A stretch of 61,439 nt of DNA, from NCBI GenBank assembly GCA_900696575.1, contig CAADHD010000009.1, positions 1 to 61,439 of the forward strand, given 5' to 3'. Each line of letters begins with the position of its first letter. The stretch's first letter is position 1. Below the pieces are notes generated by a model. The model saw nothing but the letters and a program-made list of their open reading frames with translations. It was not told where the DNA came from and did no database searches. The stretch comes from an uncultured Bacteroidota bacterium. Lineage in GTDB: Bacteria; Bacteroidota; Bacteroidia; AKYH767-A; OLB10. Both the position numbers and the translations under genes were made by a program. Shown piece after piece: positions 1 through 61,439 of the stretch.

Positions 1-69
1 GGAGGTCATGCCGACATAAAGGCGGCCGTCTTTATCACTTTTCAGGACATAGACGAAATGAGCAGACAT
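1..69 (-). CDS. GIY-YIG nuclease family protein (N-terminal part, runs off the window)
   Basis: Only the first 23 codons are present; the gene continues past base 1. The peptide begins MSAHFVYVLKSDKDG and continues RLYVGMTS. This is the start of the small GIY-YIG endonuclease superfamily (UPF0213 type), with the VYVL..LYVGMTS arrangement replacing the classical GIY..YIG. Members are usually 80-100 residues and are predicted single-domain DNA nucleases; the catalytic Arg and Glu would lie outside the window. The ATG at 69-67 sits only 6 nt after the 3' end of tRNA-Arg on the same strand. Any ribosome-binding site would therefore have to lie inside the tRNA gene, or the message begins at the processed tRNA end. 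The family call is fairly sure; function in the cell is unknown. Confidence 0.75.
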   Translation of the reverse strand, partial: MSAHFVYVLKSDKDGRLYVGMTS

Positions 70-75
70 GCGAAG

Positions 76-149
76 TGGTCCCTGAGGGATTCAAACCCCC
101 AACCTTCTGATCCGTAGTCAGATGCTCTATTCAGTTAAGCTAAGGGACC
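76..149 (-). tRNA. tRNA-Arg (anticodon ACG)
   Basis: The reverse strand from 149 to 76 folds as a 74-nt cloverleaf. The 7-bp acceptor stem GGTCCCT/AGGGACC is perfect, and the T-arm is GGGGG-TTTGAAT-CCCTC (four pairs plus a G.C/G.T end). The anticodon stem TCTGA/TCAGA encloses the loop CTACGGA, giving anticodon ACG, which is normally edited to ICG to read CGU/CGC/CGA. The discriminator base is A. CCA is not encoded, since ACTTCG follows. An incomplete copy of its 5' half lies immediately upstream, and a GIY-YIG gene begins 6 nt downstream on the same strand. Confidence 0.93.
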
Positions 150-174
150 AAAAAAAATTAAAAATGTCAAACAA

Positions 175-254
175 CCGTAGTCAAATGCTCCCTGCCTGCC
201 GGAACACAAGCCTGTGCTTGAGGCAGGCAGGTATTCAGTTAAGCTAAGGGACCA
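175..254 (-). pseudogene. Broken 5' half-copy of tRNA-Arg(ACG), split by a palindromic insert
   Basis: Bases 232-254 plus 175-190 repeat the 5' half of the tRNA at 76-149, covering acceptor strand, D-arm, 5' anticodon stem and the anticodon bases. The match is nearly exact, with one change (a for g) in the anticodon-stem region. Homology stops just after the anticodon, and the 3' half is missing. The copy is interrupted between the D-arm and the anticodon stem by 41 nt (191-231) that match nothing in the tRNA. It lies upstream of the intact tRNA in the transcription direction, so the pair looks like a duplication or an integration scar at a tRNA gene. It cannot make a functional tRNA. Confidence 0.85.
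191..231. repeat. 41-nt palindromic element inserted in the tRNA remnant
   Basis: The outer arms CCTGCCTGCC (191-200) and GGCAGGCAGG (222-231) are perfect 10-bp inverted repeats. Inside, CAAGC and GCTTG pair around a CTGT loop, so the whole element can form one long bulged hairpin. It sits exactly between the tRNA-derived blocks ending gctc and beginning tatt, which adjoin directly in the intact tRNA; no target duplication is visible. No second copy was noticed in this window. The structure resembles a REP/MITE-like element of unknown mobility. Confidence 0.8.
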
Positions 255-284
255 AAAAATGAGGCGCAAATGTATGTAAAGCGG

Positions 285-1259
285 TTAAGTTTTCTTGTCT
301 TTATCGCCTTTTGAAATGGATTCGCGCATTTGCGTATCAGCCTGAATGTTCTGCATGCGGTAATAATCCATAATGCCAAGATTTCCTGATTTGAATGAAT
401 CGGCAATTGCCAAAGGAATCTGTGCTTCTGCTTCAATTACCCGTGCGCGGGCTTCCTGCGCTTTGGCTTTCATTTCCTGTTCGAATGCAACAGCCATGGC
501 TCTTCGTTCCTCTGCTTTGGCCTGCGCAACTTTCAAATCGGCAGAAGCCTGCTCGGCCTGAAGTTTAGCGCCAATGTTTTCGCCAACATCAATATCGGCA
601 ATATCAATGGAAAGAATCTCGAAAGCCGTACCGGCATCCAATCCTTTCTGCAATACTACTTTTGAAATCTGATCAGGGTTTTCAAGTACAGATTTATGAT
701 CAAGTGCCGAACCGATGGTGGTAACAATACCTTCGCCAACGCGGGCAAGAATAGTTTCTTCACCTGCGCCACCAACTAATTGGCTGATATTGGTTCTTAC
801 CGTAACCCTTGCCCTTACAACCAACTGAATTCCGTTTTTACCAACTGCAGAAACCGGAGGAGTATCAATAACCCGAGGGTTTACCGAAAGCTGAACAGCA
901 TCGGCTACATCGCGGCCGGCAAGGTCAATGGCTGTAGCCATTTTAAAAGTCAGTGGTATGTTGGCTTTATCAGCGCTGATAAGTGCTGTGATAACATTGT
1001 TTACATGTCCGCCTGCCAGAAAATGTGTTTCTATTTCATTGGCAGTTACATTTAATCCGGCTTTGGTAGAAGTAATGAGAGCATTTACCACCACGCCAGG
1101 CGGAACTTTTCTCAAACGCATCAGGATAAGATTCATGATGCTGATGCGAACTCCTGAAAATACGGCTGTAATCCAAAGATTAACAGGAACAAAATAAAGG
1201 AACAGGAAAATAAAAATGATGATTCCTGCTGCGAAAAGAAAAATAATGGGAAGTGTCAT
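285..1259 (-). CDS. floA: Flotillin-like protein FloA
   Basis: This is a 324-residue protein of the FloA (UPF0365/YqfA) family, a bacterial flotillin-like scaffold associated with ordered membrane domains. The first ~30 residues form a hydrophobic hairpin or membrane segment. A band-7/SPFH-like domain follows (about residues 50-210, with [14 protein letters not shown] and a GGAGEE stretch). Next is an Ala/Glu-rich coiled coil (about 235-290; [20 protein letters not shown]) and a short charged tail ending GDKDKKT. Length and domain order match the family. It lies 51 bp downstream of nfeD on the same strand, the usual nfeD-floA pairing, and probably shares that gene's promoter. Confidence 0.93.
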
Positions 1260-1310
1260 GATAAATGGTTTAAAAAGGTTGTGGGTGTAAAGAAAAGGAT
1301 TCGTGATGAA

Positions 1311-1772
1311 TCAGACTGCTTCAACCAATACTTTGTTGGGAAGTACCCTGATAATTTTTACCTGAGTGTTTTCAGCAATCATTTCGCCTTTGGTCTGAGC
1401 TTCTATTCTGATATTGCCAACCATGATGGTTCCCATCGGGCGAAGGGCAGAAATTGTGATTCCATAATCGCCTTCGGCAACAGGAAGTTTATCAACCTCA
1501 TTGGTCTTGCCTTCTAATTTTGAATTTAACCCGAAACGCTGCCAGGATTTTGATCGGAGAAAGTAGATTACGGTTGCTGATGATATTACTGCTGATAAAA
1601 TTGCTGTAATATGCCCTGCCTCACTTCCATAATTGCTATAGGTTATCAAAACACCGGCAAGTATGAAAACACCACCGATAATTCCTGCAATCAGCCCGGG
1701 TAATACAAGTATTTCAAGTATGAGCAAAGCAATGCCGATAGCAATGAGAAGAATGATGGCAAGAATGGTCAT
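1311..1772 (-). CDS. NfeD-like membrane protein
   Basis: This 153-residue protein has two or three N-terminal hydrophobic helices (about residues 2-75, starting TILAIILLIAIGIALLILE). A soluble C-terminal domain of about 70 residues follows (GDYGITISALRPMGTIMVG), which is the NfeD OB-fold signature. It is the short NfeD form without the ClpP-like serine protease domain. NfeD proteins act with flotillins at membrane microdomains, and here floA follows directly. A TAnnTTTG promoter motif overlaps the stop codon of the upstream gene ribF, so nfeD-floA can be transcribed independently of ribF. Confidence 0.87.
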   Translation of the reverse strand: MTILAIILLIAIGIALLILEILVLPGLIAGIIGGVFILAGVLITYSNYGSEAGHITAILSAVISSATVIYFLRSKSWQRFGLNSKLEGKTNEVDKLPVAEGDYGITISALRPMGTIMVGNIRIEAQTKGEMIAENTQVKIIRVLPNKVLVEAV

Positions 1773-1788
1773 TAGTTAATTCTGAGGA

Positions 1789-1796
1789 CAAAGTTA
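1789..1796 (-). promoter_or_regulatory. Putative Bacteroidetes -7 promoter element for nfeD-floA
   Basis: On the minus strand this reads TAACTTTG, an exact match to TAnnTTTG, ending 16 nt before the nfeD ATG. It overlaps the TAA stop of ribF. No convincing TTTG -33 box is visible at the usual distance. Confidence 0.5.
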
Positions 1797-2747
1797 AGCG
1801 TTCACATTTCTGCGCCTTTTTATCAATTCTCTTGCGCTTACTTCATCGGCCTTCATCTGAGAAATAAGCTGTGCCTCGTTTTCAAATTTTATTTCATTTC
1901 TCAGTTTCTCAATCATCTCCACCTGCATCTTCATTCCGTAAATATCCCTGTCAAAATCAAGAATGTAAACTTCAATAGTAAGCGGATTATTCCCGAATGT
2001 CGGGTTATGACCGATGGAAAGCAGTGCCGGTAATTTATCATTCGAGCCTTCAAGCGTTACTTCAACAAAATAAATTCCGGATGCAGGTATAAGTTTATAA
2101 TTCTCTTCCAGTTTAAGATTAGCAGTAGGGAATCCTAATTTCTTACCTCGCGAATGGCCTTTTGCAATACTTCCTGTAAGCATGTACGGATAAGTAAGGA
2201 ATGTATTGGCCTGTTCAAGGTTTCCTTCAAGCAGTGCTTTTCTGATTTTGGTAGAGCTAACAGCAATGTCATCAACTTCCTGAGCCGGTATTTCTTCAAC
2301 CATAAAATCATAAACAGAAGCAAGTTCTTTTAATTCTTCCAGAGATCCCTGTCGGTTTCTTCCGAAATGATGATCATATCCGATAACCAGAACTTTTGTC
2401 CCGATTTTATTCACCAGATAATCCCTTACAAATTCGGTAGAAGTATTCCTAGAAAATTCTTTGGAGAAAGGATGAATAATCAAATGATCAATGCCGGCTT
2501 TTTCCAGCAGCATGATTTTTTCATCCAAAGTATTCAGCAATTGCAGACCGTGATCATCAGGATGCAATACCATGCGCGGATGAGGAAAAAAAGTAAGCAA
2601 TACGCTTTCGCTGTTTTCTTTGGAAGCAATCTCGGCAATACGTTTCAGTATTTTCTGATGACCAAGATGAACTCCGTCAAATGTACCGATGCTTACAATT
2701 ACGCCATTCAACTTTTTGAAATCGTCTATGCTCCTGTAAATCTTCAT
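1794..2747 (-). CDS. ribF: Bifunctional riboflavin kinase / FAD synthetase
   Basis: RibF phosphorylates riboflavin to FMN and adenylylates FMN to FAD. I start at the ATG giving MKIYRSIDD; an in-frame TTG four codons upstream is less likely. The N-terminal FAD-synthetase nucleotidyltransferase domain has the typical SIGTFDGVHLGHQ near residue 25. A later motif, VSSTKIRKALLEGN, matches the conserved SST.IR. The C-terminal riboflavin kinase domain begins around residue 180, with GHSRGKKLGFPTANL containing the conserved GxxxGFPTAN. At 317 residues, length is normal for the family. It is transcribed on its own toward nfeD, with its stop overlapping the nfeD promoter motif. Confidence 0.95.
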   Translation of the reverse strand: MKIYRSIDDFKKLNGVIVSIGTFDGVHLGHQKILKRIAEIASKENSESVLLTFFPHPRMVLHPDDHGLQLLNTLDEKIMLLEKAGIDHLIIHPFSKEFSRNTSTEFVRDYLVNKIGTKVLVIGYDHHFGRNRQGSLEELKELASVYDFMVEEIPAQEVDDIAVSSTKIRKALLEGNLEQANTFLTYPYMLTGSIAKGHSRGKKLGFPTANLKLEENYKLIPASGIYFVEVTLEGSNDKLPALLSIGHNPTFGNNPLTIEVYILDFDRDIYGMKMQVEMIEKLRNEIKFENEAQLISQMKADEVSARELIKRRRNVNA

Positions 2748-2819
2748 CACCAAAATCAAGGAGTGCGAAGGTATATATTGTTAAAAAGGGGGAAATCTTT
2801 AGGCTTACAGAAAAGTTCT

Positions 2820-2827
2820 TATGTTTG
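2820..2827 (+). promoter_or_regulatory. Putative -7 promoter element for the 2847 gene
   Basis: TATGTTTG matches TAnnTTTG exactly and lies 19 nt before the ATG at 2847, in the divergent region after ribF. A clear -33 TTTG is not seen. Confidence 0.5.
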
Positions 2828-2846
2828 ACCATCAAAATAAATCAGT

Positions 2847-3257
2847 ATGAAAAAAATCAAAATTCTTTTATGTTTCTTGACATTTTCCTTTGGTGCTGCT
2901 GAAGCACAGAAGGTGAATGAGAAGGTTCAGATTGAATCAAACGGTTCGTGGTATGATGGTAAGATTTTAAAGGTCAATGAGGCCGAAAAAAAGTATTTCA
3001 TCACCTATGATGGATGGAGCGAATCATGGAATGAATGGGTTGGCCCCGAGCGCATCCGCGGATTTGCACAGGCAGAACCTGAAGCGCCTGCAGCTCCTAA
3101 AAAATATAAGGTTGGCGACAGAGTGGAAGTAGAGTACGGAATGATTCCCGAACCGGCCACCGTAATCGAAGTGGGCGAAAACAAGTATCATATTCAGTAC
3201 GACAAAAAAGTGTTTGGCACCAAGTGGGTATCAGAAAAACAAATAAAAAAGCTTTAA
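2847..3257 (+). CDS. Secreted protein with two Tudor/chromo-barrel-like domains
   Basis: This is a 136-residue exported protein. A signal peptide covers residues 1-20 (MKKIKILLCFLTFSFGAAEA, then Q). Two similar small beta-barrel modules follow, each with the pattern of a polybasic-Tudor or Tudor-knot fold. The first is about 22-75, with SWYDGKILKVNEAEKKYFI and GWSESWNEWVGPERIR; the second is about 85-136, with YKVGDRVEVEYGM and YHIQYDKKVFGTKWV. They are joined by a Pro/Ala-rich linker. In eukaryotes such modules bind nucleic acid or methylated peptides. In a periplasmic or surface bacterial protein the ligand is unknown. It is followed 15 nt later by a zinc-ribbon gene on the same strand. Confidence 0.6.
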   Translation: MKKIKILLCFLTFSFGAAEAQKVNEKVQIESNGSWYDGKILKVNEAEKKYFITYDGWSESWNEWVGPERIRGFAQAEPEAPAAPKKYKVGDRVEVEYGMIPEPATVIEVGENKYHIQYDKKVFGTKWVSEKQIKKL

Positions 3258-3272
3258 CCTGTATCTCTGTTT

Positions 3273-3647
3273 ATGAAAAACGAGGTAAAAACGTGCCTCG
3301 AATGCGGTGAGCCGCTGAAAGGACGTGCCGATAAAAAATTCTGTGATGACCAGTGCCGGGCTGCTTACAATAATAAGTTGAACAGCGACTCGTATGCAGA
3401 GATGCGAAACATCAATAATGTACTTCGTAAAAACAGGCGCATTATGGAAGGGCTGGTCAATAAAGAAGGGAAAGCCTTTGTAAACAAAAACAAACTCATT
3501 GAATCGGGCTTCAGCTTTAAATACTTTACCCATACCCATCTTACTAAAAAAGGAACCACGTACAAAATTTGTTATGACTACGGATATTTGCCAGTAGATA
3601 ATGACATGGTCATGATTGTGAAGTGGGGTAAAGAAATGAACAACTAA
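3273..3647 (+). CDS. Small zinc-ribbon protein of unknown function
   Basis: The 124-residue cytoplasmic protein begins with a four-cysteine cluster near residues 9-30 (CLECGEPLKG..KKFCDDQC), in the C-x2-C...C-x3-C arrangement of a zinc ribbon or FCS-like finger. The rest is Asn/Lys-rich with a pattern of short helices (NNVLRKNRRIMEGLVNKEGK). The C-terminal part is compact (THLTKKGTTYKICYDYGY). Similar zinc-finger-plus-tail proteins are common in Bacteroidetes, but I know of no assigned role. It may be co-transcribed with the Tudor-like gene 15 nt upstream and lies 11 nt before the kelch gene. Nucleic-acid binding is possible but only inferred from the finger. Confidence 0.6.
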   Translation: MKNEVKTCLECGEPLKGRADKKFCDDQCRAAYNNKLNSDSYAEMRNINNVLRKNRRIMEGLVNKEGKAFVNKNKLIESGFSFKYFTHTHLTKKGTTYKICYDYGYLPVDNDMVMIVKWGKEMNN

Positions 3648-3658
3648 AAATTAAATGC

Positions 3659-4840
3659 ATGAAAACAATTTTAACTTTCTCTCTGGCAATTCTAACAATC
3701 GCAGCATCTTCTAATCAATGGACTCAAAAAGCTAATGTAGGCGGAGCCGGCCGTGCCGATGCTGCCGGATGCGCCATCGGGGGTAAAGGATACATCGGTA
3801 CCGGCTACATAACCGGATATACAAAAGACTGGTGGGAATATGATACGCTGACAAATGTCTGGACTCAAAAAGCAGACTTTACCGGCAGCCCCACTGTTGA
3901 ATCTATCTGCACCGCTATCAATGGTAAAGCCTATCTTCTTCCTTTTAACACCACTGATTTTTACTGTTACGACCCTGCGACTAATACATGGAGTTTACTT
4001 GCTGCTTTTCCGGGTTCACCACGTCAAGGCGCTATTGCTTTTAGTATGGATGGAAAAGGATACTTTGGTTTGGGGGCATCCGGCAATCTTTCCACAACTA
4101 TGGATGATTTATGGCAATACGATCCTTCCGGTAATAACTGGACGCAGATGGCAAGTTTACCTGCAGCATCGCGTATGCATGCCGCTGCTTTTGCCGTTGG
4201 TGCCAAAGGGTATGTCGGAACCGGATACAATGCCCCGGGCGGTAACCTCAGCGATTTCTGGGAATACGATGCCGTATTAAATTCATGGACCCAGCGCAGC
4301 AGTTTTCCCGGTGGTCCGCGTAATGAAGGAACGGCTTTTTCCATCGGAAGTTATGGATACATGGGTGGCGGATATGGTACCACTCCGCAATCGGCTTTCT
4401 GGAGATACAACCCTGCCAATGATACATGGATACCCATTGCTTCGCTTCCTCCGGGCGGAAGGGTGGAAACCGTTTGCTTTACCATAGGCAACAGCGGTTA
4501 TCTTGGTACAGGCTGGGATGGTGTGAATTTTAAAAATGATTTTTGGAAATACTCTCCTGACAGTGTGCTTTCGGGATTTGATTTGGCGGAATGGAATGCT
4601 GAGGCAGCCATTCATGTTTATCCTAATCCGGTTTCAAATTCACTGTATGTGGAACATACTTTTCATAAGGCTGCAATTTTTGTTTTTGATGCCGCAGGAA
4701 GAACGGTCATTCAGCAGAATTTATCGGATGATGTTCCTGTCAATACCTCATCATTGCCTGAAGGCTGGTACAACTTTCAATTGCTGCATGAAAAGGGCAG
4801 GGCCGTAGGAAAGTTTCTGAAAGCGGATAAGAGAGAATAA
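3659..4840 (+). CDS. Secreted kelch-repeat beta-propeller with T9SS sorting domain
   Basis: This 393-residue exported protein has a signal peptide at residues 1-17. Six kelch-type repeats of about 48 residues follow, each with a GY(I/V/F)GTG strand and a W-YD-(x)n-W-Q motif (for example KGYIGTGYITGYTKDWWEYD and YGYMGGGYGTTP), forming a galactose-oxidase-like propeller. From about residue 315 the protein changes to a type A T9SS C-terminal domain (VYPNPVSNSLYVEH, then FDAAGRTV, ending with LPEGWYNFQLLHEKGRAVGKF). It is therefore predicted to be exported through the SprA translocon and anchored to, or released from, the cell surface. No copper-oxidase residues are evident, so an enzymatic role is not claimed. 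Confidence 0.85.
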   Translation: MKTILTFSLAILTIAASSNQWTQKANVGGAGRADAAGCAIGGKGYIGTGYITGYTKDWWEYDTLTNVWTQKADFTGSPTVESICTAINGKAYLLPFNTTDFYCYDPATNTWSLLAAFPGSPRQGAIAFSMDGKGYFGLGASGNLSTTMDDLWQYDPSGNNWTQMASLPAASRMHAAAFAVGAKGYVGTGYNAPGGNLSDFWEYDAVLNSWTQRSSFPGGPRNEGTAFSIGSYGYMGGGYGTTPQSAFWRYNPANDTWIPIASLPPGGRVETVCFTIGNSGYLGTGWDGVNFKNDFWKYSPDSVLSGFDLAEWNAEAAIHVYPNPVSNSLYVEHTFHKAAIFVFDAAGRTVIQQNLSDDVPVNTSSLPEGWYNFQLLHEKGRAVGKFLKADKRE

Positions 4841-4862
4841 AACTAACCAATCCGTTTCTCGG

Positions 4863-5471
4863 TTATTCTTTACAAGCGCAGGAAGCGGAGAAATAAATTT
4901 TTGTATTGGGAAATAATGCCTGAATGGCATGTTGTTTTTCATCGCTCATCAGTATGCCTCTTAAATCAAGTTTGCGGAGCAACCGGCATTCGCGCATTTC
5001 CTCGGGGAACACATCAATTTCATTATCCCACATTTCTAACAATTCGAGGTAACGCAGGTTTCCTGTTTCTTTTGGCAAATGCGTAATTAGGTTTTTATGC
5101 AGTTTTAAAACGGATAGATGTTTAAGGTTGCCAATGGAAGCAGGTAGTGTTTTCAGATTGTTGTAGCCTAAATTTAATTCGGTGAGAGAAAGCAGCAACC
5201 CTATACTGTCATTCAATTCTGTAATTCTGTTTCGGCTCAGATCAAGCCATTGCAGGTTTTTAAACCGATACACTTCTGCAGGAATTTGTTTCAGTTTTTT
5301 TCCTCGAAGCGAAAGTCGGAAAACGGAATCAGGATTAACTGCCCGGGTAGCCTGAATGCTTTTGTAAAGCGGCATTCTGATGAGTTCTTCAGGCTCAAGA
5401 ATTTTTTGCGCTTTTGCTTCCGTAAAAAGCAGGCAACATATCAACAGCGAAATTCCCGATTTCATTTTCAA
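4863..5471 (-). CDS. Secreted leucine-rich-repeat protein
   Basis: This is a 202-residue protein with a signal peptide (about residues 1-21, ending AKAQ). Five to six leucine-rich repeats of 23 residues follow (LQWLDLSRNRITEL, LTELNLGYNNLKTLP, LSVLKLHKNLITHLP, LELLEMWDNEIDVFP, LRKLDLRG). This is the plant/SDS22-like LxxLxLxxNxLxxLP form. It has no lipobox and no obvious T9SS tail, so it is probably periplasmic; it ends with a Cys pair (CACKE). LRR arcs bind protein partners, and none is indicated by context. On the minus strand it lies just after the hut genes, 33 bp from ftcD, and may be read through from them. Confidence 0.8.
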   Translation of the reverse strand: MKMKSGISLLICCLLFTEAKAQKILEPEELIRMPLYKSIQATRAVNPDSVFRLSLRGKKLKQIPAEVYRFKNLQWLDLSRNRITELNDSIGLLLSLTELNLGYNNLKTLPASIGNLKHLSVLKLHKNLITHLPKETGNLRYLELLEMWDNEIDVFPEEMRECRLLRKLDLRGILMSDEKQHAIQALFPNTKIYFSASCACKE

Positions 5472-5504
5472 TACTGCAAAGATGAAATGCGCTGAGGCTT
5501 ATTT

Positions 5505-7190
5505 CTATGAAGCACTGATGGTTTTATTCACAACAGCCAGTATTTCTTGTTCGAGGCTGATGGCCTGATGTTCCATTTTTTCTGACTGATTCAGCACCTC
5601 GGCAATCTTCTTTTTATCATCATATCCTGCAGCATTGATTTTTACATTGAGGTGTGCGCCCATTACGGCTGTGCGTGCGCAAAGTGCGCCTACGCCTGCA
5701 TCGCTTACCGAATTGGGATTCCCTTTTTCAGCCATGGCTTTAATAATTTCCATGCTCTGCAGCGAAACTTCCATCACCTTAAGAGGAATCTGTATGGCAA
5801 ACCAGGTAGCTTCCTGAATGGCTTTTTTCCGTTCTGATTTTTCAGTGTCTGTTCCTTTTGGTAGTTTGAATGCATCCATGATGCGGTTAAAAGCACGCGT
5901 ATCTTCATCAACCAGATGCAGCAGTTGTTGTTTGAGTTGCTGCCCTTTTTCAGCCCAATCCGAAAATTCTTTCCAGCGGTTTTCCCATCCGGTTTTCGAA
6001 GCAGACAAGTTGGCAACCATCGTGGCTAATGAAATTCCCAAAGCACCGGTGTATGCCGAAATGCTTCCGCCTCCCGGAGCCGGTGATTCACCGGCTGTTT
6101 CATCGGCAAAATCAGCCAGTGTCATGTTCACCAATGGCGCTTTCTCATCAGCGGCAAGCAGGTATTCAATGATTCTTTTCTGCGGGTCGAATGGCGCAAG
6201 CTCATCCAGCCCCATGGATTTAATGGCAATATGAACCAACTCTTTTTCGCTTACTCCCGATGACAACCGCTGTTTGTTCAGAAAGTATTTTCCTGCTTCA
6301 AGCATGGCCGAAAGCGGAATCAAGCCCACCAGTTCGGAACCGGTAACACGGTAACCTCTTTCATAAGCGCTTTTAGTGCATTCTTCAAAAACAACATGCA
6401 GCGGTGTTTCCCTGAACCTGGTGATGTTGATGGAAACCTGAGCAATACCGTATTCTTCAATGTACCAGCCAATGGCTTTTACACCTTTCAGTTTTCCCGG
6501 TATGCGAAGGTCATTGCCCGATGGGTCTTTTAAATTTTTTCCTGTTACGGGGTCTTTCTTTATGCGGCCCGCTTCGCGGATATCAAAGGCAACAGAGTTA
6601 GCGCGTTTTACGGATTTGGTATTGAGATTAACATTGTACGCTATCAGAAAATCGCGCGCTCCGATTACTGTCGCTCCGTGTTTAGCAGGCAACTCAGCAG
6701 GGCCAAAATCAGGTTTCCATTCAGGCAATTTTATTTTTTTTAAAAAGCCTTCGTATTCACCTGCACGAATAACAGACAGGTTACTGCGCGATTTATCGGG
6801 TTGAGCCTCTTCATAGAGATAAACCGGAATCTTTAATTCCTTCCCGACACGCTCCGCTAATTTTTTCGACCAGGATACTGCTTCTTCCATCGTAATGTTG
6901 GCCACCGGAATAAACGGGCAAACATCGGTTGCGCCCATGCGCGGATGCTCGCCTTTATGTTTGCTCATGTCAATCAGTTCGGCTGCTTTACTTATTCCGC
7001 AAAAGGCAGCTTCGGTTACGGCAGCCGGTTCACCAACAAAGGTTACCACGGTTCGGTTGGTGGCTTTACCCGGATCTACATTCAGAAGGCGTACTCCTTC
7101 AACCGATTCAATGGCATCTGTAATCTGTTTGATGATGTTCATATCGCGGCCTTCGCTAAAGTTAGGCACGCATTCAATAAGCTGTTTCAT
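5505..7190 (-). CDS. ftcD: Glutamate formimidoyltransferase / formimidoyl-THF cyclodeaminase (bifunctional)
   Basis: This enzyme transfers the formimino group of N-formimidoyl-L-glutamate to tetrahydrofolate and then deaminates the product to 5,10-methenyl-THF. It is the full two-domain 561-residue form. The formiminotransferase N-domain starts LIECVPNFSEGRD and carries His82 in GEHPRMGATD, the same number as the catalytic His of the mammalian enzyme. The cyclodeaminase C-domain starts near residue 360 (LADFADETAGESPAPGGGS) and is mostly helical. The ATG overlaps the hutG stop by 4 nt (ATGA), so translation is probably coupled. It is the last gene of hutI-hutG-ftcD. Confidence 0.95.
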   Translation of the reverse strand: MKQLIECVPNFSEGRDMNIIKQITDAIESVEGVRLLNVDPGKATNRTVVTFVGEPAAVTEAAFCGISKAAELIDMSKHKGEHPRMGATDVCPFIPVANITMEEAVSWSKKLAERVGKELKIPVYLYEEAQPDKSRSNLSVIRAGEYEGFLKKIKLPEWKPDFGPAELPAKHGATVIGARDFLIAYNVNLNTKSVKRANSVAFDIREAGRIKKDPVTGKNLKDPSGNDLRIPGKLKGVKAIGWYIEEYGIAQVSINITRFRETPLHVVFEECTKSAYERGYRVTGSELVGLIPLSAMLEAGKYFLNKQRLSSGVSEKELVHIAIKSMGLDELAPFDPQKRIIEYLLAADEKAPLVNMTLADFADETAGESPAPGGGSISAYTGALGISLATMVANLSASKTGWENRWKEFSDWAEKGQQLKQQLLHLVDEDTRAFNRIMDAFKLPKGTDTEKSERKKAIQEATWFAIQIPLKVMEVSLQSMEIIKAMAEKGNPNSVSDAGVGALCARTAVMGAHLNVKINAAGYDDKKKIAEVLNQSEKMEHQAISLEQEILAVVNKTISAS

Positions 7191-8248
7191 GATAGATAAA
7201 ATTGATTTCGGGCTTTTATAAAATCGGTTACAAGATAGGCAATGAGTTTTCCCGTTTTTAAATCGGTTTTGATGTGCGAAAGTACGGGAGCGGCTTCGGC
7301 TATGTGCAGGTAAGGTATCTGTAATTGCGAGGCAAAGTGATAAACAAACCTTCTTGCATCAATGGTGCTGATGCCACACGATGTTTTGGCGCTGGATGGA
7401 ATATTCTGAATAGTGTCCATATCCATTTCAATTCCGGTAAATCCTGACTGAAGAAATTCTGCAGCATTCTTTAAAGCCTCATCAAAAGTAAATTGATTGC
7501 GGATGTACATATCATCAAAAGAAAAGACACGGATTTTATCGGCATGCTTTTGCAGTTTTTCAAAAACAAATTCAGGATTAAAAATTTCCTGCAGGCCAAT
7601 GACAGCATATCGAGCAAGAAGCCCTTCATTGATGGCATAAGAAAATCCGTTGCCGCTGTGACGGCCTTCGAGCGGACGTAAATCGCTGTGTGCATCAAGG
7701 TTAACGGCATGAATTCCGTTGGAAGTAATTCTTCCACTCTGCATCAATCCTTCCGATGCGCCCCTGATAACAGGATAGCTGTTATTATGCCCACCGCCAA
7801 TTACAACCAATTCTTTTCCTGAGGCAATGATGGTTTTTATAACCGGAAGAACAAACTCATCCATCTTCTGAACAAGTTGCCTTGCAGCCTGAAGATTTTC
7901 TTCCCGGTGAAAATCAAAATCGCGTACAGCTTCCATTTCCTCACTGAAATCAACATGGCCAAGAACTAAAATTTCTTCACCGGTTAGGGAAAGATTAGAT
8001 TGAAGATTGAGAATGGTGTTGAGGGAAGGCTGCCATGCACTGTAAGCGCCACCGCGGCCGAAGTTTGCCCTTACGCCAATATCTTCAGGCAAACCGAGCA
8101 GGACATACCGCGCTGATGATTTTTGTAACGATGCCTGAAGATTTTTTTCGTCATCCATCACACAAACTTTTTCTCCAAGTTTGGTTTCATGAGGGCGATG
8201 GCGTAACCGGGTTTCAATATCCTGCCTGCTGTAAATAATCAGTTTCAT
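7187..8248 (-). CDS. hutG: Formimidoylglutamase-like ureohydrolase
   Basis: This 353-residue protein belongs to the arginase/agmatinase (ureohydrolase) superfamily, which uses two Mn(II) ions. The metal-binding motifs are visible: GGGHNNSYP (first His), NLDAHSDLRP (DxHxD) and EMDMDTI (DxD). The position between hutI and ftcD argues for N-formimidoyl-L-glutamate as substrate, giving glutamate and formamide. The sequence alone cannot exclude another guanidino or amidino substrate. The N-terminal ~100 residues are the longer extension seen in Bacteroidetes members. It overlaps ftcD by 4 nt and starts 10 nt after hutI, so the three genes form an operon. Confidence 0.85.
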   Translation of the reverse strand: MKLIIYSRQDIETRLRHRPHETKLGEKVCVMDDEKNLQASLQKSSARYVLLGLPEDIGVRANFGRGGAYSAWQPSLNTILNLQSNLSLTGEEILVLGHVDFSEEMEAVRDFDFHREENLQAARQLVQKMDEFVLPVIKTIIASGKELVVIGGGHNNSYPVIRGASEGLMQSGRITSNGIHAVNLDAHSDLRPLEGRHSGNGFSYAINEGLLARYAVIGLQEIFNPEFVFEKLQKHADKIRVFSFDDMYIRNQFTFDEALKNAAEFLQSGFTGIEMDMDTIQNIPSSAKTSCGISTIDARRFVYHFASQLQIPYLHIAEAAPVLSHIKTDLKTGKLIAYLVTDFIKARNQFYLS

Positions 8249-8257
8249 GTATGCCTG

Positions 8258-9487
8258 TCAATAAACTTTTCCGTTAATGTAAATTTTCTCCACCGGATTA
8301 CTGCCCATCGAATATGGAATAAAAGCAGGCGAATCCATTTTTTTGGTGATAATAAAGGAGGCATTCTTTCCAATAGCGATGCTGCCGCATTCTTTCTGAA
8401 TGTCCATGGCAAAAGCCCCGTTAATGGTTGCCGCATGTAAGGCTTCGGATGGCGTTAATCCGTACTGAATACAAAGCATGAAAATCATCAGGTTCATATT
8501 TCCGGTAGGTGAACTGCCCGGATTGAAATCGGTCGCAACGGCAACAGCGGCCCCGGCATCAATCATTTTTCTTGCTGGCGGAAGAGGCAGGTTCAAAAAA
8601 TATGCTGCACCGGGAAGCAGCGTAGCAATCGTATCGTGCTTTGCTAAAAGTTTCAGATCACTTTCGCTGGTGTATTCCAGATGGTCAACACTGATGGCTT
8701 TGCATTGAATACCGGCTTCAATTCCTCCCGAATGACTAAGCTGATTGGCATGTACTTTCGGTTTCATTCCATGATGGGCGGCACAATCAAGTATTTCAAT
8801 CGTTTCGTCTTTGGTAAAATAATTTTGTTCGCAGAAAACATCACAGAAATCGGCTAATTTTTCTTCGGCAATGGCCGGAATCATTTCCTGTTTCAACAGT
8901 TGGATGTATTTCCTCCGGTCTTTTTTAAACTCTTCAGGAATGGCATGAGCGCCAAGAAAGGTGGCTTTAACAGGAATCGGGAAACGCGATTTCAGTGTTT
9001 GAATAACACGCAGCATTTTCAATTCGCTTTCGAGCGAAAGGCCGTAGCCGCTTTTTATTTCAACCGCTCCGGTGCCCTGGCGAATCATTTCATCAAGCCG
9101 TTCTGCTGCAACATCATAGAGTTCATTCGAAGATGCTTTTCTGAGTTTCTGAACAGAATTTAAAATTCCGCCACCGCGAGCGGCTATCTGCTCATAGGTT
9201 AACCCGCTGATGCGGTCTTCAAATTCTTTTTCGCGCCAGGCAGCAAATACTAAATGAGTATGCGAATCGCACCAGCAGGGAAGCACAAAACTGCCGGCAG
9301 CATCTATTACCTCATCATCTTCATCAGCCACAAAATCATTCATTTTCCCGAATCCGGTTATTTTTCCGAACATCACCCTCAGCCAGGCATCTTCAAGCCA
9401 AACCGCATGGCTCATTTCTTTTTTGCGAAGTGGTTTTTCCGCACCGGAAATCAGCAATCCTTTAATGTTAGTAATGACTAAAAACAC
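8258..9487 (-). CDS. hutI: Imidazolonepropionase
   Basis: HutI hydrolyses 4-imidazolone-5-propionate to N-formimidoyl-L-glutamate, the third step of histidine breakdown. The 409-residue amidohydrolase has the family's motifs in order: CDSHTHLVFA (HxH metal pair), EIKSGYGL, GAHAIPEEF, VHANQLSHSGG, SVDHLEYTS and VATDFNPGSSPTGNM (metal Asp). The start is GTG at 9487 (MFLVITNIKGLLI), only 4 nt after a TAACTTCG sequence one base off the TAnnTTTG -7 motif, which would imply an almost leaderless message. It is the first gene of hutI-hutG-ftcD; hutH and hutU are not in the window. Confidence 0.94.
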   Translation of the reverse strand: MFLVITNIKGLLISGAEKPLRKKEMSHAVWLEDAWLRVMFGKITGFGKMNDFVADEDDEVIDAAGSFVLPCWCDSHTHLVFAAWREKEFEDRISGLTYEQIAARGGGILNSVQKLRKASSNELYDVAAERLDEMIRQGTGAVEIKSGYGLSLESELKMLRVIQTLKSRFPIPVKATFLGAHAIPEEFKKDRRKYIQLLKQEMIPAIAEEKLADFCDVFCEQNYFTKDETIEILDCAAHHGMKPKVHANQLSHSGGIEAGIQCKAISVDHLEYTSESDLKLLAKHDTIATLLPGAAYFLNLPLPPARKMIDAGAAVAVATDFNPGSSPTGNMNLMIFMLCIQYGLTPSEALHAATINGAFAMDIQKECGSIAIGKNASFIITKKMDSPAFIPYSMGSNPVEKIYINGKVY

Positions 9488-9684
9488 AGGGCGAAGTTAG
9501 GTTTTGAATCGAACTTCTCTGCAGCTGTTATTCCCTTACCAGCCCAGAGCAGAAAAAAATCTTCGTGCTTTGCGTATTCTTGGTGATACTTTGCTTAAAA
9601 AACGGTTGCTGTTACGGTTTGCAGCCGTTGAACCATTACCGGCTACGGGCCAGGAATTATCCAAAAAATTTAAAATCTGTTTAT

Positions 9685-9692
9685 TATCTTTG
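9685..9692 (+). promoter_or_regulatory. Putative -7 promoter element for the FN3-repeat gene
   Basis: TATCTTTG matches TAnnTTTG exactly and lies 21 nt before the ATG at 9714. It lies inside the extra 5' reading frame that opens at 9504, which supports the shorter start at 9714. Confidence 0.5.
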
Positions 9693-9713
9693 GCTTCACA
9701 AAATCAAAATACA

Positions 9714-11486
9714 ATGAAAAGAAATTCTACACTCTCAACTCTTTTTGTTTCACTCTTGCTGGCCTTTTCTTCAGTTGTTGCTCAAAATACTAATTGTCCC
9801 GCTCCGCTTAATCCAACTACTACTTCTGTTGGCACAAACTCGGCAGTACTTAACTGGACGGCTCCTTCGGGTGTTCAGTTTTATTATGTTCAGTGGCGGC
9901 CGGTTACCAATCCACCTTCAAACTACACACAGGTAATTGCACAGGTTCCTGTTTATACACTTGGCAATCTGCAATGCAATACAGCTTATGAATGGCGGGT
10001 TCAATCGGTTTGTTCAGGCAGTGGCATAATCATCACAAGCCCGTATGCAGGGCCGTTAACATTCACAACATTATCCTGCGGAGGTACTGTTTGTCCGGCA
10101 CCAACTAATCTTTCAGCAACAAACATTACTGCCAATTCGGCCGTACTTTCATGGACTGGTGTAAGCCTACCGGCAACCTACAACCTGCGTTATCGGACAC
10201 AAAGCACGGCTGCATGGACAACAGTTAACGGTGTTTCATCTCCTTATCAATTTGGTAACCTTACCTGCAACACAACTTACGAGTGGCAGGTGCAATCGGT
10301 GTGTGCAAACACCACAGGCACTACCACACTAAGCCCCTGGTCGGCTTCTGCATTTTTTACCACCTTGCCTTGCTCTGTAAATTGTCCTGCACCCACAGGA
10401 TTATCAGTAACCAACATTACTTCCAATTCAGCAATGCTTTCGTGGAATGCTGTTACAGGAGCAGTGAGTTATCAGGTTCGTTACCGGCCTTCCTCAACTA
10501 CTACATGGTCTTACTTAACAAGCATTTCTCCTGCCATTACAATTTCAGGATTGATATGCAATAAAGCTTATGTATGGCAGGTGCGCTCTATTTGCACTCC
10601 GTCAAGCAACACATCCACCAGTGTTTTTTCTGCACTTCACACTTTTGTAACTGCTGCTTGTCCATCAGTTTGCCAGACACCAACCGGCTTAACAGCTTCA
10701 AACATCACTGCCACTTCCGCTTTGCTTTCATGGATTGCTACCAATGCCACTTCTTACAATGTTAGATACAGGATTTCAGGAACAACAACCTGGACAAACC
10801 TCAACACATCCGGCACATCAGTTACCATCAGCAGCCTGCAACCTGCTTCGGCTTATGAATGGCAGGTACAGGGAGTTTGTTTAAGTACCAATGCAACAAC
10901 TGCGCTTAGTCTCTGGTCAGCTTCTGCGTTCTTTCAAACACTTTCGGCAAACAATTTATGTTCGGCTCCCGTTAATTTGTCTGTAACCGGTGTCAGCCAG
11001 CAAGGTGCATTGCTTAACTGGTCGGCCGTTCCGAATGCTTTAGCTTACAACATCCGTTACCGCAATACGAATTCAACGGCATGGGTTAACACTACCTCAT
11101 CTGCAAACTTCAAACAAATCGGAGGATTGCAACCCGGCCAGGCTTATGTATGGCAGGTGCAGGCTGTTTGTTCTAATCTGAATGGTGTTACAGTGCTTAG
11201 CCCATGGTCTGTATTGCACACTTTTACAACACCGCTGCTTGCTTTGGTTAATCCCAATCCTGCCGATAAAAATACGGTGCTAAATTTCATAGCGGATAAA
11301 GAGGAAATGGTTTCTATTGAAGTACGCGACATTATTGGCAACCTTCTCATCATAAAACCATTTACAGCCTCTATAAATTCAAACGAAGTTACCCTCTCTA
11401 CCGAATCATTGAAAGACGGTATTTACTACGTCAAGATTATTTCAGCAGCAGGCATACAATCGGTTCGGTTCGTTGTAAAACATTAA
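9714..11486 (+). CDS. Secreted five-FN3-domain protein with T9SS sorting domain
   Basis: The 590-residue product starts MKRNSTLSTLFVSLLLAFSS with a signal peptide ending VVAQ. The reading frame is open from 9504, but that stretch contains the promoter motif and has no signal peptide, so ATG 9714 is preferred. Five fibronectin type III domains of 90-100 residues follow. Each starts CPAPTNL or a variant, then NSAVLSW, and ends YEWQVQSVC..(LSPWS)..FTT. The repeats are so alike that internal duplication is likely. The last ~75 residues are a T9SS C-terminal domain (LVNPNPADKNTVLNF, VRDIIGNLL, LKDGIYYVKI). It is a predicted surface adhesin or scaffold with no enzymatic domain. Confidence 0.85.
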   Translation: MKRNSTLSTLFVSLLLAFSSVVAQNTNCPAPLNPTTTSVGTNSAVLNWTAPSGVQFYYVQWRPVTNPPSNYTQVIAQVPVYTLGNLQCNTAYEWRVQSVCSGSGIIITSPYAGPLTFTTLSCGGTVCPAPTNLSATNITANSAVLSWTGVSLPATYNLRYRTQSTAAWTTVNGVSSPYQFGNLTCNTTYEWQVQSVCANTTGTTTLSPWSASAFFTTLPCSVNCPAPTGLSVTNITSNSAMLSWNAVTGAVSYQVRYRPSSTTTWSYLTSISPAITISGLICNKAYVWQVRSICTPSSNTSTSVFSALHTFVTAACPSVCQTPTGLTASNITATSALLSWIATNATSYNVRYRISGTTTWTNLNTSGTSVTISSLQPASAYEWQVQGVCLSTNATTALSLWSASAFFQTLSANNLCSAPVNLSVTGVSQQGALLNWSAVPNALAYNIRYRNTNSTAWVNTTSSANFKQIGGLQPGQAYVWQVQAVCSNLNGVTVLSPWSVLHTFTTPLLALVNPNPADKNTVLNFIADKEEMVSIEVRDIIGNLLIIKPFTASINSNEVTLSTESLKDGIYYVKIISAAGIQSVRFVVKH

Positions 11487-11509
11487 GTATTCATACAGTT
11501 TGGTTTAAT

Positions 11510-11540
11510 AGCCCGGCAAAGAATGTCGGGCTTTTTCTTT
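11510..11540 (+). terminator. Rho-independent terminator of the FN3-repeat gene
   Basis: AGCCCG (11510-11515) pairs with CGGGCT (11527-11532), followed by TTTTCTTT. It lies 24 nt after the stop codon. Confidence 0.8.
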
Positions 11541-11578
11541 AATTCACTATTAACACAGAGCGCTTAGCTTCGCTCGCC

Positions 11579-11586
11579 TATATTTG
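11579..11586 (+). promoter_or_regulatory. Putative -7 promoter element for typA
   Basis: TATATTTG matches TAnnTTTG exactly, 11 nt before the typA ATG, implying a leader of only a few bases. No -33 TTTG is obvious. Confidence 0.5.
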
Positions 11587-11597
11587 CGCCCCTTTTT

Positions 11598-13412
11598 ATG
11601 AGCCAGAACATCCGCAACATTGCCATCATTGCCCACGTTGATCATGGAAAAACCACTTTGGTTGACCGCATCCTGCATCAGACTTCCGTTTTCAGAGAAA
11701 ATCAGCAAACCGGTGAGCTTATTCTTGATAATAACGAACTGGAACGCGAGCGGGGCATAACCATCGTTTCTAAAAATGTTTCCGTAACATGGAAAGGAAT
11801 AAAAATCAACATTATTGATACACCCGGCCACGCTGATTTTGGAGGTGAAGTTGAACGTGTACTCTCTATGGCTGATGGGGTGCTTTTACTTGTTGATGCT
11901 TTTGAAGGCCCGATGCCTCAAACCCGTTTTGTAACTCAAAAGGCATTGGCGCTTGGCCTGAAACCAATTCTGGTGGTGAATAAAGTAGATAAAGAAAACT
12001 GCCGCCCCGATGAAACTCATGAAGCCGTTTTTGATTTATTCTATCACCTTGGCGCTACCGAAGACCAGTTAAGTTTTCATACGCTTTACGGAAGTTCAAA
12101 ACATGGCTGGATGAGCAATGACTGGAAACATCAGACGGAAGACATAACCCCTTTGCTTGATGCCATTCTCGAATACATTCCACCGGCACCCACCCGCGAA
12201 GGCACTCCGCAAATGCTCATCACTTCGCTCGATTTTTCAAGCTATGTAGGCCGTATTGCCATTGGTCGTCTAGTACGCGGAACACTGAAAGAGAACATGC
12301 CGGTTACTTTGGTGAAACGTGATGGTAAACAAGTGCGTTCGCGCATTCGTGAACTTATGGTTTTTGAAGGGCTTGGAAAAAGAAAAGTTGAGCAGGTTAA
12401 CTCAGGTGAAATTTGCGCCATAACCGGATTGGAAAATTTTGACATTGGCGATACCGTTGCCGATTTTGAAAACCCCGAAGCGCTTACTCCTATCTCGGTT
12501 GATGAGCCTACCATGAGTATGCTTTTTACCATCAACAATTCTCCATTCTTCGGAAAGGATGGCAAGTTTGTTACTTCACGCCATCTGCGCGAACGACTTT
12601 ACAAGGAAACAGAAAAAAATCTTGCCCTGCGCGTGGAAGACACGGATTCGCCTGATATGCTTCTTGTTTTCGGGCGCGGAATTCTTCACCTGAGTATCCT
12701 CATCGAAACCATGCGGAGAGAAGGTTACGAACTTCAGGTTGGCCAGCCGCAGGTAATTGTAAAACATAATGATGGTGTAAAATGCGAGCCGATTGAAACA
12801 CTGATTGTGGATACGCCTGCTGAAGTTGCCGGCAAGGTCATAGAACTTGTTACCCAGCGCAAGGGCGAACTCCTTATCATGGAGCCTAAAGGCGATTTAC
12901 AGCATCTTGAATTTTCCATTCCTGCACGTGGTATTATAGGATTACGAAATGCCATCCTCACCGTAACGGCAGGCGAAGCCATCATGGCGCATCGCTTCAA
13001 AGATTATGAACCCTGGAAAGGCACCATTCCCGAACGCATTAACGGAGTTTTGATAGCCAAAGAAAACGGAACAGCCACTGCTTATTCCATAGATAAACTT
13101 CAGGACCGCGGTAAATTTTTTATTGATCCGGGCGATGTGGTTTATGGAGGACAGGTCATTGGCGAACACACCCGCCCGACTGATTTAGTCATCAATGTTT
13201 GTGAAGCAAAAAAACTCACCAACATGCGCGCCTCCGGAAGCGATGAGGCCATGCGCATTGCTCCCAAAGTAAATTTCTCACTCGAAGAAGCGATGGAGTA
13301 CATTGAAAAAGACGAATACCTTGAAGTAACTCCCAGGGCCATCCGGATGCGTAAAATTTACCTTGATGAAAACGAGCGCAAGCGCATGTCGAAAAAAGCA
13401 GAGAGTGTTTAA
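11598..13412 (+). CDS. typA: Ribosome-associated translational GTPase TypA/BipA
   Basis: TypA is an EF-G-like GTPase that binds the 70S ribosome and helps 50S assembly and stress growth. The G-domain motifs are clear: [10 protein letters not shown] (residues 12-21), the switch [18 protein letters not shown] and NKVDKE. Domain II, the EF-G-like domains III and V, and the TypA-specific C-terminal domain (about residue 480 on, with [17 protein letters not shown]) follow. At 604 residues it has the normal length. It is a single-gene unit between the terminator at 11510 and phoH, with no ribosome-binding site that stands out. Confidence 0.96.
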
Positions 13413-13583
13413 CGTTCTGTTAATGCTGAAAAGGCAGTAATTAACAACTGCTTTGTAAACAACTTTATTTTTTTCGCCTGACTTCCGCCCCTGTTGCCCG
13501 TCAACTTTGGCTGTGAATTAATGTTTTGTCCAGTGCCTGTAAGCACGGACTTCAAATCTTAACAACTAACAGTTCTTCTTTTA

Positions 13584-14933
13584 ATGGGTAAAAAAATCAG
13601 CGATGCAGAGCGGAAGGTTTTTGTCATTGACACTTCGGCCATACTATTTGACCACAACATTATTTTCAACTTCAAAGAACACGATGTAGCCATACCGATA
13701 ACCGTTCTCGAAGAAATTGACCGTTTCAAAAAAGGAAACGATGTGATCAACTTCGAAGCACGTGAATTTATTCGCAGCATTGACCGCCTTTCCGGCAAAT
13801 TTTCCCTTCAGGAATGGATTCCGCTTAACGGCCCGACACGCGGCAAGTTCCGTGTACTGATGAATGAGAACGGCAACGGAGTAGATGCCAATAAAGTATT
13901 TAACGAGCGCAAAGCCGACCACAACATCATCAATGCAGCGCTGGCATTAAAAGAAGAAATGCCTGGCCGTAAGGTTGTTCTCGTTTCAAAGGACATTAAC
14001 CTGCGCCTTAAAGCAAAATCGCTCAATATATTCAGCGAAGACTACCAGACCGGCAATGTAAAAGACCTCAATCTTCTTTACACCGGTAAAAGCATCATGC
14101 AGAATGTACCGCGCAAAGTCATTGATTTGATTTACGATAATGGATCTTGCCATTATCATGAGCTGATGAAGAAAAAACCGTTGGCTAATCATTACTTTAT
14201 CCTTAAGAGTAAAAGCGAATCGGCCTCAGCGCTGGCATATTTCAATCCCCAAACCGAAATGCTTGAACGGGTGATGAAAGAAACGTGTGCCGGCATTCGC
14301 CCCCGCAATGCTGAACAAACATTTGCCATGCATGCTATCCTCAATCCAAACATCAGGCTGGTATCCATACAAGGCGTTGCCGGAACAGGAAAAACACTCA
14401 TCGCTCTGGCCTCCGCTATTCATCAGAAAAGCAAGTACCGGCAGATTTATCTGGCACGGCCAATTGTTCCTCTAAGCAATAAAGACATCGGCTATTTGCC
14501 GGGCGACATCAAATCTAAAATCAACCCCTACATGGAACCGCTGTGGGATAACCTCAAGTTCATCCAGAGCCAATACAAGGAAAGCGACAAAGAATTTCAG
14601 AAACTGAATGAAATGGTGGAGCACGAAAAACTTCACATCACTCCGCTGGCTTACATACGCGGACGCTCGTTAAGCAACATTTGTTTCATTGTTGACGAAG
14701 CGCAGAACCTCACCCCGCACGAAGTGAAAACCATCATTACACGTGCAGGAGAAAACACCAAAATCATTTTTACCGGAGATATATTCCAGATTGATTCCCC
14801 TTATCTCGATTCGCACAGCAACGGCCTTTCCGTAATGATTGAGAAAATCAAAAACAACAACTTGTATGCACACATTACTCTCGAAAAAGGCGAACGCAGC
14901 GAATTGGCCAACGTAGCCGGACAACTGATGTGA
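13584..14933 (+). CDS. PIN-domain PhoH-family ATPase (YlaK type)
   Basis: This 449-residue protein joins an N-terminal PIN-like RNase domain (about residues 8-140, starting VFVIDTSAILFDH with the acidic VLEEIDRFKK motif) to a C-terminal PhoH ATPase domain. The Walker A motif GVAGTGKT is at residues 264-271 and Walker B is FIVDEAQNLTP. This PIN-PhoH fusion (PhoH2/YlaK-like) is described in other bacteria as an RNA helicase/ribonuclease, sometimes with a toxin-like role. No antitoxin gene is adjacent. The 170-bp gap upstream holds no recognised motif. Domain assignment is firm; the cellular role is inferred. Confidence 0.92.
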   Translation: MGKKISDAERKVFVIDTSAILFDHNIIFNFKEHDVAIPITVLEEIDRFKKGNDVINFEAREFIRSIDRLSGKFSLQEWIPLNGPTRGKFRVLMNENGNGVDANKVFNERKADHNIINAALALKEEMPGRKVVLVSKDINLRLKAKSLNIFSEDYQTGNVKDLNLLYTGKSIMQNVPRKVIDLIYDNGSCHYHELMKKKPLANHYFILKSKSESASALAYFNPQTEMLERVMKETCAGIRPRNAEQTFAMHAILNPNIRLVSIQGVAGTGKTLIALASAIHQKSKYRQIYLARPIVPLSNKDIGYLPGDIKSKINPYMEPLWDNLKFIQSQYKESDKEFQKLNEMVEHEKLHITPLAYIRGRSLSNICFIVDEAQNLTPHEVKTIITRAGENTKIIFTGDIFQIDSPYLDSHSNGLSVMIEKIKNNNLYAHITLEKGERSELANVAGQLM

Positions 14934-15300
14934 TTTCATGCTGAAGTAACAATCCTTTTTATCGGACTTTCCTCTTTTGCCGTTCTGTCAAATTCGAAGA
15001 ATAAAAAGATTCCTATAACATTTCCCCGGAACTTACAAACACTTTTTAATAAAGTTGAATAAGTTTTTTTTGAACGCGGTTTTTGTTGAAAAAAACGAAT
15101 CCGTGTTAAAAAAAATCCCATACAAGTAATGCTACTTTTAGACTTGATTTGTGAGCGAATCAGAAAGCGCATTGCTGCCTGATTTAAAAACAAATTTTCT
15201 GAGGTAATCCTGCTCCGGAAAACGTTCCGGCAAAAAAATCCTCTCCTTTAATGTAATTATCATTTAACCTTTTTTTATAACCTGATTAACTTAAACTGTC
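14934..15300 (+). other. Intergenic region upstream of nrdB, no gene seen
   Basis: This AT-rich 367-bp stretch separates phoH from nrdB. I see no RNA gene or terminator. A TACTTTTA sequence at 15133-15140 is one base off the TAnnTTTG -7 motif and could drive nrdB with a ~160-nt leader. Several A and T runs (15056-15115) give it an unusually skewed composition. No NrdR box could be recognised by eye. Confidence 0.4.
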
Positions 15301-16260
15301 ATGGAAGTACTTTTAGAAGAAAACAAAGAGCGCTTTGTGCTCCTGCCCATCAAGTATCCCGCTATCTGGGAAATGTATAAAAAACATGTACAGAGTTTCT
15401 GGACTGCCGAGGAAGTTGATCTTTATGCCGATTTAAAAGACTGGGAGCGGCTTAACGATGGCGAGCGCCATTTCATCAAACACGTGCTTGCCTTTTTTGC
15501 TGCCAGCGATGGCATTGTGAACGAAAACTTAGCCGTCAACTTCATGAGTGAAGTACAACTGCCTGAAGCACGCTGCTTTTATGGCTTTCAAATCATGATG
15601 GAGAACATCCACTCCGAAATGTACTCCTTATTGATTGATACCTATATTAAAGATCCCGAGGATAAGCGTTACCTCTTCAATGCCATTGAAACGGTGCCTT
15701 GCGTAAAGAAAAAAGCCGATTGGGCTCTGCGTTGGATTCAGAACGGCTCCTTTGCCGAGCGCCTGATTGCCTTTGCAGCTGTTGAAGGAATTTTCTTCAG
15801 CGGAAGTTTCTGCTCAATTTTCTGGCTAAAAAAACGCGGACTGATGCCCGGCCTTTCCACTTCCAATGAATTCATTGCACGCGATGAAGGCCTGCACTGC
15901 GATTTTGCCTGCTTATTATATGGTATGCTCGAAAATAAACTTACCCGCGAGCAGGTAACGGAAATCATTACCGATGCCGTTAAATGCGAACATGAGTTTG
16001 TTACCGATGCGCTTCCCGTCTCTCTCATCGGTATGAATGCAAAACTAATGTGTCAGTATATTGAATTTGTAGCCGACCGTCTGCTTGTGGCTCTTGGTTA
16101 TTCCAAAGTTTACAACTCTACCAATCCGTTTGACTTTATGGAGATGATTTCACTTGAAGGAAAGACTAACTTCTTCGAAAAACGCGTTTCCGAATACAAA
16201 AAAGCCGGTGTTAATACCACCAAAGAAATGCAGCAGTTTACTATGGACGAAGATTTTTAA
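15301..16260 (+). CDS. nrdB: Ribonucleoside-diphosphate reductase, small (R2) subunit, class Ia
   Basis: This subunit holds the di-iron/tyrosyl-radical cofactor for deoxyribonucleotide synthesis. At 319 residues it is closer to eukaryotic R2 than to E. coli NrdB. Asp70 ([11 protein letters not shown]), Glu101 and His104 (ENIHSEMY) are iron ligands, and Tyr108 in [10 protein letters not shown] aligns with the radical tyrosine of mouse R2 (the same E-x2-H-x3-Y spacing). Further ligands lie in EGIFFSGSF and DEGLHCDF. The C-terminus FTMDEDF matches the R2 tail that docks to R1. nrdA follows 153 bp downstream on the same strand, a longer gap than usual, so it may have its own promoter. Confidence 0.96.
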
Positions 16261-16413
16261 TTTCAATACAGAGTAAAAAGTGTAAAACCAAAGCAGTAAA
16301 GACTTTTTCAGAACATCAGATCTGTAATTATCCGAATTAAATTCATTAATGTAATACTCTTCACTTCCCACCATCCACCTTTCAATTTTTCAACCTAAAA
16401 ACCCTCAATCAAC

Positions 16414-18780
16414 ATGTTCGTTATTAAACGCGATGGAAAAAAAGAGTCGGTTAAATTCGATAAGATAACCGCCCGCATACAAAAACTTTGTTATGGACTT
16501 AACAATCATGTTCAGCCCCTTGTGGTTACGCAGAAAGTAATTGAAGGAGTATATGACGGGGTTACCACCAGCGAATTAGACAACCTCGCTGCCGAAACAG
16601 CAGCTACCATGGCTGTGCGTCATCCTGATTATGCTTTGCTTGCTTCGCGAATTGCCGTAAGCAACCTGCATAAGAATACCAAGAAGAGTTTTTCGGAAAC
16701 CATGCGCTCTCTTTATAATTATGTAGATGAGAAAACCGGACGTAAAGCGCAACTCATTGCTGATGATGTTATGCAGGTTATCGAAGATAATGCCGACCTG
16801 CTTGACTCTACCATTATTTACGACCGCGATTTTGGTTACGACTTCTTCGGGTTCAAAACACTTGAAAAATCATATTTGCTCAAAATTAACGGCAAAGTAG
16901 TTGAGCGCCCGCAGCACATGATAATGCGCGTTGCCGTTGGCATTCACAAAAACGATATTGATTCAGTTATCGAAACTTACAACCTCATGAGCGAACGCTG
17001 GTTCACTCATGCAACACCTACATTATTTAATGCCGGAACACCCAAGCCTCAGCTAAGCAGTTGCTTTCTGCTTACCATGAAAAGCGACAGCATTGACGGC
17101 ATCTATGAAACCCTGCATCAGTGTGCAAAAATTTCGCAGAGTGCTGGTGGTATCGGATTAAGCATACACGATGTGCGCGCTACCGGTTCTTACATACGCG
17201 GAACCAACGGCACCTCAAATGGCATCATTCCGATGCTTCGTGTGTTTAATGACACCGCACGTTATGTTGACCAGGGCGGAGGGAAACGCAAAGGCTCATT
17301 CGCTGTTTATCTTGAACCATGGCATGCCGATATTTTTGAATTTCTGGATCTGAAAAAGAATCATGGAAAAGAAGAACTACGTGCTCGTGACCTCTTCTAT
17401 GCCCTTTGGATTCCGGATCTTTTTATGAAGCGTGTGGAAGAAGAAGGCCAGTGGAGCCTCTTCTGTCCTAACGAAGCTCCCGGCCTCGCTGATTGCTATG
17501 GTGCAGAATTCGAATTGCTGTACACCCGTTACGAACAGGAAGGCAAAGCGCGCAAATCAATTCCTGCACGCGAACTTTGGGCAGCCATCATCGAATCACA
17601 GATAGAAACAGGTACTCCTTATATGTTATACAAGGATGCTTGCAATGAGAAATCTAATCAAAAGAATCTCGGTACTATCAAAAGTTCCAACCTCTGCACT
17701 GAAATTATTGAATACACTGCACCTGACGAAGTAGCCGTTTGCAATCTTGCCTCCATTGCATTGCCGCGTTTTGTAATCAATGGCAAGTTTGACCATCAGA
17801 AGTTGTTTGACATTACGTATGTTGTTACCAAAAATCTAAACAAGATCATTGATATCAACTATTATCCGGTGCCGGAAGCAAGAAAAAGCAATATGCGCCA
17901 CCGCCCTGTCGGTATTGGAGTGCAGGGATTGGCAGATGCATTTATCCTTATGCGCATGCCTTTCGATTCGGAAGAAGCAAGAATGCTGAACCGAGAAATT
18001 TTTGAAACCATTTATTATGCAGCGCTCACCGCCTCCAAAGATTTAGCTAAACAAAATGGCGCTTACGAAACCTTTGCCGGCTCTCCTGCCTCACAGGGAA
18101 TTCTGCAATTTGATATGTGGAATGTTACGCCTACGGATCGCTGGGAATGGGACGTACTTCGCGATGAAATCAAAAAGCATGGATTAAGAAATTCATTGCT
18201 GCTGGCTCCTATGCCAACCGCATCCACATCGCAGATTCTCGGCAATAACGAATGCTTCGAACCTTATACCAGCAACATTTACACAAGACGCGTTTTGTCC
18301 GGTGAGTTTGTGGTAGTAAACAAACACCTGCTTAAAGATTTGGTTGATTCCGGACTTTGGAATGACAAAATCAAAAACAAACTTATTGCTGCCAATGGTT
18401 CCGTGCAAAACATAGAAGAAGTTCCTGATAATTTGAAAGCACTCTACAAAACCGTATGGGAAATAAAACAACGAGCCATTATTGACATGGCTTCCGACCG
18501 AGGCGCTTACATTGACCAGAGCCAGAGCCTGAATCTTTTTATTCCTGATCCTAATTATGCCAAACTCTCGTCTATGCATTTTTACGCATGGAAAAAAGGG
18601 TTGAAAACAGGCATGTATTACATGCGTACCAAAGCCGCTACCGATGCCATCAAATTTACGGTTGAAGGCCACAGCAACCATAACATCATCAATAACCAGG
18701 AAATAAATAAATCAGAAGTGCTTGCCGAGATTGCATGTTCTATTGATAACAAAGATGACTGCCTTTCCTGCGGAAGCTGA
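16414..18780 (+). CDS. nrdA: Ribonucleoside-diphosphate reductase, large (R1) subunit, class Ia
   Basis: NrdA is the catalytic subunit that reduces NDPs. The 788-residue protein starts with an ATP-cone allosteric domain ([16 protein letters not shown]). The active-site residues are C217 (LSSCFLL), N426, C428 and E430 (SNLCTEI) and C443 (VAVCNLAS). These numbers are each one less than those of the human R1 residues, and the length is close to human R1's 792. The C-terminal redox pair is CLSCGS, again as in eukaryotic R1. With nrdB it forms an aerobic, eukaryote-like class Ia enzyme. A terminator follows 24 nt after the stop. Confidence 0.97.
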
Positions 18781-18804
18781 TTGTTAACTTAATGTCAGAT
18801 TAAT

Positions 18805-18830
18805 AGCCCTGCATTTACAGGGCTTTTTTG
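18805..18830 (+). terminator. Rho-independent terminator of nrdA
   Basis: AGCCCTG (18805-18811) pairs with CAGGGCT (18818-18824) around a six-base loop, followed by six T residues. Confidence 0.88.
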
Positions 18831-18839
18831 TTTCCTCCT

Positions 18840-18869
18840 TTTGATATGTAATTGCTCCTGTTACTTTTG
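18840..18869 (+). promoter_or_regulatory. Bacteroidetes-type promoter (TTTG-N18-TACTTTTG)
   Basis: TTTG at 18840-18843 and TACTTTTG at 18862-18869 are separated by 18 bp, close to the Bacteroidetes sigma consensus (TTTG/N19/TAnnTTTG). The -7 element ends only 4 nt before the ATG at 18874, so the transcript is probably leaderless. This also decides the start of the following gene. Confidence 0.7.
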
Positions 18870-18873
18870 TCGC

Positions 18874-19329
18874 ATGAAAGACTTCGAACTGATAGTTTAC
18901 ATAATTGCTGCACTTATTTGGTTTATTTCAAAAAACTACCGTAAGGTTCAGCAAAACCGGCCCGGACAGCAGCCGGCCCCGGTGCAAGCACCGGAGCCGC
19001 AAAAACCTGTTCCGGCAGATAGAAAAAGAAAGAAACAAGCAGTAGCACTACCTGTAAAACCAGCACCATCCCAAAAAATTCCTTATCAGGCAATGAAAAG
19101 GCAAAGCCTTGCCAAAGAATATAAACCTATTCGCAAGTCTCCAGCGCCCGAATTTCTTAATACTGAAATTGAATCAACACAAAATTTTTTTCAAAAATTT
19201 CTTGCAACCGAAGAGCAACTTCATCCGGTTCAGATTCATGAAGCCGAAGACTTCAAACCATACCTTATGCCTGATGACCTCAAAAAAGCGATGATCTATG
19301 CTGAAATTATAAGGCGTCCTTATAACTAA
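18874..19329 (+). CDS. Small membrane-anchored protein of unknown function
   Basis: The 151-residue protein starts MKDFELIVYIIAALIWFISK, placing one N-terminal membrane helix (about residues 4-20) followed by a basic stop-transfer segment. A Pro/Ala/Lys-rich, low-complexity cytoplasmic stretch follows (about 28-75, with QQPAPVQAPEPQKPVPADR). The C-terminus is short, acidic and helix-rich (LMPDDLKKAMIYAEIIRRPY). An earlier ATG at 18844 in the same frame lies between the promoter boxes and is rejected. I do not recognise the family beyond its resemblance to other Bacteroidetes single-helix proteins with a conserved tail; the tail's conservation could not be tested. Confidence 0.6.
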   Translation: MKDFELIVYIIAALIWFISKNYRKVQQNRPGQQPAPVQAPEPQKPVPADRKRKKQAVALPVKPAPSQKIPYQAMKRQSLAKEYKPIRKSPAPEFLNTEIESTQNFFQKFLATEEQLHPVQIHEAEDFKPYLMPDDLKKAMIYAEIIRRPYN

Positions 19330-19422
19330 GATTCGTATCAAATTTATCCCTTTATAACCTATAGTCTTGTAATCCCACAGTTAGAACTCCGGATTGAAGA
19401 CATAAAAAAATTTTAACAAAAA

Positions 19423-19452
19423 TTTGGGACTTGATAAAAGTTTCTACATTTA
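19423..19452 (+). promoter_or_regulatory. Putative promoter of the receptor/surface-protein/PorV cassette
   Basis: TTTG (19423-19426) and TACATTTA (19445-19452) are again 18 bp apart, with one mismatch at the last base of the -7 box. The box lies 43 nt before the ATG at 19496, and the cassette ends at the terminator at 28421. Confidence 0.5.
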
Positions 19453-19495
19453 CGCGCCTGAAAAAACGATTTACCCTGAACTAATCAAAAACTAT

Positions 19496-22400
19496 ATGCT
19501 AAGAAAATGTTACCTGGCTTTGGCCTTCATCAGCGTTTTAGGTTTTAACGCTTTCTCTCAAAACACCGGTTCCATCAGCGGAAAGGTGCTCGACAAAACA
19601 ACCGGAGAACCACTCCCGTTTGCCAACGTAATTGCCGAAATAAATGGCAGGCAGGCCGGTGGTGCTCAGACAGACATTGACGGTAAATTTACCATTAAGC
19701 CTCTTGCTCCCGGTAATTATGATATCAAAGCCTCCTTTGTCGGATATTCGGCTGCCGAAGTAAAGGGGATTCTGGTGTCTGCCGACAAAATCACCTACCA
19801 GGATTTAAAGTTAACCAAAGGAGCAGTGGATATTCAGGCAGTTGAAATTACCGAATGGAAGCAGCCAATTATTGATAAAGGTCAAACCAGTACCCAGCAA
19901 ACCATAACTCAGGAACAAATTCTGCAAGCGCCAACCAGAAGCGTAACTTCTATTGCTGCTACCAGTGCCGGTATTGTTCAGAAAGATGAAGGCGATGCCA
20001 TCAATGTTCGCGGTTCGCGAAGTGATGCCACAGATTATATTGTGGATGGTATTCGTGTTCGCGGAAGTCTTAAGCTTCCCCAATCAGCCGTTGAACAGAT
20101 AACAGTTAAAACAGGCGGTCTTGAAGCGCAGTATGGCGATAATACCGGTGGTGTAATTGTGGTGTCAACCCGTGGACCTGCTGAAGAAATCAGCGGTGGT
20201 GTTGAAGTAGTTACTTCCGAAATTTTTGATGATTATGGCTACAACCTTATTGGGGCAAACATTTCCGGCCCGATTTGGAAAAAGGAATCAGGTTCCGGAA
20301 AAAGGACAGTAGCAGGTTTCTTTCTTGGTGCAGAATATCAAAAAGAAAAAGACCCGGACCCTTCTGCTGTAGGAACATGGCAGTTAAAAGACGGAGTACT
20401 CGAAGATTTAAAGAAAGCACCGTTAAAATTAAACTCAATAGGTTCAGCGCTTGAACCTGCTGCCGTACGTATTACTGCTAATGATGTAGAGAAAATCAAC
20501 TATAAAAATAATGCTAACTCCAAAGGCTATTCTTTCAATGGGAAATTAGATTTAGCACCAACCAAAAACATCAACCTTACCTTCGGAGGAAGTTATGACA
20601 GAAGTGACCGAATGATTTTCAGTTTGAACAACATGCTGTTAAACAACTCGAATAACGAACAACGAATTGAATCAAACATTAATGCCTTTGCCCGGTTTAC
20701 TCACAAACTATCCAATACCGATGAAAAATCATCTTCTTTATTAAAGAATGCCTATTACAGCATTCAGTTTGATGTATCAAGGTTCACTCAAAAAAGACAG
20801 GACAGTGATCATCAGGACCGTTACTTTGATTACGGTTACATCGGAAAATTTACACAGCAGTTTACCCCGATTTTCAGTGCTCCTGACTCAACAGGTATCG
20901 TAACACAGCAGGCAATTGCCGCTACGGGTTATACATTTGTTCCCGGAGATGTAAATCCTGAAGGGCAGGCATATACTCAGGCTTATTATGATTATGCAAA
21001 TTCTATCGGAGTATTACCTACAACCTCTACGGGGGTTAGAAACAACAGTGCACTTATTAACGGGGATAACCCGCTAACCGTATTTGGCATTTGGAACCCT
21101 TTTGGCCAGGTATTCAACGGTTATGTTTTTACTGAGCAGAATCAATATACAGGACGTTTTGCTTTCTCAGCCGATGTTAAGAATCACAACTTTATGTTAG
21201 GCTTTGAATATGAGCAACGTGTGGAAAGAGCGTTCTCAGTTGCCCCCCGAAACCTATGGGGAAGAATGCGAAATCTGGCTAACACCGGGTTTAGCTTCTT
21301 TGGTGGAACCTATAATCTCGTAAACGATACTAATTTCTTTGTGCCAAGTTTTGCCAATCCAAATAATGCCACAGGTTTTTATCAGAATGTCAGAACGAAA
21401 CTTGGATTAGGATTAACTGATTATGTTGACATTGATTCTTATGACAGAGACAATTATTCATTAAGCCTTTTTACACCTGATGAACTGCTGAATCAGGGAT
21501 CTACATTTGTAACTTATTACGGTTATGACTACATAGGAAATAAACTTTCAGGAAAGCCATCATTTGAGTCCTTCTATAAAGAGAAAGATGAAAAAGGAAA
21601 TTTTACGCGTGGAATAGATGCCTTCCGCCCCAATTATATGGCTGTTTATCTGCAGGATAAATTTGACATTAATGACCTGATCTTTAACATAGGCGTACGT
21701 GTTGACCGTTTTGATGCAAATCAGAAAGTGCTTTCAGACCCCTATTCACTCTATCCAACAAAAACAGCGGGTCAGTTAAACATACCCAATCGCCCATCCA
21801 GTATAGGTGACGATTTTGTTCCCTATGTTCTTGATATTGCCAATCCTTCTGTAAACGAGATTATTGGCTATCGTGATGGAGAGACCTGGTACGATGCCTC
21901 CGGTGCTATAATTACTGACCCATCGGTATTGGCACAGATAAATTCAACTACGGTGATCTATCCCTATCTTGAAGACACAAGGCTTGCCTCTCCACGTGCC
22001 ATTGAAGGAGAGTATTTTGATCCGAACCGAAGTTTCAAAGATTATGAGCCTCAGATTACGGTAATGCCCCGCGTTGCGTTCTCCTTCCCCATCAGTGACG
22101 AAGCACAGTTCTTTGCTCACTATGATGTTTTAACTCAGCGTCCTTCAGGCAGACTACGCAATAATCCAGTTGACTATCTTTACTGGGAACTTGTTCAGGG
22201 TCCTCAATACACTAATCCGAATTTAAAACCGGAAAGAACCATTGACTATGAAGTAGGATTTAAACAAGCCCTTTCCAAAAGTTCTGCAATCAGTATCTCG
22301 GCTTTTTATCGTGAGTTAAAAGATATGATTCAGATTGTACAGCGCCCTTTTGCTTACCCACGAACTTATCAGACATGGGAAAACTTTGACTTTGGTACCG

Positions 22401-23131
22401 TTAAAGGCATTGTTCTTTCTTATGACATGCGCAGAACGGCCAATATCAGAATGAATGTTAACTATACTCTTCAGTTTGCTGAAGGAACCGGCTCAAGCGA
22501 TGCCGTGGCAAGCAAGCTACTGGATAACGGACTACCCAATCTTCGTAACCTTACCCCTCTTGATTATGACCAGCGCCATGTCTTTGTAGCCTCTGTGGAT
22601 TATCGTTATGGTAAGGGAAAAGACTACAATGGCCCTATGCTTTTTGGCAGTCAGTTTCTTGCCAATACCGGAGCTAACCTTGTTCTGCGTTTGAATTCAG
22701 GCACTCCTTATACCGCCAATTCAGATATTACTAATCAGGTTGCCAATATCGGAGTGCAACAAGTCGGTACCGGTGCGCTTAAAGGATCAATTAACGGATC
22801 TCGTTTACCGTGGCAGACTCGCCTCGATTTGAAAGTTGATAAAGAATTTGAAATTAAATTTAAAGGTGAAGGAAGCAGAGGACTTGGTATTAACGTCTAT
22901 GTACAAGTTCAGAATCTTTTGGATGCTAAAAATGTTCAAGGCGTTTATGCGGCTACCGGTGTTCCTGACGATGATGGTTTCCTTGCCTCTGCTCAAGGTC
23001 AACAGGCCATTAATCAATTACCTGTTGAGCAGCAGCAGGCCTTTATTGATCAATACTATATGAAATCTCCCAATCCGAACAACTACAGCATTCCACGAAG
23101 AATAAGACTTGGTGTTGGTATTAGTTTCTAA
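19496..23131 (+). CDS. TonB-dependent outer-membrane receptor with CarboxypepD_reg-like domain
   Basis: This is a protein of about 1211 residues. I start at MLRKCYLALAFISVLGF, the first Met with a signal peptide (ends AFSQ); the frame is open 24 codons further upstream without one. The exported protein begins with a CarboxypepD_reg-like beta-sandwich (GSISGKVLDKTTGEPLPFAN). A plug domain follows (INVRGSRSDATDYIVDGIRV and VKTGGLEAQYGDNTGGVI). The 22-strand barrel ends in the aromatic residue of RIRLGVGISF. No SusD partner is adjacent; instead the next two genes encode a large secreted protein and a PorV-like barrel. The substrate is unknown. Confidence 0.9.
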   Translation: MLRKCYLALAFISVLGFNAFSQNTGSISGKVLDKTTGEPLPFANVIAEINGRQAGGAQTDIDGKFTIKPLAPGNYDIKASFVGYSAAEVKGILVSADKITYQDLKLTKGAVDIQAVEITEWKQPIIDKGQTSTQQTITQEQILQAPTRSVTSIAATSAGIVQKDEGDAINVRGSRSDATDYIVDGIRVRGSLKLPQSAVEQITVKTGGLEAQYGDNTGGVIVVSTRGPAEEISGGVEVVTSEIFDDYGYNLIGANISGPIWKKESGSGKRTVAGFFLGAEYQKEKDPDPSAVGTWQLKDGVLEDLKKAPLKLNSIGSALEPAAVRITANDVEKINYKNNANSKGYSFNGKLDLAPTKNINLTFGGSYDRSDRMIFSLNNMLLNNSNNEQRIESNINAFARFTHKLSNTDEKSSSLLKNAYYSIQFDVSRFTQKRQDSDHQDRYFDYGYIGKFTQQFTPIFSAPDSTGIVTQQAIAATGYTFVPGDVNPEGQAYTQAYYDYANSIGVLPTTSTGVRNNSALINGDNPLTVFGIWNPFGQVFNGYVFTEQNQYTGRFAFSADVKNHNFMLGFEYEQRVERAFSVAPRNLWGRMRNLANTGFSFFGGTYNLVNDTNFFVPSFANPNNATGFYQNVRTKLGLGLTDYVDIDSYDRDNYSLSLFTPDELLNQGSTFVTYYGYDYIGNKLSGKPSFESFYKEKDEKGNFTRGIDAFRPNYMAVYLQDKFDINDLIFNIGVRVDRFDANQKVLSDPYSLYPTKTAGQLNIPNRPSSIGDDFVPYVLDIANPSVNEIIGYRDGETWYDASGAIITDPSVLAQINSTTVIYPYLEDTRLASPRAIEGEYFDPNRSFKDYEPQITVMPRVAFSFPISDEAQFFAHYDVLTQRPSGRLRNNPVDYLYWELVQGPQYTNPNLKPERTIDYEVGFKQALSKSSAISISAFYRELKDMIQIVQRPFAYPRTYQTWENFDFGTVKGIVLSYDMRRTANIRMNVNYTLQFAEGTGSSDAVASKLLDNGLPNLRNLTPLDYDQRHVFVASVDYRYGKGKDYNGPMLFGSQFLANTGANLVLRLNSGTPYTANSDITNQVANIGVQQVGTGALKGSINGSRLPWQTRLDLKVDKEFEIKFKGEGSRGLGINVYVQVQNLLDAKNVQGVYAATGVPDDDGFLASAQGQQAINQLPVEQQQAFIDQYYMKSPNPNNYSIPRRIRLGVGISF

Positions 23132-23165
23132 TCATAATTTTTTTAAATTTTAAAACTCTCTTATC

Positions 23166-26100
23166 ATGAAAAAGATAAAATTGATTGTAGCCCTTGGTTT
23201 GTCAGTTGCCTTACTGACACCTGCAACATTAGTTCTGTCAAAGGAAAATGTTACTGGAAATCCTAATAAGAAAAAGGGAAAATTATCCTCAGCATCTGCA
23301 GCGGGATGTGCCCCAACCACCACTCAGAATGATTTGGACATAAACAATATAAGAACCACCATTCTTGTTGGTGGTGATATGTGGTGGGATCTGGCAAATG
23401 CCAAATACGAAGTTCCGAAAAACAGCAGTAAACATTCCATTTTTGCAGGAGCATTATGGATTGGCGGTATTGATGCAGGAGGTAACATATTAGCAGCAGC
23501 TCAAACGTATCGTCAACAAGCCGGTAACGACTTCTGGGGTGGACCTTTAGATACTACTAATGTTTCTATTTCATTTCAACGTTGTATTGACTTTGATAAA
23601 CACTTCAGGGTTACAAAAGAAGAAGTGGAGACTTTTTTTGATGATCCTACCCCGGCAAATGCTACCAAAGCAATTAAGGAATGGCCCGGTAATGGTAATT
23701 TAAGCAACCCCACCGAAGGAAGATACCTTGCCCCGTTTGCTGATGTAAACGGTGATGGAGTTTATGATTATACCAGCGGAGACTATCCCGGTTTTCTGCT
23801 TACAGGCGATTATCCGGAAGTTCCTATTCCTAATACCAGTGCCGTAAAGGTTACATGCGATGACTATATCTTCGGGGATCAGGCTTTGTGGTGGGTGTTT
23901 AATGATGTGGGAGGTACTAAGACAGAAACTGAATCACCTTCCATCGGACTTGAAATAAGAGCCCAGGCATTTGCTTTCAAATCAAATGATGAAATCAATA
24001 ACATGACTTTTTATAAATACCAAATCATCAATCGGTCATTTAGCTCGTTGGCTCAGACTTATTTTGGCCAATGGGTTGACCCGGACCTGGGAAAATATGA
24101 TGATGATTATGTAGGTTGTGATGTTGTCAGAGGCTTAGGCTACTGCTATAATGGTGATGCCGAAGATGAAGGTGGAGATGGTTATGGATTAAATCCTCCT
24201 GCTGTTGGAGTAGATTTCTTTCAGGGACCTAAAGCTGATATTGGCGATGGCCTGGATAATGACAGAGATGGTTGCACAGATTGCACATTTATTACCGAGC
24301 CGGGAGGAAACGTTGTCAGTGTGCCGGATTATGAACTGCCCGAACTTATTATCATGTCAAAATTTGTTTACTACGAAAATGACTTTTCAGTAACTGGTAA
24401 TCCATCTCAATTAGATCATTATTACAATTACCTGCGTGGTATCTGGAAAGATGGAACCTCTATGACATGCGGAGGTAATGGGTATGGCGGAACAATTCCG
24501 GTAAATTTTATGTTTCCTGATAATACAGATCCCATCACTTGCCCTAACTGGACGGAAGCAAACTCAGGCAATGTTCCTGGCGACAGGCGCTTTCTACAAT
24601 CGGCAGGACCATTTACTCTTCAACCGGGTGCAGTAAATTACATTACCACCGGTGTTGTTTGGTCTCGTGCCACACAAGGCGGCCCTTGGGCTTCGGTTGA
24701 ATTAATCAAACTGGCCGATGATAAGGCACAGGCATTATTTGATAATTGCTTTAAACTTCTGGATGGCCCCAATGCCCCTGACCTTGCTATTCGTGAGTTG
24801 AATAAACAGATAATTATTTCCCTTGAAAATACCTATAGCCCGAAAATTGAACTCTATAATCAGCTTGATCCTACAATCTCAACAGTTAACGGTAATCCTG
24901 TACCTGACTCATTGAAATACTTCAAGTTTCAGGGTTACCAGATTTATCAGGTAAAAGATGCAAGCGTTGTAACCGCTGAACTTAAAAACCCCGACAGAGC
25001 GCGGCTTTTATTGCAATGCGATATCAGAGATGGGGTTTCAAAACTTGTAAACTTCTACTATGATGCCGGCTTAAATGCCCTTGTTCCTGTTGAAGAAGTA
25101 AATGGAAAAGATGAAGGTATTGTTCATTCTATAAAGGTAACTAAAGACTTGTTTGCCACCGGTGCTAATGATCTGGTTAACTTTAAAACATACTATTATC
25201 TGGCCATTTCCTACGCTTACAATAATTACTCTCCGTTTAATCCTTTTGACCCTAACCAGCTCGAAGGCCAGCAAAAGCCTTACAAAGCCGGACGTAACAA
25301 CATTAAAATTTATTCAGCAATACCTCATCCGCAACAGGTAGAGGCAAATGGTATGGTACTGAATGCTCAATTTGGAGAAGGACCTTCAATAAAACGTATT
25401 GAAGGAACAGGAAACGGTGGAAACATTCTTGATCTCACCTCCCAGACAGTAACCGAAATTTTGAATAATGGAATTGCATACAACCCTGTTTATGCTCGTT
25501 CTGCAGGTCCGCTTGGAATAAAAGTGTATGATCCGACCCTGGTTTCCGGAGGATCCTATGAAGTACGTTTTAATGGTGTAACAGACGCAGACAAGTGGAA
25601 TATGAAAGAAACAGGAAGCGGTATTTCGGTTGATGCTGATTTTCCGATTGGGTCGGCTAATGAACAAATCATGCGCGGCAGTAATTATGCATGGGGATTC
25701 TCTTCTAAAATTAACAATGTGATTGAAGCAGGTAAGGTTGGAGCTTTAAATAATGGCTTCCTTCAGGCTACAATTGCATACGCAGATAATCAGCAACGTT
25801 GGCTGTCAGGTGTAAAAGATGTGGATGGTCAAACCCCTGAAAACTGGATACGCAGCGGAACAACTACCGGAACCTTCCCTGATTATGCCGGCTTAGATGA
25901 TGCGCAGATTTACGAATCATTGATTGATGGTACCTGGGCTCCTTACAAATTGGCTGCGAAAGACAAGTATTACACACCGAAATACAACAACATTGCAGAA
26001 GCACAGATTCAGCTTTCTCCTACTGCCAATTCAAAAACAGGAATTTCAAGTGTTGACTTAGTAATAACCAGCGACAAGAGTAAATGGACTCGTTCTCCCG

Positions 26101-27290
26101 TAATTGAATTAGGCAGTGTCAATACAGCCACTATCGGGGGTGCCCGTCAGTTTGACCTTCGTAAATCACCCTCAATTGATAAAGATGGCAACCCTGGCGG
26201 TGACCTTTCAGTTCTTCCAACCGGTATGGGTTGGTTTCCCGGATACGCTATCAATCTTGAAACAGGTGAACGTCTGAACATTGCTTATGGCGAAAATTCA
26301 ATGCTCGATACTCAGAATGGTACAGATATGATCTGGAATCCTACCCGACAGAGCTATAAAGGTAATAACCCCCTTGATTCGGTTTACTTTGGCGGAATGC
26401 ATTATATCTACATCTTTGGACATAATGGCGATAATGTTTTCGGAAAAGCCGATGTCCCGGCTTATGACCAGGGAGCTTTTATAGGTAAAATGCTTGACTC
26501 TGCTTCTGTAACAAACAACAACACCATTCGAAGAAATGTATGGAAAGACTGTATGTGGACATCCATGCCATTACTTGCATCGGGCAAACAGTTGTTGTCT
26601 TCGGAGGTTACCATCAGACTTCGTGTTGCAAGAACATACAGACCTTTGGCCGGAGTTCCTACCCTCAATAACAATCAGGATCTTACTATTGGAAACACAT
26701 ATTATGTAAGCAGCACGCCTGTAACCTACAATAACGTAACCTACAATGTAGTGGGAGCCTCATTTGTTGCTTCCGGGCCGGCTACTAAGTTTACAGGTGC
26801 AGGATTAGTAACTGCAACAGCACCTCAAAATGGATTTAATCCCTTGTATCAGTTTAACACGAATGATTTAAAACCTGTTAAAGGCGATGCAGAAACTGCC
26901 AAGTCTGCTCTCGATTTGATTTCTATTGTTCCGAATCCCTATTACGCCTATTCGGCCTATGAAGGCACTCTTGGAGTAGTTGGCCAATTGGACAACAGGG
27001 TAAGAATTACCAACCTGCCCAGTAAGTGTACTGTTACTATTTTCAACCTTAATGGAACACTGGTTCGCAAATTCCTCCGCGATGTTGCCAGCGACAATTC
27101 TTCAGGCGGTGAAACAGAAGATCTTAAAAACCCGAATGCTGCAACATTCATTGACTGGGACATGAAAAATCACAAAGGAATAACAATCAGCAGCGGTATC
27201 TATCTGATTAATGTAAGCTCACCAACATTAGGCGAGCGCACCATTAAATGGTTCGGAGTTATGAGACCCATTGACCTTGATACTTTCTGA
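23166..27290 (+). CDS. Large secreted surface protein with FlgD-like C-terminus, TonB-receptor partner
   Basis: This 1374-residue exported protein starts MKKIKLIVALGLSVALLTPA (signal peptide). I recognise no enzyme domain. An N-terminal block has GDMWWDLANAKYEVP and SIFAGALWIGGIDAGG. Acidic Ca-binding-like loops follow: DVNGDGVYDYTSGDYPG, and GDGLDNDRDGCTDC, which resembles thrombospondin-3 repeats. The C-terminus is a FlgD-like Ig fold (ISIVPNPYYAYSAYEG, TIFNLNGTLVRKF, SGIYLINVSS) ending KWFGVMRPIDLDTF. This differs from a canonical T9SS tail, since it lacks the usual basic end. It lies 34 bp after the receptor gene and 43 bp before the PorV-like gene, so it may be their substrate or surface partner. 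Confidence 0.7.
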   Translation: MKKIKLIVALGLSVALLTPATLVLSKENVTGNPNKKKGKLSSASAAGCAPTTTQNDLDINNIRTTILVGGDMWWDLANAKYEVPKNSSKHSIFAGALWIGGIDAGGNILAAAQTYRQQAGNDFWGGPLDTTNVSISFQRCIDFDKHFRVTKEEVETFFDDPTPANATKAIKEWPGNGNLSNPTEGRYLAPFADVNGDGVYDYTSGDYPGFLLTGDYPEVPIPNTSAVKVTCDDYIFGDQALWWVFNDVGGTKTETESPSIGLEIRAQAFAFKSNDEINNMTFYKYQIINRSFSSLAQTYFGQWVDPDLGKYDDDYVGCDVVRGLGYCYNGDAEDEGGDGYGLNPPAVGVDFFQGPKADIGDGLDNDRDGCTDCTFITEPGGNVVSVPDYELPELIIMSKFVYYENDFSVTGNPSQLDHYYNYLRGIWKDGTSMTCGGNGYGGTIPVNFMFPDNTDPITCPNWTEANSGNVPGDRRFLQSAGPFTLQPGAVNYITTGVVWSRATQGGPWASVELIKLADDKAQALFDNCFKLLDGPNAPDLAIRELNKQIIISLENTYSPKIELYNQLDPTISTVNGNPVPDSLKYFKFQGYQIYQVKDASVVTAELKNPDRARLLLQCDIRDGVSKLVNFYYDAGLNALVPVEEVNGKDEGIVHSIKVTKDLFATGANDLVNFKTYYYLAISYAYNNYSPFNPFDPNQLEGQQKPYKAGRNNIKIYSAIPHPQQVEANGMVLNAQFGEGPSIKRIEGTGNGGNILDLTSQTVTEILNNGIAYNPVYARSAGPLGIKVYDPTLVSGGSYEVRFNGVTDADKWNMKETGSGISVDADFPIGSANEQIMRGSNYAWGFSSKINNVIEAGKVGALNNGFLQATIAYADNQQRWLSGVKDVDGQTPENWIRSGTTTGTFPDYAGLDDAQIYESLIDGTWAPYKLAAKDKYYTPKYNNIAEAQIQLSPTANSKTGISSVDLVITSDKSKWTRSPVIELGSVNTATIGGARQFDLRKSPSIDKDGNPGGDLSVLPTGMGWFPGYAINLETGERLNIAYGENSMLDTQNGTDMIWNPTRQSYKGNNPLDSVYFGGMHYIYIFGHNGDNVFGKADVPAYDQGAFIGKMLDSASVTNNNTIRRNVWKDCMWTSMPLLASGKQLLSSEVTIRLRVARTYRPLAGVPTLNNNQDLTIGNTYYVSSTPVTYNNVTYNVVGASFVASGPATKFTGAGLVTATAPQNGFNPLYQFNTNDLKPVKGDAETAKSALDLISIVPNPYYAYSAYEGTLGVVGQLDNRVRITNLPSKCTVTIFNLNGTLVRKFLRDVASDNSSGGETEDLKNPNAATFIDWDMKNHKGITISSGIYLINVSSPTLGERTIKWFGVMRPIDLDTF

Positions 27291-27333
27291 TGTTTAAACG
27301 ATAAACTAACTAAACCAATTAAAGCAAAAAGTT

Positions 27334-28392
27334 ATGAACCTGATAAAGAAAACAACCATTGTACTCACTTCGGCAATTGCACTGAGTTCTTTTGCCATTG
27401 CCGGTAATAACGATCGTGCAGGTCAGGCCGGTGCATCAGAGCTTTTAGTAAATCCATGGGCAAGAAGTTCCGGTTGGGGCAATGTAAATGTCTCCGGAGC
27501 TAAGGGTGTTGAATCTATGTTTATGAACGTTGCAGGACTTTCCTTTGCCCGCAAGCCCGAAGTTTATTTCAGCCACACACAATGGCTGAAAGGAAGCGAC
27601 ATAAGTATCAACAGCGCTGGTTTTGTTACTGGTGTAGGCGAGTCGGGAGCTCTCGGTATTTCACTAATGGCTATGAGTTTTGGAGATGTTCAAATCACAA
27701 CTGTTGAAAATCCTGAGGGTGGAATAGGATATTACACCCCCCAGTTCTTCAATTTGGGAGTCTCTTATGCAAAGTCATTTTCAAAGAGTATTAAAGGAGG
27801 AGCAACCGTACGGATAATTTCAGAATCAATTGCAAATGTGAAATCATCAGGTGTGGCTTTTGATGCCGGCATTCAATACATCACCGGATGGAATGAAGAA
27901 GAAGATAACCTGAAGTTCGGCTTAACGCTTAAAAATGTAGGCTCGCCTATGCGTTATTCCGGTGACGGTCTTTCATTCCGCGGAAACCCTCCGGTGGAAA
28001 GTAACTATCAAATGACTCTTGAACAGCGTGCAGACCGCTTCGAACTTCCTTCAGTAATGGGAATTGGTGCTTCTTACGATTGGAAATTAGCCGAGAATCA
28101 TACGCTGACTACAGCAGGCGCTTTTTATTCAAATTCATTTACTAATGATCAATTCTGCTTTGGGCTGGAGTATTCTTTCAAAAAACTCTTCAGCCTTCGT
28201 GGCGGATATATCATGGAAAAAGATGCAGGCAATGAAGACAACACTTTTACTGCTTCTAAAGGAATGTCAGGCGGTGCCACCGTTGAACTTCCTTTAGGCA
28301 AGGGCGGGAAAAAATTGGGAATTGACTATTCATACCGCGCAACACATTTCTTTGACGGAACCCACAGTTTCGGTTTACGCTTGTCTCTATAA
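27334..28392 (+). CDS. PorV/PorQ-family outer-membrane beta-barrel
   Basis: This 352-residue protein has a signal peptide (about residues 1-23, ending AIAG). It then shows the PorV/PorQ start pattern (AGQAGASELLVNPWARSSGWG, then FMNVAGLSF). Alternating beta strands of an outer-membrane barrel continue to the end (GTHSFGLRLSL). PorV shuttles T9SS cargo from the SprA translocon to the attachment complex in studied species. Finding a paralogue directly behind a large secreted protein suggests a dedicated escort. Its length is close to that of PorV and PorQ. It is the last gene of the three-gene cassette; a terminator follows 28 nt after the stop. Confidence 0.8.
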   Translation: MNLIKKTTIVLTSAIALSSFAIAGNNDRAGQAGASELLVNPWARSSGWGNVNVSGAKGVESMFMNVAGLSFARKPEVYFSHTQWLKGSDISINSAGFVTGVGESGALGISLMAMSFGDVQITTVENPEGGIGYYTPQFFNLGVSYAKSFSKSIKGGATVRIISESIANVKSSGVAFDAGIQYITGWNEEEDNLKFGLTLKNVGSPMRYSGDGLSFRGNPPVESNYQMTLEQRADRFELPSVMGIGASYDWKLAENHTLTTAGAFYSNSFTNDQFCFGLEYSFKKLFSLRGGYIMEKDAGNEDNTFTASKGMSGGATVELPLGKGGKKLGIDYSYRATHFFDGTHSFGLRLSL

Positions 28393-28420
28393 AGAATTAT
28401 TCAATTGTTATTTGTAAGAG

Positions 28421-28450
28421 GACCTTGTCTCGGCAAGGTCTTCTTCCATT
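28421..28450 (+). terminator. Terminator of the receptor/surface-protein/PorV cassette
   Basis: GACCTTG (28421-28427) pairs with CAAGGTC (28434-28440) around TCTCGG, followed by the T-rich TTCTTCCATTTT. Confidence 0.75.
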
Positions 28451-28470
28451 TTAAAAGAGAATTTTAAATC

Positions 28471-28944
28471 ATGCCTAACATCAGTTATTTCACTCCGGAA
28501 GGCCTCAAAAAACTGCAGGATGAACTTCATCATCTTAAAACTGTAGAGCGGCCATCCATTTCTAAACAGATAGCAGAAGCAAGAGATAAAGGCGACCTTT
28601 CCGAAAATGCTGAATACGATGCGGCCAAAGATGCCCAGGGGTTGCTTGAACTTAAAATCAGCAAGCTGGAAGAGATGCTGAGCAATGCCCGTATTCTTGA
28701 TGAATCAAAAATTGATACTTCAAGAATCACCGTTTTAACAACCGTAAAACTGCACAACCTTAATAACAATCAGCAGGTAAGTTATACCCTTGTAGCCGAA
28801 AAGGAAGCCGACATCAAATCAGGAAAAATATCGGTTACTTCACCTATTGGTAAAGGATTGCTCGGTAAAACCGTTGGTGAAACTGCAGAAATTGATGTCC
28901 CTTCCGGCAAACTGCAGTTCAAAGTGCTTGAAATTTCGCGATAA
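28471..28944 (+). CDS. greA: Transcription elongation factor GreA
   Basis: GreA inserts its coiled coil into the RNA polymerase secondary channel and stimulates cleavage of backtracked transcripts. The 157-residue protein has the N-terminal antiparallel coiled coil (about residues 8-75). The tip motif is GDLSENAEYDAAKD, with the two conserved acidic residues that act in cleavage. The C-terminal FKBP-like domain contains SPIGKGLLGKTVGE. Length is normal. Its TAA overlaps the next gene's ATG (TAATG), so greA and the HIT gene are translationally coupled. Confidence 0.97.
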   Translation: MPNISYFTPEGLKKLQDELHHLKTVERPSISKQIAEARDKGDLSENAEYDAAKDAQGLLELKISKLEEMLSNARILDESKIDTSRITVLTTVKLHNLNNNQQVSYTLVAEKEADIKSGKISVTSPIGKGLLGKTVGETAEIDVPSGKLQFKVLEISR

Positions 28945-29351
28945 TGCCAACCATTTTTACCCGCATCATTAACGGTGAAATTCCGTGCTATAAAATAGCC
29001 GAAGACAAAAACTTCTTCGCTTTTCTTGATATTAACCCTTTGAAGCCGGGCCACACCTTAGTCATTCCCAAAAAAGAAGTGGATTATATTTTTAATGTTG
29101 ATGAGACTACGCTCTCGTTAATGCTTCCATTTTGTAAAAAAGTAGCTGAAGCAATAAAAAAAGCTATTCCATGTAGCCGCATCGGAGTAACGGTGATTGG
29201 ACTTGAAGTGCCTCATGCTCACATTCATCTGATACCCATCTCAGTAATGAGTGATATGAACTTTGCAAATCCGAAACTCAGTTTGAGCAGGGAAACTATG
29301 ACACAAACAGCATCCGCCATCCGGACCTTTATTCCGAACGATTTACTTTAA
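28944..29351 (+). CDS. HIT-family nucleotide hydrolase/transferase
   Basis: The 135-residue protein starts [20 protein letters not shown], typical of the Hint branch. It carries the histidine-triad active site HAHIHLIPI near residue 93. These enzymes hydrolyse nucleoside phosphoramidates or adenylylated amines, using the central His as nucleophile. The exact substrate cannot be read from sequence. The start overlaps the greA stop by one base. At the 3' end it overlaps the convergent ruvC gene by 9 bp. Confidence 0.93.
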
Positions 29352-29891
29352 AACTTTATCGGGATGTGCAGCAATAAAGTCAGCCCAGTTTTTTTTGGAT
29401 ACCGGCTTTTTATTTGTGCTTTGAAAAAAATGACAAACGGCAGCAGCCAATCCATCAGTAGCATCTAAAAATTTTGGCGATTCTTTAAACGCTAAAAGCT
29501 GCTGAAGCATGGTAGCCACCTGTTCTTTGGAGGCATTGCCATTTCCGGTTATGCTCATTTTTATCTTTTTTGGGGAGTATTCAATAACCGGAACGGAGCG
29601 GTATAAAGCAGCAGCAATTGCAACTCCCTGGGCACGGCCTAACTTCAGCATAGACTGAACATTCTTGCCAAAAAACGGTGCTTCAATCGCTAATTCATCC
29701 GGATGGTATTCATCAATCAGCATAAGCGTTCGTTCAAAAATCCGTTTAAGCTTGAGGGCATGGTCTTTTATTTTTTCCATCCGCACCACCCCTGCAGCCA
29801 CTAATTTCATGGTGGGGCCCTCAATCTGAATCAGTCCATAACCCATTACATTCGTACCGGGGTCTATTCCTAAAATTATTTTTTCTGCCAT
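29343..29891 (-). CDS. ruvC: Holliday junction resolvase RuvC
   Basis: RuvC cleaves Holliday junctions with RuvAB during recombination. The 182-residue RNase-H-fold nuclease shows its acidic catalytic residues: D10 ([14 protein letters not shown]), E70 (LAIEAPFF) and the C-terminal pair in [12 protein letters not shown]. The conserved RAQG/KK region for junction binding ([27 protein letters not shown]) is also present. Length is typical with a short C-terminal extension. It is convergent with the HIT gene; no ruvA or ruvB lies in the window. Confidence 0.96.
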
Positions 29892-30003
29892 CGTTTCTGT
29901 TCAAATTATTTTTAAAAATCGCGCGGCCTGCTTGATTATCTGCTCATTCCTGACTTAACATTGTTTCAGGTTTTAAAAGTACATCAGTCTGTCTGTCACC
30001 ATC

Positions 30004-30966
30004 ATGTCCGGAAAAAAAATTATTATCATTTTTTTAAAAATCATTGTAGTTTCTATTTCGGTCTGGATGATTTACAGAACGGTGTCTTCTAAAGATTCAT
30101 TTACTGATTCGGTTGCTTTACTGAATGAAACAGCGGGCAGCATGGAAGGGAAAGGACAATGGATACTTATCATTTTGCTGATGATTGCCAACTGGATTAC
30201 CGAAGCGGCCAAATGGAAATTCTTGATACAGAAAATTTATAAACTCAGTATATGGCAGTCACTTTATTCGGTTCTTACCGGAGTAACAGTTAGTTTTTTT
30301 ACCCCTAACCGCACGGGCGAATTTGCCGGTAGGATTATGCACCTTCCTCCATCATACAGGATAAAAGGCGCGGTTTCTTCCATTGTCGGAAGTATGAATC
30401 AGCTATTAATAACTCTCATGTGTGGAGGCCTCAGCATTCTTTACATAATTAAGTCTCCGCTTGAAGAAGAGAAGTTGTTATATTCTGTCATTGCAGGGTT
30501 CACCATTGTGGGCATCATCATGATGATATTTGCTTATTTCAACATATCCAAAATTTATGATTGGTTGCACTCCATTGCATGGCTTAAACGGATTGATGCT
30601 TATACGGAAGTGCTTTCCTATTACTCATTCAATGACCTGCTGCGAATTACCCTGTTTTCTGCTGTTCGTTACATCACTTTTACAGCTCAGTTTATTTTGC
30701 TCATGCATCTTTTCGGAATTTCATTTGGGCTATGGAAGGAGATTATTACCGTTTGCATGATTTTTCTGTCGCTCTCTGTACTGCCCACATTTGCCTTTAC
30801 CGAAGTCATTACACGCGGTTCCGTAGCCTTGTACTTCCTGTTACCTCACTCGGCTTCGGAAGCCCCTGTGTTGGCAGCGGTGTTTTTTCTGTGGCTGATC
30901 AACCTGGCATTGCCTTCGGTAGCCGGAGCGGTTTCATTTCTGAGAATAAAAATTGGAAGTGAGTGA
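30004..30966 (+). CDS. LPG-synthase-TM/AglD-like flippase-family membrane protein
   Basis: This 320-residue polytopic protein has about 8 hydrophobic helices. It shows the UPF0104/LPG_synthase_TM signature: an early WRF-like stretch (ANWITEAAKWKFLI), TVSFFTPNRTGEFAGR with the conserved TPGRxGE-type loop, and a later FTEVITRGSVALYFL. The family includes the lipid-flipping half of MprF and archaeal AglD, so it may move a lipid or lipid-linked sugar across the inner membrane. It ends two bases before the GT2 gene's ATG. That gene and the two glycine-lipid genes downstream make a lipid-related function attractive but unproven. Confidence 0.8.
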   Translation: MSGKKIIIIFLKIIVVSISVWMIYRTVSSKDSFTDSVALLNETAGSMEGKGQWILIILLMIANWITEAAKWKFLIQKIYKLSIWQSLYSVLTGVTVSFFTPNRTGEFAGRIMHLPPSYRIKGAVSSIVGSMNQLLITLMCGGLSILYIIKSPLEEEKLLYSVIAGFTIVGIIMMIFAYFNISKIYDWLHSIAWLKRIDAYTEVLSYYSFNDLLRITLFSAVRYITFTAQFILLMHLFGISFGLWKEIITVCMIFLSLSVLPTFAFTEVITRGSVALYFLLPHSASEAPVLAAVFFLWLINLALPSVAGAVSFLRIKIGSE

Positions 30967-30967
30967 A

Positions 30968-32110
30968 ATGGATCTTTCCTCTTTTACCATTATCGTATCA
31001 GCCGTGTTTTCGCTGGTTTATGCAATCTTTGTTTTTAAGTTGTGTCATGCATGGAAGAACATAAAAGAGTTTGGTTCAACGAAAGTAACCTCCTGGCCGT
31101 TTATTTCTGTCATTGTTTGCATGAGAAATGAAAGTGCAGTTATTCCTCATCTGCTGACATCGCTTGCTGCACAGAATTATCCTGCCATGGAATTTGAAAT
31201 TATTGTTTCCGATGATTTTTCGGAAGATGATTCCGTACGAAATGCTGAAAATTTTGCAGCAGAGAATCCGCACTTGAACATAAAAATTTTAAAACCGTCA
31301 GCACCTCAGAAACCGGGAAAAAAATTTGCCCTGGCAGCGGCCGTTCACCACGCACGGGGAGAAATCATTGCCATGACCGATGCCGATTGTACCTTGAACA
31401 AATTCTGGCTTAAAACCATGGTCAGTCATCATTTTACATCCAGGGCTGAACTGACGGCAGGCCCTGTGAGGTTAACAGGTAATTCTCTTTTTCAGAAGAT
31501 GCAGCAGATTGAGTTTATGAGTCTGGCCGGAACTACAGGTTCGTTTATTCAACTGAGAAAACCAATGATGGTTAATGCAGCCAACATGATGTTCAACAAG
31601 CAGTCTTTTATTGATTCGGGCCGAATGAATCCTCAGGAATCAGCAGCCAGCGGTGATGATACGTTTTTTATGCTGGCATTAGCAGAGAGAAATCCGGATG
31701 CGGTTTCTTTTTGCAAGCATGAGACGGCCATGGTCGAAACACAGGCAATTCAGTCTCCGGCATCTTTTATTCAGCAGCGTATCCGTTGGGCATCCAAAAC
31801 AAGACATTACCCTTCATTTTATATCAGGCTTACGGGTATTGCCTTATTCGCTTTTCATTTTCTGATTCTTTTATTTTTCTTTCTGTCTTTTGCAAATTCA
31901 GATTACCTGATTCCGGCCTTTATGATGTTACTTTCAAAATGGCTGGCCGATGGCATGGTGCTTTCCCTATACAATAGATTCTTTAAAGTCAATGCCGGTT
32001 TGATGGCATGGATAGTTACCTTTCTGATTCATCCTCTGTATTTGGTACTTATTCCCTTGCTGACCCTAAAAAAAAATTATAAATGGAAAGAACGACCCGG
32101 CAAAACCTGA
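30968..32110 (+). CDS. Membrane-bound family 2 glycosyltransferase
   Basis: The product is 380 residues from ATG 30968, which follows the previous stop by one base; an in-frame TTG at 30953 is less likely. An N-terminal membrane helix (about residues 3-25) precedes a GT-A catalytic domain. This has VIVCMRNESAVIPHLLTSL, the acidic VSDDFSED, the TDADC metal-binding motif (DxD) and the processive-type QQRIRW. Two or three C-terminal membrane helices follow (LIPAFMMLLSKWLADGMVL). It most resembles ceramide-glucosyltransferase-like or cellulose-synthase-like GT2 enzymes acting on a lipid acceptor at the inner membrane. Acceptor and sugar are unknown. Confidence 0.87.
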   Translation: MDLSSFTIIVSAVFSLVYAIFVFKLCHAWKNIKEFGSTKVTSWPFISVIVCMRNESAVIPHLLTSLAAQNYPAMEFEIIVSDDFSEDDSVRNAENFAAENPHLNIKILKPSAPQKPGKKFALAAAVHHARGEIIAMTDADCTLNKFWLKTMVSHHFTSRAELTAGPVRLTGNSLFQKMQQIEFMSLAGTTGSFIQLRKPMMVNAANMMFNKQSFIDSGRMNPQESAASGDDTFFMLALAERNPDAVSFCKHETAMVETQAIQSPASFIQQRIRWASKTRHYPSFYIRLTGIALFAFHFLILLFFFLSFANSDYLIPAFMMLLSKWLADGMVLSLYNRFFKVNAGLMAWIVTFLIHPLYLVLIPLLTLKKNYKWKERPGKT

Positions 32111-32124
32111 ATCGGGATTGCTGT

Positions 32125-32132
32125 TAACTTTG
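32125..32132 (+). promoter_or_regulatory. Putative -7 promoter element for glsA
   Basis: TAACTTTG matches TAnnTTTG exactly, 7 nt before the glsA ATG, implying a leaderless or nearly leaderless message. No -33 TTTG is evident. Confidence 0.5.
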
Positions 32133-32139
32133 ACCAGCT

Positions 32140-32967
32140 ATGCCGGATAAGTTTATAGACATCAGAAAAGTGTTCAGGGAGAAAAACCCGAAATTTTACA
32201 AATTCATGCCTTCCTTTTTTATTGAGTTTATCAGAAAACTGGTGCACGAAGACGATATCAACAAATTCATTGCTGAACATGGTCACAAACAGGGTCTTGA
32301 ATTTGTGGATGCCATTATTGATCATTTTCAGGTGCAGATTCGATCTTCAGGAATTGAAAATATTCCTTCTGACGAACGTATAATTATTGCCGCTAATCAT
32401 CCGCTGGGCGGGCTGGATGCCATGGCGCTGTTAAAAGTAATATCAGCAGTCAGAACAGACATGGTGTTTATTGTGAATGATATTTTATTGCAACTGAAGA
32501 ACCTCAATACATTGTTTGCCGGTGTAAATAAACTTGGAACAACAGCCCGCCAGAGCCTTAAAGCCATTGATGGATTATATGCATCCGATAAATGCATTCT
32601 GATTTTTCCGGCAGGTTTAGTTTCCAGAAAACAAAACGGAGTGATAAAAGATCTTGCCTGGAATAAAAGTTTTGTTACCCTGGCACGTAAACACGAAAGA
32701 AATATTATCCCGGTGCATATTGAAGGCGCAAATACCAACCGGTTCTACAACCTGGCTAACTGGCGAAAACGGCTAGGTATTAAAGCCAACATAGAAATGA
32801 TGCTTCTGCCCGATGAAATGTACCGGCAATATCATAAAACTATAAATATAACCATTGGCAGCCCGATAGGCTGGCAGCAGTTTGGTCATGGAATCAGTGA
32901 TCAGGAATGGGCCGGACGGATTTATCAGCAGGTGTATGAACTTTCTGCGTTTAAAAAGGACATTTAA
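32140..32967 (+). CDS. glsA: Glycine-lipid O-acyltransferase (GlsA-like)
   Basis: This 275-residue PlsC-superfamily acyltransferase has the motif ANHPLGGLDAMALL. It has HPLGGLD (H-x5-D) where most PlsC proteins have H-x4-D, a variant I associate with the OlsA/GlsA/hemolysin-like branch. The acyl-acceptor motif FPAGLVSRK follows. In Bacteroides, GlsA adds the second acyl chain to N-acylglycine made by GlsB. Here a GlsB-like gene follows 57 bp downstream, which is the main reason for the name. GlsB provides N-(3-hydroxyacyl)glycine, and GlsA would complete the glycine lipid. An ornithine-lipid product cannot be excluded from sequence. Confidence 0.75.
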   Translation: MPDKFIDIRKVFREKNPKFYKFMPSFFIEFIRKLVHEDDINKFIAEHGHKQGLEFVDAIIDHFQVQIRSSGIENIPSDERIIIAANHPLGGLDAMALLKVISAVRTDMVFIVNDILLQLKNLNTLFAGVNKLGTTARQSLKAIDGLYASDKCILIFPAGLVSRKQNGVIKDLAWNKSFVTLARKHERNIIPVHIEGANTNRFYNLANWRKRLGIKANIEMMLLPDEMYRQYHKTINITIGSPIGWQQFGHGISDQEWAGRIYQQVYELSAFKKDI

Positions 32968-33024
32968 ATAAATCGTGAATCATGATTTAACGCTTCGCTT
33001 GCCGCCCTTATATTTACCACCGTC

Positions 33025-33969
33025 ATGAAAGCCGTAATTGCTCCCGTTGACCGCAGCCTGATTAAACAGGAACTGAACGATAACACCTTTGTGCGTCATA
33101 CCAACAACGGTTCTAATCTTATTTATATTATCACTGCACACCATGCTCCGAACACGTTGCTTGAGATTGGAAGACTGAGAGAAGTAACATTTCGAGATGC
33201 CGGTGGAGGCACAGGACTTGACTGTGATCTGGACGAATTTGATCTCTGCGAAGTACCATACCAGCAACTGATCGTTTGGTCGCCCACCGATGAAGAAATA
33301 ATTGGCGGTTACCGGTTCATTGCCTGTAAAAATGCTGTTGTTCAGAGTAAAATTCAGTTAGCTACTTCCGAGCTTTTTTCTTTTTCTGAAAAATTTATCA
33401 GCGAGTATCTGCCCTATACCATCGAACTGGGACGTTCCTTTGTTCAGCCGCGTTACCAGCCAAGTGCACAGAACAGAAAAGGATTGTTCTCGCTTGACAA
33501 TCTGTGGGATGGACTCGGAGCTATTGTAGTGGACAATCCAGAGATTAATTACTTCTTCGGAAAAGTTACGATGTACCGGCATTACCATGCTTTAGCACGT
33601 GACTTGATTCTTTCTTTCATGCAGCATTATTTTCCTGACAGGGAAAAACTGGTTATTCCTCTACAGCCGCTTCCGGTAGTGAATGATGTCAGCGCCTTTA
33701 TTAAAGCGTTGGAGGGTTTATCATACAAGGAAGGTCATCATTTACTCAACCAGCAGGTGCGCGAGCTGGGAGAAAACATCCCTCCGCTTTTCAACAGTTA
33801 CATGAACCTTTCGGCCACCATGAAAACTTTCGGAACGGCTTTGAATCCTCATTTCGGTGAAGTGGAAGAAACAGGCATCATGGTAACCATAGCCGATATC
33901 TATCCCAGTAAAAAGGAAAGGCACATCAACAGTTACCTGAAAGAAAAATCGGAGCGAAAACTTTCGTGA
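33025..33969 (+). CDS. glsB: Glycine-lipid N-acyltransferase (GlsB-like GNAT)
   Basis: This 314-residue protein of the OlsB/GlsB GNAT family (Acetyltransf_5 type) condenses a 3-hydroxyacyl group with glycine or another amino acid. Recognisable stretches are LLEIGRLREVTFRDAGGGTG, IVWSPTDEEIIGGYRFIAC and TIELGRSFVQPRYQ. The family core is about 250 residues and this protein adds a ~60-residue tail (about 255-314). TATATTTA, one base off the -7 motif, lies 8 nt before the ATG. The gene pair with glsA is the Bacteroidetes glycine-lipid arrangement. engB follows after one base. Confidence 0.8.
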   Translation: MKAVIAPVDRSLIKQELNDNTFVRHTNNGSNLIYIITAHHAPNTLLEIGRLREVTFRDAGGGTGLDCDLDEFDLCEVPYQQLIVWSPTDEEIIGGYRFIACKNAVVQSKIQLATSELFSFSEKFISEYLPYTIELGRSFVQPRYQPSAQNRKGLFSLDNLWDGLGAIVVDNPEINYFFGKVTMYRHYHALARDLILSFMQHYFPDREKLVIPLQPLPVVNDVSAFIKALEGLSYKEGHHLLNQQVRELGENIPPLFNSYMNLSATMKTFGTALNPHFGEVEETGIMVTIADIYPSKKERHINSYLKEKSERKLS

Positions 33970-33970
33970 A

Positions 33971-34558
33971 ATGAAAATTACTTCGGCTGAATTCATTTCA
34001 AGTCTTACGGAACTGAATAACCTTCCTGCAGACGGCAAACCGGAGTTTGCATTCATCGGCCGAAGCAATGTGGGCAAGTCATCGCTCATCAATATGCTCA
34101 TGCAGCGAAAAAATCTTGCACGTATTTCGGCTACTCCCGGCAAGACACAAACCATCAATCATTTTCTGATTAACAACCAATGGTACATAGTTGATTTGCC
34201 CGGCTATGGATTTGCAAAAGCTCCCGTTAAAATGCGCAGCCAATGGCATAAAATGATCTGCGATTATCTGAAGAAGAGAGAAAATCTTTTTGCGGTTTTT
34301 GTTTTGATTGATTCACGTCTTGCACCGCAGAAAATTGATCTTGATTTTCTGGTTTTTCTTGGTGAAGAAAAAATTCCGTTGGTTATTGCCTTTACCAAAG
34401 CCGATAAACTTTCAAAAACAAAACTAAAATCAAACCTTGAGGCATACCTGCAAAAACTTGCGGAAGAATGGGAGCCGCTTCCACCGTATTTTATTACTTC
34501 TGCCGAAACAGGAGAGGGCAGGAGTGAGGTGTTGGAGTTTATTGAGAAGTTAGTATAA
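33971..34558 (+). CDS. engB: Ribosome biogenesis GTPase EngB (YihA/YsxC)
   Basis: EngB helps late 50S subunit assembly. The 195-residue single G-domain protein carries the P-loop GRSNVGKS (residues 30-37), the switch I sequence ISATPGKTQTIN, DLPGYGFAK (G3) and TKADKLSK (G4). A C-terminal TSAETGEGRSEV (G5) follows. Length is standard. It starts one base after glsB, so it is probably co-transcribed with it. A 76-bp tandem duplication begins 25 bp after the stop. Confidence 0.96.
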   Translation: MKITSAEFISSLTELNNLPADGKPEFAFIGRSNVGKSSLINMLMQRKNLARISATPGKTQTINHFLINNQWYIVDLPGYGFAKAPVKMRSQWHKMICDYLKKRENLFAVFVLIDSRLAPQKIDLDFLVFLGEEKIPLVIAFTKADKLSKTKLKSNLEAYLQKLAEEWEPLPPYFITSAETGEGRSEVLEFIEKLV

Positions 34559-34583
34559 AGGCAGTAAAATGGGAAAAGCCATT

Positions 34584-34735
34584 ATGCCTCCGGTTGGTGT
34601 GATTTCACCAACCGGAAAAATCATCTTATCAATTTAAGTCTGCCAATTTTTTTATTTCTATGCCTCCGGTTGGTGTAATTTCACCAACCGGTAAAATCAT
34701 CTTATCAATTTAAGTCTGCCAATTTTTTTATTTCC
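34584..34735. repeat. 76-bp tandem duplication with hairpins
   Basis: Two copies (34584-34659 and 34660-34735) differ at only about 3 bases. Each holds a perfect 10-bp inverted repeat CCGGTTGGTG/CACCAACCGG with a six-base loop (34590-34615 and 34666-34691). Each also holds a copy of the last ~9 codons of the adjacent minus-strand gene (GRLKLIR then stop). The duplication thus copied the 3' end of the phosphoesterase pseudogene together with its downstream hairpin. Neither hairpin is followed by a T-run, so a terminator role is uncertain. Confidence 0.9.
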
Positions 34736-35560
34736 TGAAACTTCCACAGCGTAAAGCCCGCTATCAAGAAAACTCAGATCAAGTTTTACAGAATTTACGG
34801 GCATTGTTAAAAAAGAATTTTTAAAAACCTCCCTTCCGGCCATATCAAAAATTCTGATAGTGGTTTGGTTGGATGAAAATACATTTCCGCTGATCACAAC
34901 AAAATCACTTACCGGATTAGGATATAAACTCATTTTCTCAAACTCATTTTCTGCATTTACGGAAGTTGTTTTCCAGCACCAGGTAATGGGCTGCACATAA
35001 GCAGCGTTGCCCGCATGGCCGAGGCCATACATATCTTCCAGCGTTCTCAGCACCATAAAATGATTGATGGTATCTGCGTATTGTCCTCCCTGTACCATAG
35101 GGCCATAAAAAAGTGTAGTGATGCGGTTGGTAAAATTTCCTTCGTCAAAAGTGAAGATGAATAAACTGTTGTTGTTAAGCGTCCATTGAATGTAGGAATC
35201 CATGTTTGCCTGAAGCCATGCATCGGCAAGCTGGAAGTTGACAGGATAATTTCCATCGTGCATGTTGTTAAGGTTATTGGTTACCCCCTGATTGAAGCCC
35301 GAATAAAAATCGAGGTAGTCAGGCTGGCTTTAACCCTGAAAGGTGGAGTAGGATTGTGTAAACAGGGCAGTATTGGTGGCGGCAATCAATGCATTAATGT
35401 AAGGCAGGTTGGTATCACCAACTACTTCGGTAAAATCTTTATCCTCCAGAAAAAACACAACGATATGATCGGGCATGGGAGGCTTTGCAACAAAACCCGG
35501 CTTGCCGGAATGAGAAAAATAAAGAAGAGGAGGCGGGTTTTCAAGGATGATGGTTTTTGA
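34697..35560 (-). pseudogene. Decayed T9SS-sorted phosphoesterase (PF04185-like)
   Basis: The minus-strand frame encodes a recognisable phosphoesterase. MPDHIVVFFLEDKDFTEVVG, then ALFTQSYSTFQG, an in-frame TAA at 35332-35330, and SQPDYLDFYSGFNQGVT in the same frame. A little further on come NNMHDGNYPVNFQLADAWL and LFIFTFDEGNF. The family normally has about 70-100 residues between QGV and HDG, so an in-frame internal deletion is likely. The N-terminus has no start or signal peptide: a TAG lies upstream. The 3' part ends with an intact T9SS tail (SLYPNPVSDFVVISG). An ATG at 35263 opens a 188-residue fragment, but it lacks the catalytic N-half. Confidence 0.8.
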
Positions 35561-35713
35561 TAAATGTAAAAACTAATGGAGCAGGTTAAGTAACAAATTC
35601 TGCCAATTTTTGTCAACGGCCGTTGGCTTTTCGAGGTTGGTGAAATAGCACAAACCACAGGCAGCGTTTGCAATTATCGGCTTTGGTTTACATTAGCCGC
35701 CCCTAAAACCGGC

Positions 35714-36121
35714 ATGAATTATTTTCTTGTAAAATCGGAGCCTTCGGTGTATGCCTTTGAGCAGTTGGTAAAGGAGGGTAAGACTGTTTGGGATGGCATA
35801 CGCAATTATGCCGCGCGGCTGCATCTGAATGCGATGAAGAAGGGCGATAAGGTGCTGGTGTATCATACAGGCAATGAGAAGCGGATTACCGGCCTGGCAC
35901 AGGTAAGCAGGCCTGCCTTTGCCGACCCTTCGGATAAAACGGGCGAGTGGGTAGCCGTAGAATTAGTTCCGGTAAAAGCATTGAAGAAGCCGGTTATGCT
36001 GGCCGTTATTAAGGCCGATAAACGGTTAATGAATATGGCATTGGTACGCATTGGGCGCCTTAGCGTAATGCCTGTTACGAAAGAAGAATTTGAAACTATT
36101 ATTGAACTGAGCAATAGCTGA
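35714..36121 (+). CDS. EVE-domain protein
   Basis: This 135-residue single-domain protein of the EVE/PUA-like family starts MNYFLVKSEPSVYAFEQLV. It includes WDGIRNYAARLHLNAMKKGD and KVLVYHTGNEKRI, the family's typical core, and ends with a short helical segment. EVE domains bind modified bases in DNA or RNA; in humans THYN1 is a relative. No modification or restriction genes adjoin it here, so its ligand is unknown. A divergent intergenic region separates it from the decayed phosphoesterase, and it lies 14 bp before a TonB-dependent receptor. Confidence 0.93.
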   Translation: MNYFLVKSEPSVYAFEQLVKEGKTVWDGIRNYAARLHLNAMKKGDKVLVYHTGNEKRITGLAQVSRPAFADPSDKTGEWVAVELVPVKALKKPVMLAVIKADKRLMNMALVRIGRLSVMPVTKEEFETIIELSNS

Positions 36122-36135
36122 AACAAACACATCTT

Positions 36136-38439
36136 ATGAAATTTTTTTCGCGCATGGCTGCTTCATTGGCAGCAACTTTTCTGTTAATCAACTTCGGGGC
36201 TAACGGTCAGGGAACCGTTCGCGGTTTTGTGTATGACAAAGCAACGGGCGAGCCTATGCTCTTTGTCAATGTGTTTCTCAAAGGCACAGCTTACGGAGTA
36301 GCTACGGATATAAACGGTTACTTTTCCATTACACGCATACCGGCTGGTGAGTATGTGCTGATGAGTACTTCCATCGGGTTTGATACGGCACAGGCTGCTA
36401 TTACTATAACGGCTAACGAAATACTGAACAAGAAGCTTTACCTCAGCAAAAATGTTATCAGTCTGAAGCAGGTAGAAATTTCGGCTGCGAAGGAAGAAGC
36501 GAAAACGGAAGTGCAGATGTCGGTTACCAAAATAACACCGCGCGAAATAAAACAGGTGCCGGCTACGGGTGGCGAACCCGACCTGGCTCAATACCTTCAG
36601 GTATTGCCCGGAGTAATTTTTACGGGCGATCAGGGCGGGCAGCTTTACATACGCGGGGGTACACCTGTTCAGAATAAAGTGCTGCTTGACGGCATGACTA
36701 TTTACAATCCGTTTCACAGCATCGGGTTGTTTTCTGTTTTTGATAATGACATTATCCGCAATGCCGATGTTTATACCGGAGGGTTCAGCGCTGAGTTTGG
36801 CGGAAGAATTTCATCCGTTATGGATGTAAGCACGCGCGATGGAAACAAGCGCAGGCATGCAGGTAAATTTTCGGCATCTACTTTCAATTCAAAAATTCTG
36901 CTCGAAGGGCCTGTTAAAAAACTGGATGAGGAAAGCGGCTCGGCTACTTATCTTATCTCTGCCAAAACATCGTACCTCGACCGTACCTCGAAATCAATCT
37001 ACAAGTATGCCAACGAGGATGGACTGCCTTACCGCTTTAATGACATTTATGGTAAAACTGTAATGAGTGCCGGCAAGGGAAGCAAGGTGAGTTTTTTCGG
37101 ATTTCATTTTACGGATGATGTGGATTACGAAGCATCAGACTTCGGATGGAAAAGTACCGGTGGCGGAACTAATTTTATTCTTGTGCCCGAAGGAACGGCC
37201 GTATTGATTGAAGGAACGGTTGATTATTCTCAATACAAAATGACGCTGCAGCAGGCCGATGAAAAGGAGCGCAGCAGCCTTGTAAATGGTTTCGGGGTGG
37301 GTGTGAACTTCGGATATTTTCTGGGAAAGGATCAGATCAAATTCGGATTTGAAGGCAGCGGATATAAAACCGATTTCACGTATTACAATTACAACGATGC
37401 AAAACTTTCGCAGGTTGAAAACACAACAGAGTTTGCGGGTTATGTAAAGTATCGTCATTCAGGAAAGCGCGTAGTGCTTGACCCGAGTGTGAGGGTTACA
37501 TATTACTCATCGCTTGCCGAGTTTGCATTGGAACCACGCATGGGTTTAAAATGGAATGTAGCAGATAAATTCAGGATAAAAGCAGCCGGAGGTTTTTATA
37601 CGCAGAATTTAATGGCAGCCGTATCAGACCGCGATGTGGTGAACCTGTTTTACGGATTCCTTTCCGGCCCCGAAGATTTGCCGAAGAAATTTAAAGGCGA
37701 AGAAGTAACCAGCCGTTTGCAGAAAGCGCGTCATCTGCTGGCAGGCGCAGAGTTTGATTTGCCATACCGCCTTCAGCTGAATGTAGAAGGATATGTAAAA
37801 GATTTCAATCAGCTCACCAACATTAACCGCGATAAAATTTTTAACGACTCCCCCGATAACTTTGATAAACCCGAAGTGCTGCGCAAGAGTTATATCATTG
37901 AAGAAGGCTTAGCCAAAGGCGTAGATGTAACGCTGAAGTACGATTACAAGCAGGCTTACCTGTGGTTAGTGTATTCGCTCACGTATGTAACCCGCAATGA
38001 CGGAGTGCGCGAATACTTTCCGCATTTCGACCGCAGGCATAATATCAACCTGGTGGGTTCTTATACTTTCGGAAAGAAACTGAACTGGGAAGTGAATGCG
38101 CGCTGGAATTTCGGATCGAGTTTCCCGTTTACGCTTACTCAGGGTTTTTTTGAATATCTCAACTTTCAGCAGGGAATCAACCTTGATTACACACAAACCA
38201 ACGGCCTGCTCGGAATCATTTATGGCGATTTAAATACCGGAAGGCTGCCGTATTATCACCGATTGGATATTTCGGTAAAACGCACCTTTGCCATTGCCAA
38301 AAACTCAGACCTTGAAATCACAGGCAGCGTAATTAATGTTTATAACCGGAAAAACATTTTCTATTACGACAGAATCAGAGGCGAGCGTGTCAATCAGTTG
38401 CCGATTCTTCCGGCAATCGGGGCAAGCATTACGTTTTAA
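36136..38439 (+). CDS. TonB-dependent outer-membrane receptor
   Basis: The 767-residue exported protein has a signal peptide ending about residue 24 (FGANGQ). A CarboxypepD_reg-like domain follows (GTVRGFVYDKATGEPMLFVN). The plug contains YIRGGTPVQNKVLLDGMTIY and VYTGGFSAEFGGRISSV. The barrel ends in PILPAIGASITF with a terminal Phe. It is smaller than SusC proteins and has no SusD neighbour, so it resembles receptors for metal chelates, vitamins or peptides; the ligand is not predictable. It lies 14 bp after the EVE gene and is closed by a strong bidirectional hairpin 6 bp after the stop. Confidence 0.92.
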   Translation: MKFFSRMAASLAATFLLINFGANGQGTVRGFVYDKATGEPMLFVNVFLKGTAYGVATDINGYFSITRIPAGEYVLMSTSIGFDTAQAAITITANEILNKKLYLSKNVISLKQVEISAAKEEAKTEVQMSVTKITPREIKQVPATGGEPDLAQYLQVLPGVIFTGDQGGQLYIRGGTPVQNKVLLDGMTIYNPFHSIGLFSVFDNDIIRNADVYTGGFSAEFGGRISSVMDVSTRDGNKRRHAGKFSASTFNSKILLEGPVKKLDEESGSATYLISAKTSYLDRTSKSIYKYANEDGLPYRFNDIYGKTVMSAGKGSKVSFFGFHFTDDVDYEASDFGWKSTGGGTNFILVPEGTAVLIEGTVDYSQYKMTLQQADEKERSSLVNGFGVGVNFGYFLGKDQIKFGFEGSGYKTDFTYYNYNDAKLSQVENTTEFAGYVKYRHSGKRVVLDPSVRVTYYSSLAEFALEPRMGLKWNVADKFRIKAAGGFYTQNLMAAVSDRDVVNLFYGFLSGPEDLPKKFKGEEVTSRLQKARHLLAGAEFDLPYRLQLNVEGYVKDFNQLTNINRDKIFNDSPDNFDKPEVLRKSYIIEEGLAKGVDVTLKYDYKQAYLWLVYSLTYVTRNDGVREYFPHFDRRHNINLVGSYTFGKKLNWEVNARWNFGSSFPFTLTQGFFEYLNFQQGINLDYTQTNGLLGIIYGDLNTGRLPYYHRLDISVKRTFAIAKNSDLEITGSVINVYNRKNIFYYDRIRGERVNQLPILPAIGASITF

Positions 38440-38445
38440 AAATAA

Positions 38446-38475
38446 CAAGGCAGCCCCGCTTGAGGGGCTGCCTTG
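38446..38475. terminator. Bidirectional terminator hairpin
   Basis: CAAGGCAGCCCC (38446-38457) and GGGGCTGCCTTG (38464-38475) form a perfect 12-bp stem with loop GCTTGA. It lies between the convergent receptor gene and the lipoprotein pseudogene; the flanking T-richness is only moderate. Confidence 0.8.
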
Positions 38476-38497
38476 TATTAATGAGTCTTTCAGGAAA

Positions 38498-39559
38498 TTA
38501 TTTTTTAGGACAGTCGAGGTAGCCGAGGTCTGCAGTACCATCAACATAATTGTTGTTTACGGCATCAACGGCATTGTTAAGTTGACTAACGGTATAAGGA
38601 GAAGCGCATCCGCCTAATTTTTTCTCAGCTTCAGCTAACAGTTGACCTACGGTCCATCCCTGAAATGTGCCTGAAGTAATTACACTATTTTTAAGCAAAT
38701 CAGTTCCTGCACCGAAGTTAGCATCATACTCATCAAACCCTACACTCAGTTTCAGAGCTACTACCTGGCCGGCAAACACCGTGATTTTGCTGTTGGTAGG
38801 ATTAACATAGCTTGCAGTAAGAACCTTAGGAGAACCACCCTGGGGAAGAAAGTTAGTTACAGCCTGTGCCGATGTTAGGGTAATTGTTTTTGTACAACCA
38901 ACGGTTAATCCTGCAGGGAAAGCAGCCGCAAAATTGGCATGAAGATAAGCGCCCGAATTATTGCCATTGGGAACTGCACCCCATCCGCCCTGAGTTTGAG
39001 TACGCAGGCCATCACATTTAGTATTACATTCCTGCATGCAATAATCGGAGTAGGTTCCGAATATCTCTCCGGGAAGTATGTTTCCTGCGCCCCAGGTATT
39101 GTCTTCGTTTCCATTCAAATCTGTTACACGAACGAATAAGGAGTAACAAACGCAAGCAGGAAGTCCTGCACGCGGAATTGTAAATTCATAACTGTTCTGA
39201 TTTACATGCAAAGGAGACTGATGGGGGAAAAGATCAATGTCAACATTACCATTACTGATAATGTCATCAATATTGTTGCAATCACCAATTCATAACCAGG
39301 CTTTTTTAACTAACCAGGGAGAGTTCGTTTCTACTTTTACATAGAAGTTATTCTCATCATTGGAAAGGGTAATGTTGCCGTAAGTACCGGCATCTTTTTT
39401 AATAAGATTTACATTTACTTCCTTACCGCAAATAGGCCGTTGCACCGATTTGGGATTAATTCCGCCTCCCTGAGGCGTTAAATCTTCTTTCTGGCAACTG
39501 CCAAAAAGAAATACGGTGGCTAAAGCCAATCCTGTTAAAATGTTGCTTGTTGTACGCAT
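38498..39559 (-). pseudogene. Lipoprotein of unknown function interrupted by an in-frame TGA
   Basis: The frame encodes a 353-residue protein starting MRTTSNILTGLALATVFLFG with the lipobox SC at residues 20-22 region. An in-frame TGA occurs at 39292-39290, after KKAWL, and reading resumes IGDCNNIDDIISNGNV in the same frame to the stop at 38498. The stop-separated halves share one frame, and no alternative frame is open, so a single nonsense change is the simplest view. The second half has many Cys (CVCYSLFVRVTDLNG, YCMQECNTKC) and a C-terminal cysteine-rich end. Other genes here use TGA as a true stop, so recoding is unlikely. Function is unknown. Confidence 0.75.
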
Positions 39560-39668
39560 AATTGCGTATTTGTTTTTTTGTTTCTGTAAGTAATTATGCA
39601 GGTAAATACAGGCAATACCCCCGATATTTGGGTGAATGAACAGACTTTTTTAGTGAATGACTGGAAAC

Positions 39669-40811
39669 TTAATCGTTCAGGATCTCGCGGGCGATGACAA
39701 GTTTCTGAATTTCGGAAGTTCCTTCGCCAATGGTGCAAAGCTTTGAGTCGCGGTAAAACTTCTCGGCAGGGAAATCTTTGGTATAGCCGTATCCACCGAA
39801 AATCTGAACACCTTCGGTAGCGCATCTTACTGCCACTTCCGAAGCAAAGTATTTTGCGATGGCGCTTTGGCGGGTAACTTTCTCTCCGCGGTTTTTTAAA
39901 TCGGCTGCCTGATGAGTCAGCATTTCAGCTGCCTCAATTTCTGTAGCCATATCAGCCAGTTTGAAAGCAATTCCCTGAAATTGTGAAATCGGTTTGCCAA
40001 ACTGCTCGCGTTGCTTTGAATAAGCCAGGGCAGCCTCGTAAGCTCCCTTGGCAATTCCAACAGACAGAGCAGCTATGGAAATTCTTCCACCGTCAAGCAC
40101 TTTCATTGCTTGAATAAATCCCTCGCCCGGATTTCCCAAAACATTTTCTTCAGGTATGCGGCAATCTTCAAAAATCATTTCAGCGGTTTCGCTGGCGCGC
40201 ATACCAAGCTTATTTTCTTTTTTACCGGCTTTAAATCCCGGTGTTCCGCGTTCAACCACAAATGCAGTGATACCGCGTGAGTCTAGCAGTTCACCGGTGC
40301 GGGCAACCACAACAGCTACATTTCCCGAAATGCCATGCGTTATCCAGTTTTTGGCTCCGTTAATTACCCAATGATCTCCGTCTTTTCTGGCAACGCATTT
40401 CATACGCAAAGCATCACTTCCGGTATTGGCTTCGGTTAACCCCCAGGCGCCAAGCCATTCGCCTGTAGCAAGTTTGGGCAACCATCTTTTTTTCTGCTCT
40501 TCATTACCGAACTGTAAAATATGTCCGCTGCAAAGAGAATTATGAGCAGCCATGCTCAAGCCGATGGAGCCGCAAACGCGTGCTACTTCAATAATGGAAT
40601 CAACATATTCATGATAACCGAAGCCGGCACCACCGTATTCTTCAGGTACAAAAACACCCATCATTCCAGCTTTTCCCATTTCATGAAATAATTCTTTCGG
40701 AAATTTCTGCGCTTCATCCCATTCCATCACATAAGGCTTAATATGACGCTCCGCAAATTCTTTTATGCTTTGTTTTACAAGGGTTTGATTTTCGTTCAGA
40801 ATAAAATTCAT
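39669..40811 (-). CDS. Acyl-CoA dehydrogenase
   Basis: This 380-residue FAD-dependent enzyme performs alpha-beta dehydrogenation of an acyl-CoA. It starts [20 protein letters not shown]. It contains [12 protein letters not shown] (FAD-binding motif) and [14 protein letters not shown]. The C-terminal part has [16 protein letters not shown] and GEGTSEIQ, whose Glu is the usual catalytic base. Length and helix order match short-chain or short/branched-chain members, but the chain-length specificity is not readable. No operon partner is present on the strand apart from a HhH gene 47 bp upstream in the same direction. Confidence 0.93.
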
Positions 40812-40857
40812 GAGTTACTATCTTTTCAGTGGCCGAAAATAGGGCATTCGGAAAAAA

Positions 40858-41772
40858 TCAGTTTATTGACAAATAAGGCGAAAGTTTTTGCCAGAGGCTG
40901 TCATTCATTGATGGCAGGCTGCGCAGCTCTTCAAGGTTTTTCAGATGAGGACTCAGGAAAAGTTTTTTTTCTATTTCACGGCACAATTCTCTTTTCAAAT
41001 AAGGATGATATACAGTGCGGCATTGAAAATTTTTAAGACTGATTTTTCGAAAAACAGGAGTACTTACCTTCAACTGATTTTTTATCTGTTTAAACACCGC
41101 TGAATCAATAGCGCCTGTTTCGAGCAGTTGTTCTGTAGAGGTGAATCCGCCTAATCGGTTACGGTAGTTCAGGATTTTATTGGCACGCCAGTCGCCTATG
41201 CCGCTGATGTCGGTCAACTGGCCATAAGTGCATGTATTCAGGTCATAAACCTCAAGCGGTTTTATTGATTTTTTTTCAGCTGCATGTTCTGAAGCGTATT
41301 TTTTTATTTCAGGAGCAGAATCAGGAAGTGTTAGGTATGGTTCCAAACGGAAGTAAAGTGCTGAGTCCATTCCGTAAATTTTTAACAAGTCTTTCTTCAT
41401 GTGGAACTTCCCTCCTTTGTTTACATAATTGATAATTCTTGAAGAAAGATATTCCGGCATGCCAAGGCTTTTGGCCATGCTGTCATTTATTTCATTTGGA
41501 TTAAAATAAAACAGCTCGATGGCCACCTCTCTTTTGGCTTTCCGGTTATCCTGATTTACGGAAGCAGCAGTCATGGCTTTCAATTTGGCTTCGAAAGCAG
41601 CTGCTTCTTCCAGGAATTTTTGATCGGGTTTAAGCTTTTCAGGCTGATAGAAAAAACGGAAGTAAGTAAGCCAGCCGATTAATAAACAACAAATAAGCAG
41701 TAGCAGGAAAGCGCCATTACGTTCTTTTCTGTTAAATGTAAAATAGTCTTTCCAGACAGAGCGCAATGACAT
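40858..41772 (-). CDS. Helix-hairpin-helix (ComEA-like) membrane-anchored protein
   Basis: This 304-residue protein has one N-terminal transmembrane segment (about residues 18-40, LLLICCLLIGWLTYF). Its soluble part contains several helix-hairpin-helix motifs. One is YDLNTCTYGQLTDISGIGDW with RANKILNYRNRLGGF, typical of ComEA/PulK-like DNA-binding HhH pairs. An earlier VELFYFNPNEINDS..GMPEYLSSRI and the terminal SLPSMNDSLWQKLSP are further copies. It may bind DNA on the outer face of the inner membrane, but transformation genes are absent. It is common and little studied in Bacteroidetes. Confidence 0.8.
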   Translation of the reverse strand: MSLRSVWKDYFTFNRKERNGAFLLLLICCLLIGWLTYFRFFYQPEKLKPDQKFLEEAAAFEAKLKAMTAASVNQDNRKAKREVAIELFYFNPNEINDSMAKSLGMPEYLSSRIINYVNKGGKFHMKKDLLKIYGMDSALYFRLEPYLTLPDSAPEIKKYASEHAAEKKSIKPLEVYDLNTCTYGQLTDISGIGDWRANKILNYRNRLGGFTSTEQLLETGAIDSAVFKQIKNQLKVSTPVFRKISLKNFQCRTVYHPYLKRELCREIEKKLFLSPHLKNLEELRSLPSMNDSLWQKLSPYLSIN

Positions 41773-41818
41773 AAGGAAGTTAACCCGCTGTCAAAAGTAG
41801 AAAAATTGAAATCCGGTA

Positions 41819-42745
41819 TCAGAAAAGCATGAATAATAAAAAGAGCGAAATCATAAATGCGAATGCTCCGGCAATAAGGTAAAAGACTAAGATGAGCATG
41901 AACCGGAAGAAAGCTTTTAATAAGGAATCATCATACACTGTAATCATACTTCGCAACAAATACCATAATATCCATAAAGCAATTGGCCATTGAGGCATAC
42001 CGGGCCATAATTTCAAAAGCAAAAGCCCGATCATCATCAGCAGAAAAGCAAAAGAATGATAGTGATAAGCAAAAACAAGGTGGTCAATGTACAGGCGTTT
42101 TCTTCGCAGGTAAACCATTTTCATGATGAGTGCAAACACAGGCATGATTGCAAACATGATCCAGGGCAAGCGGCTTTTGTAATAACTCAAAAATGCCTCG
42201 CGGCTCATCGATTTTGTTTTCATGATATAGCGCAACACCAGCATATTCCAAAAAGTTTTTTCAAGTTGAATGCTGTCTGCAATTTGTTTCTCATCAGTAA
42301 TGCCGTTTTGCATTAATTCTGAAACCTGCCAATAATTTATTTTAGCGCTTCCAGCATTGATGGAAACTTCATTGGAATCAGGTGACTCATTCCTGTCTTC
42401 AGGTAAGGATATTTTTAGTTTGTTTTTGCTGTCAGTCAGAATGGAAAAGGAGATGAAATACAAAATCGTAATGGTTATAAACATCCTTGCCGGATGAACA
42501 TAATTTACCAATCGTCCGGTAACAAATTCTTTAGTAAGAAATCCCGGTTTAAAAAGCAGCGGGAAAATACTCCGGAAAGTTTTCGAGTCAATACTGAAAA
42601 ATCCAGTAACAGCATCCACCAGAATTGACCAGAAAGGCTGCCGCTTGTTTACATTCTCCTGTCCGCACTGCGGGCAGAAGTTTATACCCTTACCTGTAGG
42701 TGTTCCGCAATTAAGGCAATGATCTAATCGCTCAAGCTTTTTCAC
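41819..42745 (-). CDS. DUF3667 membrane protein with zinc ribbon
   Basis: The 308-residue protein begins with a four-Cys zinc ribbon (HCLNCGTPTGKGINFCPQCG) at residues 8-28. The conserved DUF3667 core follows (FWSILVDAVTGFFSIDSKTF and KPGFLTKEFVTGR). The C-terminal ~180 residues hold about five transmembrane helices. The family is uncharacterised; a membrane sensor or adaptor role is a guess. Its start overlaps the upstream gamma-carbonic-anhydrase stop by 4 nt on the minus strand, so the two are co-transcribed. Confidence 0.88.
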   Translation of the reverse strand: MKKLERLDHCLNCGTPTGKGINFCPQCGQENVNKRQPFWSILVDAVTGFFSIDSKTFRSIFPLLFKPGFLTKEFVTGRLVNYVHPARMFITITILYFISFSILTDSKNKLKISLPEDRNESPDSNEVSINAGSAKINYWQVSELMQNGITDEKQIADSIQLEKTFWNMLVLRYIMKTKSMSREAFLSYYKSRLPWIMFAIMPVFALIMKMVYLRRKRLYIDHLVFAYHYHSFAFLLMMIGLLLLKLWPGMPQWPIALWILWYLLRSMITVYDDSLLKAFFRFMLILVFYLIAGAFAFMISLFLLFMLF

Positions 42746-43266
42746 TTGTTTTCTTCCTTAAACCATGAAGAGTACAAAATATAATTATTGGCAATGCGCT
42801 CATTGAGGTGCTGATATACTTCGGGCGAAACCACTTTGATTTTACGGGCAGGCACACCGGCATATATGCATCCTTTTTCTACTCTCGTATTTTCAAGCAC
42901 CACGGCTCCGGCTGCTATAACGGCTCCTTCTTCCACTACGGCATGGTCCATTACAATAGCTCCCATACCGATTACCACGCGGTCGTGCAATGTGCATCCG
43001 TGTACAATGGCATTATGGCCTATACTTACGTTATTGCCTATCACCGTTTTTGCCTTCTGATAGGTGCAGTGAATAACGGCTCCATCCTGTATGTTTACTT
43101 TATTGCCAATAGTAATGGAATGCACATCGCCTCTTACTACGGCATGGAACCAAATGCTGCATTCATCGCCCATCACTACTTCGCCAACAACAGTGGCATT
43201 TTCTGCCAGGTAACAATCCCTTCCAAACTGTGGATGGATGCCGCGAACGGATTTAATAAGTGCCAT
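42742..43266 (-). CDS. Gamma-carbonic-anhydrase-family hexapeptide-repeat protein
   Basis: This 174-residue left-handed beta-helix protein has repeated hexapeptides (for example IGNKVNIQDGAVIHC, IGHNAIVHGCTLHDRV, IGMGAIVMDHAVVEEGAVI). The metal-binding His residues of gamma-carbonic anhydrases appear in VIHC, IGHNAIVHG. Length and the start MALIKSVRGIHPQFG fit the YrdA/PaaY branch, whose enzymatic activity is often unproven. It overlaps DUF3667 by 4 nt at its 3' end. TATCTTTA, one base off the -7 motif, lies near the ATG. Confidence 0.93.
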   Translation of the reverse strand: MALIKSVRGIHPQFGRDCYLAENATVVGEVVMGDECSIWFHAVVRGDVHSITIGNKVNIQDGAVIHCTYQKAKTVIGNNVSIGHNAIVHGCTLHDRVVIGMGAIVMDHAVVEEGAVIAAGAVVLENTRVEKGCIYAGVPARKIKVVSPEVYQHLNERIANNYILYSSWFKEENK

Positions 43267-43353
43267 AACTTTTATTTCGGGTTAAAGATAAAATGACAGA
43301 ACGTATTAGGGCTATTCATTTAAAATTAGAATTCATTTTTCCACATTTGCATC

Positions 43354-43869
43354 ATGCATTTAAAATACCCGGTTATTACAGCCATCCTTATTTTCTTTGT
43401 TATATTCAATTCCTGCAAGAAAGGCGAACAATTTCCTGTTGAACCGGCCATCAAATTTAAATCGCTTGAAAAGTTTACTGATGCTAATGGAGTGGATACG
43501 GCTTTGGTACTTTCTATCACCTTTACTGATGGCGATGGCGATATAGGTCTGAAAGCGGAAGATGTAAATCCGCCCTTCAATCCGGGAAGCGAGTTTTATT
43601 ACAACCTGTACGCCACTTATTTTATTGAGCAGGGAGGTGTGTTTATTCCGCTGCCGGTTTCGGCCGTAAATGGTTACCGCATCCCTTACATTGAAAACAA
43701 CAGCAGCAACAAAGCCATTTCAGGCGAAATAAAAATTGACCTTGAAATTCTCGGGCTTAACCTCATTGCTCCTGAAGGCAACTTCCGTTTTGAGGTTTAT
43801 ATCTATGACCGCGCTCTTCACAAGAGTAATGTCATTACCACCGATCAGATTTATTTGAAAAACCAATAA
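43354..43869 (+). CDS. Outer-membrane lipoprotein of unknown function
   Basis: The 171-residue protein starts MHLKYPVITAILIFFVIFN and has the lipobox SC at about residue 20 (NSCKKGEQ), so it is predicted to be a lipoprotein. The mature part is acidic with a DTALVLSITFTDGDGDIGL stretch resembling Bacteroidetes lipoproteins of unknown function, and a beta-rich C-terminus. CACATTTG, one base off the TAnnTTTG motif, lies 4 nt before the ATG. It is followed 12 bp later by a MORN-repeat gene, so the two are probably co-transcribed. Function is not known. Confidence 0.75.
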   Translation: MHLKYPVITAILIFFVIFNSCKKGEQFPVEPAIKFKSLEKFTDANGVDTALVLSITFTDGDGDIGLKAEDVNPPFNPGSEFYYNLYATYFIEQGGVFIPLPVSAVNGYRIPYIENNSSNKAISGEIKIDLEILGLNLIAPEGNFRFEVYIYDRALHKSNVITTDQIYLKNQ

Positions 43870-43881
43870 TCCTGAATACGT

Positions 43882-44580
43882 GTGAAAAGAATTTTATCAA
43901 CTTTTTTCTTCTTGTTTTTATTCCTGTCTGCCAGAGCGCAGATGCCGCTTATTGCCAAAGACACTGTGCTTACCCCCGATACCGGTGAAAAGGACTGGGT
44001 GATGTGCGAAATTTTTACTCATAACGGAGCGCTTTACCAGAAAGGCTATTTGTTTAAAAACAAACGCATGGGTGTTTGGCGTACATGGAATGCCTTTCAG
44101 CGTATAGCCTCCATTGAGGAATACCGCAACGGTGTTTTACATGGAGTGCGCTATACGGCCGATCAGAACGGCTATTTTGAATCGGAAGAGAACTATGTCA
44201 ATGGCAAGCTGAATGGCAAACGCACCCGGTGGCAGTATGGTAGCATGGTAATCCTTGAAGAGAATTATGTCAACGGTTTACTGAATGGAGAACGGAAGCT
44301 TTTTTACGAAAACGGCCATCCGCAGGAAGAAGCCATGTATAAAAACGGAAAGCGTGACGGAATAAGCAAGTGGTTTTATGAAACAGGATTGGTAAGTATT
44401 CAATACACCTATAAAAACGGAGCGCTTCACGGTCCTGCCGGCACATATTCGCGTACCGGAAAATTACAATCGGAAGGTAATTATGAAAACGACCTGGAAC
44501 AGGGCGAGTGGAAAGAATATGATGATGACGGAAAGGTAGTCAAGACCATTATTTATGACAAAGGAAATGTCATAAACTAA
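43882..44580 (+). CDS. Secreted MORN-repeat (YwqK-family) protein
   Basis: The 232-residue protein starts with GTG (giving MKRILSTFFFLFLFLSARAQ, a signal peptide). About eight MORN-type repeats of 23 residues follow (GVWRTWNAFQ, VLHGVRYTADQNGYF, LNGKRTRWQYGSM, LNGERKLFYENGHPQ, KRDGISKWFYETGL, ALHGPAGTYSRTGK, EQGEWKEYDDDGK). This is the YwqK antitoxin-like family by sequence, but in Bacteroidetes such proteins are numerous and their role is unknown; no toxin gene adjoins. It lies 12 bp after the lipoprotein gene on the same strand. Confidence 0.85.
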   Translation: MKRILSTFFFLFLFLSARAQMPLIAKDTVLTPDTGEKDWVMCEIFTHNGALYQKGYLFKNKRMGVWRTWNAFQRIASIEEYRNGVLHGVRYTADQNGYFESEENYVNGKLNGKRTRWQYGSMVILEENYVNGLLNGERKLFYENGHPQEEAMYKNGKRDGISKWFYETGLVSIQYTYKNGALHGPAGTYSRTGKLQSEGNYENDLEQGEWKEYDDDGKVVKTIIYDKGNVIN

Positions 44581-44684
44581 CCCGAAGAATCCGTAATCCT
44601 GTCTTTATAAAAGCATTCTTCCATTGAATTGGAGCAAAGGCGCCATTTAGGGCTGTGGGTGGCGGGTAGCCAATCTAAATAGTA

Positions 44685-45392
44685 TTAATTGGTCACATAC
44701 TTCATCAGCGTGCGCTTGGCAAGCGGAAGCATGGTTTCTTCTACCGGAATGAAGATGGAAGACTCAACGGCATAGGTGGCAGGATTCGGAAAATTTTTGT
44801 TGTAGCGTATCAGTTCCTGTTTGATGCTGTCAATGGTTAAAGCAATGGAAAGGGTAAAATCGGCAATGTGGCGTGTATAAATGCTGCGGAATTTTTCATT
44901 CGGATTTTCAAAAATCGTAACCTGATATTCGTAAACCCGCGTGTTCTTAGTTCCGGGTACCAGCAAAATGATATACCCTTCGTTCACATGGAGCGGAACA
45001 ACGCCTACCGGGTAAATGCTGATTTTTGATTCAATGAATTCGTAAAGCTGTTTGCCGTCAGCTAAATATTTTTCAAACTGAGGAATGGAGAAAGAGATGA
45101 TGCTTTCAATTTCCTGCATCAGCGCATCGTCTTCCATCAGCTTATCATACATCAGTTTAAAGTTTTTAAGATCAGCACCTGAAAGTCTTTCGGGAAACGA
45201 GTCGTAAATGTTTTGCTTGTTTTTCTTCAGTGCTACAGCATTACGGTAATGCTCTACCAATTCGCTGAGCGATGGATACAGTTTGTGTAAATTGAAATTT
45301 TCACTTACATGATGTAGCCATGCAAGCAACACATACTTTTTGTATTCAAAATCAATGTGCTTTTCGGTAATCCAGTTTTTGCTGAGTTCCAT
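44685..45392 (-). CDS. Conserved hypothetical cytoplasmic protein
   Basis: The 235-residue protein has no signal peptide or membrane helix. The N-terminal half is helix-rich (ELSKNWITEKHIDFEYKKYV), and the C-terminal half is a mixed alpha/beta part (FIESKISIYPVGVVPLHVNE, IYTRHIADFTLSI). I recognise it as a Bacteroidetes-type hypothetical with no known domain. It stands alone between two plus-strand genes, with about 100 bp of non-coding sequence on either side. Codon use does not look unlike that of its neighbours. Function is not claimed. Confidence 0.65.
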   Translation of the reverse strand: MELSKNWITEKHIDFEYKKYVLLAWLHHVSENFNLHKLYPSLSELVEHYRNAVALKKNKQNIYDSFPERLSGADLKNFKLMYDKLMEDDALMQEIESIISFSIPQFEKYLADGKQLYEFIESKISIYPVGVVPLHVNEGYIILLVPGTKNTRVYEYQVTIFENPNEKFRSIYTRHIADFTLSIALTIDSIKQELIRYNKNFPNPATYAVESSIFIPVEETMLPLAKRTLMKYVTN

Positions 45393-45512
45393 ATTTCTGT
45401 TTTTACAAATTCCTGTTTAAAACTAAGATAACAATACGTCTGTAACGGCTTTTTGTTTGTTCAATTTTACAAGCAAAATTAAAGTCACTTACACAAAAAT
45501 AAATCACTTGAA

Positions 45513-46493
45513 ATGAAGAAATATACTTTTTATCACCTCTGTGTCATGATTGCCATAGCAGCAGCAGGCTGTGTGCCTGCAAAAAAACTGGAAGATGTAA
45601 CCGCTAAAAAAGAAAAATGCGAAGAAGCGCTTTCTGCTACCCGTGCCGAAAACCTCGAACTGCGCACCCGTAGCGAAGAGCTGGGAAAATCAGTTAACGA
45701 ATTAAAGTCAGACAAAGCAAGGCTTGAAAAAGACACAACCGATAACGGCATTGCTTACCGCAAGCTCACTAATCTTTACAGCGAACTAACCAACAGCTAC
45801 GAAAAATTGTTGTCAAACAATGAAAAATTAGCGCAGGGCAAGGCCGATGAAACACGCAAGGCATTGGCTTCGCTGCAAACTGCACAGGAAGAACTTTTCC
45901 GCAAGGAAGATGAGCTTAAGAAAAAGGAGGCTGCTTCAGAAGAACTGGTTGCACGGCTGAAATCGCGCGAAAGCCGTATTGCTGAACTGGAAGGATTAAT
46001 TAATAAGCAGGATTCAACCTTAAAAGCATTGAAGAACAACCTGACGCAGGCATTGATTGGTTACAAAGACAAAGGCATTACCGTAGAAGAGCGTAACGGA
46101 ATGATTTACGTTTCGATGGAAGAGCGCCTGCTTTTTGCCTCGGGCAGCATAGTGGTTGATAAAAATGGAGAAACCGCATTGAATGATGTTGCCAAAGCAC
46201 TTGCCCGCAATCCTGATTTACAGATATTGATTGAAGGCCATACCGACAATGTGCCTATTACCACTTCCTGCATTAAAGACAACTGGGACCTGAGTGTACT
46301 CAGGGCTACATCCGTTGTCCGCATTCTGATGAAAAACAACGGTATTAAGCCTATTCAGTTGGTTCCATCCGGCCGCGGAGAATACCTGCCGATGGATACC
46401 GGAAACACCACAGAAGCACGCAGAAAAAACCGCAGAATCGAAATCATCCTCATGCCGAATGTGGCAGAACTGATGAAAGCGGTGGGGCAGTAA
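45513..46493 (+). CDS. OmpA-family lipoprotein with coiled coil
   Basis: The 326-residue protein has a lipoprotein signal (MKKYTFYHLCVMIAIAAAGC) and is predicted to be anchored at Cys20. A long charged coiled coil covers about residues 28-185 (heptads such as EELFRKEDELKKKEAASEEL). The C-terminal OmpA/peptidoglycan-binding domain (about 200-320) has LIEGHTDNVPITT, and EARRKNRRIEIIL with the conserved Asp and Arg for diaminopimelate binding. It probably links the outer membrane to peptidoglycan. A 21-nt tandem repeat array begins two bases after its stop. Confidence 0.93.
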   Translation: MKKYTFYHLCVMIAIAAAGCVPAKKLEDVTAKKEKCEEALSATRAENLELRTRSEELGKSVNELKSDKARLEKDTTDNGIAYRKLTNLYSELTNSYEKLLSNNEKLAQGKADETRKALASLQTAQEELFRKEDELKKKEAASEELVARLKSRESRIAELEGLINKQDSTLKALKNNLTQALIGYKDKGITVEERNGMIYVSMEERLLFASGSIVVDKNGETALNDVAKALARNPDLQILIEGHTDNVPITTSCIKDNWDLSVLRATSVVRILMKNNGIKPIQLVPSGRGEYLPMDTGNTTEARRKNRRIEIILMPNVAELMKAVGQ

Positions 46494-46494
46494 A

Positions 46495-46664
46495 GTTTAC
46501 TTAAATTCTAAACAGGTTTACTTCCGATCTAATCCGGTTTACTTAAGAGCTAAACATGGTTTACTTCTGCGCTAAACATAGTTTACTTCCGGGCTAATCC
46601 GGTTTACTGATTTACTAATCCGGTTTACTGAAACTGTTAACAAGTTTACTTCCGAAGTAAACTT
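46495..46664. repeat. Tandem array of eight 21-22-nt repeats ending in a perfect palindrome
   Basis: Units start with GTTTACT at 46495, 46516, 46537, 46559, 46581, 46602, 46623 and 46644. The consensus is GTTTACTTCCGNNCTAATCCG, or the alternative end CTAAACATG. Units are 21 or 22 nt, two turns of the helix. The last unit completes a perfect 10-bp inverted repeat AAGTTTACTT-CCG-AAGTAAACTT (46642-46664), where the first seven units have only the left half. The array starts immediately after the ompA-family gene's stop. No spacer sequences are interposed, so it is not a CRISPR array. Confidence 0.88.
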
Positions 46665-47172
46665 TATTAGCTCTATTCCTTAATTGATTACTCTGATTCA
46701 TCATTTATTAAGCAAGATGTAACCGTTACTTACCTTCGGAGTTATTCCATTTACCTCTTATTTATTTCCATTCACAAATTCAGCGTCATGCATGATTTCT
46801 GACTATCCCGAATTACTTAATACACCCTCTTATACAAAATTATGATTTTGAAAAATTATTTGGTTTTAAGGTTTCGGCCGCCCACGTTTGTGGAACTAAT
46901 TAAGAACCTATGTTGAACTGTTGCATTCTAACCTCACTGCCGAGTTCAATTTTACCATGGTGTTACTCCAGCGTTACCCGCTGCATAATAAATGCAGCAG
47001 TTACATACGTGACTGTATTCCTTCTTACAAAGTTTATTTAAGGACCCGTCTCGTCTGTTATTTATGGCGGGACGGGTTTCTACATTCTATTCCTTTTTAT
47101 TTTTTTAAAAACCAAAAACAAAATTATATAAAACGCAAAACCAATTCAATCAAGAAGTTCATTCAGCTAACC
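46665..47172 (+). other. AT-rich accessory intergenic region, hairpins only
   Basis: I see no supported gene here. A reading frame opens at 46921 and runs into the next gene, but its first ~84 codons lack signal-peptide or domain character. The 7-bp stem GCTGCAT/ATGCAGC (46980-46998) and the stem ACCCGTC/GACGGGT (47044-47077) are the only structures noticed. The second is followed by TTTC and could be a weak terminator or a small-RNA end. Confidence 0.35.
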
Positions 47173-47544
47173 ATGTTCCTGATATTCATATCAGGGATAA
47201 ATGAAGTTTATTCTCAAACCGGAATTACAGATGCAGGGGTGCAGATGCATGAAACCACAGCAGGCATGGAATGCCGGTTTGTAATTGTTGTTGAGGATAC
47301 TTCCAATGTTCATCAGTTGGAAGTTAAACTCGGCAGCAGTGCCGGTGATTACAGTCTTGTAAATGCTGTTTTCGATTTTGATGTTACTGGCGGGCTGCCT
47401 GCAGGGTACAGTTATCAGCGCAACGGCAATGCGATTACGCTTGTAACCGGTACATTGACTGAACAAAGCACCTGGTTCGGCTCGGTACAGATTAAAAACA
47501 ACTCCGGTCAATGGTCTGACGCTTATGATTTCATAGCGAATTAA
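47173..47544 (+). CDS. Short secreted protein of unknown function
   Basis: The likely start, MFLIFISGINEVYSQ, is a short signal peptide; the frame is open back to 46921 but without export features. The 123-residue product has a mature beta-rich domain (MECRFVIVVEDTSNVHQLEV, then GYSYQRNGNAITLVTG and FGSVQIKNNSGQWSD) that I do not recognise. It lacks the conserved T9SS tail. It may be the surviving front part of a longer surface protein cut by the adjacent IS, because a signal-less secreted gene lies just beyond the IS; the two do not share an obvious domain. Its start is uncertain. Confidence 0.45.
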   Translation: MFLIFISGINEVYSQTGITDAGVQMHETTAGMECRFVIVVEDTSNVHQLEVKLGSSAGDYSLVNAVFDFDVTGGLPAGYSYQRNGNAITLVTGTLTEQSTWFGSVQIKNNSGQWSDAYDFIAN

Positions 47545-47563
47545 TAACCCACACCCACACGTC

Positions 47564-47583
47564 ATCCCTGCGAAAGCAGGGAT
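47564..47583. repeat. REP-like hairpin with GAAA tetraloop
   Basis: ATCCCTGC (47564-47571) and GCAGGGAT (47576-47583) form a perfect 8-bp stem with a GAAA (GNRA-type) loop. This GTCATCCCTGCGAAAGCAGG type of sequence is a widespread extragenic palindrome. It sits between the secreted gene and the IS left end. Confidence 0.7.
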
Positions 47584-47612
47584 CTCCCCACACTCACTCT
47601 AATTCATATTTC

Positions 47613-48750
47613 AAGGCACCTCTAAAAACCCCCATTGTTTAAAACTCATTTACAAAATATGATAAGAGCAAAAGTAGTCATGAAATATCTTAGCAAAGAA
47701 AAAGAAAATGGCAAAGACCAAAACCACCAAAGGATTATTTGACGAAGAATTCCGATTGGAAAGAATAAGCAGCAAAGACCCGCTGAAGGCCTTATCAGAA
47801 AAAATAAACTGGGAACAGTTTGTACCTGTTTTAGAAAAAGCCTTTGCACATATAGATTACAGCCAGGGCGGCCGCCCGCCTTTTGACAGATTGCTGATGT
47901 TTAAGGTGCTGGTACTGCAGGAGTATTACGGGCTGAGTGACGATCAGATGGAATACCAGTTGCTTGACCGGTTATCGTTTCAACGGTTTATCGGACAGGG
48001 ATTACATGACAGAGTGCCGGATGCCAAAACAATATGGTTGTTCAGACAAACACTGACAGAAGCCGGAGTGCTGGATGAATTGTTTGTTCAGTTAGGAAAA
48101 CGGTTACAGCGCATCGGGTTGGTAGCCCACAAAGGCAAGATGGTTGATGCCAGTTTTGTAAAAGTACCTGTGCAACGCAACAGCGAAGAAGAAAACCATC
48201 AAATCAAAAGCGGAGAAACGCCTGACCACTGGAGCAAACATAAACGCAGCCAGAAAGACACCGATGCCGACTGGACCAAAAAAGGAAATCAGTCGCATTA
48301 CGGCTATAAGCAACACATCAAAGCCGACCTGCACCATAAAATTATCACCAACTTTGAAGTAACCCCTGCCAGTATACACGATTCGCAAGTCATAGACGAA
48401 CTCCTGGAACCGGACAAAGAACACGTGAGCCGCTGTATGCCGACTCGGCCTATTACAGTACAGAGCATATAGAACAATTAAAACAGAAAGGCTACAAGCC
48501 GCGCATTTTAACCAAAGGCTGCCGGAACAAACTCCTGACCGAAACCCAGATAGAAAAGAACAGAAAACTATCGGGCAAGCGATGCCGCGTAGAACACATC
48601 TTTGCATGGAGGCAACAGCACGGAGGCAAGCTGATAAGAGGCATTGGCATCACACGGATTACTGCGCGTGTAACACTCAGAATTATTGGCTACAACCTGT
48701 TCCGCGCCATTTTTCTGATGAAACAAAAGAGAATAGCGATGATGATTTAG
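47613..48750 (+). mobile_element. IS5-type insertion sequence, right end not found
   Basis: The transposase gene at 47708 is preceded by a candidate left terminal repeat, AAGGCACCTCTAAAAACCCC (from about 47613). I looked for its inverted match after the transposase stop (48750-48850) and found none. The right end therefore appears lost, or the left repeat is misassigned. No flanking target duplication could be defined. The element separates two secreted-protein genes, the downstream one lacking its signal peptide. Confidence 0.65.
47708..48750 (+). pseudogene. IS5-family transposase, frameshifted
   Basis: The first frame (47708-48472) encodes an IS5-type N-terminus (MAKTKTTKGLFDEEFRLERI), YYGLSDDQMEYQLLDRLSFQ and the first catalytic Asp in KMVDASFVKVP. 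After about 48430 the true frame moves by one nucleotide. There it reads PLYADSAYYSTEHIEQLKQK and later RVEHIFAWRQQHGGKLIRG, which hold the second Asp and the Glu of the DDE triad, and ends at TAG 48748-48750. The sequence around the shift (caaagaacacgtgagcc) has no slippery heptamer, so a one-base deletion is likelier than programmed frameshifting. The element should be inactive unless the base is an assembly error. Confidence 0.8.
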
Positions 48751-48850
48751 AAAATCAGAAGAAAATAAAGGTTAAACCGATTAAAAACTGAAGAATTAAA
48801 CTTCCAAACTCAAAATAATTTTACGAAAAACATTTAACTAAATAAAAGAA

Positions 48851-50014
48851 ATGATGAAAACAGGTTATTCGAGGTTCCCTTCTGTATTTGCAATAGCAGA
48901 GTATAATGGTGAGATAATTGCTGCAGGGAATTACGGTGGTATCGGACAGGCAAACCTAATAGCCCGTTGGGATGGCAGTACATGGCATCCTTTCAGCACT
49001 GGAAGTTATTCCGGAACAATTAGAGATCTGGCAGTTTATAATGGTAGTTTGTATGCAGTGGGTAACATACAGCAATTGGGTGGGGCTGCAATACTTGACA
49101 TAGGCCGTTGGGATGGTTCATCTTGGTTCCCTGTATGCAGTTTATCACTAGGATTATCACAACTTTTTGCAGCGGAAGTATTTACCAACGAACTCTATAT
49201 TGGAGGATACTTTTCAAGTTTGAATGGCTCGCCAATGTATAATATGGCCAAATTTGATGGCACTACTTGGAGTTCTGTAGGTGGTGGTGTTATCGGAGAT
49301 GTTATTAAACTATATGCAGACACCGTTAATAATCGGCTTTATACATGCGGTAATATAGTTTCGGTTAATGGGGGTGCAACTCCTTGCCCCTCAAACGTAG
49401 CTTATTGGGATGGAGTTACCTGGACACCTGTCGGTAATGGGCCAGCATTGTATCATGAAGCTGTTTTTGTTTTTAAAAATCAATTGTATATAGGCACCAA
49501 CTGGCCTACAGCCCAAATAACCAATAGCGGAGACTCAATATACGGAATCGCCAGATGGGATGGCACTGATTGGAAACCCCTGGGAAAAGGAATGAAGTAT
49601 ATCGATACGAATGGAACGGTATATCCTGCAAGCGTACATGCATTTGCACTATTAAATAATGAATTAGTTGTAGGCGGAGGCTTTACTCATGCAGGTGATA
49701 CGGCAGCAAACCGTATAGCTTCATGGGATTACACACCTGTTTCGTTGAACGAACTTTCAAATCAATCAGAAAAAATAAAAATCATTCCGAATCCATTCAG
49801 CCAAACGGCAGTTGTGCAGATTCCGGAAACCTGGCAAAAACATTTACCTTGTAATTTCAAAATGCATGACTCGTCAGGTAAAACAGTATTTCAAACAAAA
49901 GCTACTACACTTGAGTTTCTAATTTCGAAGAAAAAACTGCAGCCAGGTTTGTATCTTTACAAATTAACTTTAGGTAATGCAGAGATCGGAACAGGAAAAG
50001 TAATAATTGAATGA
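48851..50014 (+). CDS. Beta-propeller-like surface protein with T9SS tail, 5'-truncated
   Basis: The 387-residue protein begins MMKTGYSRFPSVFAIAEYNG without a signal peptide; an in-frame TAA lies 9 codons... or fewer upstream, so the N-terminus is likely missing. Repeats of about 45-50 residues carry ARWDGSTWHPF, GRWDGSSWFPV, AKFDGTTWSSVG, AYWDGVTWTPVG and ARWDGTDWKPLG, which form a propeller of the W-D-G type. The C-terminus is a T9SS sorting domain (IIPNPFSQTAVVQI, MHDSSGKTVFQ, LQPGLYLYKLTLGN). Loss of the export signal just downstream of the IS indicates IS-linked truncation. The next gene begins 12 bp later. As it stands it should not be secreted. Confidence 0.75.
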   Translation: MMKTGYSRFPSVFAIAEYNGEIIAAGNYGGIGQANLIARWDGSTWHPFSTGSYSGTIRDLAVYNGSLYAVGNIQQLGGAAILDIGRWDGSSWFPVCSLSLGLSQLFAAEVFTNELYIGGYFSSLNGSPMYNMAKFDGTTWSSVGGGVIGDVIKLYADTVNNRLYTCGNIVSVNGGATPCPSNVAYWDGVTWTPVGNGPALYHEAVFVFKNQLYIGTNWPTAQITNSGDSIYGIARWDGTDWKPLGKGMKYIDTNGTVYPASVHAFALLNNELVVGGGFTHAGDTAANRIASWDYTPVSLNELSNQSEKIKIIPNPFSQTAVVQIPETWQKHLPCNFKMHDSSGKTVFQTKATTLEFLISKKKLQPGLYLYKLTLGNAEIGTGKVIIE

Positions 50015-50026
50015 CCCTCTGATAAA

Positions 50027-50979
50027 ATGAATAACATACAATTGAAAATGAGAAAACCTGCCAACAGCATTCATGCAGTGCTCTCCGGCATTTATAGTGT
50101 TCTGCTTATTACAACCGGTGTTTTTGAGGCAAAGGCTCAAACTTCGGTCTATCATCCATTTCCTGACAGCAATGCCGTATGGAACATGGAATGTATTGTG
50201 TGGCCGATGTGTGTTTCTCAGCCTCCGTTTGAGTATTTCTCCTATACAATTGCCGGGGACACAATCATTAATTCAACGACTTACCATCAATGGTTTATCC
50301 CCCATGTTATTTACACCGATACATGTGATACAATAAATAAGCCGGGTTATATGGGAGCTTTTCGTCAGGATATTCCCGGCAAAAAAGTTTACTACATAAA
50401 ACCGGGCCTGCTTACAGAAGAACTTCTTTATGAATTTGATATTGGAGTTGGCGATACGATTAAACGCTGCGGCAATGACATGATAGTCATATTTCAGGAT
50501 TCTGTACTTGTTGGCAGTGACTACAGAAAAAAATGGGTTGCCGCCACATCGTGGATGTCAACTTTAACACTTATAGAAGGCATTGGCGGTTTGTATGACC
50601 TTATTGATTACTGTCCATCTATGGATCCGCCTATAAACTCTTTAACCTGTTTTGCTCAGAACGGGAATATCATTTACCCGTCTAACCTAACGGCTTGTAA
50701 TATGATAAGCGGAATAACGAACCCAGAGGCTGATAGGATGACCGGTATTTTTCCAAATCCTTTTTACAGTTATGCAACCCTCGAGACCGGCAATAACTTT
50801 TTAAATGGAGTGCTGATGATTTATAACTGTTTCGGGCAAATGGTAAAGCAACAGGCTGTTATTTCAACCAAAACAGTAATTACACGCGATGTACTGAAGA
50901 GCGGTATGTATTTTTTCGTTTAAACGGCCTAAATGGACAAAAGGATAATGGCAGGTTTTTCCTTTTAAACGAGGAATAA
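50027..50979 (+). pseudogene. Secreted T9SS-sorted protein with a frameshift in a T-run
   Basis: The N-terminal signal peptide ends about residue 38 (FEAKAQ), and the mature region (YHPFPDSNAVWNM, DTIKRCGNDMIVIFQD) has an unrecognised beta-rich fold. A T9SS tail follows (GIFPNPFYSYATLETG, IYNCFGQMVKQ, LKSGMYFF). The frame ends prematurely at 50923 after MYFFV. Adding one T to the six-T run at 50911-50916 restores RLNGLNGQKDNGRFFLLNEE and a stop at 50977-50979, completing a normal tail. The intact frame would give about 317 residues. The run-length change could be a mutation, phase variation or sequencing error. Confidence 0.8.
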
Positions 50980-51070
50980 AAACTTTTTCTTCGTATTGTT
51001 ATTTACATTCCTGAATTCAAAGTTTTGTTTGCAGGATTAAGTCAGTGATTCATTACAAAATAAGATTCCA

Positions 51071-51448
51071 TCAACCTTTACATACAGAAATCGTTTTCCT
51101 GTTTCTTGCAATGAGGTTATAAACACCATCGCGCATAAAAACGGGAACTATGCTAAAGGCATAAATCCAGCGGAATGGAGTTTTCATCCACCTGAAAATT
51201 TTCAATACGGCAGTTGAACGGAAAAAAGCATTTCCGTTTTCTACATACACAACCGTGTTGAATTCATTCAGCCCATTGGCAGAAAGGAATTCAATTAAAA
51301 CAGCATCTGCCTTGTGAAAATCAAGGAAAGTAAATTGGCCTGGGGAAGAATTTCTCATTACGAAATCCATGCAGGCAATACAGAAATTGCATTGCCCGTC
51401 ATACACCACAAGTTTGTTTACTGCATAGCCAGCCTCGGGAACTTCCAT
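51071..51448 (-). CDS. DCC-family thiol-disulfide oxidoreductase-like protein (DUF393)
   Basis: The 125-residue protein has the DCC signature VVYDGQCNFCIACMDFV, with Cys residues of the CxxC type, and the family's later helices. DUF393 proteins have a thioredoxin-like fold and are thought to be disulfide oxidoreductases. The chosen start (MEVPEAGY) overlaps the upstream DUF6580 gene by 31 bp; a later start just before NKLVVYDG would reduce the overlap. The two genes may be translationally coupled. The substrate is unknown. Confidence 0.85.
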   Translation of the reverse strand: MEVPEAGYAVNKLVVYDGQCNFCIACMDFVMRNSSPGQFTFLDFHKADAVLIEFLSANGLNEFNTVVYVENGNAFFRSTAVLKIFRWMKTPFRWIYAFSIVPVFMRDGVYNLIARNRKTISVCKG

Positions 51449-51960
51449 TTTACCAGAGCATAACTTCCGAACAGGATGAAGTTGTAAAACAAATCGCCCA
51501 TTACGGTTCCTTTAAAAAACGGAATGGCGGCTATGTAACACTGCATCAGTCCTTCAAGAGTGTAAGGATAAAATCCATGCGACATGGCCCACACTCCAAA
51601 GTTGGTAATGAAAAAGAAAATGATTGAGCCGACTAAGGAAGAAACCATGATGGTTTGCCTTTGTACACGCCTGCGCAGCAGAAAACCGAGTGAAGTAATC
51701 AGCATGAATGAGCCGTAAACAAAAAACAAGGTGTTGTGAAATCCCTGCCCGGAGATAAGCTGAAGCATGACATCGCTAACCAGCATGGCCAGCAGCGGAA
51801 CAGCAAAAGCAAGGCGTTTGTTCGAAATGTATGTTCCGGCAAACAGCGCCATAGCCCCGATAGGAGTAAAGTTTGGATAATGAGGAATGAGTCGTACCGC
51901 AGCAGCGCCAAGAATCAGAAATAAAATCAGCTTGAAATGATTGGTCGTAGTTTCTTTCAT
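51418..51960 (-). CDS. DUF6580 integral membrane protein (ECF S-component-like)
   Basis: The 180-residue protein has about five or six transmembrane helices (LILFLILGAAAVRLIP, FTPIGAMALFAGTYIS, LTSLGFLLRRRV.. , IIFFFITNFGVWAMSHGFYP, GDLFYNFILFGSYALV). The repeated NF-TPIGAMALF and TNFGVWAM...GL.QCYIAAIPFF pattern matches DUF6580, which resembles ECF-transporter substrate-binding subunits. No energising ATPase genes are nearby, and the substrate is not predictable. TACATTTG, an exact -7 motif on the minus strand, lies 17 nt before the ATG. Confidence 0.7.
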   Translation of the reverse strand: MKETTTNHFKLILFLILGAAAVRLIPHYPNFTPIGAMALFAGTYISNKRLAFAVPLLAMLVSDVMLQLISGQGFHNTLFFVYGSFMLITSLGFLLRRRVQRQTIMVSSLVGSIIFFFITNFGVWAMSHGFYPYTLEGLMQCYIAAIPFFKGTVMGDLFYNFILFGSYALVKWKFPRLAMQ

Positions 51961-51977
51961 AACAAAAATGGAAAGGG

Positions 51978-51985
51978 CAAATGTA
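51978..51985 (-). promoter_or_regulatory. Putative -7 promoter element for the DUF6580-DUF393 genes
   Basis: The minus strand reads TACATTTG, an exact TAnnTTTG, 17 nt before the DUF6580 ATG, within the divergent region shared with sprA. Confidence 0.5.
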
Positions 51986-52169
51986 AATCAAACGGCAATG
52001 ACTCCGTCAGCTGTTCAGCCTTACTGATTTTCAACAATCATCCCTTCATTCAACAATAAAATCATTTCAATTCAGTTATCGCAATTATGCTATTTTAGCC
52101 GACCTTATTTAAGCGGCCTATTGCCTTGTTTTCAGTCAGAAACCCTTTGTATCAATCCATTAGTTTAAA

Positions 52170-55100
52170 GTGCAGATAAAGAAGTTTTTCAAGATTGGCC
52201 TTGCAGCCGGCCTTTCAATCTCAGTGTTAAAAATGGTGTGGGGAAAAGACCCTGCTTCCTTTTCGGATACGTATCTTAAAAAAATTGCCGCTTCAGAGCT
52301 TCCGTCTCCTGCAGAAGATACTCCGCGCATTCAGCTTCCCTATCCATTTCCCGACCGGCCGGGCGATCCTTTCGGGCCATACTCGCCCGAACATCCGCTT
52401 TACATGGGCAATCCTTCCAACATCAATACTACCATTGAGTACAATCCGGAAGAGAAGCAGTACGATATTATGGAGCGCATCGGTAATATGTATTATCGCA
52501 ATCCATCGTATCTAACCTTTGATGAATTTCGTGAACATGAATTTAATAATTCCACTCGCAACTATTGGAAACAGCGTGCCGGTGAAGAAGACCAGCTCCT
52601 GAAGAAAGGCTTCAATCCTAAAATTTATGTGGGCAGCGATGTGTTCGACAGGATTTTTGGCGGCAATACCATTGACATCCGCCCGCAGGGTTCTGCCGAA
52701 TTGATTTTCGGATTGAACATTCAGCACAATGAAAATCCTGCAATTCCCGAAAAGCAGCGCACCTTCACCACGTTCGATTTTAAAGAGAAAATCCAGATGA
52801 GCGTAATTGGCAACATCGGGGAGAAAATGAAACTACAGGTAAACTATAACACCGAAGCCAGTTTCGATTTCGAAAACAAAATGAAATTAGAATACACCGG
52901 CAAGGAAGATGAAATCATTCAGAAATTGGAGGCCGGTAATGTTACCCTTCCGCTTGCAGGTTCTCTGATACAGGGCAGTCAGGCATTGTTTGGAATAAAA
53001 TCGCAACTGAAATTCGGAAGAATGAAAGTAACCACGGTGCTTTCTCAGCAGAAAGGTCAGCGCTCTACCGTTAATGTTCCTCCGGGCGGTGGGCAGATTA
53101 CCAACTTTGAAGTATTAGCTGATCAGTACGAAGCCAACCGCCACTTTTTCCTTGCGCAGTATTTCCGCGAGAATTATGACAAAGCATTAAGCACACTTCC
53201 GGTAATCAATACCAATTACACCATTACCAAAATTGAAGTATGGAAAACCAACCGCAGTGCACGCAACGAATCGAACCGTGATGTTGTCGCTTTCCAGGAT
53301 TTGGGAGAATATAACTATTACGCCAATGGTTTTGTAGGGCAGGGAAGTTCGGTTTATCCTTCCGACAGTTTGTCAAACGACCTGTATAAAAAAATTACTA
53401 CGCAGTACAGCGGCATCCGCGATGTAAACCAGGCAGCCTCTATTCTGAGTTCGCTTAATACTCCTCCCTCCAATTTTGTAGCGCAGCGCGATTATGTTAT
53501 TATCCGTAATGCCATTAAACTTTCTCCGAATGATTACACCTTCAATCCCCGCATTGGTTTTCTTTCCTTGAATTCAGCATTGAATCCTGATGAAGAGCTT
53601 GCCGTTGCTTTTGAATATACCGTTAGCGGTGAGGTGCTTCGCGTTGGTGAACTGACAACCGAAGGCATTGACCCAACGCAGACTTTGGTAGTAAAACTCA
53701 TACGAAGCAAAGCCGTGAATCCGCAGATTCCATTATGGAAACTGATGATGAAAAATATTTATTCACTACAGGGGTACCAGATACAACGGGAAAATTTCAG
53801 GCTTGATGTGTATTATGCCGATGATGCCGATGGCGGAAAAAAGAAACGCTTTCTCTCTGCCGGTAACAACGAACCAACCGTTAGCGAGAATCCGCTGATC
53901 CGTTTACTGAATCTTGACAACCTCAATACGAATGGCGACCCTGTACGTGGTGGCGATGGAGTTTTTGATTTTGTGGAAGGAACAACCATCAACACCACCA
54001 ACGGAAGAATTATCTTCCCTGTGCTGGAGCCTTTCGGAAAAAACTTAGCCAAACAGTTTAACGATCCCGCCAATGCAAACAAGTTTGTTTATCAGGAATT
54101 GTACGATTCAACACTTACCGTTGCACAACAGTTTGCAACCAAAAATAAGTTCAGCATATCCGGAAGTTATCAGAGCGCATCGGGCAGCGAGATTTCACTC
54201 AATGCAATCAATATCCCGCAAGGAGCAGTTACAGTTACTGCCGGTGGAGTTACGCTTGTAGAAAATCAGGATTATACGGTTGATTACAACCTCGGAAGAG
54301 TAAAAATTATTAATGCAGGATTACTTGCTTCCAATACCCCCATTCAGGTTTCGGTAGAAAGCCAGTCTCTGTTCAGCATCCAGTCAAAAACATTGGTAGG
54401 TACACGTTTCGATTTTGAGGCAAGTAAAGATCTGACCATCGGTGGAACTTTTCTGCATGTAAATGAAAGACCTTTTACCCAAAAGGTAAACATAGGCGAT
54501 GAACCCATCAGTAATGTCATCTGGGGGCTGGATGGAACCTACCGTACCGAGTCGCGCATGCTGACCAAACTGATAGACAAACTTCCTTTGATTGAGACCA
54601 AAGAAAATTCAAGCCTCACATTCAGCGGTGAGTTTGCGCAGTTTATTCCCGGCCATTCAGGAGCTATAGGCAGCAGTGGCAATGCTTATATTGATGACTT
54701 TGAAGGCAGCCAGAGTACCATTGACATACGAAACCCCGGTAATTGGTTTTTAGCCAGCACCCCGCAGGGGCAACCCACCCTGTTTCCCGAAACGCAGGGA
54801 CAGTTTATTGACAGTTTGAAATACGGCTTTAACCGCGCAAGACTTGGCTGGTACACCATTGACCCTTCAGTTTTTTATCGCAACAACTCAAGTCTGCTTC
54901 CGCCTAACATTACCAACAGCGATTTATCTAACAACAATGTGAGAGCAGTACGAGAAAAAGAAATTTTTCCGAATAAAAGCTTGGCAAATAATGTGGATGT
55001 GGAATTGCCCATTATGAACCTGGCTTTTTATCCTGAGGAACGCGGGCCTTACAATTTCGATGCTGAGCCTACTTTAATCTCCTCCGGAATGAATACTAAC

Positions 55101-58100
55101 GGAAAATTAAATAACCCTGCTTCTCGTTGGGGCGGCATTATGCGAAGAATTGAAACCAGCGATTTTGAAGCTTCTAATGTGGAATTCATTCAGTTCTGGA
55201 TGATGGATCCGTTCCATCCTGAAAACATTAACGGAAATACAGGAGGCAAACTTTACTTCAACCTCGGTACCATTTCAGAAGATATTCTGAGCGATGGTCA
55301 TCAGTTTTTCGAAAACGGATTACCAACACCCAGCCAGCCTGATCTTGAAACAGGAACATCCTCATGGGGAAAATATCCAAAGACGGATGATATTACCAAA
55401 GCATTTATCAATGACCCTAACGATGCCAATGCATCCCGTAAAGCGCAGGATGTTGGTCTTGACGGATTAAATACTACGGAAGAACAGTCATTTCATCAAC
55501 AATACTTCAGCCGCCTTGCTGCTGCCGGAGTTGACCCAAATGTGATCAGCCAAATTCAAAATGACCCCAGCGCTGATGATTTTAAATACTTCCGCGGCTC
55601 TGATGCCGATGCCGCCCAACTTGGCATTCTTGACCGCTACAAATTATACAGCAATACCGATGGCAATAGTAACCCCGAATCTCCGGAAGGATATCCGATT
55701 TCTGCAACCACAACTCCCGATAACGAAGACATCAACCGCGATTTTCAAACCGAGCAGGATGAGAATTACTATCAGTATGAAGTAGATTTGAATCCTACGC
55801 AACTTTCAAAGTACGTTGTTGACCAGATAACTGCAACTACCGCTACCCCTGACAATACATCACGAACGGTAACATGGTATCAGTTCCGTATCCCCGTTAA
55901 AAAGCCTGATCAGATTGTTGGATTAGGCGCTAACATGAAGTCAGTGAATTTTATACGTATGTATTTTAAAGACTGGACAAACCCAATCGTGCTTCGCATG
56001 GCAAAACTGGAGTTGCTGCGTGGCGAATGGCGCAGGTATCCGTTTGCATTGGAACAGGAGGGAAGTGCTGTTGACCTTGACCAGTTTCAATTCAATGTAT
56101 CAGTCGTCAACATAGAAGAAAACGGAAGGCGTACTCCTATTAACTATGTATTGCCTCCGGGTATATCCCGCGACATTGTTGTAGGCAGCCCCACCAATCA
56201 GCAACTCAATGAGCAGGCTTTATCAGTGCGCGTATGCAACATGCCCGATGGCGCTGAACGGGCAGTTTATAAAACCACGCAGTTTGATGTTCGCAATTAC
56301 AAGCGTTTGAAAATGTTCATCCATGCCGAAGACCTTGGCCCGGTTGACCAGCTTCGCGATAATGAACTGGTGGCCTTTATCCGCATGGGTTCCGACTTTA
56401 CCAACAACTATTACGAATACGAAATTCCATTGAAGGTTACCCGCTGGGGCTCATCGGTTGATACCGACATATGGCCGGCAGAAAATGAAATGAATGTGCT
56501 CATACAGAAACTGACCGATGCAAAACTCGATCGCGATAAAAACGGCATTCCATACACCGACCGTTATTCGTTGTTTGATGACGGCAAGCGCATTACCGTA
56601 AAAGGAAATCCTACATTGGGAATCGTCAAGACGCTGATGATCGGTATAAGAAATTATGCAGCCGGTGACAATCCTTTTCTGAGCGATGATGACGGCCAGC
56701 CCAAGTGTGCCGAAATATGGGTGAACGAACTGCGTATGAGCGACTTTAACGAAGAAGGCGGATGGGCTGCCAATGCCCGCATTCAGGCTAAACTGGCTGA
56801 TTTCGGAAACCTGACCTTAAGCGGTTCCAAAAGCACTTATGGTTTCGGCCAATTAGAAAGCAAAATCAATGAAAGGCAAACGGATAACAGAACGCAATAC
56901 GACATTGCTGCCAATCTGGAACTCGGAAAACTGCTGCCCGAAAAATCAGGCGTTTCCGTGCCGATGTATGTAAGCTATGGAAAGGAAATAGCCCGGCCCG
57001 AATACAATCCGCTGAATAATGATATTAAACTTGAGCAATCGCTCGAAGTATTGCCTGATGATAAAGCAAGGCAGGAACTGAAAAACATAACCGAAGATTA
57101 CACACGCAGAAAGAGCATAAACTTTACCAATGTCAGGAAAAATAAAACCGGAGGAGCCGCCAATAAACCCAAGGTCTATGACGTGGAGAATCTGAACTTC
57201 ACTTATGGCTACAACGAAACTTACAAACGCAATGTAAATACCCAATACGATTTAGTAAAAGATTACAATGCTGCTATTGGCTATAACTTCAATGCCCAGC
57301 CTAAAACCTTTCAGCCGTTCCAGAAATCAAAAGGATTAACTTCCAAATATGCACGACCCATAAAAGATTTTAATCTGAATCCGTTACCCTCGTCATTCAG
57401 TTTCCGTACTGATGTTAACCGTCATTACCAGGAAGTAAAGCTGCGCGACATCAACAACAGCGATTATTCACCTCCTCCGTTTTACGATAAGCGCTTTACT
57501 ATGGGAAGGCAATATGCCCTGACCTGGGATATTACGCGTGCTTTGAAACTTGATTTCACTGCCAATAACCTTGCCCGCATTGATGAGCCTGAAGGCGCCC
57601 TTGATACCAAAGCCAAACGCGACAGTATGTGGGAAAACTTCTGGAACCTTGGCCGCAATACCGATTACCGGCAAGAGGGTAATATCACCTACAACGTTCC
57701 CCTTAACAAACTGCCCATTACCGACTGGGTGAGCATGAATGCCCGTTACGGGTTTAATTACCACTGGTCGGCATCGCCACTGTTGTATGACCCCGTTACC
57801 AATCAGCCGCGCATCAATCCTGCTCTTGGAAACACCATTGAAAACTCCAACAGCAAACAACTGAATACTACATTTACACTTACCACGCTTTACAACAAAG
57901 TGCCGGTATTCAAAAAGCTGTTAGGCCCCAAGCCGCCCCCCAAACCTCCTGCGCCTAAACCTGCACCGCTACCGCAGGATACTGCTGGCGGCAAGAAACC
58001 TGTGCTACCTAAAGAGAAAAAAGAGCGTCAGTTTACCGACTTTGAAAGAGGTGTGGCCAAGTTTATTCTCAGCGTAAGAAATTTCAATATCAATTACACT

Positions 58101-59432
58101 CAATCCAAAGGAACCCTGCTTCCGGGTTATACGCGCACTACTGAAATGTTCGGGAACAATTTTTACACCGATGTATCCGGAAAAAGCACCTATGCTCCGG
58201 GATTCGGCTTTGTATTTGGTGAACAGGACCCTGACTTCAAGTTCCGCGCAGCCAATAACGGTTGGATAACCCGCGATTCGACCATGAACAACCAGTTAAC
58301 CAATACATACACCACCAACCTCACCGCCCGCAGCAACATTGAACCCCTTAACGGATTAAAGATTGACCTTAACTGGACACGCATCTTCGCCAAAAATCAC
58401 TCCGAGTATTTCCGTACCGGAAGCAATGGCGAGTTTCGTTCTTTTAACGAAGTGGATGCAGGTAACTTCAGCATTTCATGGTTAACTATTAACTCCGCCT
58501 TTACCAAAGACCGGAAAGATTATACTAACGAAATATTCGACCAGTTTGATCAGAACCGGAAAATCATTTCACAGCGGTTGGCGGAGTTGAATAATTTCTC
58601 CAACGGATTTGATACAGCCGGATACAATGATGGTTATGGTGCCACTTCGCAGGAAGTGCTTACCTATGCTTTCATTGCTGCTTACAGCGGTCAGGATGCC
58701 GGCAAGATTGGTCTCGGGAAAGGCGATAAAAGCCTTTTCCCTTCCATGCCTAAACCCAACTGGAAAGTTACCTATGACGGATTAACCAAGATTGCAGCAG
58801 TTAGAAAAATTTTTCAGACAGTGAGCTTGTCGCATGGATACCGCTCATCACTTAACATTAATTCCTATTCAACCAGCCTGCAATACCGTAAGGAAGGAAC
58901 GCCTGCACGTAATCAGTCAGGCAATTTTATTCCGCAATACGAAGTTCAGCAAATCAGCATCACCGAGCAATTCTCTCCGTTACTTGGTGTTGATGTAAGA
59001 TTAAAAAGCGGAATTTCTGCACGCGTTGAATACAAAAAAGACCGTAACCTCTCACTTTCTTATGCAGGTGTTCAGCTTACCGAAACCAAAGGCAACGAAA
59101 TTGTAATTGGAACCGGTTACCGGTTCAAACCTAAGTTCCCGATTAAGCTTGGCGGCAAGCGCGTAGTACTTAACAACGAACTTAATCTAACGGGCGATGT
59201 TTCCTTCCGTAGAAACAGCACTATTCTTCGCAAATTGCAGGAGCGTATCAACCAGCCGACAGCCGGCCTGTACGTAGTGTCCTTCAAACTGGCAGCCGAC
59301 TATGCAGTGAATGAACGAATGAACGTTAAAGCATTCTTCGACCGCACTGCCAACGAGCCTTTGATTTCAACTTCCTTCCCGACTACCAGCACCCAGTTCG
59401 GCATCAGCATCAGGTTTACATTAGCACAGTAA
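52170..59432 (+). CDS. sprA: T9SS outer-membrane translocon SprA (Sov)
   Basis: SprA is the giant 36-strand barrel that forms the T9SS outer-membrane channel. At 2420 residues it has the family's usual length. It starts with GTG (MQIKKFFKIGLAAGLSISVL, a signal peptide). Conserved early blocks include KIYVGSDVFDRIFGGNTIDI, FGLNIQHNENPAIPEKQRT and QMSVIGNIGEKMKLQVNYN. A late Pro-rich stretch is PPPKPPAPKPAPLPQD. It ends with barrel strands and a terminal TQFGISIRFTLAQ. gcvH, vanZ and tonB follow on the same strand, an arrangement often seen in Bacteroidetes. It is the export route for the T9SS-tailed cargo listed in this window. Confidence 0.97.
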   Translation: MQIKKFFKIGLAAGLSISVLKMVWGKDPASFSDTYLKKIAASELPSPAEDTPRIQLPYPFPDRPGDPFGPYSPEHPLYMGNPSNINTTIEYNPEEKQYDIMERIGNMYYRNPSYLTFDEFREHEFNNSTRNYWKQRAGEEDQLLKKGFNPKIYVGSDVFDRIFGGNTIDIRPQGSAELIFGLNIQHNENPAIPEKQRTFTTFDFKEKIQMSVIGNIGEKMKLQVNYNTEASFDFENKMKLEYTGKEDEIIQKLEAGNVTLPLAGSLIQGSQALFGIKSQLKFGRMKVTTVLSQQKGQRSTVNVPPGGGQITNFEVLADQYEANRHFFLAQYFRENYDKALSTLPVINTNYTITKIEVWKTNRSARNESNRDVVAFQDLGEYNYYANGFVGQGSSVYPSDSLSNDLYKKITTQYSGIRDVNQAASILSSLNTPPSNFVAQRDYVIIRNAIKLSPNDYTFNPRIGFLSLNSALNPDEELAVAFEYTVSGEVLRVGELTTEGIDPTQTLVVKLIRSKAVNPQIPLWKLMMKNIYSLQGYQIQRENFRLDVYYADDADGGKKKRFLSAGNNEPTVSENPLIRLLNLDNLNTNGDPVRGGDGVFDFVEGTTINTTNGRIIFPVLEPFGKNLAKQFNDPANANKFVYQELYDSTLTVAQQFATKNKFSISGSYQSASGSEISLNAINIPQGAVTVTAGGVTLVENQDYTVDYNLGRVKIINAGLLASNTPIQVSVESQSLFSIQSKTLVGTRFDFEASKDLTIGGTFLHVNERPFTQKVNIGDEPISNVIWGLDGTYRTESRMLTKLIDKLPLIETKENSSLTFSGEFAQFIPGHSGAIGSSGNAYIDDFEGSQSTIDIRNPGNWFLASTPQGQPTLFPETQGQFIDSLKYGFNRARLGWYTIDPSVFYRNNSSLLPPNITNSDLSNNNVRAVREKEIFPNKSLANNVDVELPIMNLAFYPEERGPYNFDAEPTLISSGMNTNGKLNNPASRWGGIMRRIETSDFEASNVEFIQFWMMDPFHPENINGNTGGKLYFNLGTISEDILSDGHQFFENGLPTPSQPDLETGTSSWGKYPKTDDITKAFINDPNDANASRKAQDVGLDGLNTTEEQSFHQQYFSRLAAAGVDPNVISQIQNDPSADDFKYFRGSDADAAQLGILDRYKLYSNTDGNSNPESPEGYPISATTTPDNEDINRDFQTEQDENYYQYEVDLNPTQLSKYVVDQITATTATPDNTSRTVTWYQFRIPVKKPDQIVGLGANMKSVNFIRMYFKDWTNPIVLRMAKLELLRGEWRRYPFALEQEGSAVDLDQFQFNVSVVNIEENGRRTPINYVLPPGISRDIVVGSPTNQQLNEQALSVRVCNMPDGAERAVYKTTQFDVRNYKRLKMFIHAEDLGPVDQLRDNELVAFIRMGSDFTNNYYEYEIPLKVTRWGSSVDTDIWPAENEMNVLIQKLTDAKLDRDKNGIPYTDRYSLFDDGKRITVKGNPTLGIVKTLMIGIRNYAAGDNPFLSDDDGQPKCAEIWVNELRMSDFNEEGGWAANARIQAKLADFGNLTLSGSKSTYGFGQLESKINERQTDNRTQYDIAANLELGKLLPEKSGVSVPMYVSYGKEIARPEYNPLNNDIKLEQSLEVLPDDKARQELKNITEDYTRRKSINFTNVRKNKTGGAANKPKVYDVENLNFTYGYNETYKRNVNTQYDLVKDYNAAIGYNFNAQPKTFQPFQKSKGLTSKYARPIKDFNLNPLPSSFSFRTDVNRHYQEVKLRDINNSDYSPPPFYDKRFTMGRQYALTWDITRALKLDFTANNLARIDEPEGALDTKAKRDSMWENFWNLGRNTDYRQEGNITYNVPLNKLPITDWVSMNARYGFNYHWSASPLLYDPVTNQPRINPALGNTIENSNSKQLNTTFTLTTLYNKVPVFKKLLGPKPPPKPPAPKPAPLPQDTAGGKKPVLPKEKKERQFTDFERGVAKFILSVRNFNINYTQSKGTLLPGYTRTTEMFGNNFYTDVSGKSTYAPGFGFVFGEQDPDFKFRAANNGWITRDSTMNNQLTNTYTTNLTARSNIEPLNGLKIDLNWTRIFAKNHSEYFRTGSNGEFRSFNEVDAGNFSISWLTINSAFTKDRKDYTNEIFDQFDQNRKIISQRLAELNNFSNGFDTAGYNDGYGATSQEVLTYAFIAAYSGQDAGKIGLGKGDKSLFPSMPKPNWKVTYDGLTKIAAVRKIFQTVSLSHGYRSSLNINSYSTSLQYRKEGTPARNQSGNFIPQYEVQQISITEQFSPLLGVDVRLKSGISARVEYKKDRNLSLSYAGVQLTETKGNEIVIGTGYRFKPKFPIKLGGKRVVLNNELNLTGDVSFRRNSTILRKLQERINQPTAGLYVVSFKLAADYAVNERMNVKAFFDRTANEPLISTSFPTTSTQFGISIRFTLAQ

Positions 59433-59605
59433 AAGCTTTAGGCAGATTATTCATTTAGGCAATTTTAAAGCTGGAGAAGATTTTTTATTGAACCCGGTCT
59501 CAGAATCCCGCAATGGTAATTTCTTTCAACTCCTCCCCCCATCTCAGAAAAAAATCGAATCTTTGCCCCACATTTTTTAAAAGCCCCACCCCCTTTCGCG
59601 AGATT

Positions 59606-59986
59606 ATGAACTTACCTGCAGATTTACTTTACACCAAAGAACACGAGTGGATTAAAATTGACGGCAACACAGCCACTATCGGCATTACCGACCATGCCCA
59701 AAGCGAACTGGGCGATATTGTTTATGTAGATGTTACTGCCATCAATGAGCCGCTTGATAAAGGTGTCGTTTTCGGAACCATTGAAGCCGTTAAAACCGTT
59801 TCTGACCTATTCCTCCCTATGTCGGGAACCATTACAGAGCTTAATGCAGAAATTGAAGCCAATCCTGAATTGGTAAACAAGGACCCTTACGGACAGGGAT
59901 GGATGGTGAAGATGACCCTTTCCAACCTTTCTGAACAATCAGAACTTTTAAGCGCTGATGCTTACAGGCAGCTAATCGGAGCCTGA
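59606..59986 (+). CDS. gcvH: Glycine cleavage system H protein
   Basis: GcvH carries the lipoyl arm that shuttles aminomethyl groups between the P, T and L proteins. I start at ATG 59606 ([18 protein letters not shown]), giving 126 residues, the normal length; an upstream in-frame ATG at 59513 adds an uncharacteristic extension. The lipoyl lysine is K63 ([13 protein letters not shown]), and the EHEWIK and [13 protein letters not shown] signatures are clear. AATCTTTG, one base off the -7 motif, lies upstream. It sits between sprA and vanZ, and no gcvP or gcvT is in the window. Confidence 0.96.
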
Positions 59987-59990
59987 GAAA

Positions 59991-60377
59991 ATGTTTTTCA
60001 AATACAATCTGGCGGCAATTCTCTGGGCGCTGGTTATCCTTGGTTTAACCCTGTCACCCGGCAGCATTATGCCCGATCTTTCCTTTTGGCAATTGATCAG
60101 TTTCGACAAGGCAGCCCATATATTTGTTTTTGCTTTACTGGTTTTTCAACTTTCCATGGGGTTTTACAAACAATACCGTTTCCGTGTTTTGCGTTATCAT
60201 GCCCTGCAATCAGCTTTTATCATTAGTGTGATATACGGTGGACTAACAGAACTTTTACAGGGAATGCTGTTTACCGACCGCCATACCGATGTAATTGACT
60301 TTATTGCCAACACTATAGGCTGCATTGCCGGAGCCGGCCTTTTTCACGGATTATTTAAAAATATCTATCTTCGTTGA
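59991..60377 (+). CDS. VanZ-family membrane protein
   Basis: This 128-residue protein has about four transmembrane helices (LAAILWALVILGLTLSPG, AHIFVFALLVFQLSMGF, ISVIYGGLTELLQG, ANTIGCIAGAGLFHG). It has the VanZ-family pattern FDKAAHIFVF and GGLTELLQ..RHTDVIDFIANTIG. Despite the name, most members have no link to vancomycin resistance. In this cluster it lies between gcvH and tonB, 4 bp after gcvH, suggesting co-transcription. Function is unknown. Confidence 0.88.
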   Translation: MFFKYNLAAILWALVILGLTLSPGSIMPDLSFWQLISFDKAAHIFVFALLVFQLSMGFYKQYRFRVLRYHALQSAFIISVIYGGLTELLQGMLFTDRHTDVIDFIANTIGCIAGAGLFHGLFKNIYLR

Positions 60378-60395
60378 CGATTTTTAACACAGAAT

Positions 60396-61067
60396 ATGGA
60401 ACCCAAAAAATCAGAATCGGCAGACCTTGAAAAAAAACGCGGCCTCTATTTCCAGATTGGGATGGTTACTGCTCTTGCCTGCACTTTGATTGCCTTTGAA
60501 TGGAAGAGTTATGATAAGAAAGATTATAATCTTGGCCAACTGAAGCTGGATGACATTCCGGAAGAAATTATTCCTATCACCAAGCAGGAAGAAAAACCAC
60601 CACCGCCACCGCCTCCGGTTGCACAGGTTTTGAACATTGTTCAGGATGATGTGAAATTGGAAGAAGAAGCCAAAGTAGAAGATACAGAGGTAACGGAAGA
60701 AACCAAGATTGAAGTCATCACCAAAAAAGAAGAAGTGGTGGATGAGCCTGAAATTTTTACCATTGTTGAAGACATGCCTGAATTTCCCGGTGGCGGTGAA
60801 AAAGCGCTTCTGCAGTACTTAGGCAATAACATTAAATACCCGGCCATAGCCCGCGAAAACGGAATTACGGGAACGGTGTATGTAACTTTTGAAATTGATC
60901 AGAATGGCAAAGTGAAAGATGCCAAGATACTGCGCGGTATTGGTGGAGGTTGCGATGAAGAAGCTTTGCGTGTAGTGATGAACATGCCTGCATGGAAACC
61001 CGGCAAACAGCGCGGTAAACCTGTTCGTGTCCAGTATAACCTGCCTGTAAGATTTGTTTTGAAATAA
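60396..61067 (+). CDS. tonB: Energy transducer TonB
   Basis: TonB transmits proton-motive force from ExbBD to outer-membrane receptors such as the two in this window. The 223-residue protein has a single N-terminal membrane anchor (FQIGMVTALACTLIAFEW). A Pro/Glu-rich periplasmic stretch follows (KQEEKPPPPPPPVAQV then charged EVTEE repeats). The C-terminal TonB domain is FPGGGEKALLQYLGNNIKYP and VYVTFEIDQNGKVKDAKILRG. It follows vanZ by 18 bp. exbB and exbD are not in the window, so which receptor it serves is inferred. A terminator lies 24 bp after the stop. Confidence 0.95.
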   Translation: MEPKKSESADLEKKRGLYFQIGMVTALACTLIAFEWKSYDKKDYNLGQLKLDDIPEEIIPITKQEEKPPPPPPPVAQVLNIVQDDVKLEEEAKVEDTEVTEETKIEVITKKEEVVDEPEIFTIVEDMPEFPGGGEKALLQYLGNNIKYPAIARENGITGTVYVTFEIDQNGKVKDAKILRGIGGGCDEEALRVVMNMPAWKPGKQRGKPVRVQYNLPVRFVLK

Positions 61068-61090
61068 TTACTTGTAATATGAAAATACAA

Positions 61091-61114
61091 CCCCGCCTTC
61101 AGGCGGGGTTTTTT
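61091..61114 (+). terminator. Rho-independent terminator of the sprA-gcvH-vanZ-tonB cluster
   Basis: CCCCGCC (61091-61097) pairs with GGCGGGG (61102-61108) around TTCA, followed by six T residues. Confidence 0.92.
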
Positions 61115-61439
61115 GTTGTTGAGAGGGATGAGTAAAAATAGTAATGGGTGGAGATGTTATCTTATAAAACGGCAAGCGTTTCGAACACGCGTCCGTGAGA
61201 ATATCAATGAACTTTTATTTCACCCCTTCGGGGTTCCATCATATTCTGCACTCATTTCTACAATCATTTCATCCCTTCGGGATTCAGGATAATGATTTAA
61301 GTGCGTGAACAGAACCGCGTAGCGGTGGAATGATTGTAGTACACAATATGTTTTCCGGAAGGAATCCCGAAGGGATGAAATAAATCAAATCAGATACGAA
61401 AGGAATCGTTTACGTTAAAGTTATCAGGAGTATTTGTAA
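61115..61439. repeat. Intergenic palindromic repeat cluster at the window end
   Basis: The perfect inverted repeats ATTTCATCCCTTCGGGATTC (61266-61285) and GAATCCCGAAGGGATGAAAT (61362-61381) are 20 bp each. A related copy ATTTCACCCCTTCGGGGTTC occurs at 61218-61237. Between the inverted repeats, ACCGCGTAGCGGT forms a small hairpin near 61314-61326. No coding region is supported here. The palindromes resemble REP-like elements in Bacteroidetes genomes; copy number elsewhere is unknown. Confidence 0.8.

Follow-up and report, generated by a model that had tools for sequence, protein, structure and literature searches.

A TonB-dependent receptor, a giant T9SS-type surface protein and a PorV-family barrel encoded as a conserved triplet in Bacteroidota

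What holds a TonB-dependent receptor, a giant exported protein and a small PorV-like barrel together in one transcription-unit-sized cassette? The question is raised by a 61,439-nucleotide stretch of DNA from an uncultured Bacteroidota bacterium, the whole of which was analysed and is called the window here. All three open reading frames named in the preliminary description were recovered, and the cassette occupies 19496-28392 of the window (Table 1), with a gap of 34 bp between the receptor gene and that of the giant protein, termed BIG, and one of 43 bp between BIG and the barrel. The reading that we consider fairly probable is that the T9SS exports BIG, that BIG's own PorV-type barrel retains it on the surface, and that BIG there serves the TonB receptor. 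The three genes would then form one outer membrane module.

Table 1. Features of the cassette, in window coordinates
Feature	Position	Strand	Remark
Promoter-like site TTTG-N18-TACATTTA	19423..19452	+	−7 motif 5/6 positions; weak
TonB-dependent receptor, 1211 aa	19496..23131	+	CarboxypepD_reg, Plug, barrel domains
BIG, exported surface protein, 1374 aa, T9SS-type CTD	23166..27290	+	
BIG residues ~43-531, predicted super-beta-sandwich domain	23292..24758	+	fold comparison
BIG T9SS CTD, residues ~1242-1367	26889..27266	+	closest to PorZ and PorU
BIG fixed-length tail, conserved Lys + 13 residues, final Phe	27246..27287	+	
PorV/PorQ-family outer membrane barrel, 352 aa	27334..28392	+	below PorV-proper and PorQ-proper cut-offs
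Terminator-like hairpin	28416..28445	+	folding

Upstream of the receptor gene, TTTG at 19423 is followed by an 18-bp spacer and TACATTTA, a match to the Bacteroidota-type promoter consensus; because 26 such matches occur in the window, it is weak evidence of a promoter. The hairpin that closes the unit folds at −19.4 kcal/mol (50 nt folded) and is absent from the list returned by a consensus terminator scan of the window. For the receptor, the ATG at 19496 was preferred over the TTG at 19424, and signal peptides of the cassette proteins were judged by eye. Upstream genes were rejected as members of the cassette: a small protein of 162 residues without a Pfam hit precedes the cassette in the window, while the two loci scanned have a 2-hydroxyacid dehydrogenase there, joined in one of them by an rRNA dimethylase.

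The preliminary description had set conserved synteny of the three genes as its test, and the cassette passed it. Loci were drawn from two sources, a near set of 72 from the genome collection and a far set of 68 from other genomes of the phylum, the latter being a non-random choice made around BIG or CTD matches, most with a downstream barrel already known. Contiguous triplets make up 52/72 of the former and 62/68 of the latter, and in these 114 the receptor gene lies immediately upstream of BIG. The occurrence of the triplet across much of the phylum suggests that surface machines can be built in a manner that has drawn little notice; among the papers listed by searches of the open-licence PMC literature, none was found to describe a TonB receptor, T9SS protein and PorV-family triplet. 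In the host class, the genomes with BIG belong to families f1, f6, f7 and f8 and none to the heavily sampled f2, f3, f5 and f9, which would explain why the triplet went unnoticed if model organisms belong to those four.

BIG stands as an orphan, with neither a barrel nor a full receptor adjoining, in 8/72 near-set loci; the second BIG locus of the host genome (63% identical) is also an orphan, and a weak N-terminal receptor match lies nearby in L016 and L036. Either the neighbouring barrel is not always needed or it acts in trans. In L071 and L077, an N-domain resembling that of BIG is joined to a common type A tail, and their contigs gave no barrel or receptor match, which favours the reading given above.

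The C-terminus of BIG indicates how the protein may reach the surface. Its final ~125 residues make up a divergent T9SS C-terminal domain (CTD), to which the CTDs of PorZ and PorU come closest both in sequence and in predicted fold. The CTD matches 5m11 at E 8.4e-6, and the PorZ model is matched by 38 of the 42 BIG-family members at E up to 1. Fold comparison of the predicted domain gave PorZ at Z 9.7 (rmsd 2.6 over 90) and PorU at Z 8.6 (rmsd 3.3 over 94), with the next row at Z 7.8; many unrelated Ig-like domains at Z 6-7.8 with the same model count against this, but the fold is the Ig-like T9SS CTD fold of the PorZ/PorU kind. With these matches, the idea that BIG lacks a T9SS signal is rejected. 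BIG is not PorZ proper: NCBIfam NF052228, which models the whole protein, gave 26.7 bits (cut-off 260) in the CTD region only, and a PorZ above the cut-off, at 615 bits, is encoded elsewhere in the host genome. The original statement that BIG has no standard T9SS tail was correct for the type A models in the window protein (TIGR04183 and PF18962, no match at E up to 1; absent among 150 scored PF18962 matches of its own genome) but overlooked this divergent CTD. The type B model TIGR04131 is listed neither for the window BIG nor for the 42 family members at E up to 1. The family as a whole shares the kind of end seen in RPIDLDTF: a conserved Lys is followed by exactly 13 residues to the terminus in 61/64 near-set CTDs, the second BIG of the host genome included. 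In the lone model, the last part of this tail has low confidence and no strand.

The BIG model is mainly beta, and the N-terminal part is predicted to have the super-beta-sandwich fold of carbohydrate enzymes, its domain model matching the N-domains of GH15/65/94/116-type enzymes at VIA Z 14.8-19.1 over ~230-270 residues; a common fold is no demonstration of function. A D-x-D/N-G-D-G-x-Y-D loop, present in BIG and in the family consensus, is a putative calcium-binding-like loop. Residues ~740-1230 have no fold match among the matches listed; CTD matches fill those lists, so that a new fold cannot be argued from it. Searched against PDB sequences, the BIG profile matched PorU alone, at E 0.88.

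A PorV-family gene commonly follows a CTD of this type. Among 95 BIG-type CTDs from 16 genomes, hand-picked among the matches listed as those that reach the CTD end of the profile, 76 have a PorV-family gene within 1.5 kb downstream (median 83 bp, chance 0.2), as against 0/150 type A tails, the best-scoring listed in the same genomes. The cassette barrel is a member of the PorV/PorQ family by NCBIfam NF033709 (168.6 bits, cut-off 90), which 35/35 members of A2 also match at E up to 1e-5. It reaches neither the equivalog cut-off for PorV proper (NF033710, 87.3/250 bits) nor that for PorQ proper (NF033711, 71.4/220 bits). The host genome has a separate PorV-family gene on contig C6, after a PorU-like ORF (PorU named by eye), and a further one on contig C33, presumably PorQ.

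The barrel tree links barrel to tail. Barrels adjoining long-tail CTDs form a single clade (support 100/100), and the tail label requires 3-4 changes compared with ~26 when shuffled. L178, scored there as 'tail II', has a tail of Lys + 13 by eye and L048 one of Lys + 14; both lie inside the long-tail clade. The two reference rows, PorV and PorQ of the host itself, sit on long branches, which makes their placement unsure. This agreement of tail type and barrel clade may reflect only the inheritance of the triplet as one unit. The L076 barrel carries two OmpA domains as a fusion, as would suit an anchor that stays in place better than a shuttle that moves.

Another account would make BIG an ordinary T9SS cargo of housekeeping PorV and PorU and the barrel a plain FadL-type channel aiding receptor uptake. 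PorV-family barrels do resemble FadL channels, with weak matches to TbuX and TodX, and TIGR04183 is matched by 23/42 BIG-family C-terminal halves at E up to 1; the orphan BIGs would also fit. However, PorV itself is the PDB entry that matches the barrel family best (E 1.8e-15), and the neighbour that BIG-type CTDs so often have is missing after the type A tails scored, making this account very unlikely. The small barrel probably holds BIG on the cell. Of the 'dedicated export, escort' unit first proposed, gene pairing, the PorZ/PorU-like CTD and the match between tail and barrel clade thus favour escort or anchoring, whereas 'export' was too strong.

Indeed, the cassette has no translocon gene and sprA is separate from it, and a self-contained export machine is rejected. 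Since sprA lies in the same window, outside the cassette, and is present in 194/194 sampled BIG-positive genomes (Fisher's test, kinship ignored), export of BIG most likely proceeds through the ordinary T9SS translocon. At the cut-off used, BIG was found in 0/73 sprA-negative genomes, and 125/319 sprA-positive genomes are without it. The latter figure argues against the module being an extra attachment complex for T9SS housekeeping or envelope assembly instead of an uptake system, with the receptor as a structural or energised part, as do the up to nine CTD-barrel pairs per genome in other classes, a number more like that of substrate-specific transporters. Such a role would suit a locus that looks like a core one, with greA downstream in 48/52 near-set triplets (in the remaining four, the sequence stops no more than ~500 bp past the barrel match), and a count of one BIG match in five and two in three of the eight BIG-positive class genomes, at most two candidates being scored in each. 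Coexistence with up to 66 SusD genes in the host class and the precedent of the Bacteroidota BAM, in which a surface protein is bound by a FadL-type barrel according to excerpts of PMC12578637, also speak for it. We regard this role as quite unlikely.

The receptor's CarboxypepD_reg, Plug (PF07715) and TonB barrel (PF00593) domains are all above the Pfam cut-offs, the last two marking it as a TonB-dependent receptor; near-set receptors are 33-77% identical, and a PDB search with the receptor profile gave nothing at 1e-20. BIG and the barrel could be a cognate shuttle or anchor pair and the receptor merely an operon partner, for example in co-regulated nutrient uptake, that never binds BIG. Mechanistic precedent is stronger for the link between CTD and barrel, in PorZ-PorQ and in type B CTDs with PorP/SprF, while contact between BIG and the receptor is what we infer; in L163-L165, BIG comes first and several kb separate it from the receptor and barrel genes that follow in that order, so BIG and the receptor can lie apart. 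Yet the receptor is directly 5' of BIG in every contiguous triplet, and far-set receptor distances follow those of BIG and the barrel (Spearman 0.74 and 0.77), so that a mere operon partner appears unlikely. Nearest neighbours are concordant for all three proteins in only 28/59 loci, barrel-BIG being the weakest pair (33/59), which speaks against the preferred reading.

In the preferred reading, with BIG retained in the service of the receptor, BIG would cross via Sec and then the T9SS through SprA, using its CTD of the PorZ/PorU kind. The neighbouring barrel would receive this CTD at the translocon and, without its being cleaved, anchor it permanently by non-covalent contacts, much as PorQ anchors PorZ. 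Once retained, BIG would provide the neighbouring TonB-dependent receptor with its extracellular subunit and would probably capture or gate a ligand for uptake, perhaps a glycan-like one.

Comparison with known systems begins with PorQ, a special case beside PorV. In the PorQ-PorZ and PorV-PorU pairs of the P. gingivalis attachment complex, a T9SS-exported protein with a retained CTD is kept at the cell surface through a barrel of the PorV/PorQ family; excerpts of PMC5562754 and PMC10202324 present PorZ and PorU as T9SS proteins with retained CTDs, with PorQ and PorV, respectively. BIG is alike in a CTD nearest to theirs, and its retention would follow the same pattern. It differs in matching them by the CTD only, in its fixed tail and in its TonB receptor partner, and its barrel differs from PorV and PorQ proper in scoring below both cut-offs. 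According to PMC12618676, PorV is usually taken as the sole shuttle for type A cargo, and excerpts of PMC10202324 contain the suggestion that a cognate PorV-like barrel shields the CTD from cleavage. PorV-family genes paired with one CTD kind in many lineages offer a natural test of that suggestion. In BamG-BamH of the Bacteroidota BAM, a FadL homologue binds a surface protein via extracellular loops; these proteins, however, belong to barrel assembly, and the authors, in the excerpted text, doubt a PorV-like role for BamG (PMC12578637).

Type B CTD proteins with PorP/SprF barrels, in F. johnsoniae and P. gingivalis, provide another parallel. In excerpted accounts, the barrel gene commonly lies directly 3' of its own T9SS substrate, and PorP/SprF is cognate shuttle and surface anchor for type B CTD proteins, as proposed for the BIG barrel. 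The BIG cassette has a different CTD family and a different barrel family, along with a TonB receptor, none being named for the type B unit in those excerpts.

In SusC-SusD and RagAB, as in the BIG cassette, a TonB receptor has a dedicated large extracellular partner encoded adjacent to it. Unlike these, BIG is a T9SS-type partner outside the SusD family (PF07980, no match at E up to 1), and the receptor matches no SusC/RagA NCBIfam model at E up to 1. The triplets as a substitute for SusCD failed within the host class, where seven BIG-positive members carry 1-66 SusD genes. Among 17 other BIG-positive genomes, ten have 0 and seven 1-6, as against 8-37 in eight hand-picked BIG-negative members of the class; given the spread within the class, this deficit looks like a lineage effect and lends no support to SusCD replacement. 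The outer subunit of the receptor complex would arrive by the T9SS rather than the lipoprotein route, linking the T9SS to TonB transport. It is possible, though we put it forward tentatively, that this is a third outer-membrane uptake architecture phylum-wide: TonB receptors would carry a T9SS-delivered giant subunit in place of a lipoprotein lid, its uncleaved PorZ-type CTD tethered in its own PorV-family barrel, each receptor system would have a PorV paralogue as its dedicated anchor, and an address code would lie in the CTD tail.

The receptor, exported giant and PorV-like barrel named in the preliminary description are all three borne out by open reading frames, and the receptor and the barrel also by Pfam and NCBIfam domains, respectively. 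Gaps of only 34 bp and 43 bp separate the 1374-residue exported protein (BIG) from the receptor and the barrel, respectively. The barrel scores under the NCBIfam cut-offs of both PorV proper and PorQ proper. Two further PorV-family genes lie in the same 2.87 Mb genome, one adjoining a PorU-like ORF and the other taken as PorQ (names assigned by eye), making the barrel of the window a third member of that family. These genes, sprA and a PorZ scoring over its model cut-off together establish that a T9SS is present. The cargo set of this system is large, with 150 scored Por_Secre_tail matches among 206 candidates. A Pfam search with the 162-residue protein preceding the receptor returned no family; its C-terminal end is common to relatives (YAEIIxRPY at locus L018, YSEILKRPYN at L014).

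Coordinates of the cassette and of related features
Feature	Position	Strand	Remarks
162-aa protein	18841-19329		Precedes the receptor in the window; N-terminal hydrophobic segment
TonB-dependent receptor	19496-23131	+	ORF; Pfam CarboxypepD_reg, Plug and barrel domains
BIG, 1374-aa exported protein	23166-27290	+	ORF
PorV/PorQ-family barrel	27334-28392	+	NCBIfam family match well above cut-off
sprA, 2420 aa	52170-59432		T9SS translocon gene; same window, ~24 kb downstream of the cassette
Second BIG of the same genome	C33:45900-50003		Contig C33; loci L010, L086
Fused gene at locus L076	12075-14213		PorV-like barrel plus two OmpA-family domains

The synteny of the three genes holds across much of Bacteroidota. 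Scanning species-representative genomes with BIG yielded 72 loci (the near set), 52 of which contain a contiguous receptor-BIG-barrel triplet; receptor identity, measured with a correctly framed query, is 33-77% across those near-set loci with a receptor. Of the 20 others, eight are orphan BIGs (L016, L024, L028-L032, L036), two encode type A-tailed proteins, two have a broken frame (L039, L073), and contig edges cut short the last eight. Downstream of the near-set triplets lie greA (48/52) and a HIT gene (40/52), which are housekeeping neighbours. In other families and classes, 62 of 68 loci picked around hits (the far set) contain the triplet, and the six misses are rearranged (L163-L165, with BIG, several kb, receptor and then barrel), a tandem array of BIG genes with the barrel at its end (L172) or cut (L145, L146). 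BIG is present (E ≤1e-10) in 194 of 392 genomes sampled from the phylum, all 194 of which carry sprA, versus 125 of the 198 BIG-negative genomes (Fisher p 8e-26, uncorrected for kinship). Among the matches listed, continuous full-length BIG is confined to eight genomes of the window's own class (in one of them as pieces at contig ends), and outside this class the N-terminal half and C-terminal domain (CTD) match separately.

Other arrangements were also seen. Loci L168 and L172 (genome G302) have about four BIG-type genes in tandem and one PorV-family gene per array. A second cluster type, present once in each of 10 of 16 genomes, has a 692-1105-residue CTD protein ~7 kb before a same-strand PorV-family gene; in the three loci read (L163-L165), a receptor lies directly 5' of the barrel. 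The second BIG of the window's own genome is 63% identical to the first, adjoins neither receptor nor barrel, and has a tail of Lys plus 12 residues lacking the final Phe.

The claim that BIG has no standard T9SS tail stands in part: the window protein matches neither the type A nor the type B model, but its CTD is nearest PorZ and PorU in both sequence and predicted fold. At E ≤1, the C-terminal halves of 42 family members matched the PorZ model in 38 cases, PorU in 26 and type A in 23. With residues 690-1374 modelled by AlphaFold2 (mean pLDDT 82.8), the CTD is nearest PorZ (Foldseek E 8.4e-6; Z 9.7, 2.6 Å over 90 residues), followed by PorU (Z 8.6, 3.3 Å over 94 residues); other CTDs score lower, among them those of mirolase (Z 7.1) and of translocon-bound NucA (Z 6.5). 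This lead is modest, with unrelated Ig-like domains appearing from Z 7.8 down. PorZ and PorU are described as T9SS proteins that retain their CTDs and are bound to PorQ and PorV, respectively (PMC5562754; PMC10202324). Near-set CTDs extend exactly 13 residues past a conserved lysine in 61 of 64 cases, ending in Phe (52) or Tyr (8). By the same pattern this spacing is found in 29 of 75 far-set CTDs, and many others from the same genomes end type A-like. In the model of BIG by itself the tip of the tail shows little order, as would be expected if this part needs a partner. Loci L071 and L077, one with PKD domains, join a BIG-like N-terminal part to an ordinary type A tail, much as if the C-terminal signal had been exchanged in nature.

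CTDs and barrels are markedly paired in gene order. Sixteen genomes provided 95 BIG-type CTDs among the matches listed and 145 PorV-family matches (2-14 per genome). For 76 of the 95 CTDs, a same-strand PorV-family gene follows no more than 1.5 kb 3' (median 83 bp), against a chance expectation of 0.2, with up to nine such pairs per genome; none of the 150 best-scoring type A tails listed from these genomes is followed by one. A maximum-likelihood tree built from 79 barrels unites the ones adjoining long-tail CTDs (conserved Lys plus ~13 residues) in one clade with 100/100 support, and the tail label changes 3-4 times versus ~26 after shuffling. Such agreement is predicted by cognate recognition, although joint inheritance would yield the same pattern. 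In the far set, the distances for the receptor, the BIG CTD and the barrel are correlated (0.60-0.77), but nearest neighbours are concordant across all three in just 28 of 59 loci, indicating some reshuffling or noise. The OmpA fusion of the L076 barrel suits a fixed anchor, perhaps tied to peptidoglycan through its two OmpA-family domains.

For residues 30-745, the predicted structure (mean pLDDT 84.9) contains a super-beta-sandwich matching the N-domains of GH15, 65, 94 and 116-type enzymes (Z 14.8-19.1 over ~230-270 residues), domains not known to be catalytic; Foldseek alone gave a weaker match (E 1.6e-4, TM 0.19 of query). A hint of a glycan-like ligand is the most that this fold offers. 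A search of the window's own genome for SusD (E ≤1e-5) gave no match, and SusD is likewise absent from 9 of 16 other BIG-positive genomes, the rest having 1-6; eight hand-picked BIG-negative class members have 8-37. That the triplets stand in for SusCD is unsupported as a rule, as 1-66 SusD are carried by seven BIG-positive genomes from within that class.

The most likely mechanism has three steps: BIG would pass the outer membrane via SprA, its own barrel would then take it over and keep it there with the CTD uncleaved, and BIG would serve the receptor as its outer subunit. Export by the T9SS is well supported and retention by the barrel fairly so, while partnership with the receptor is what we infer from synteny. 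The preliminary description suggested an undescribed system. Its parts are of known kinds, but there appears to be novelty in the three-gene combination, in a third subfamily of barrels and in the CTD with its fixed tail, and the open-licence literature, as far as its text was accessible, yielded no description of the triplet. The proposed mechanism has precedents. The PorQ-PorZ pair offers a parallel for a protein held by its own barrel (PMC5562754). Type B CTD proteins, commonly encoded with a PorP/SprF barrel directly 3' (PMC12618676; PMC9143113), provide one for the gene pair, and the PorV-CTD contacts seen for RemZ provide one for the proposed docking of the BIG CTD on its barrel (PMC10994853).
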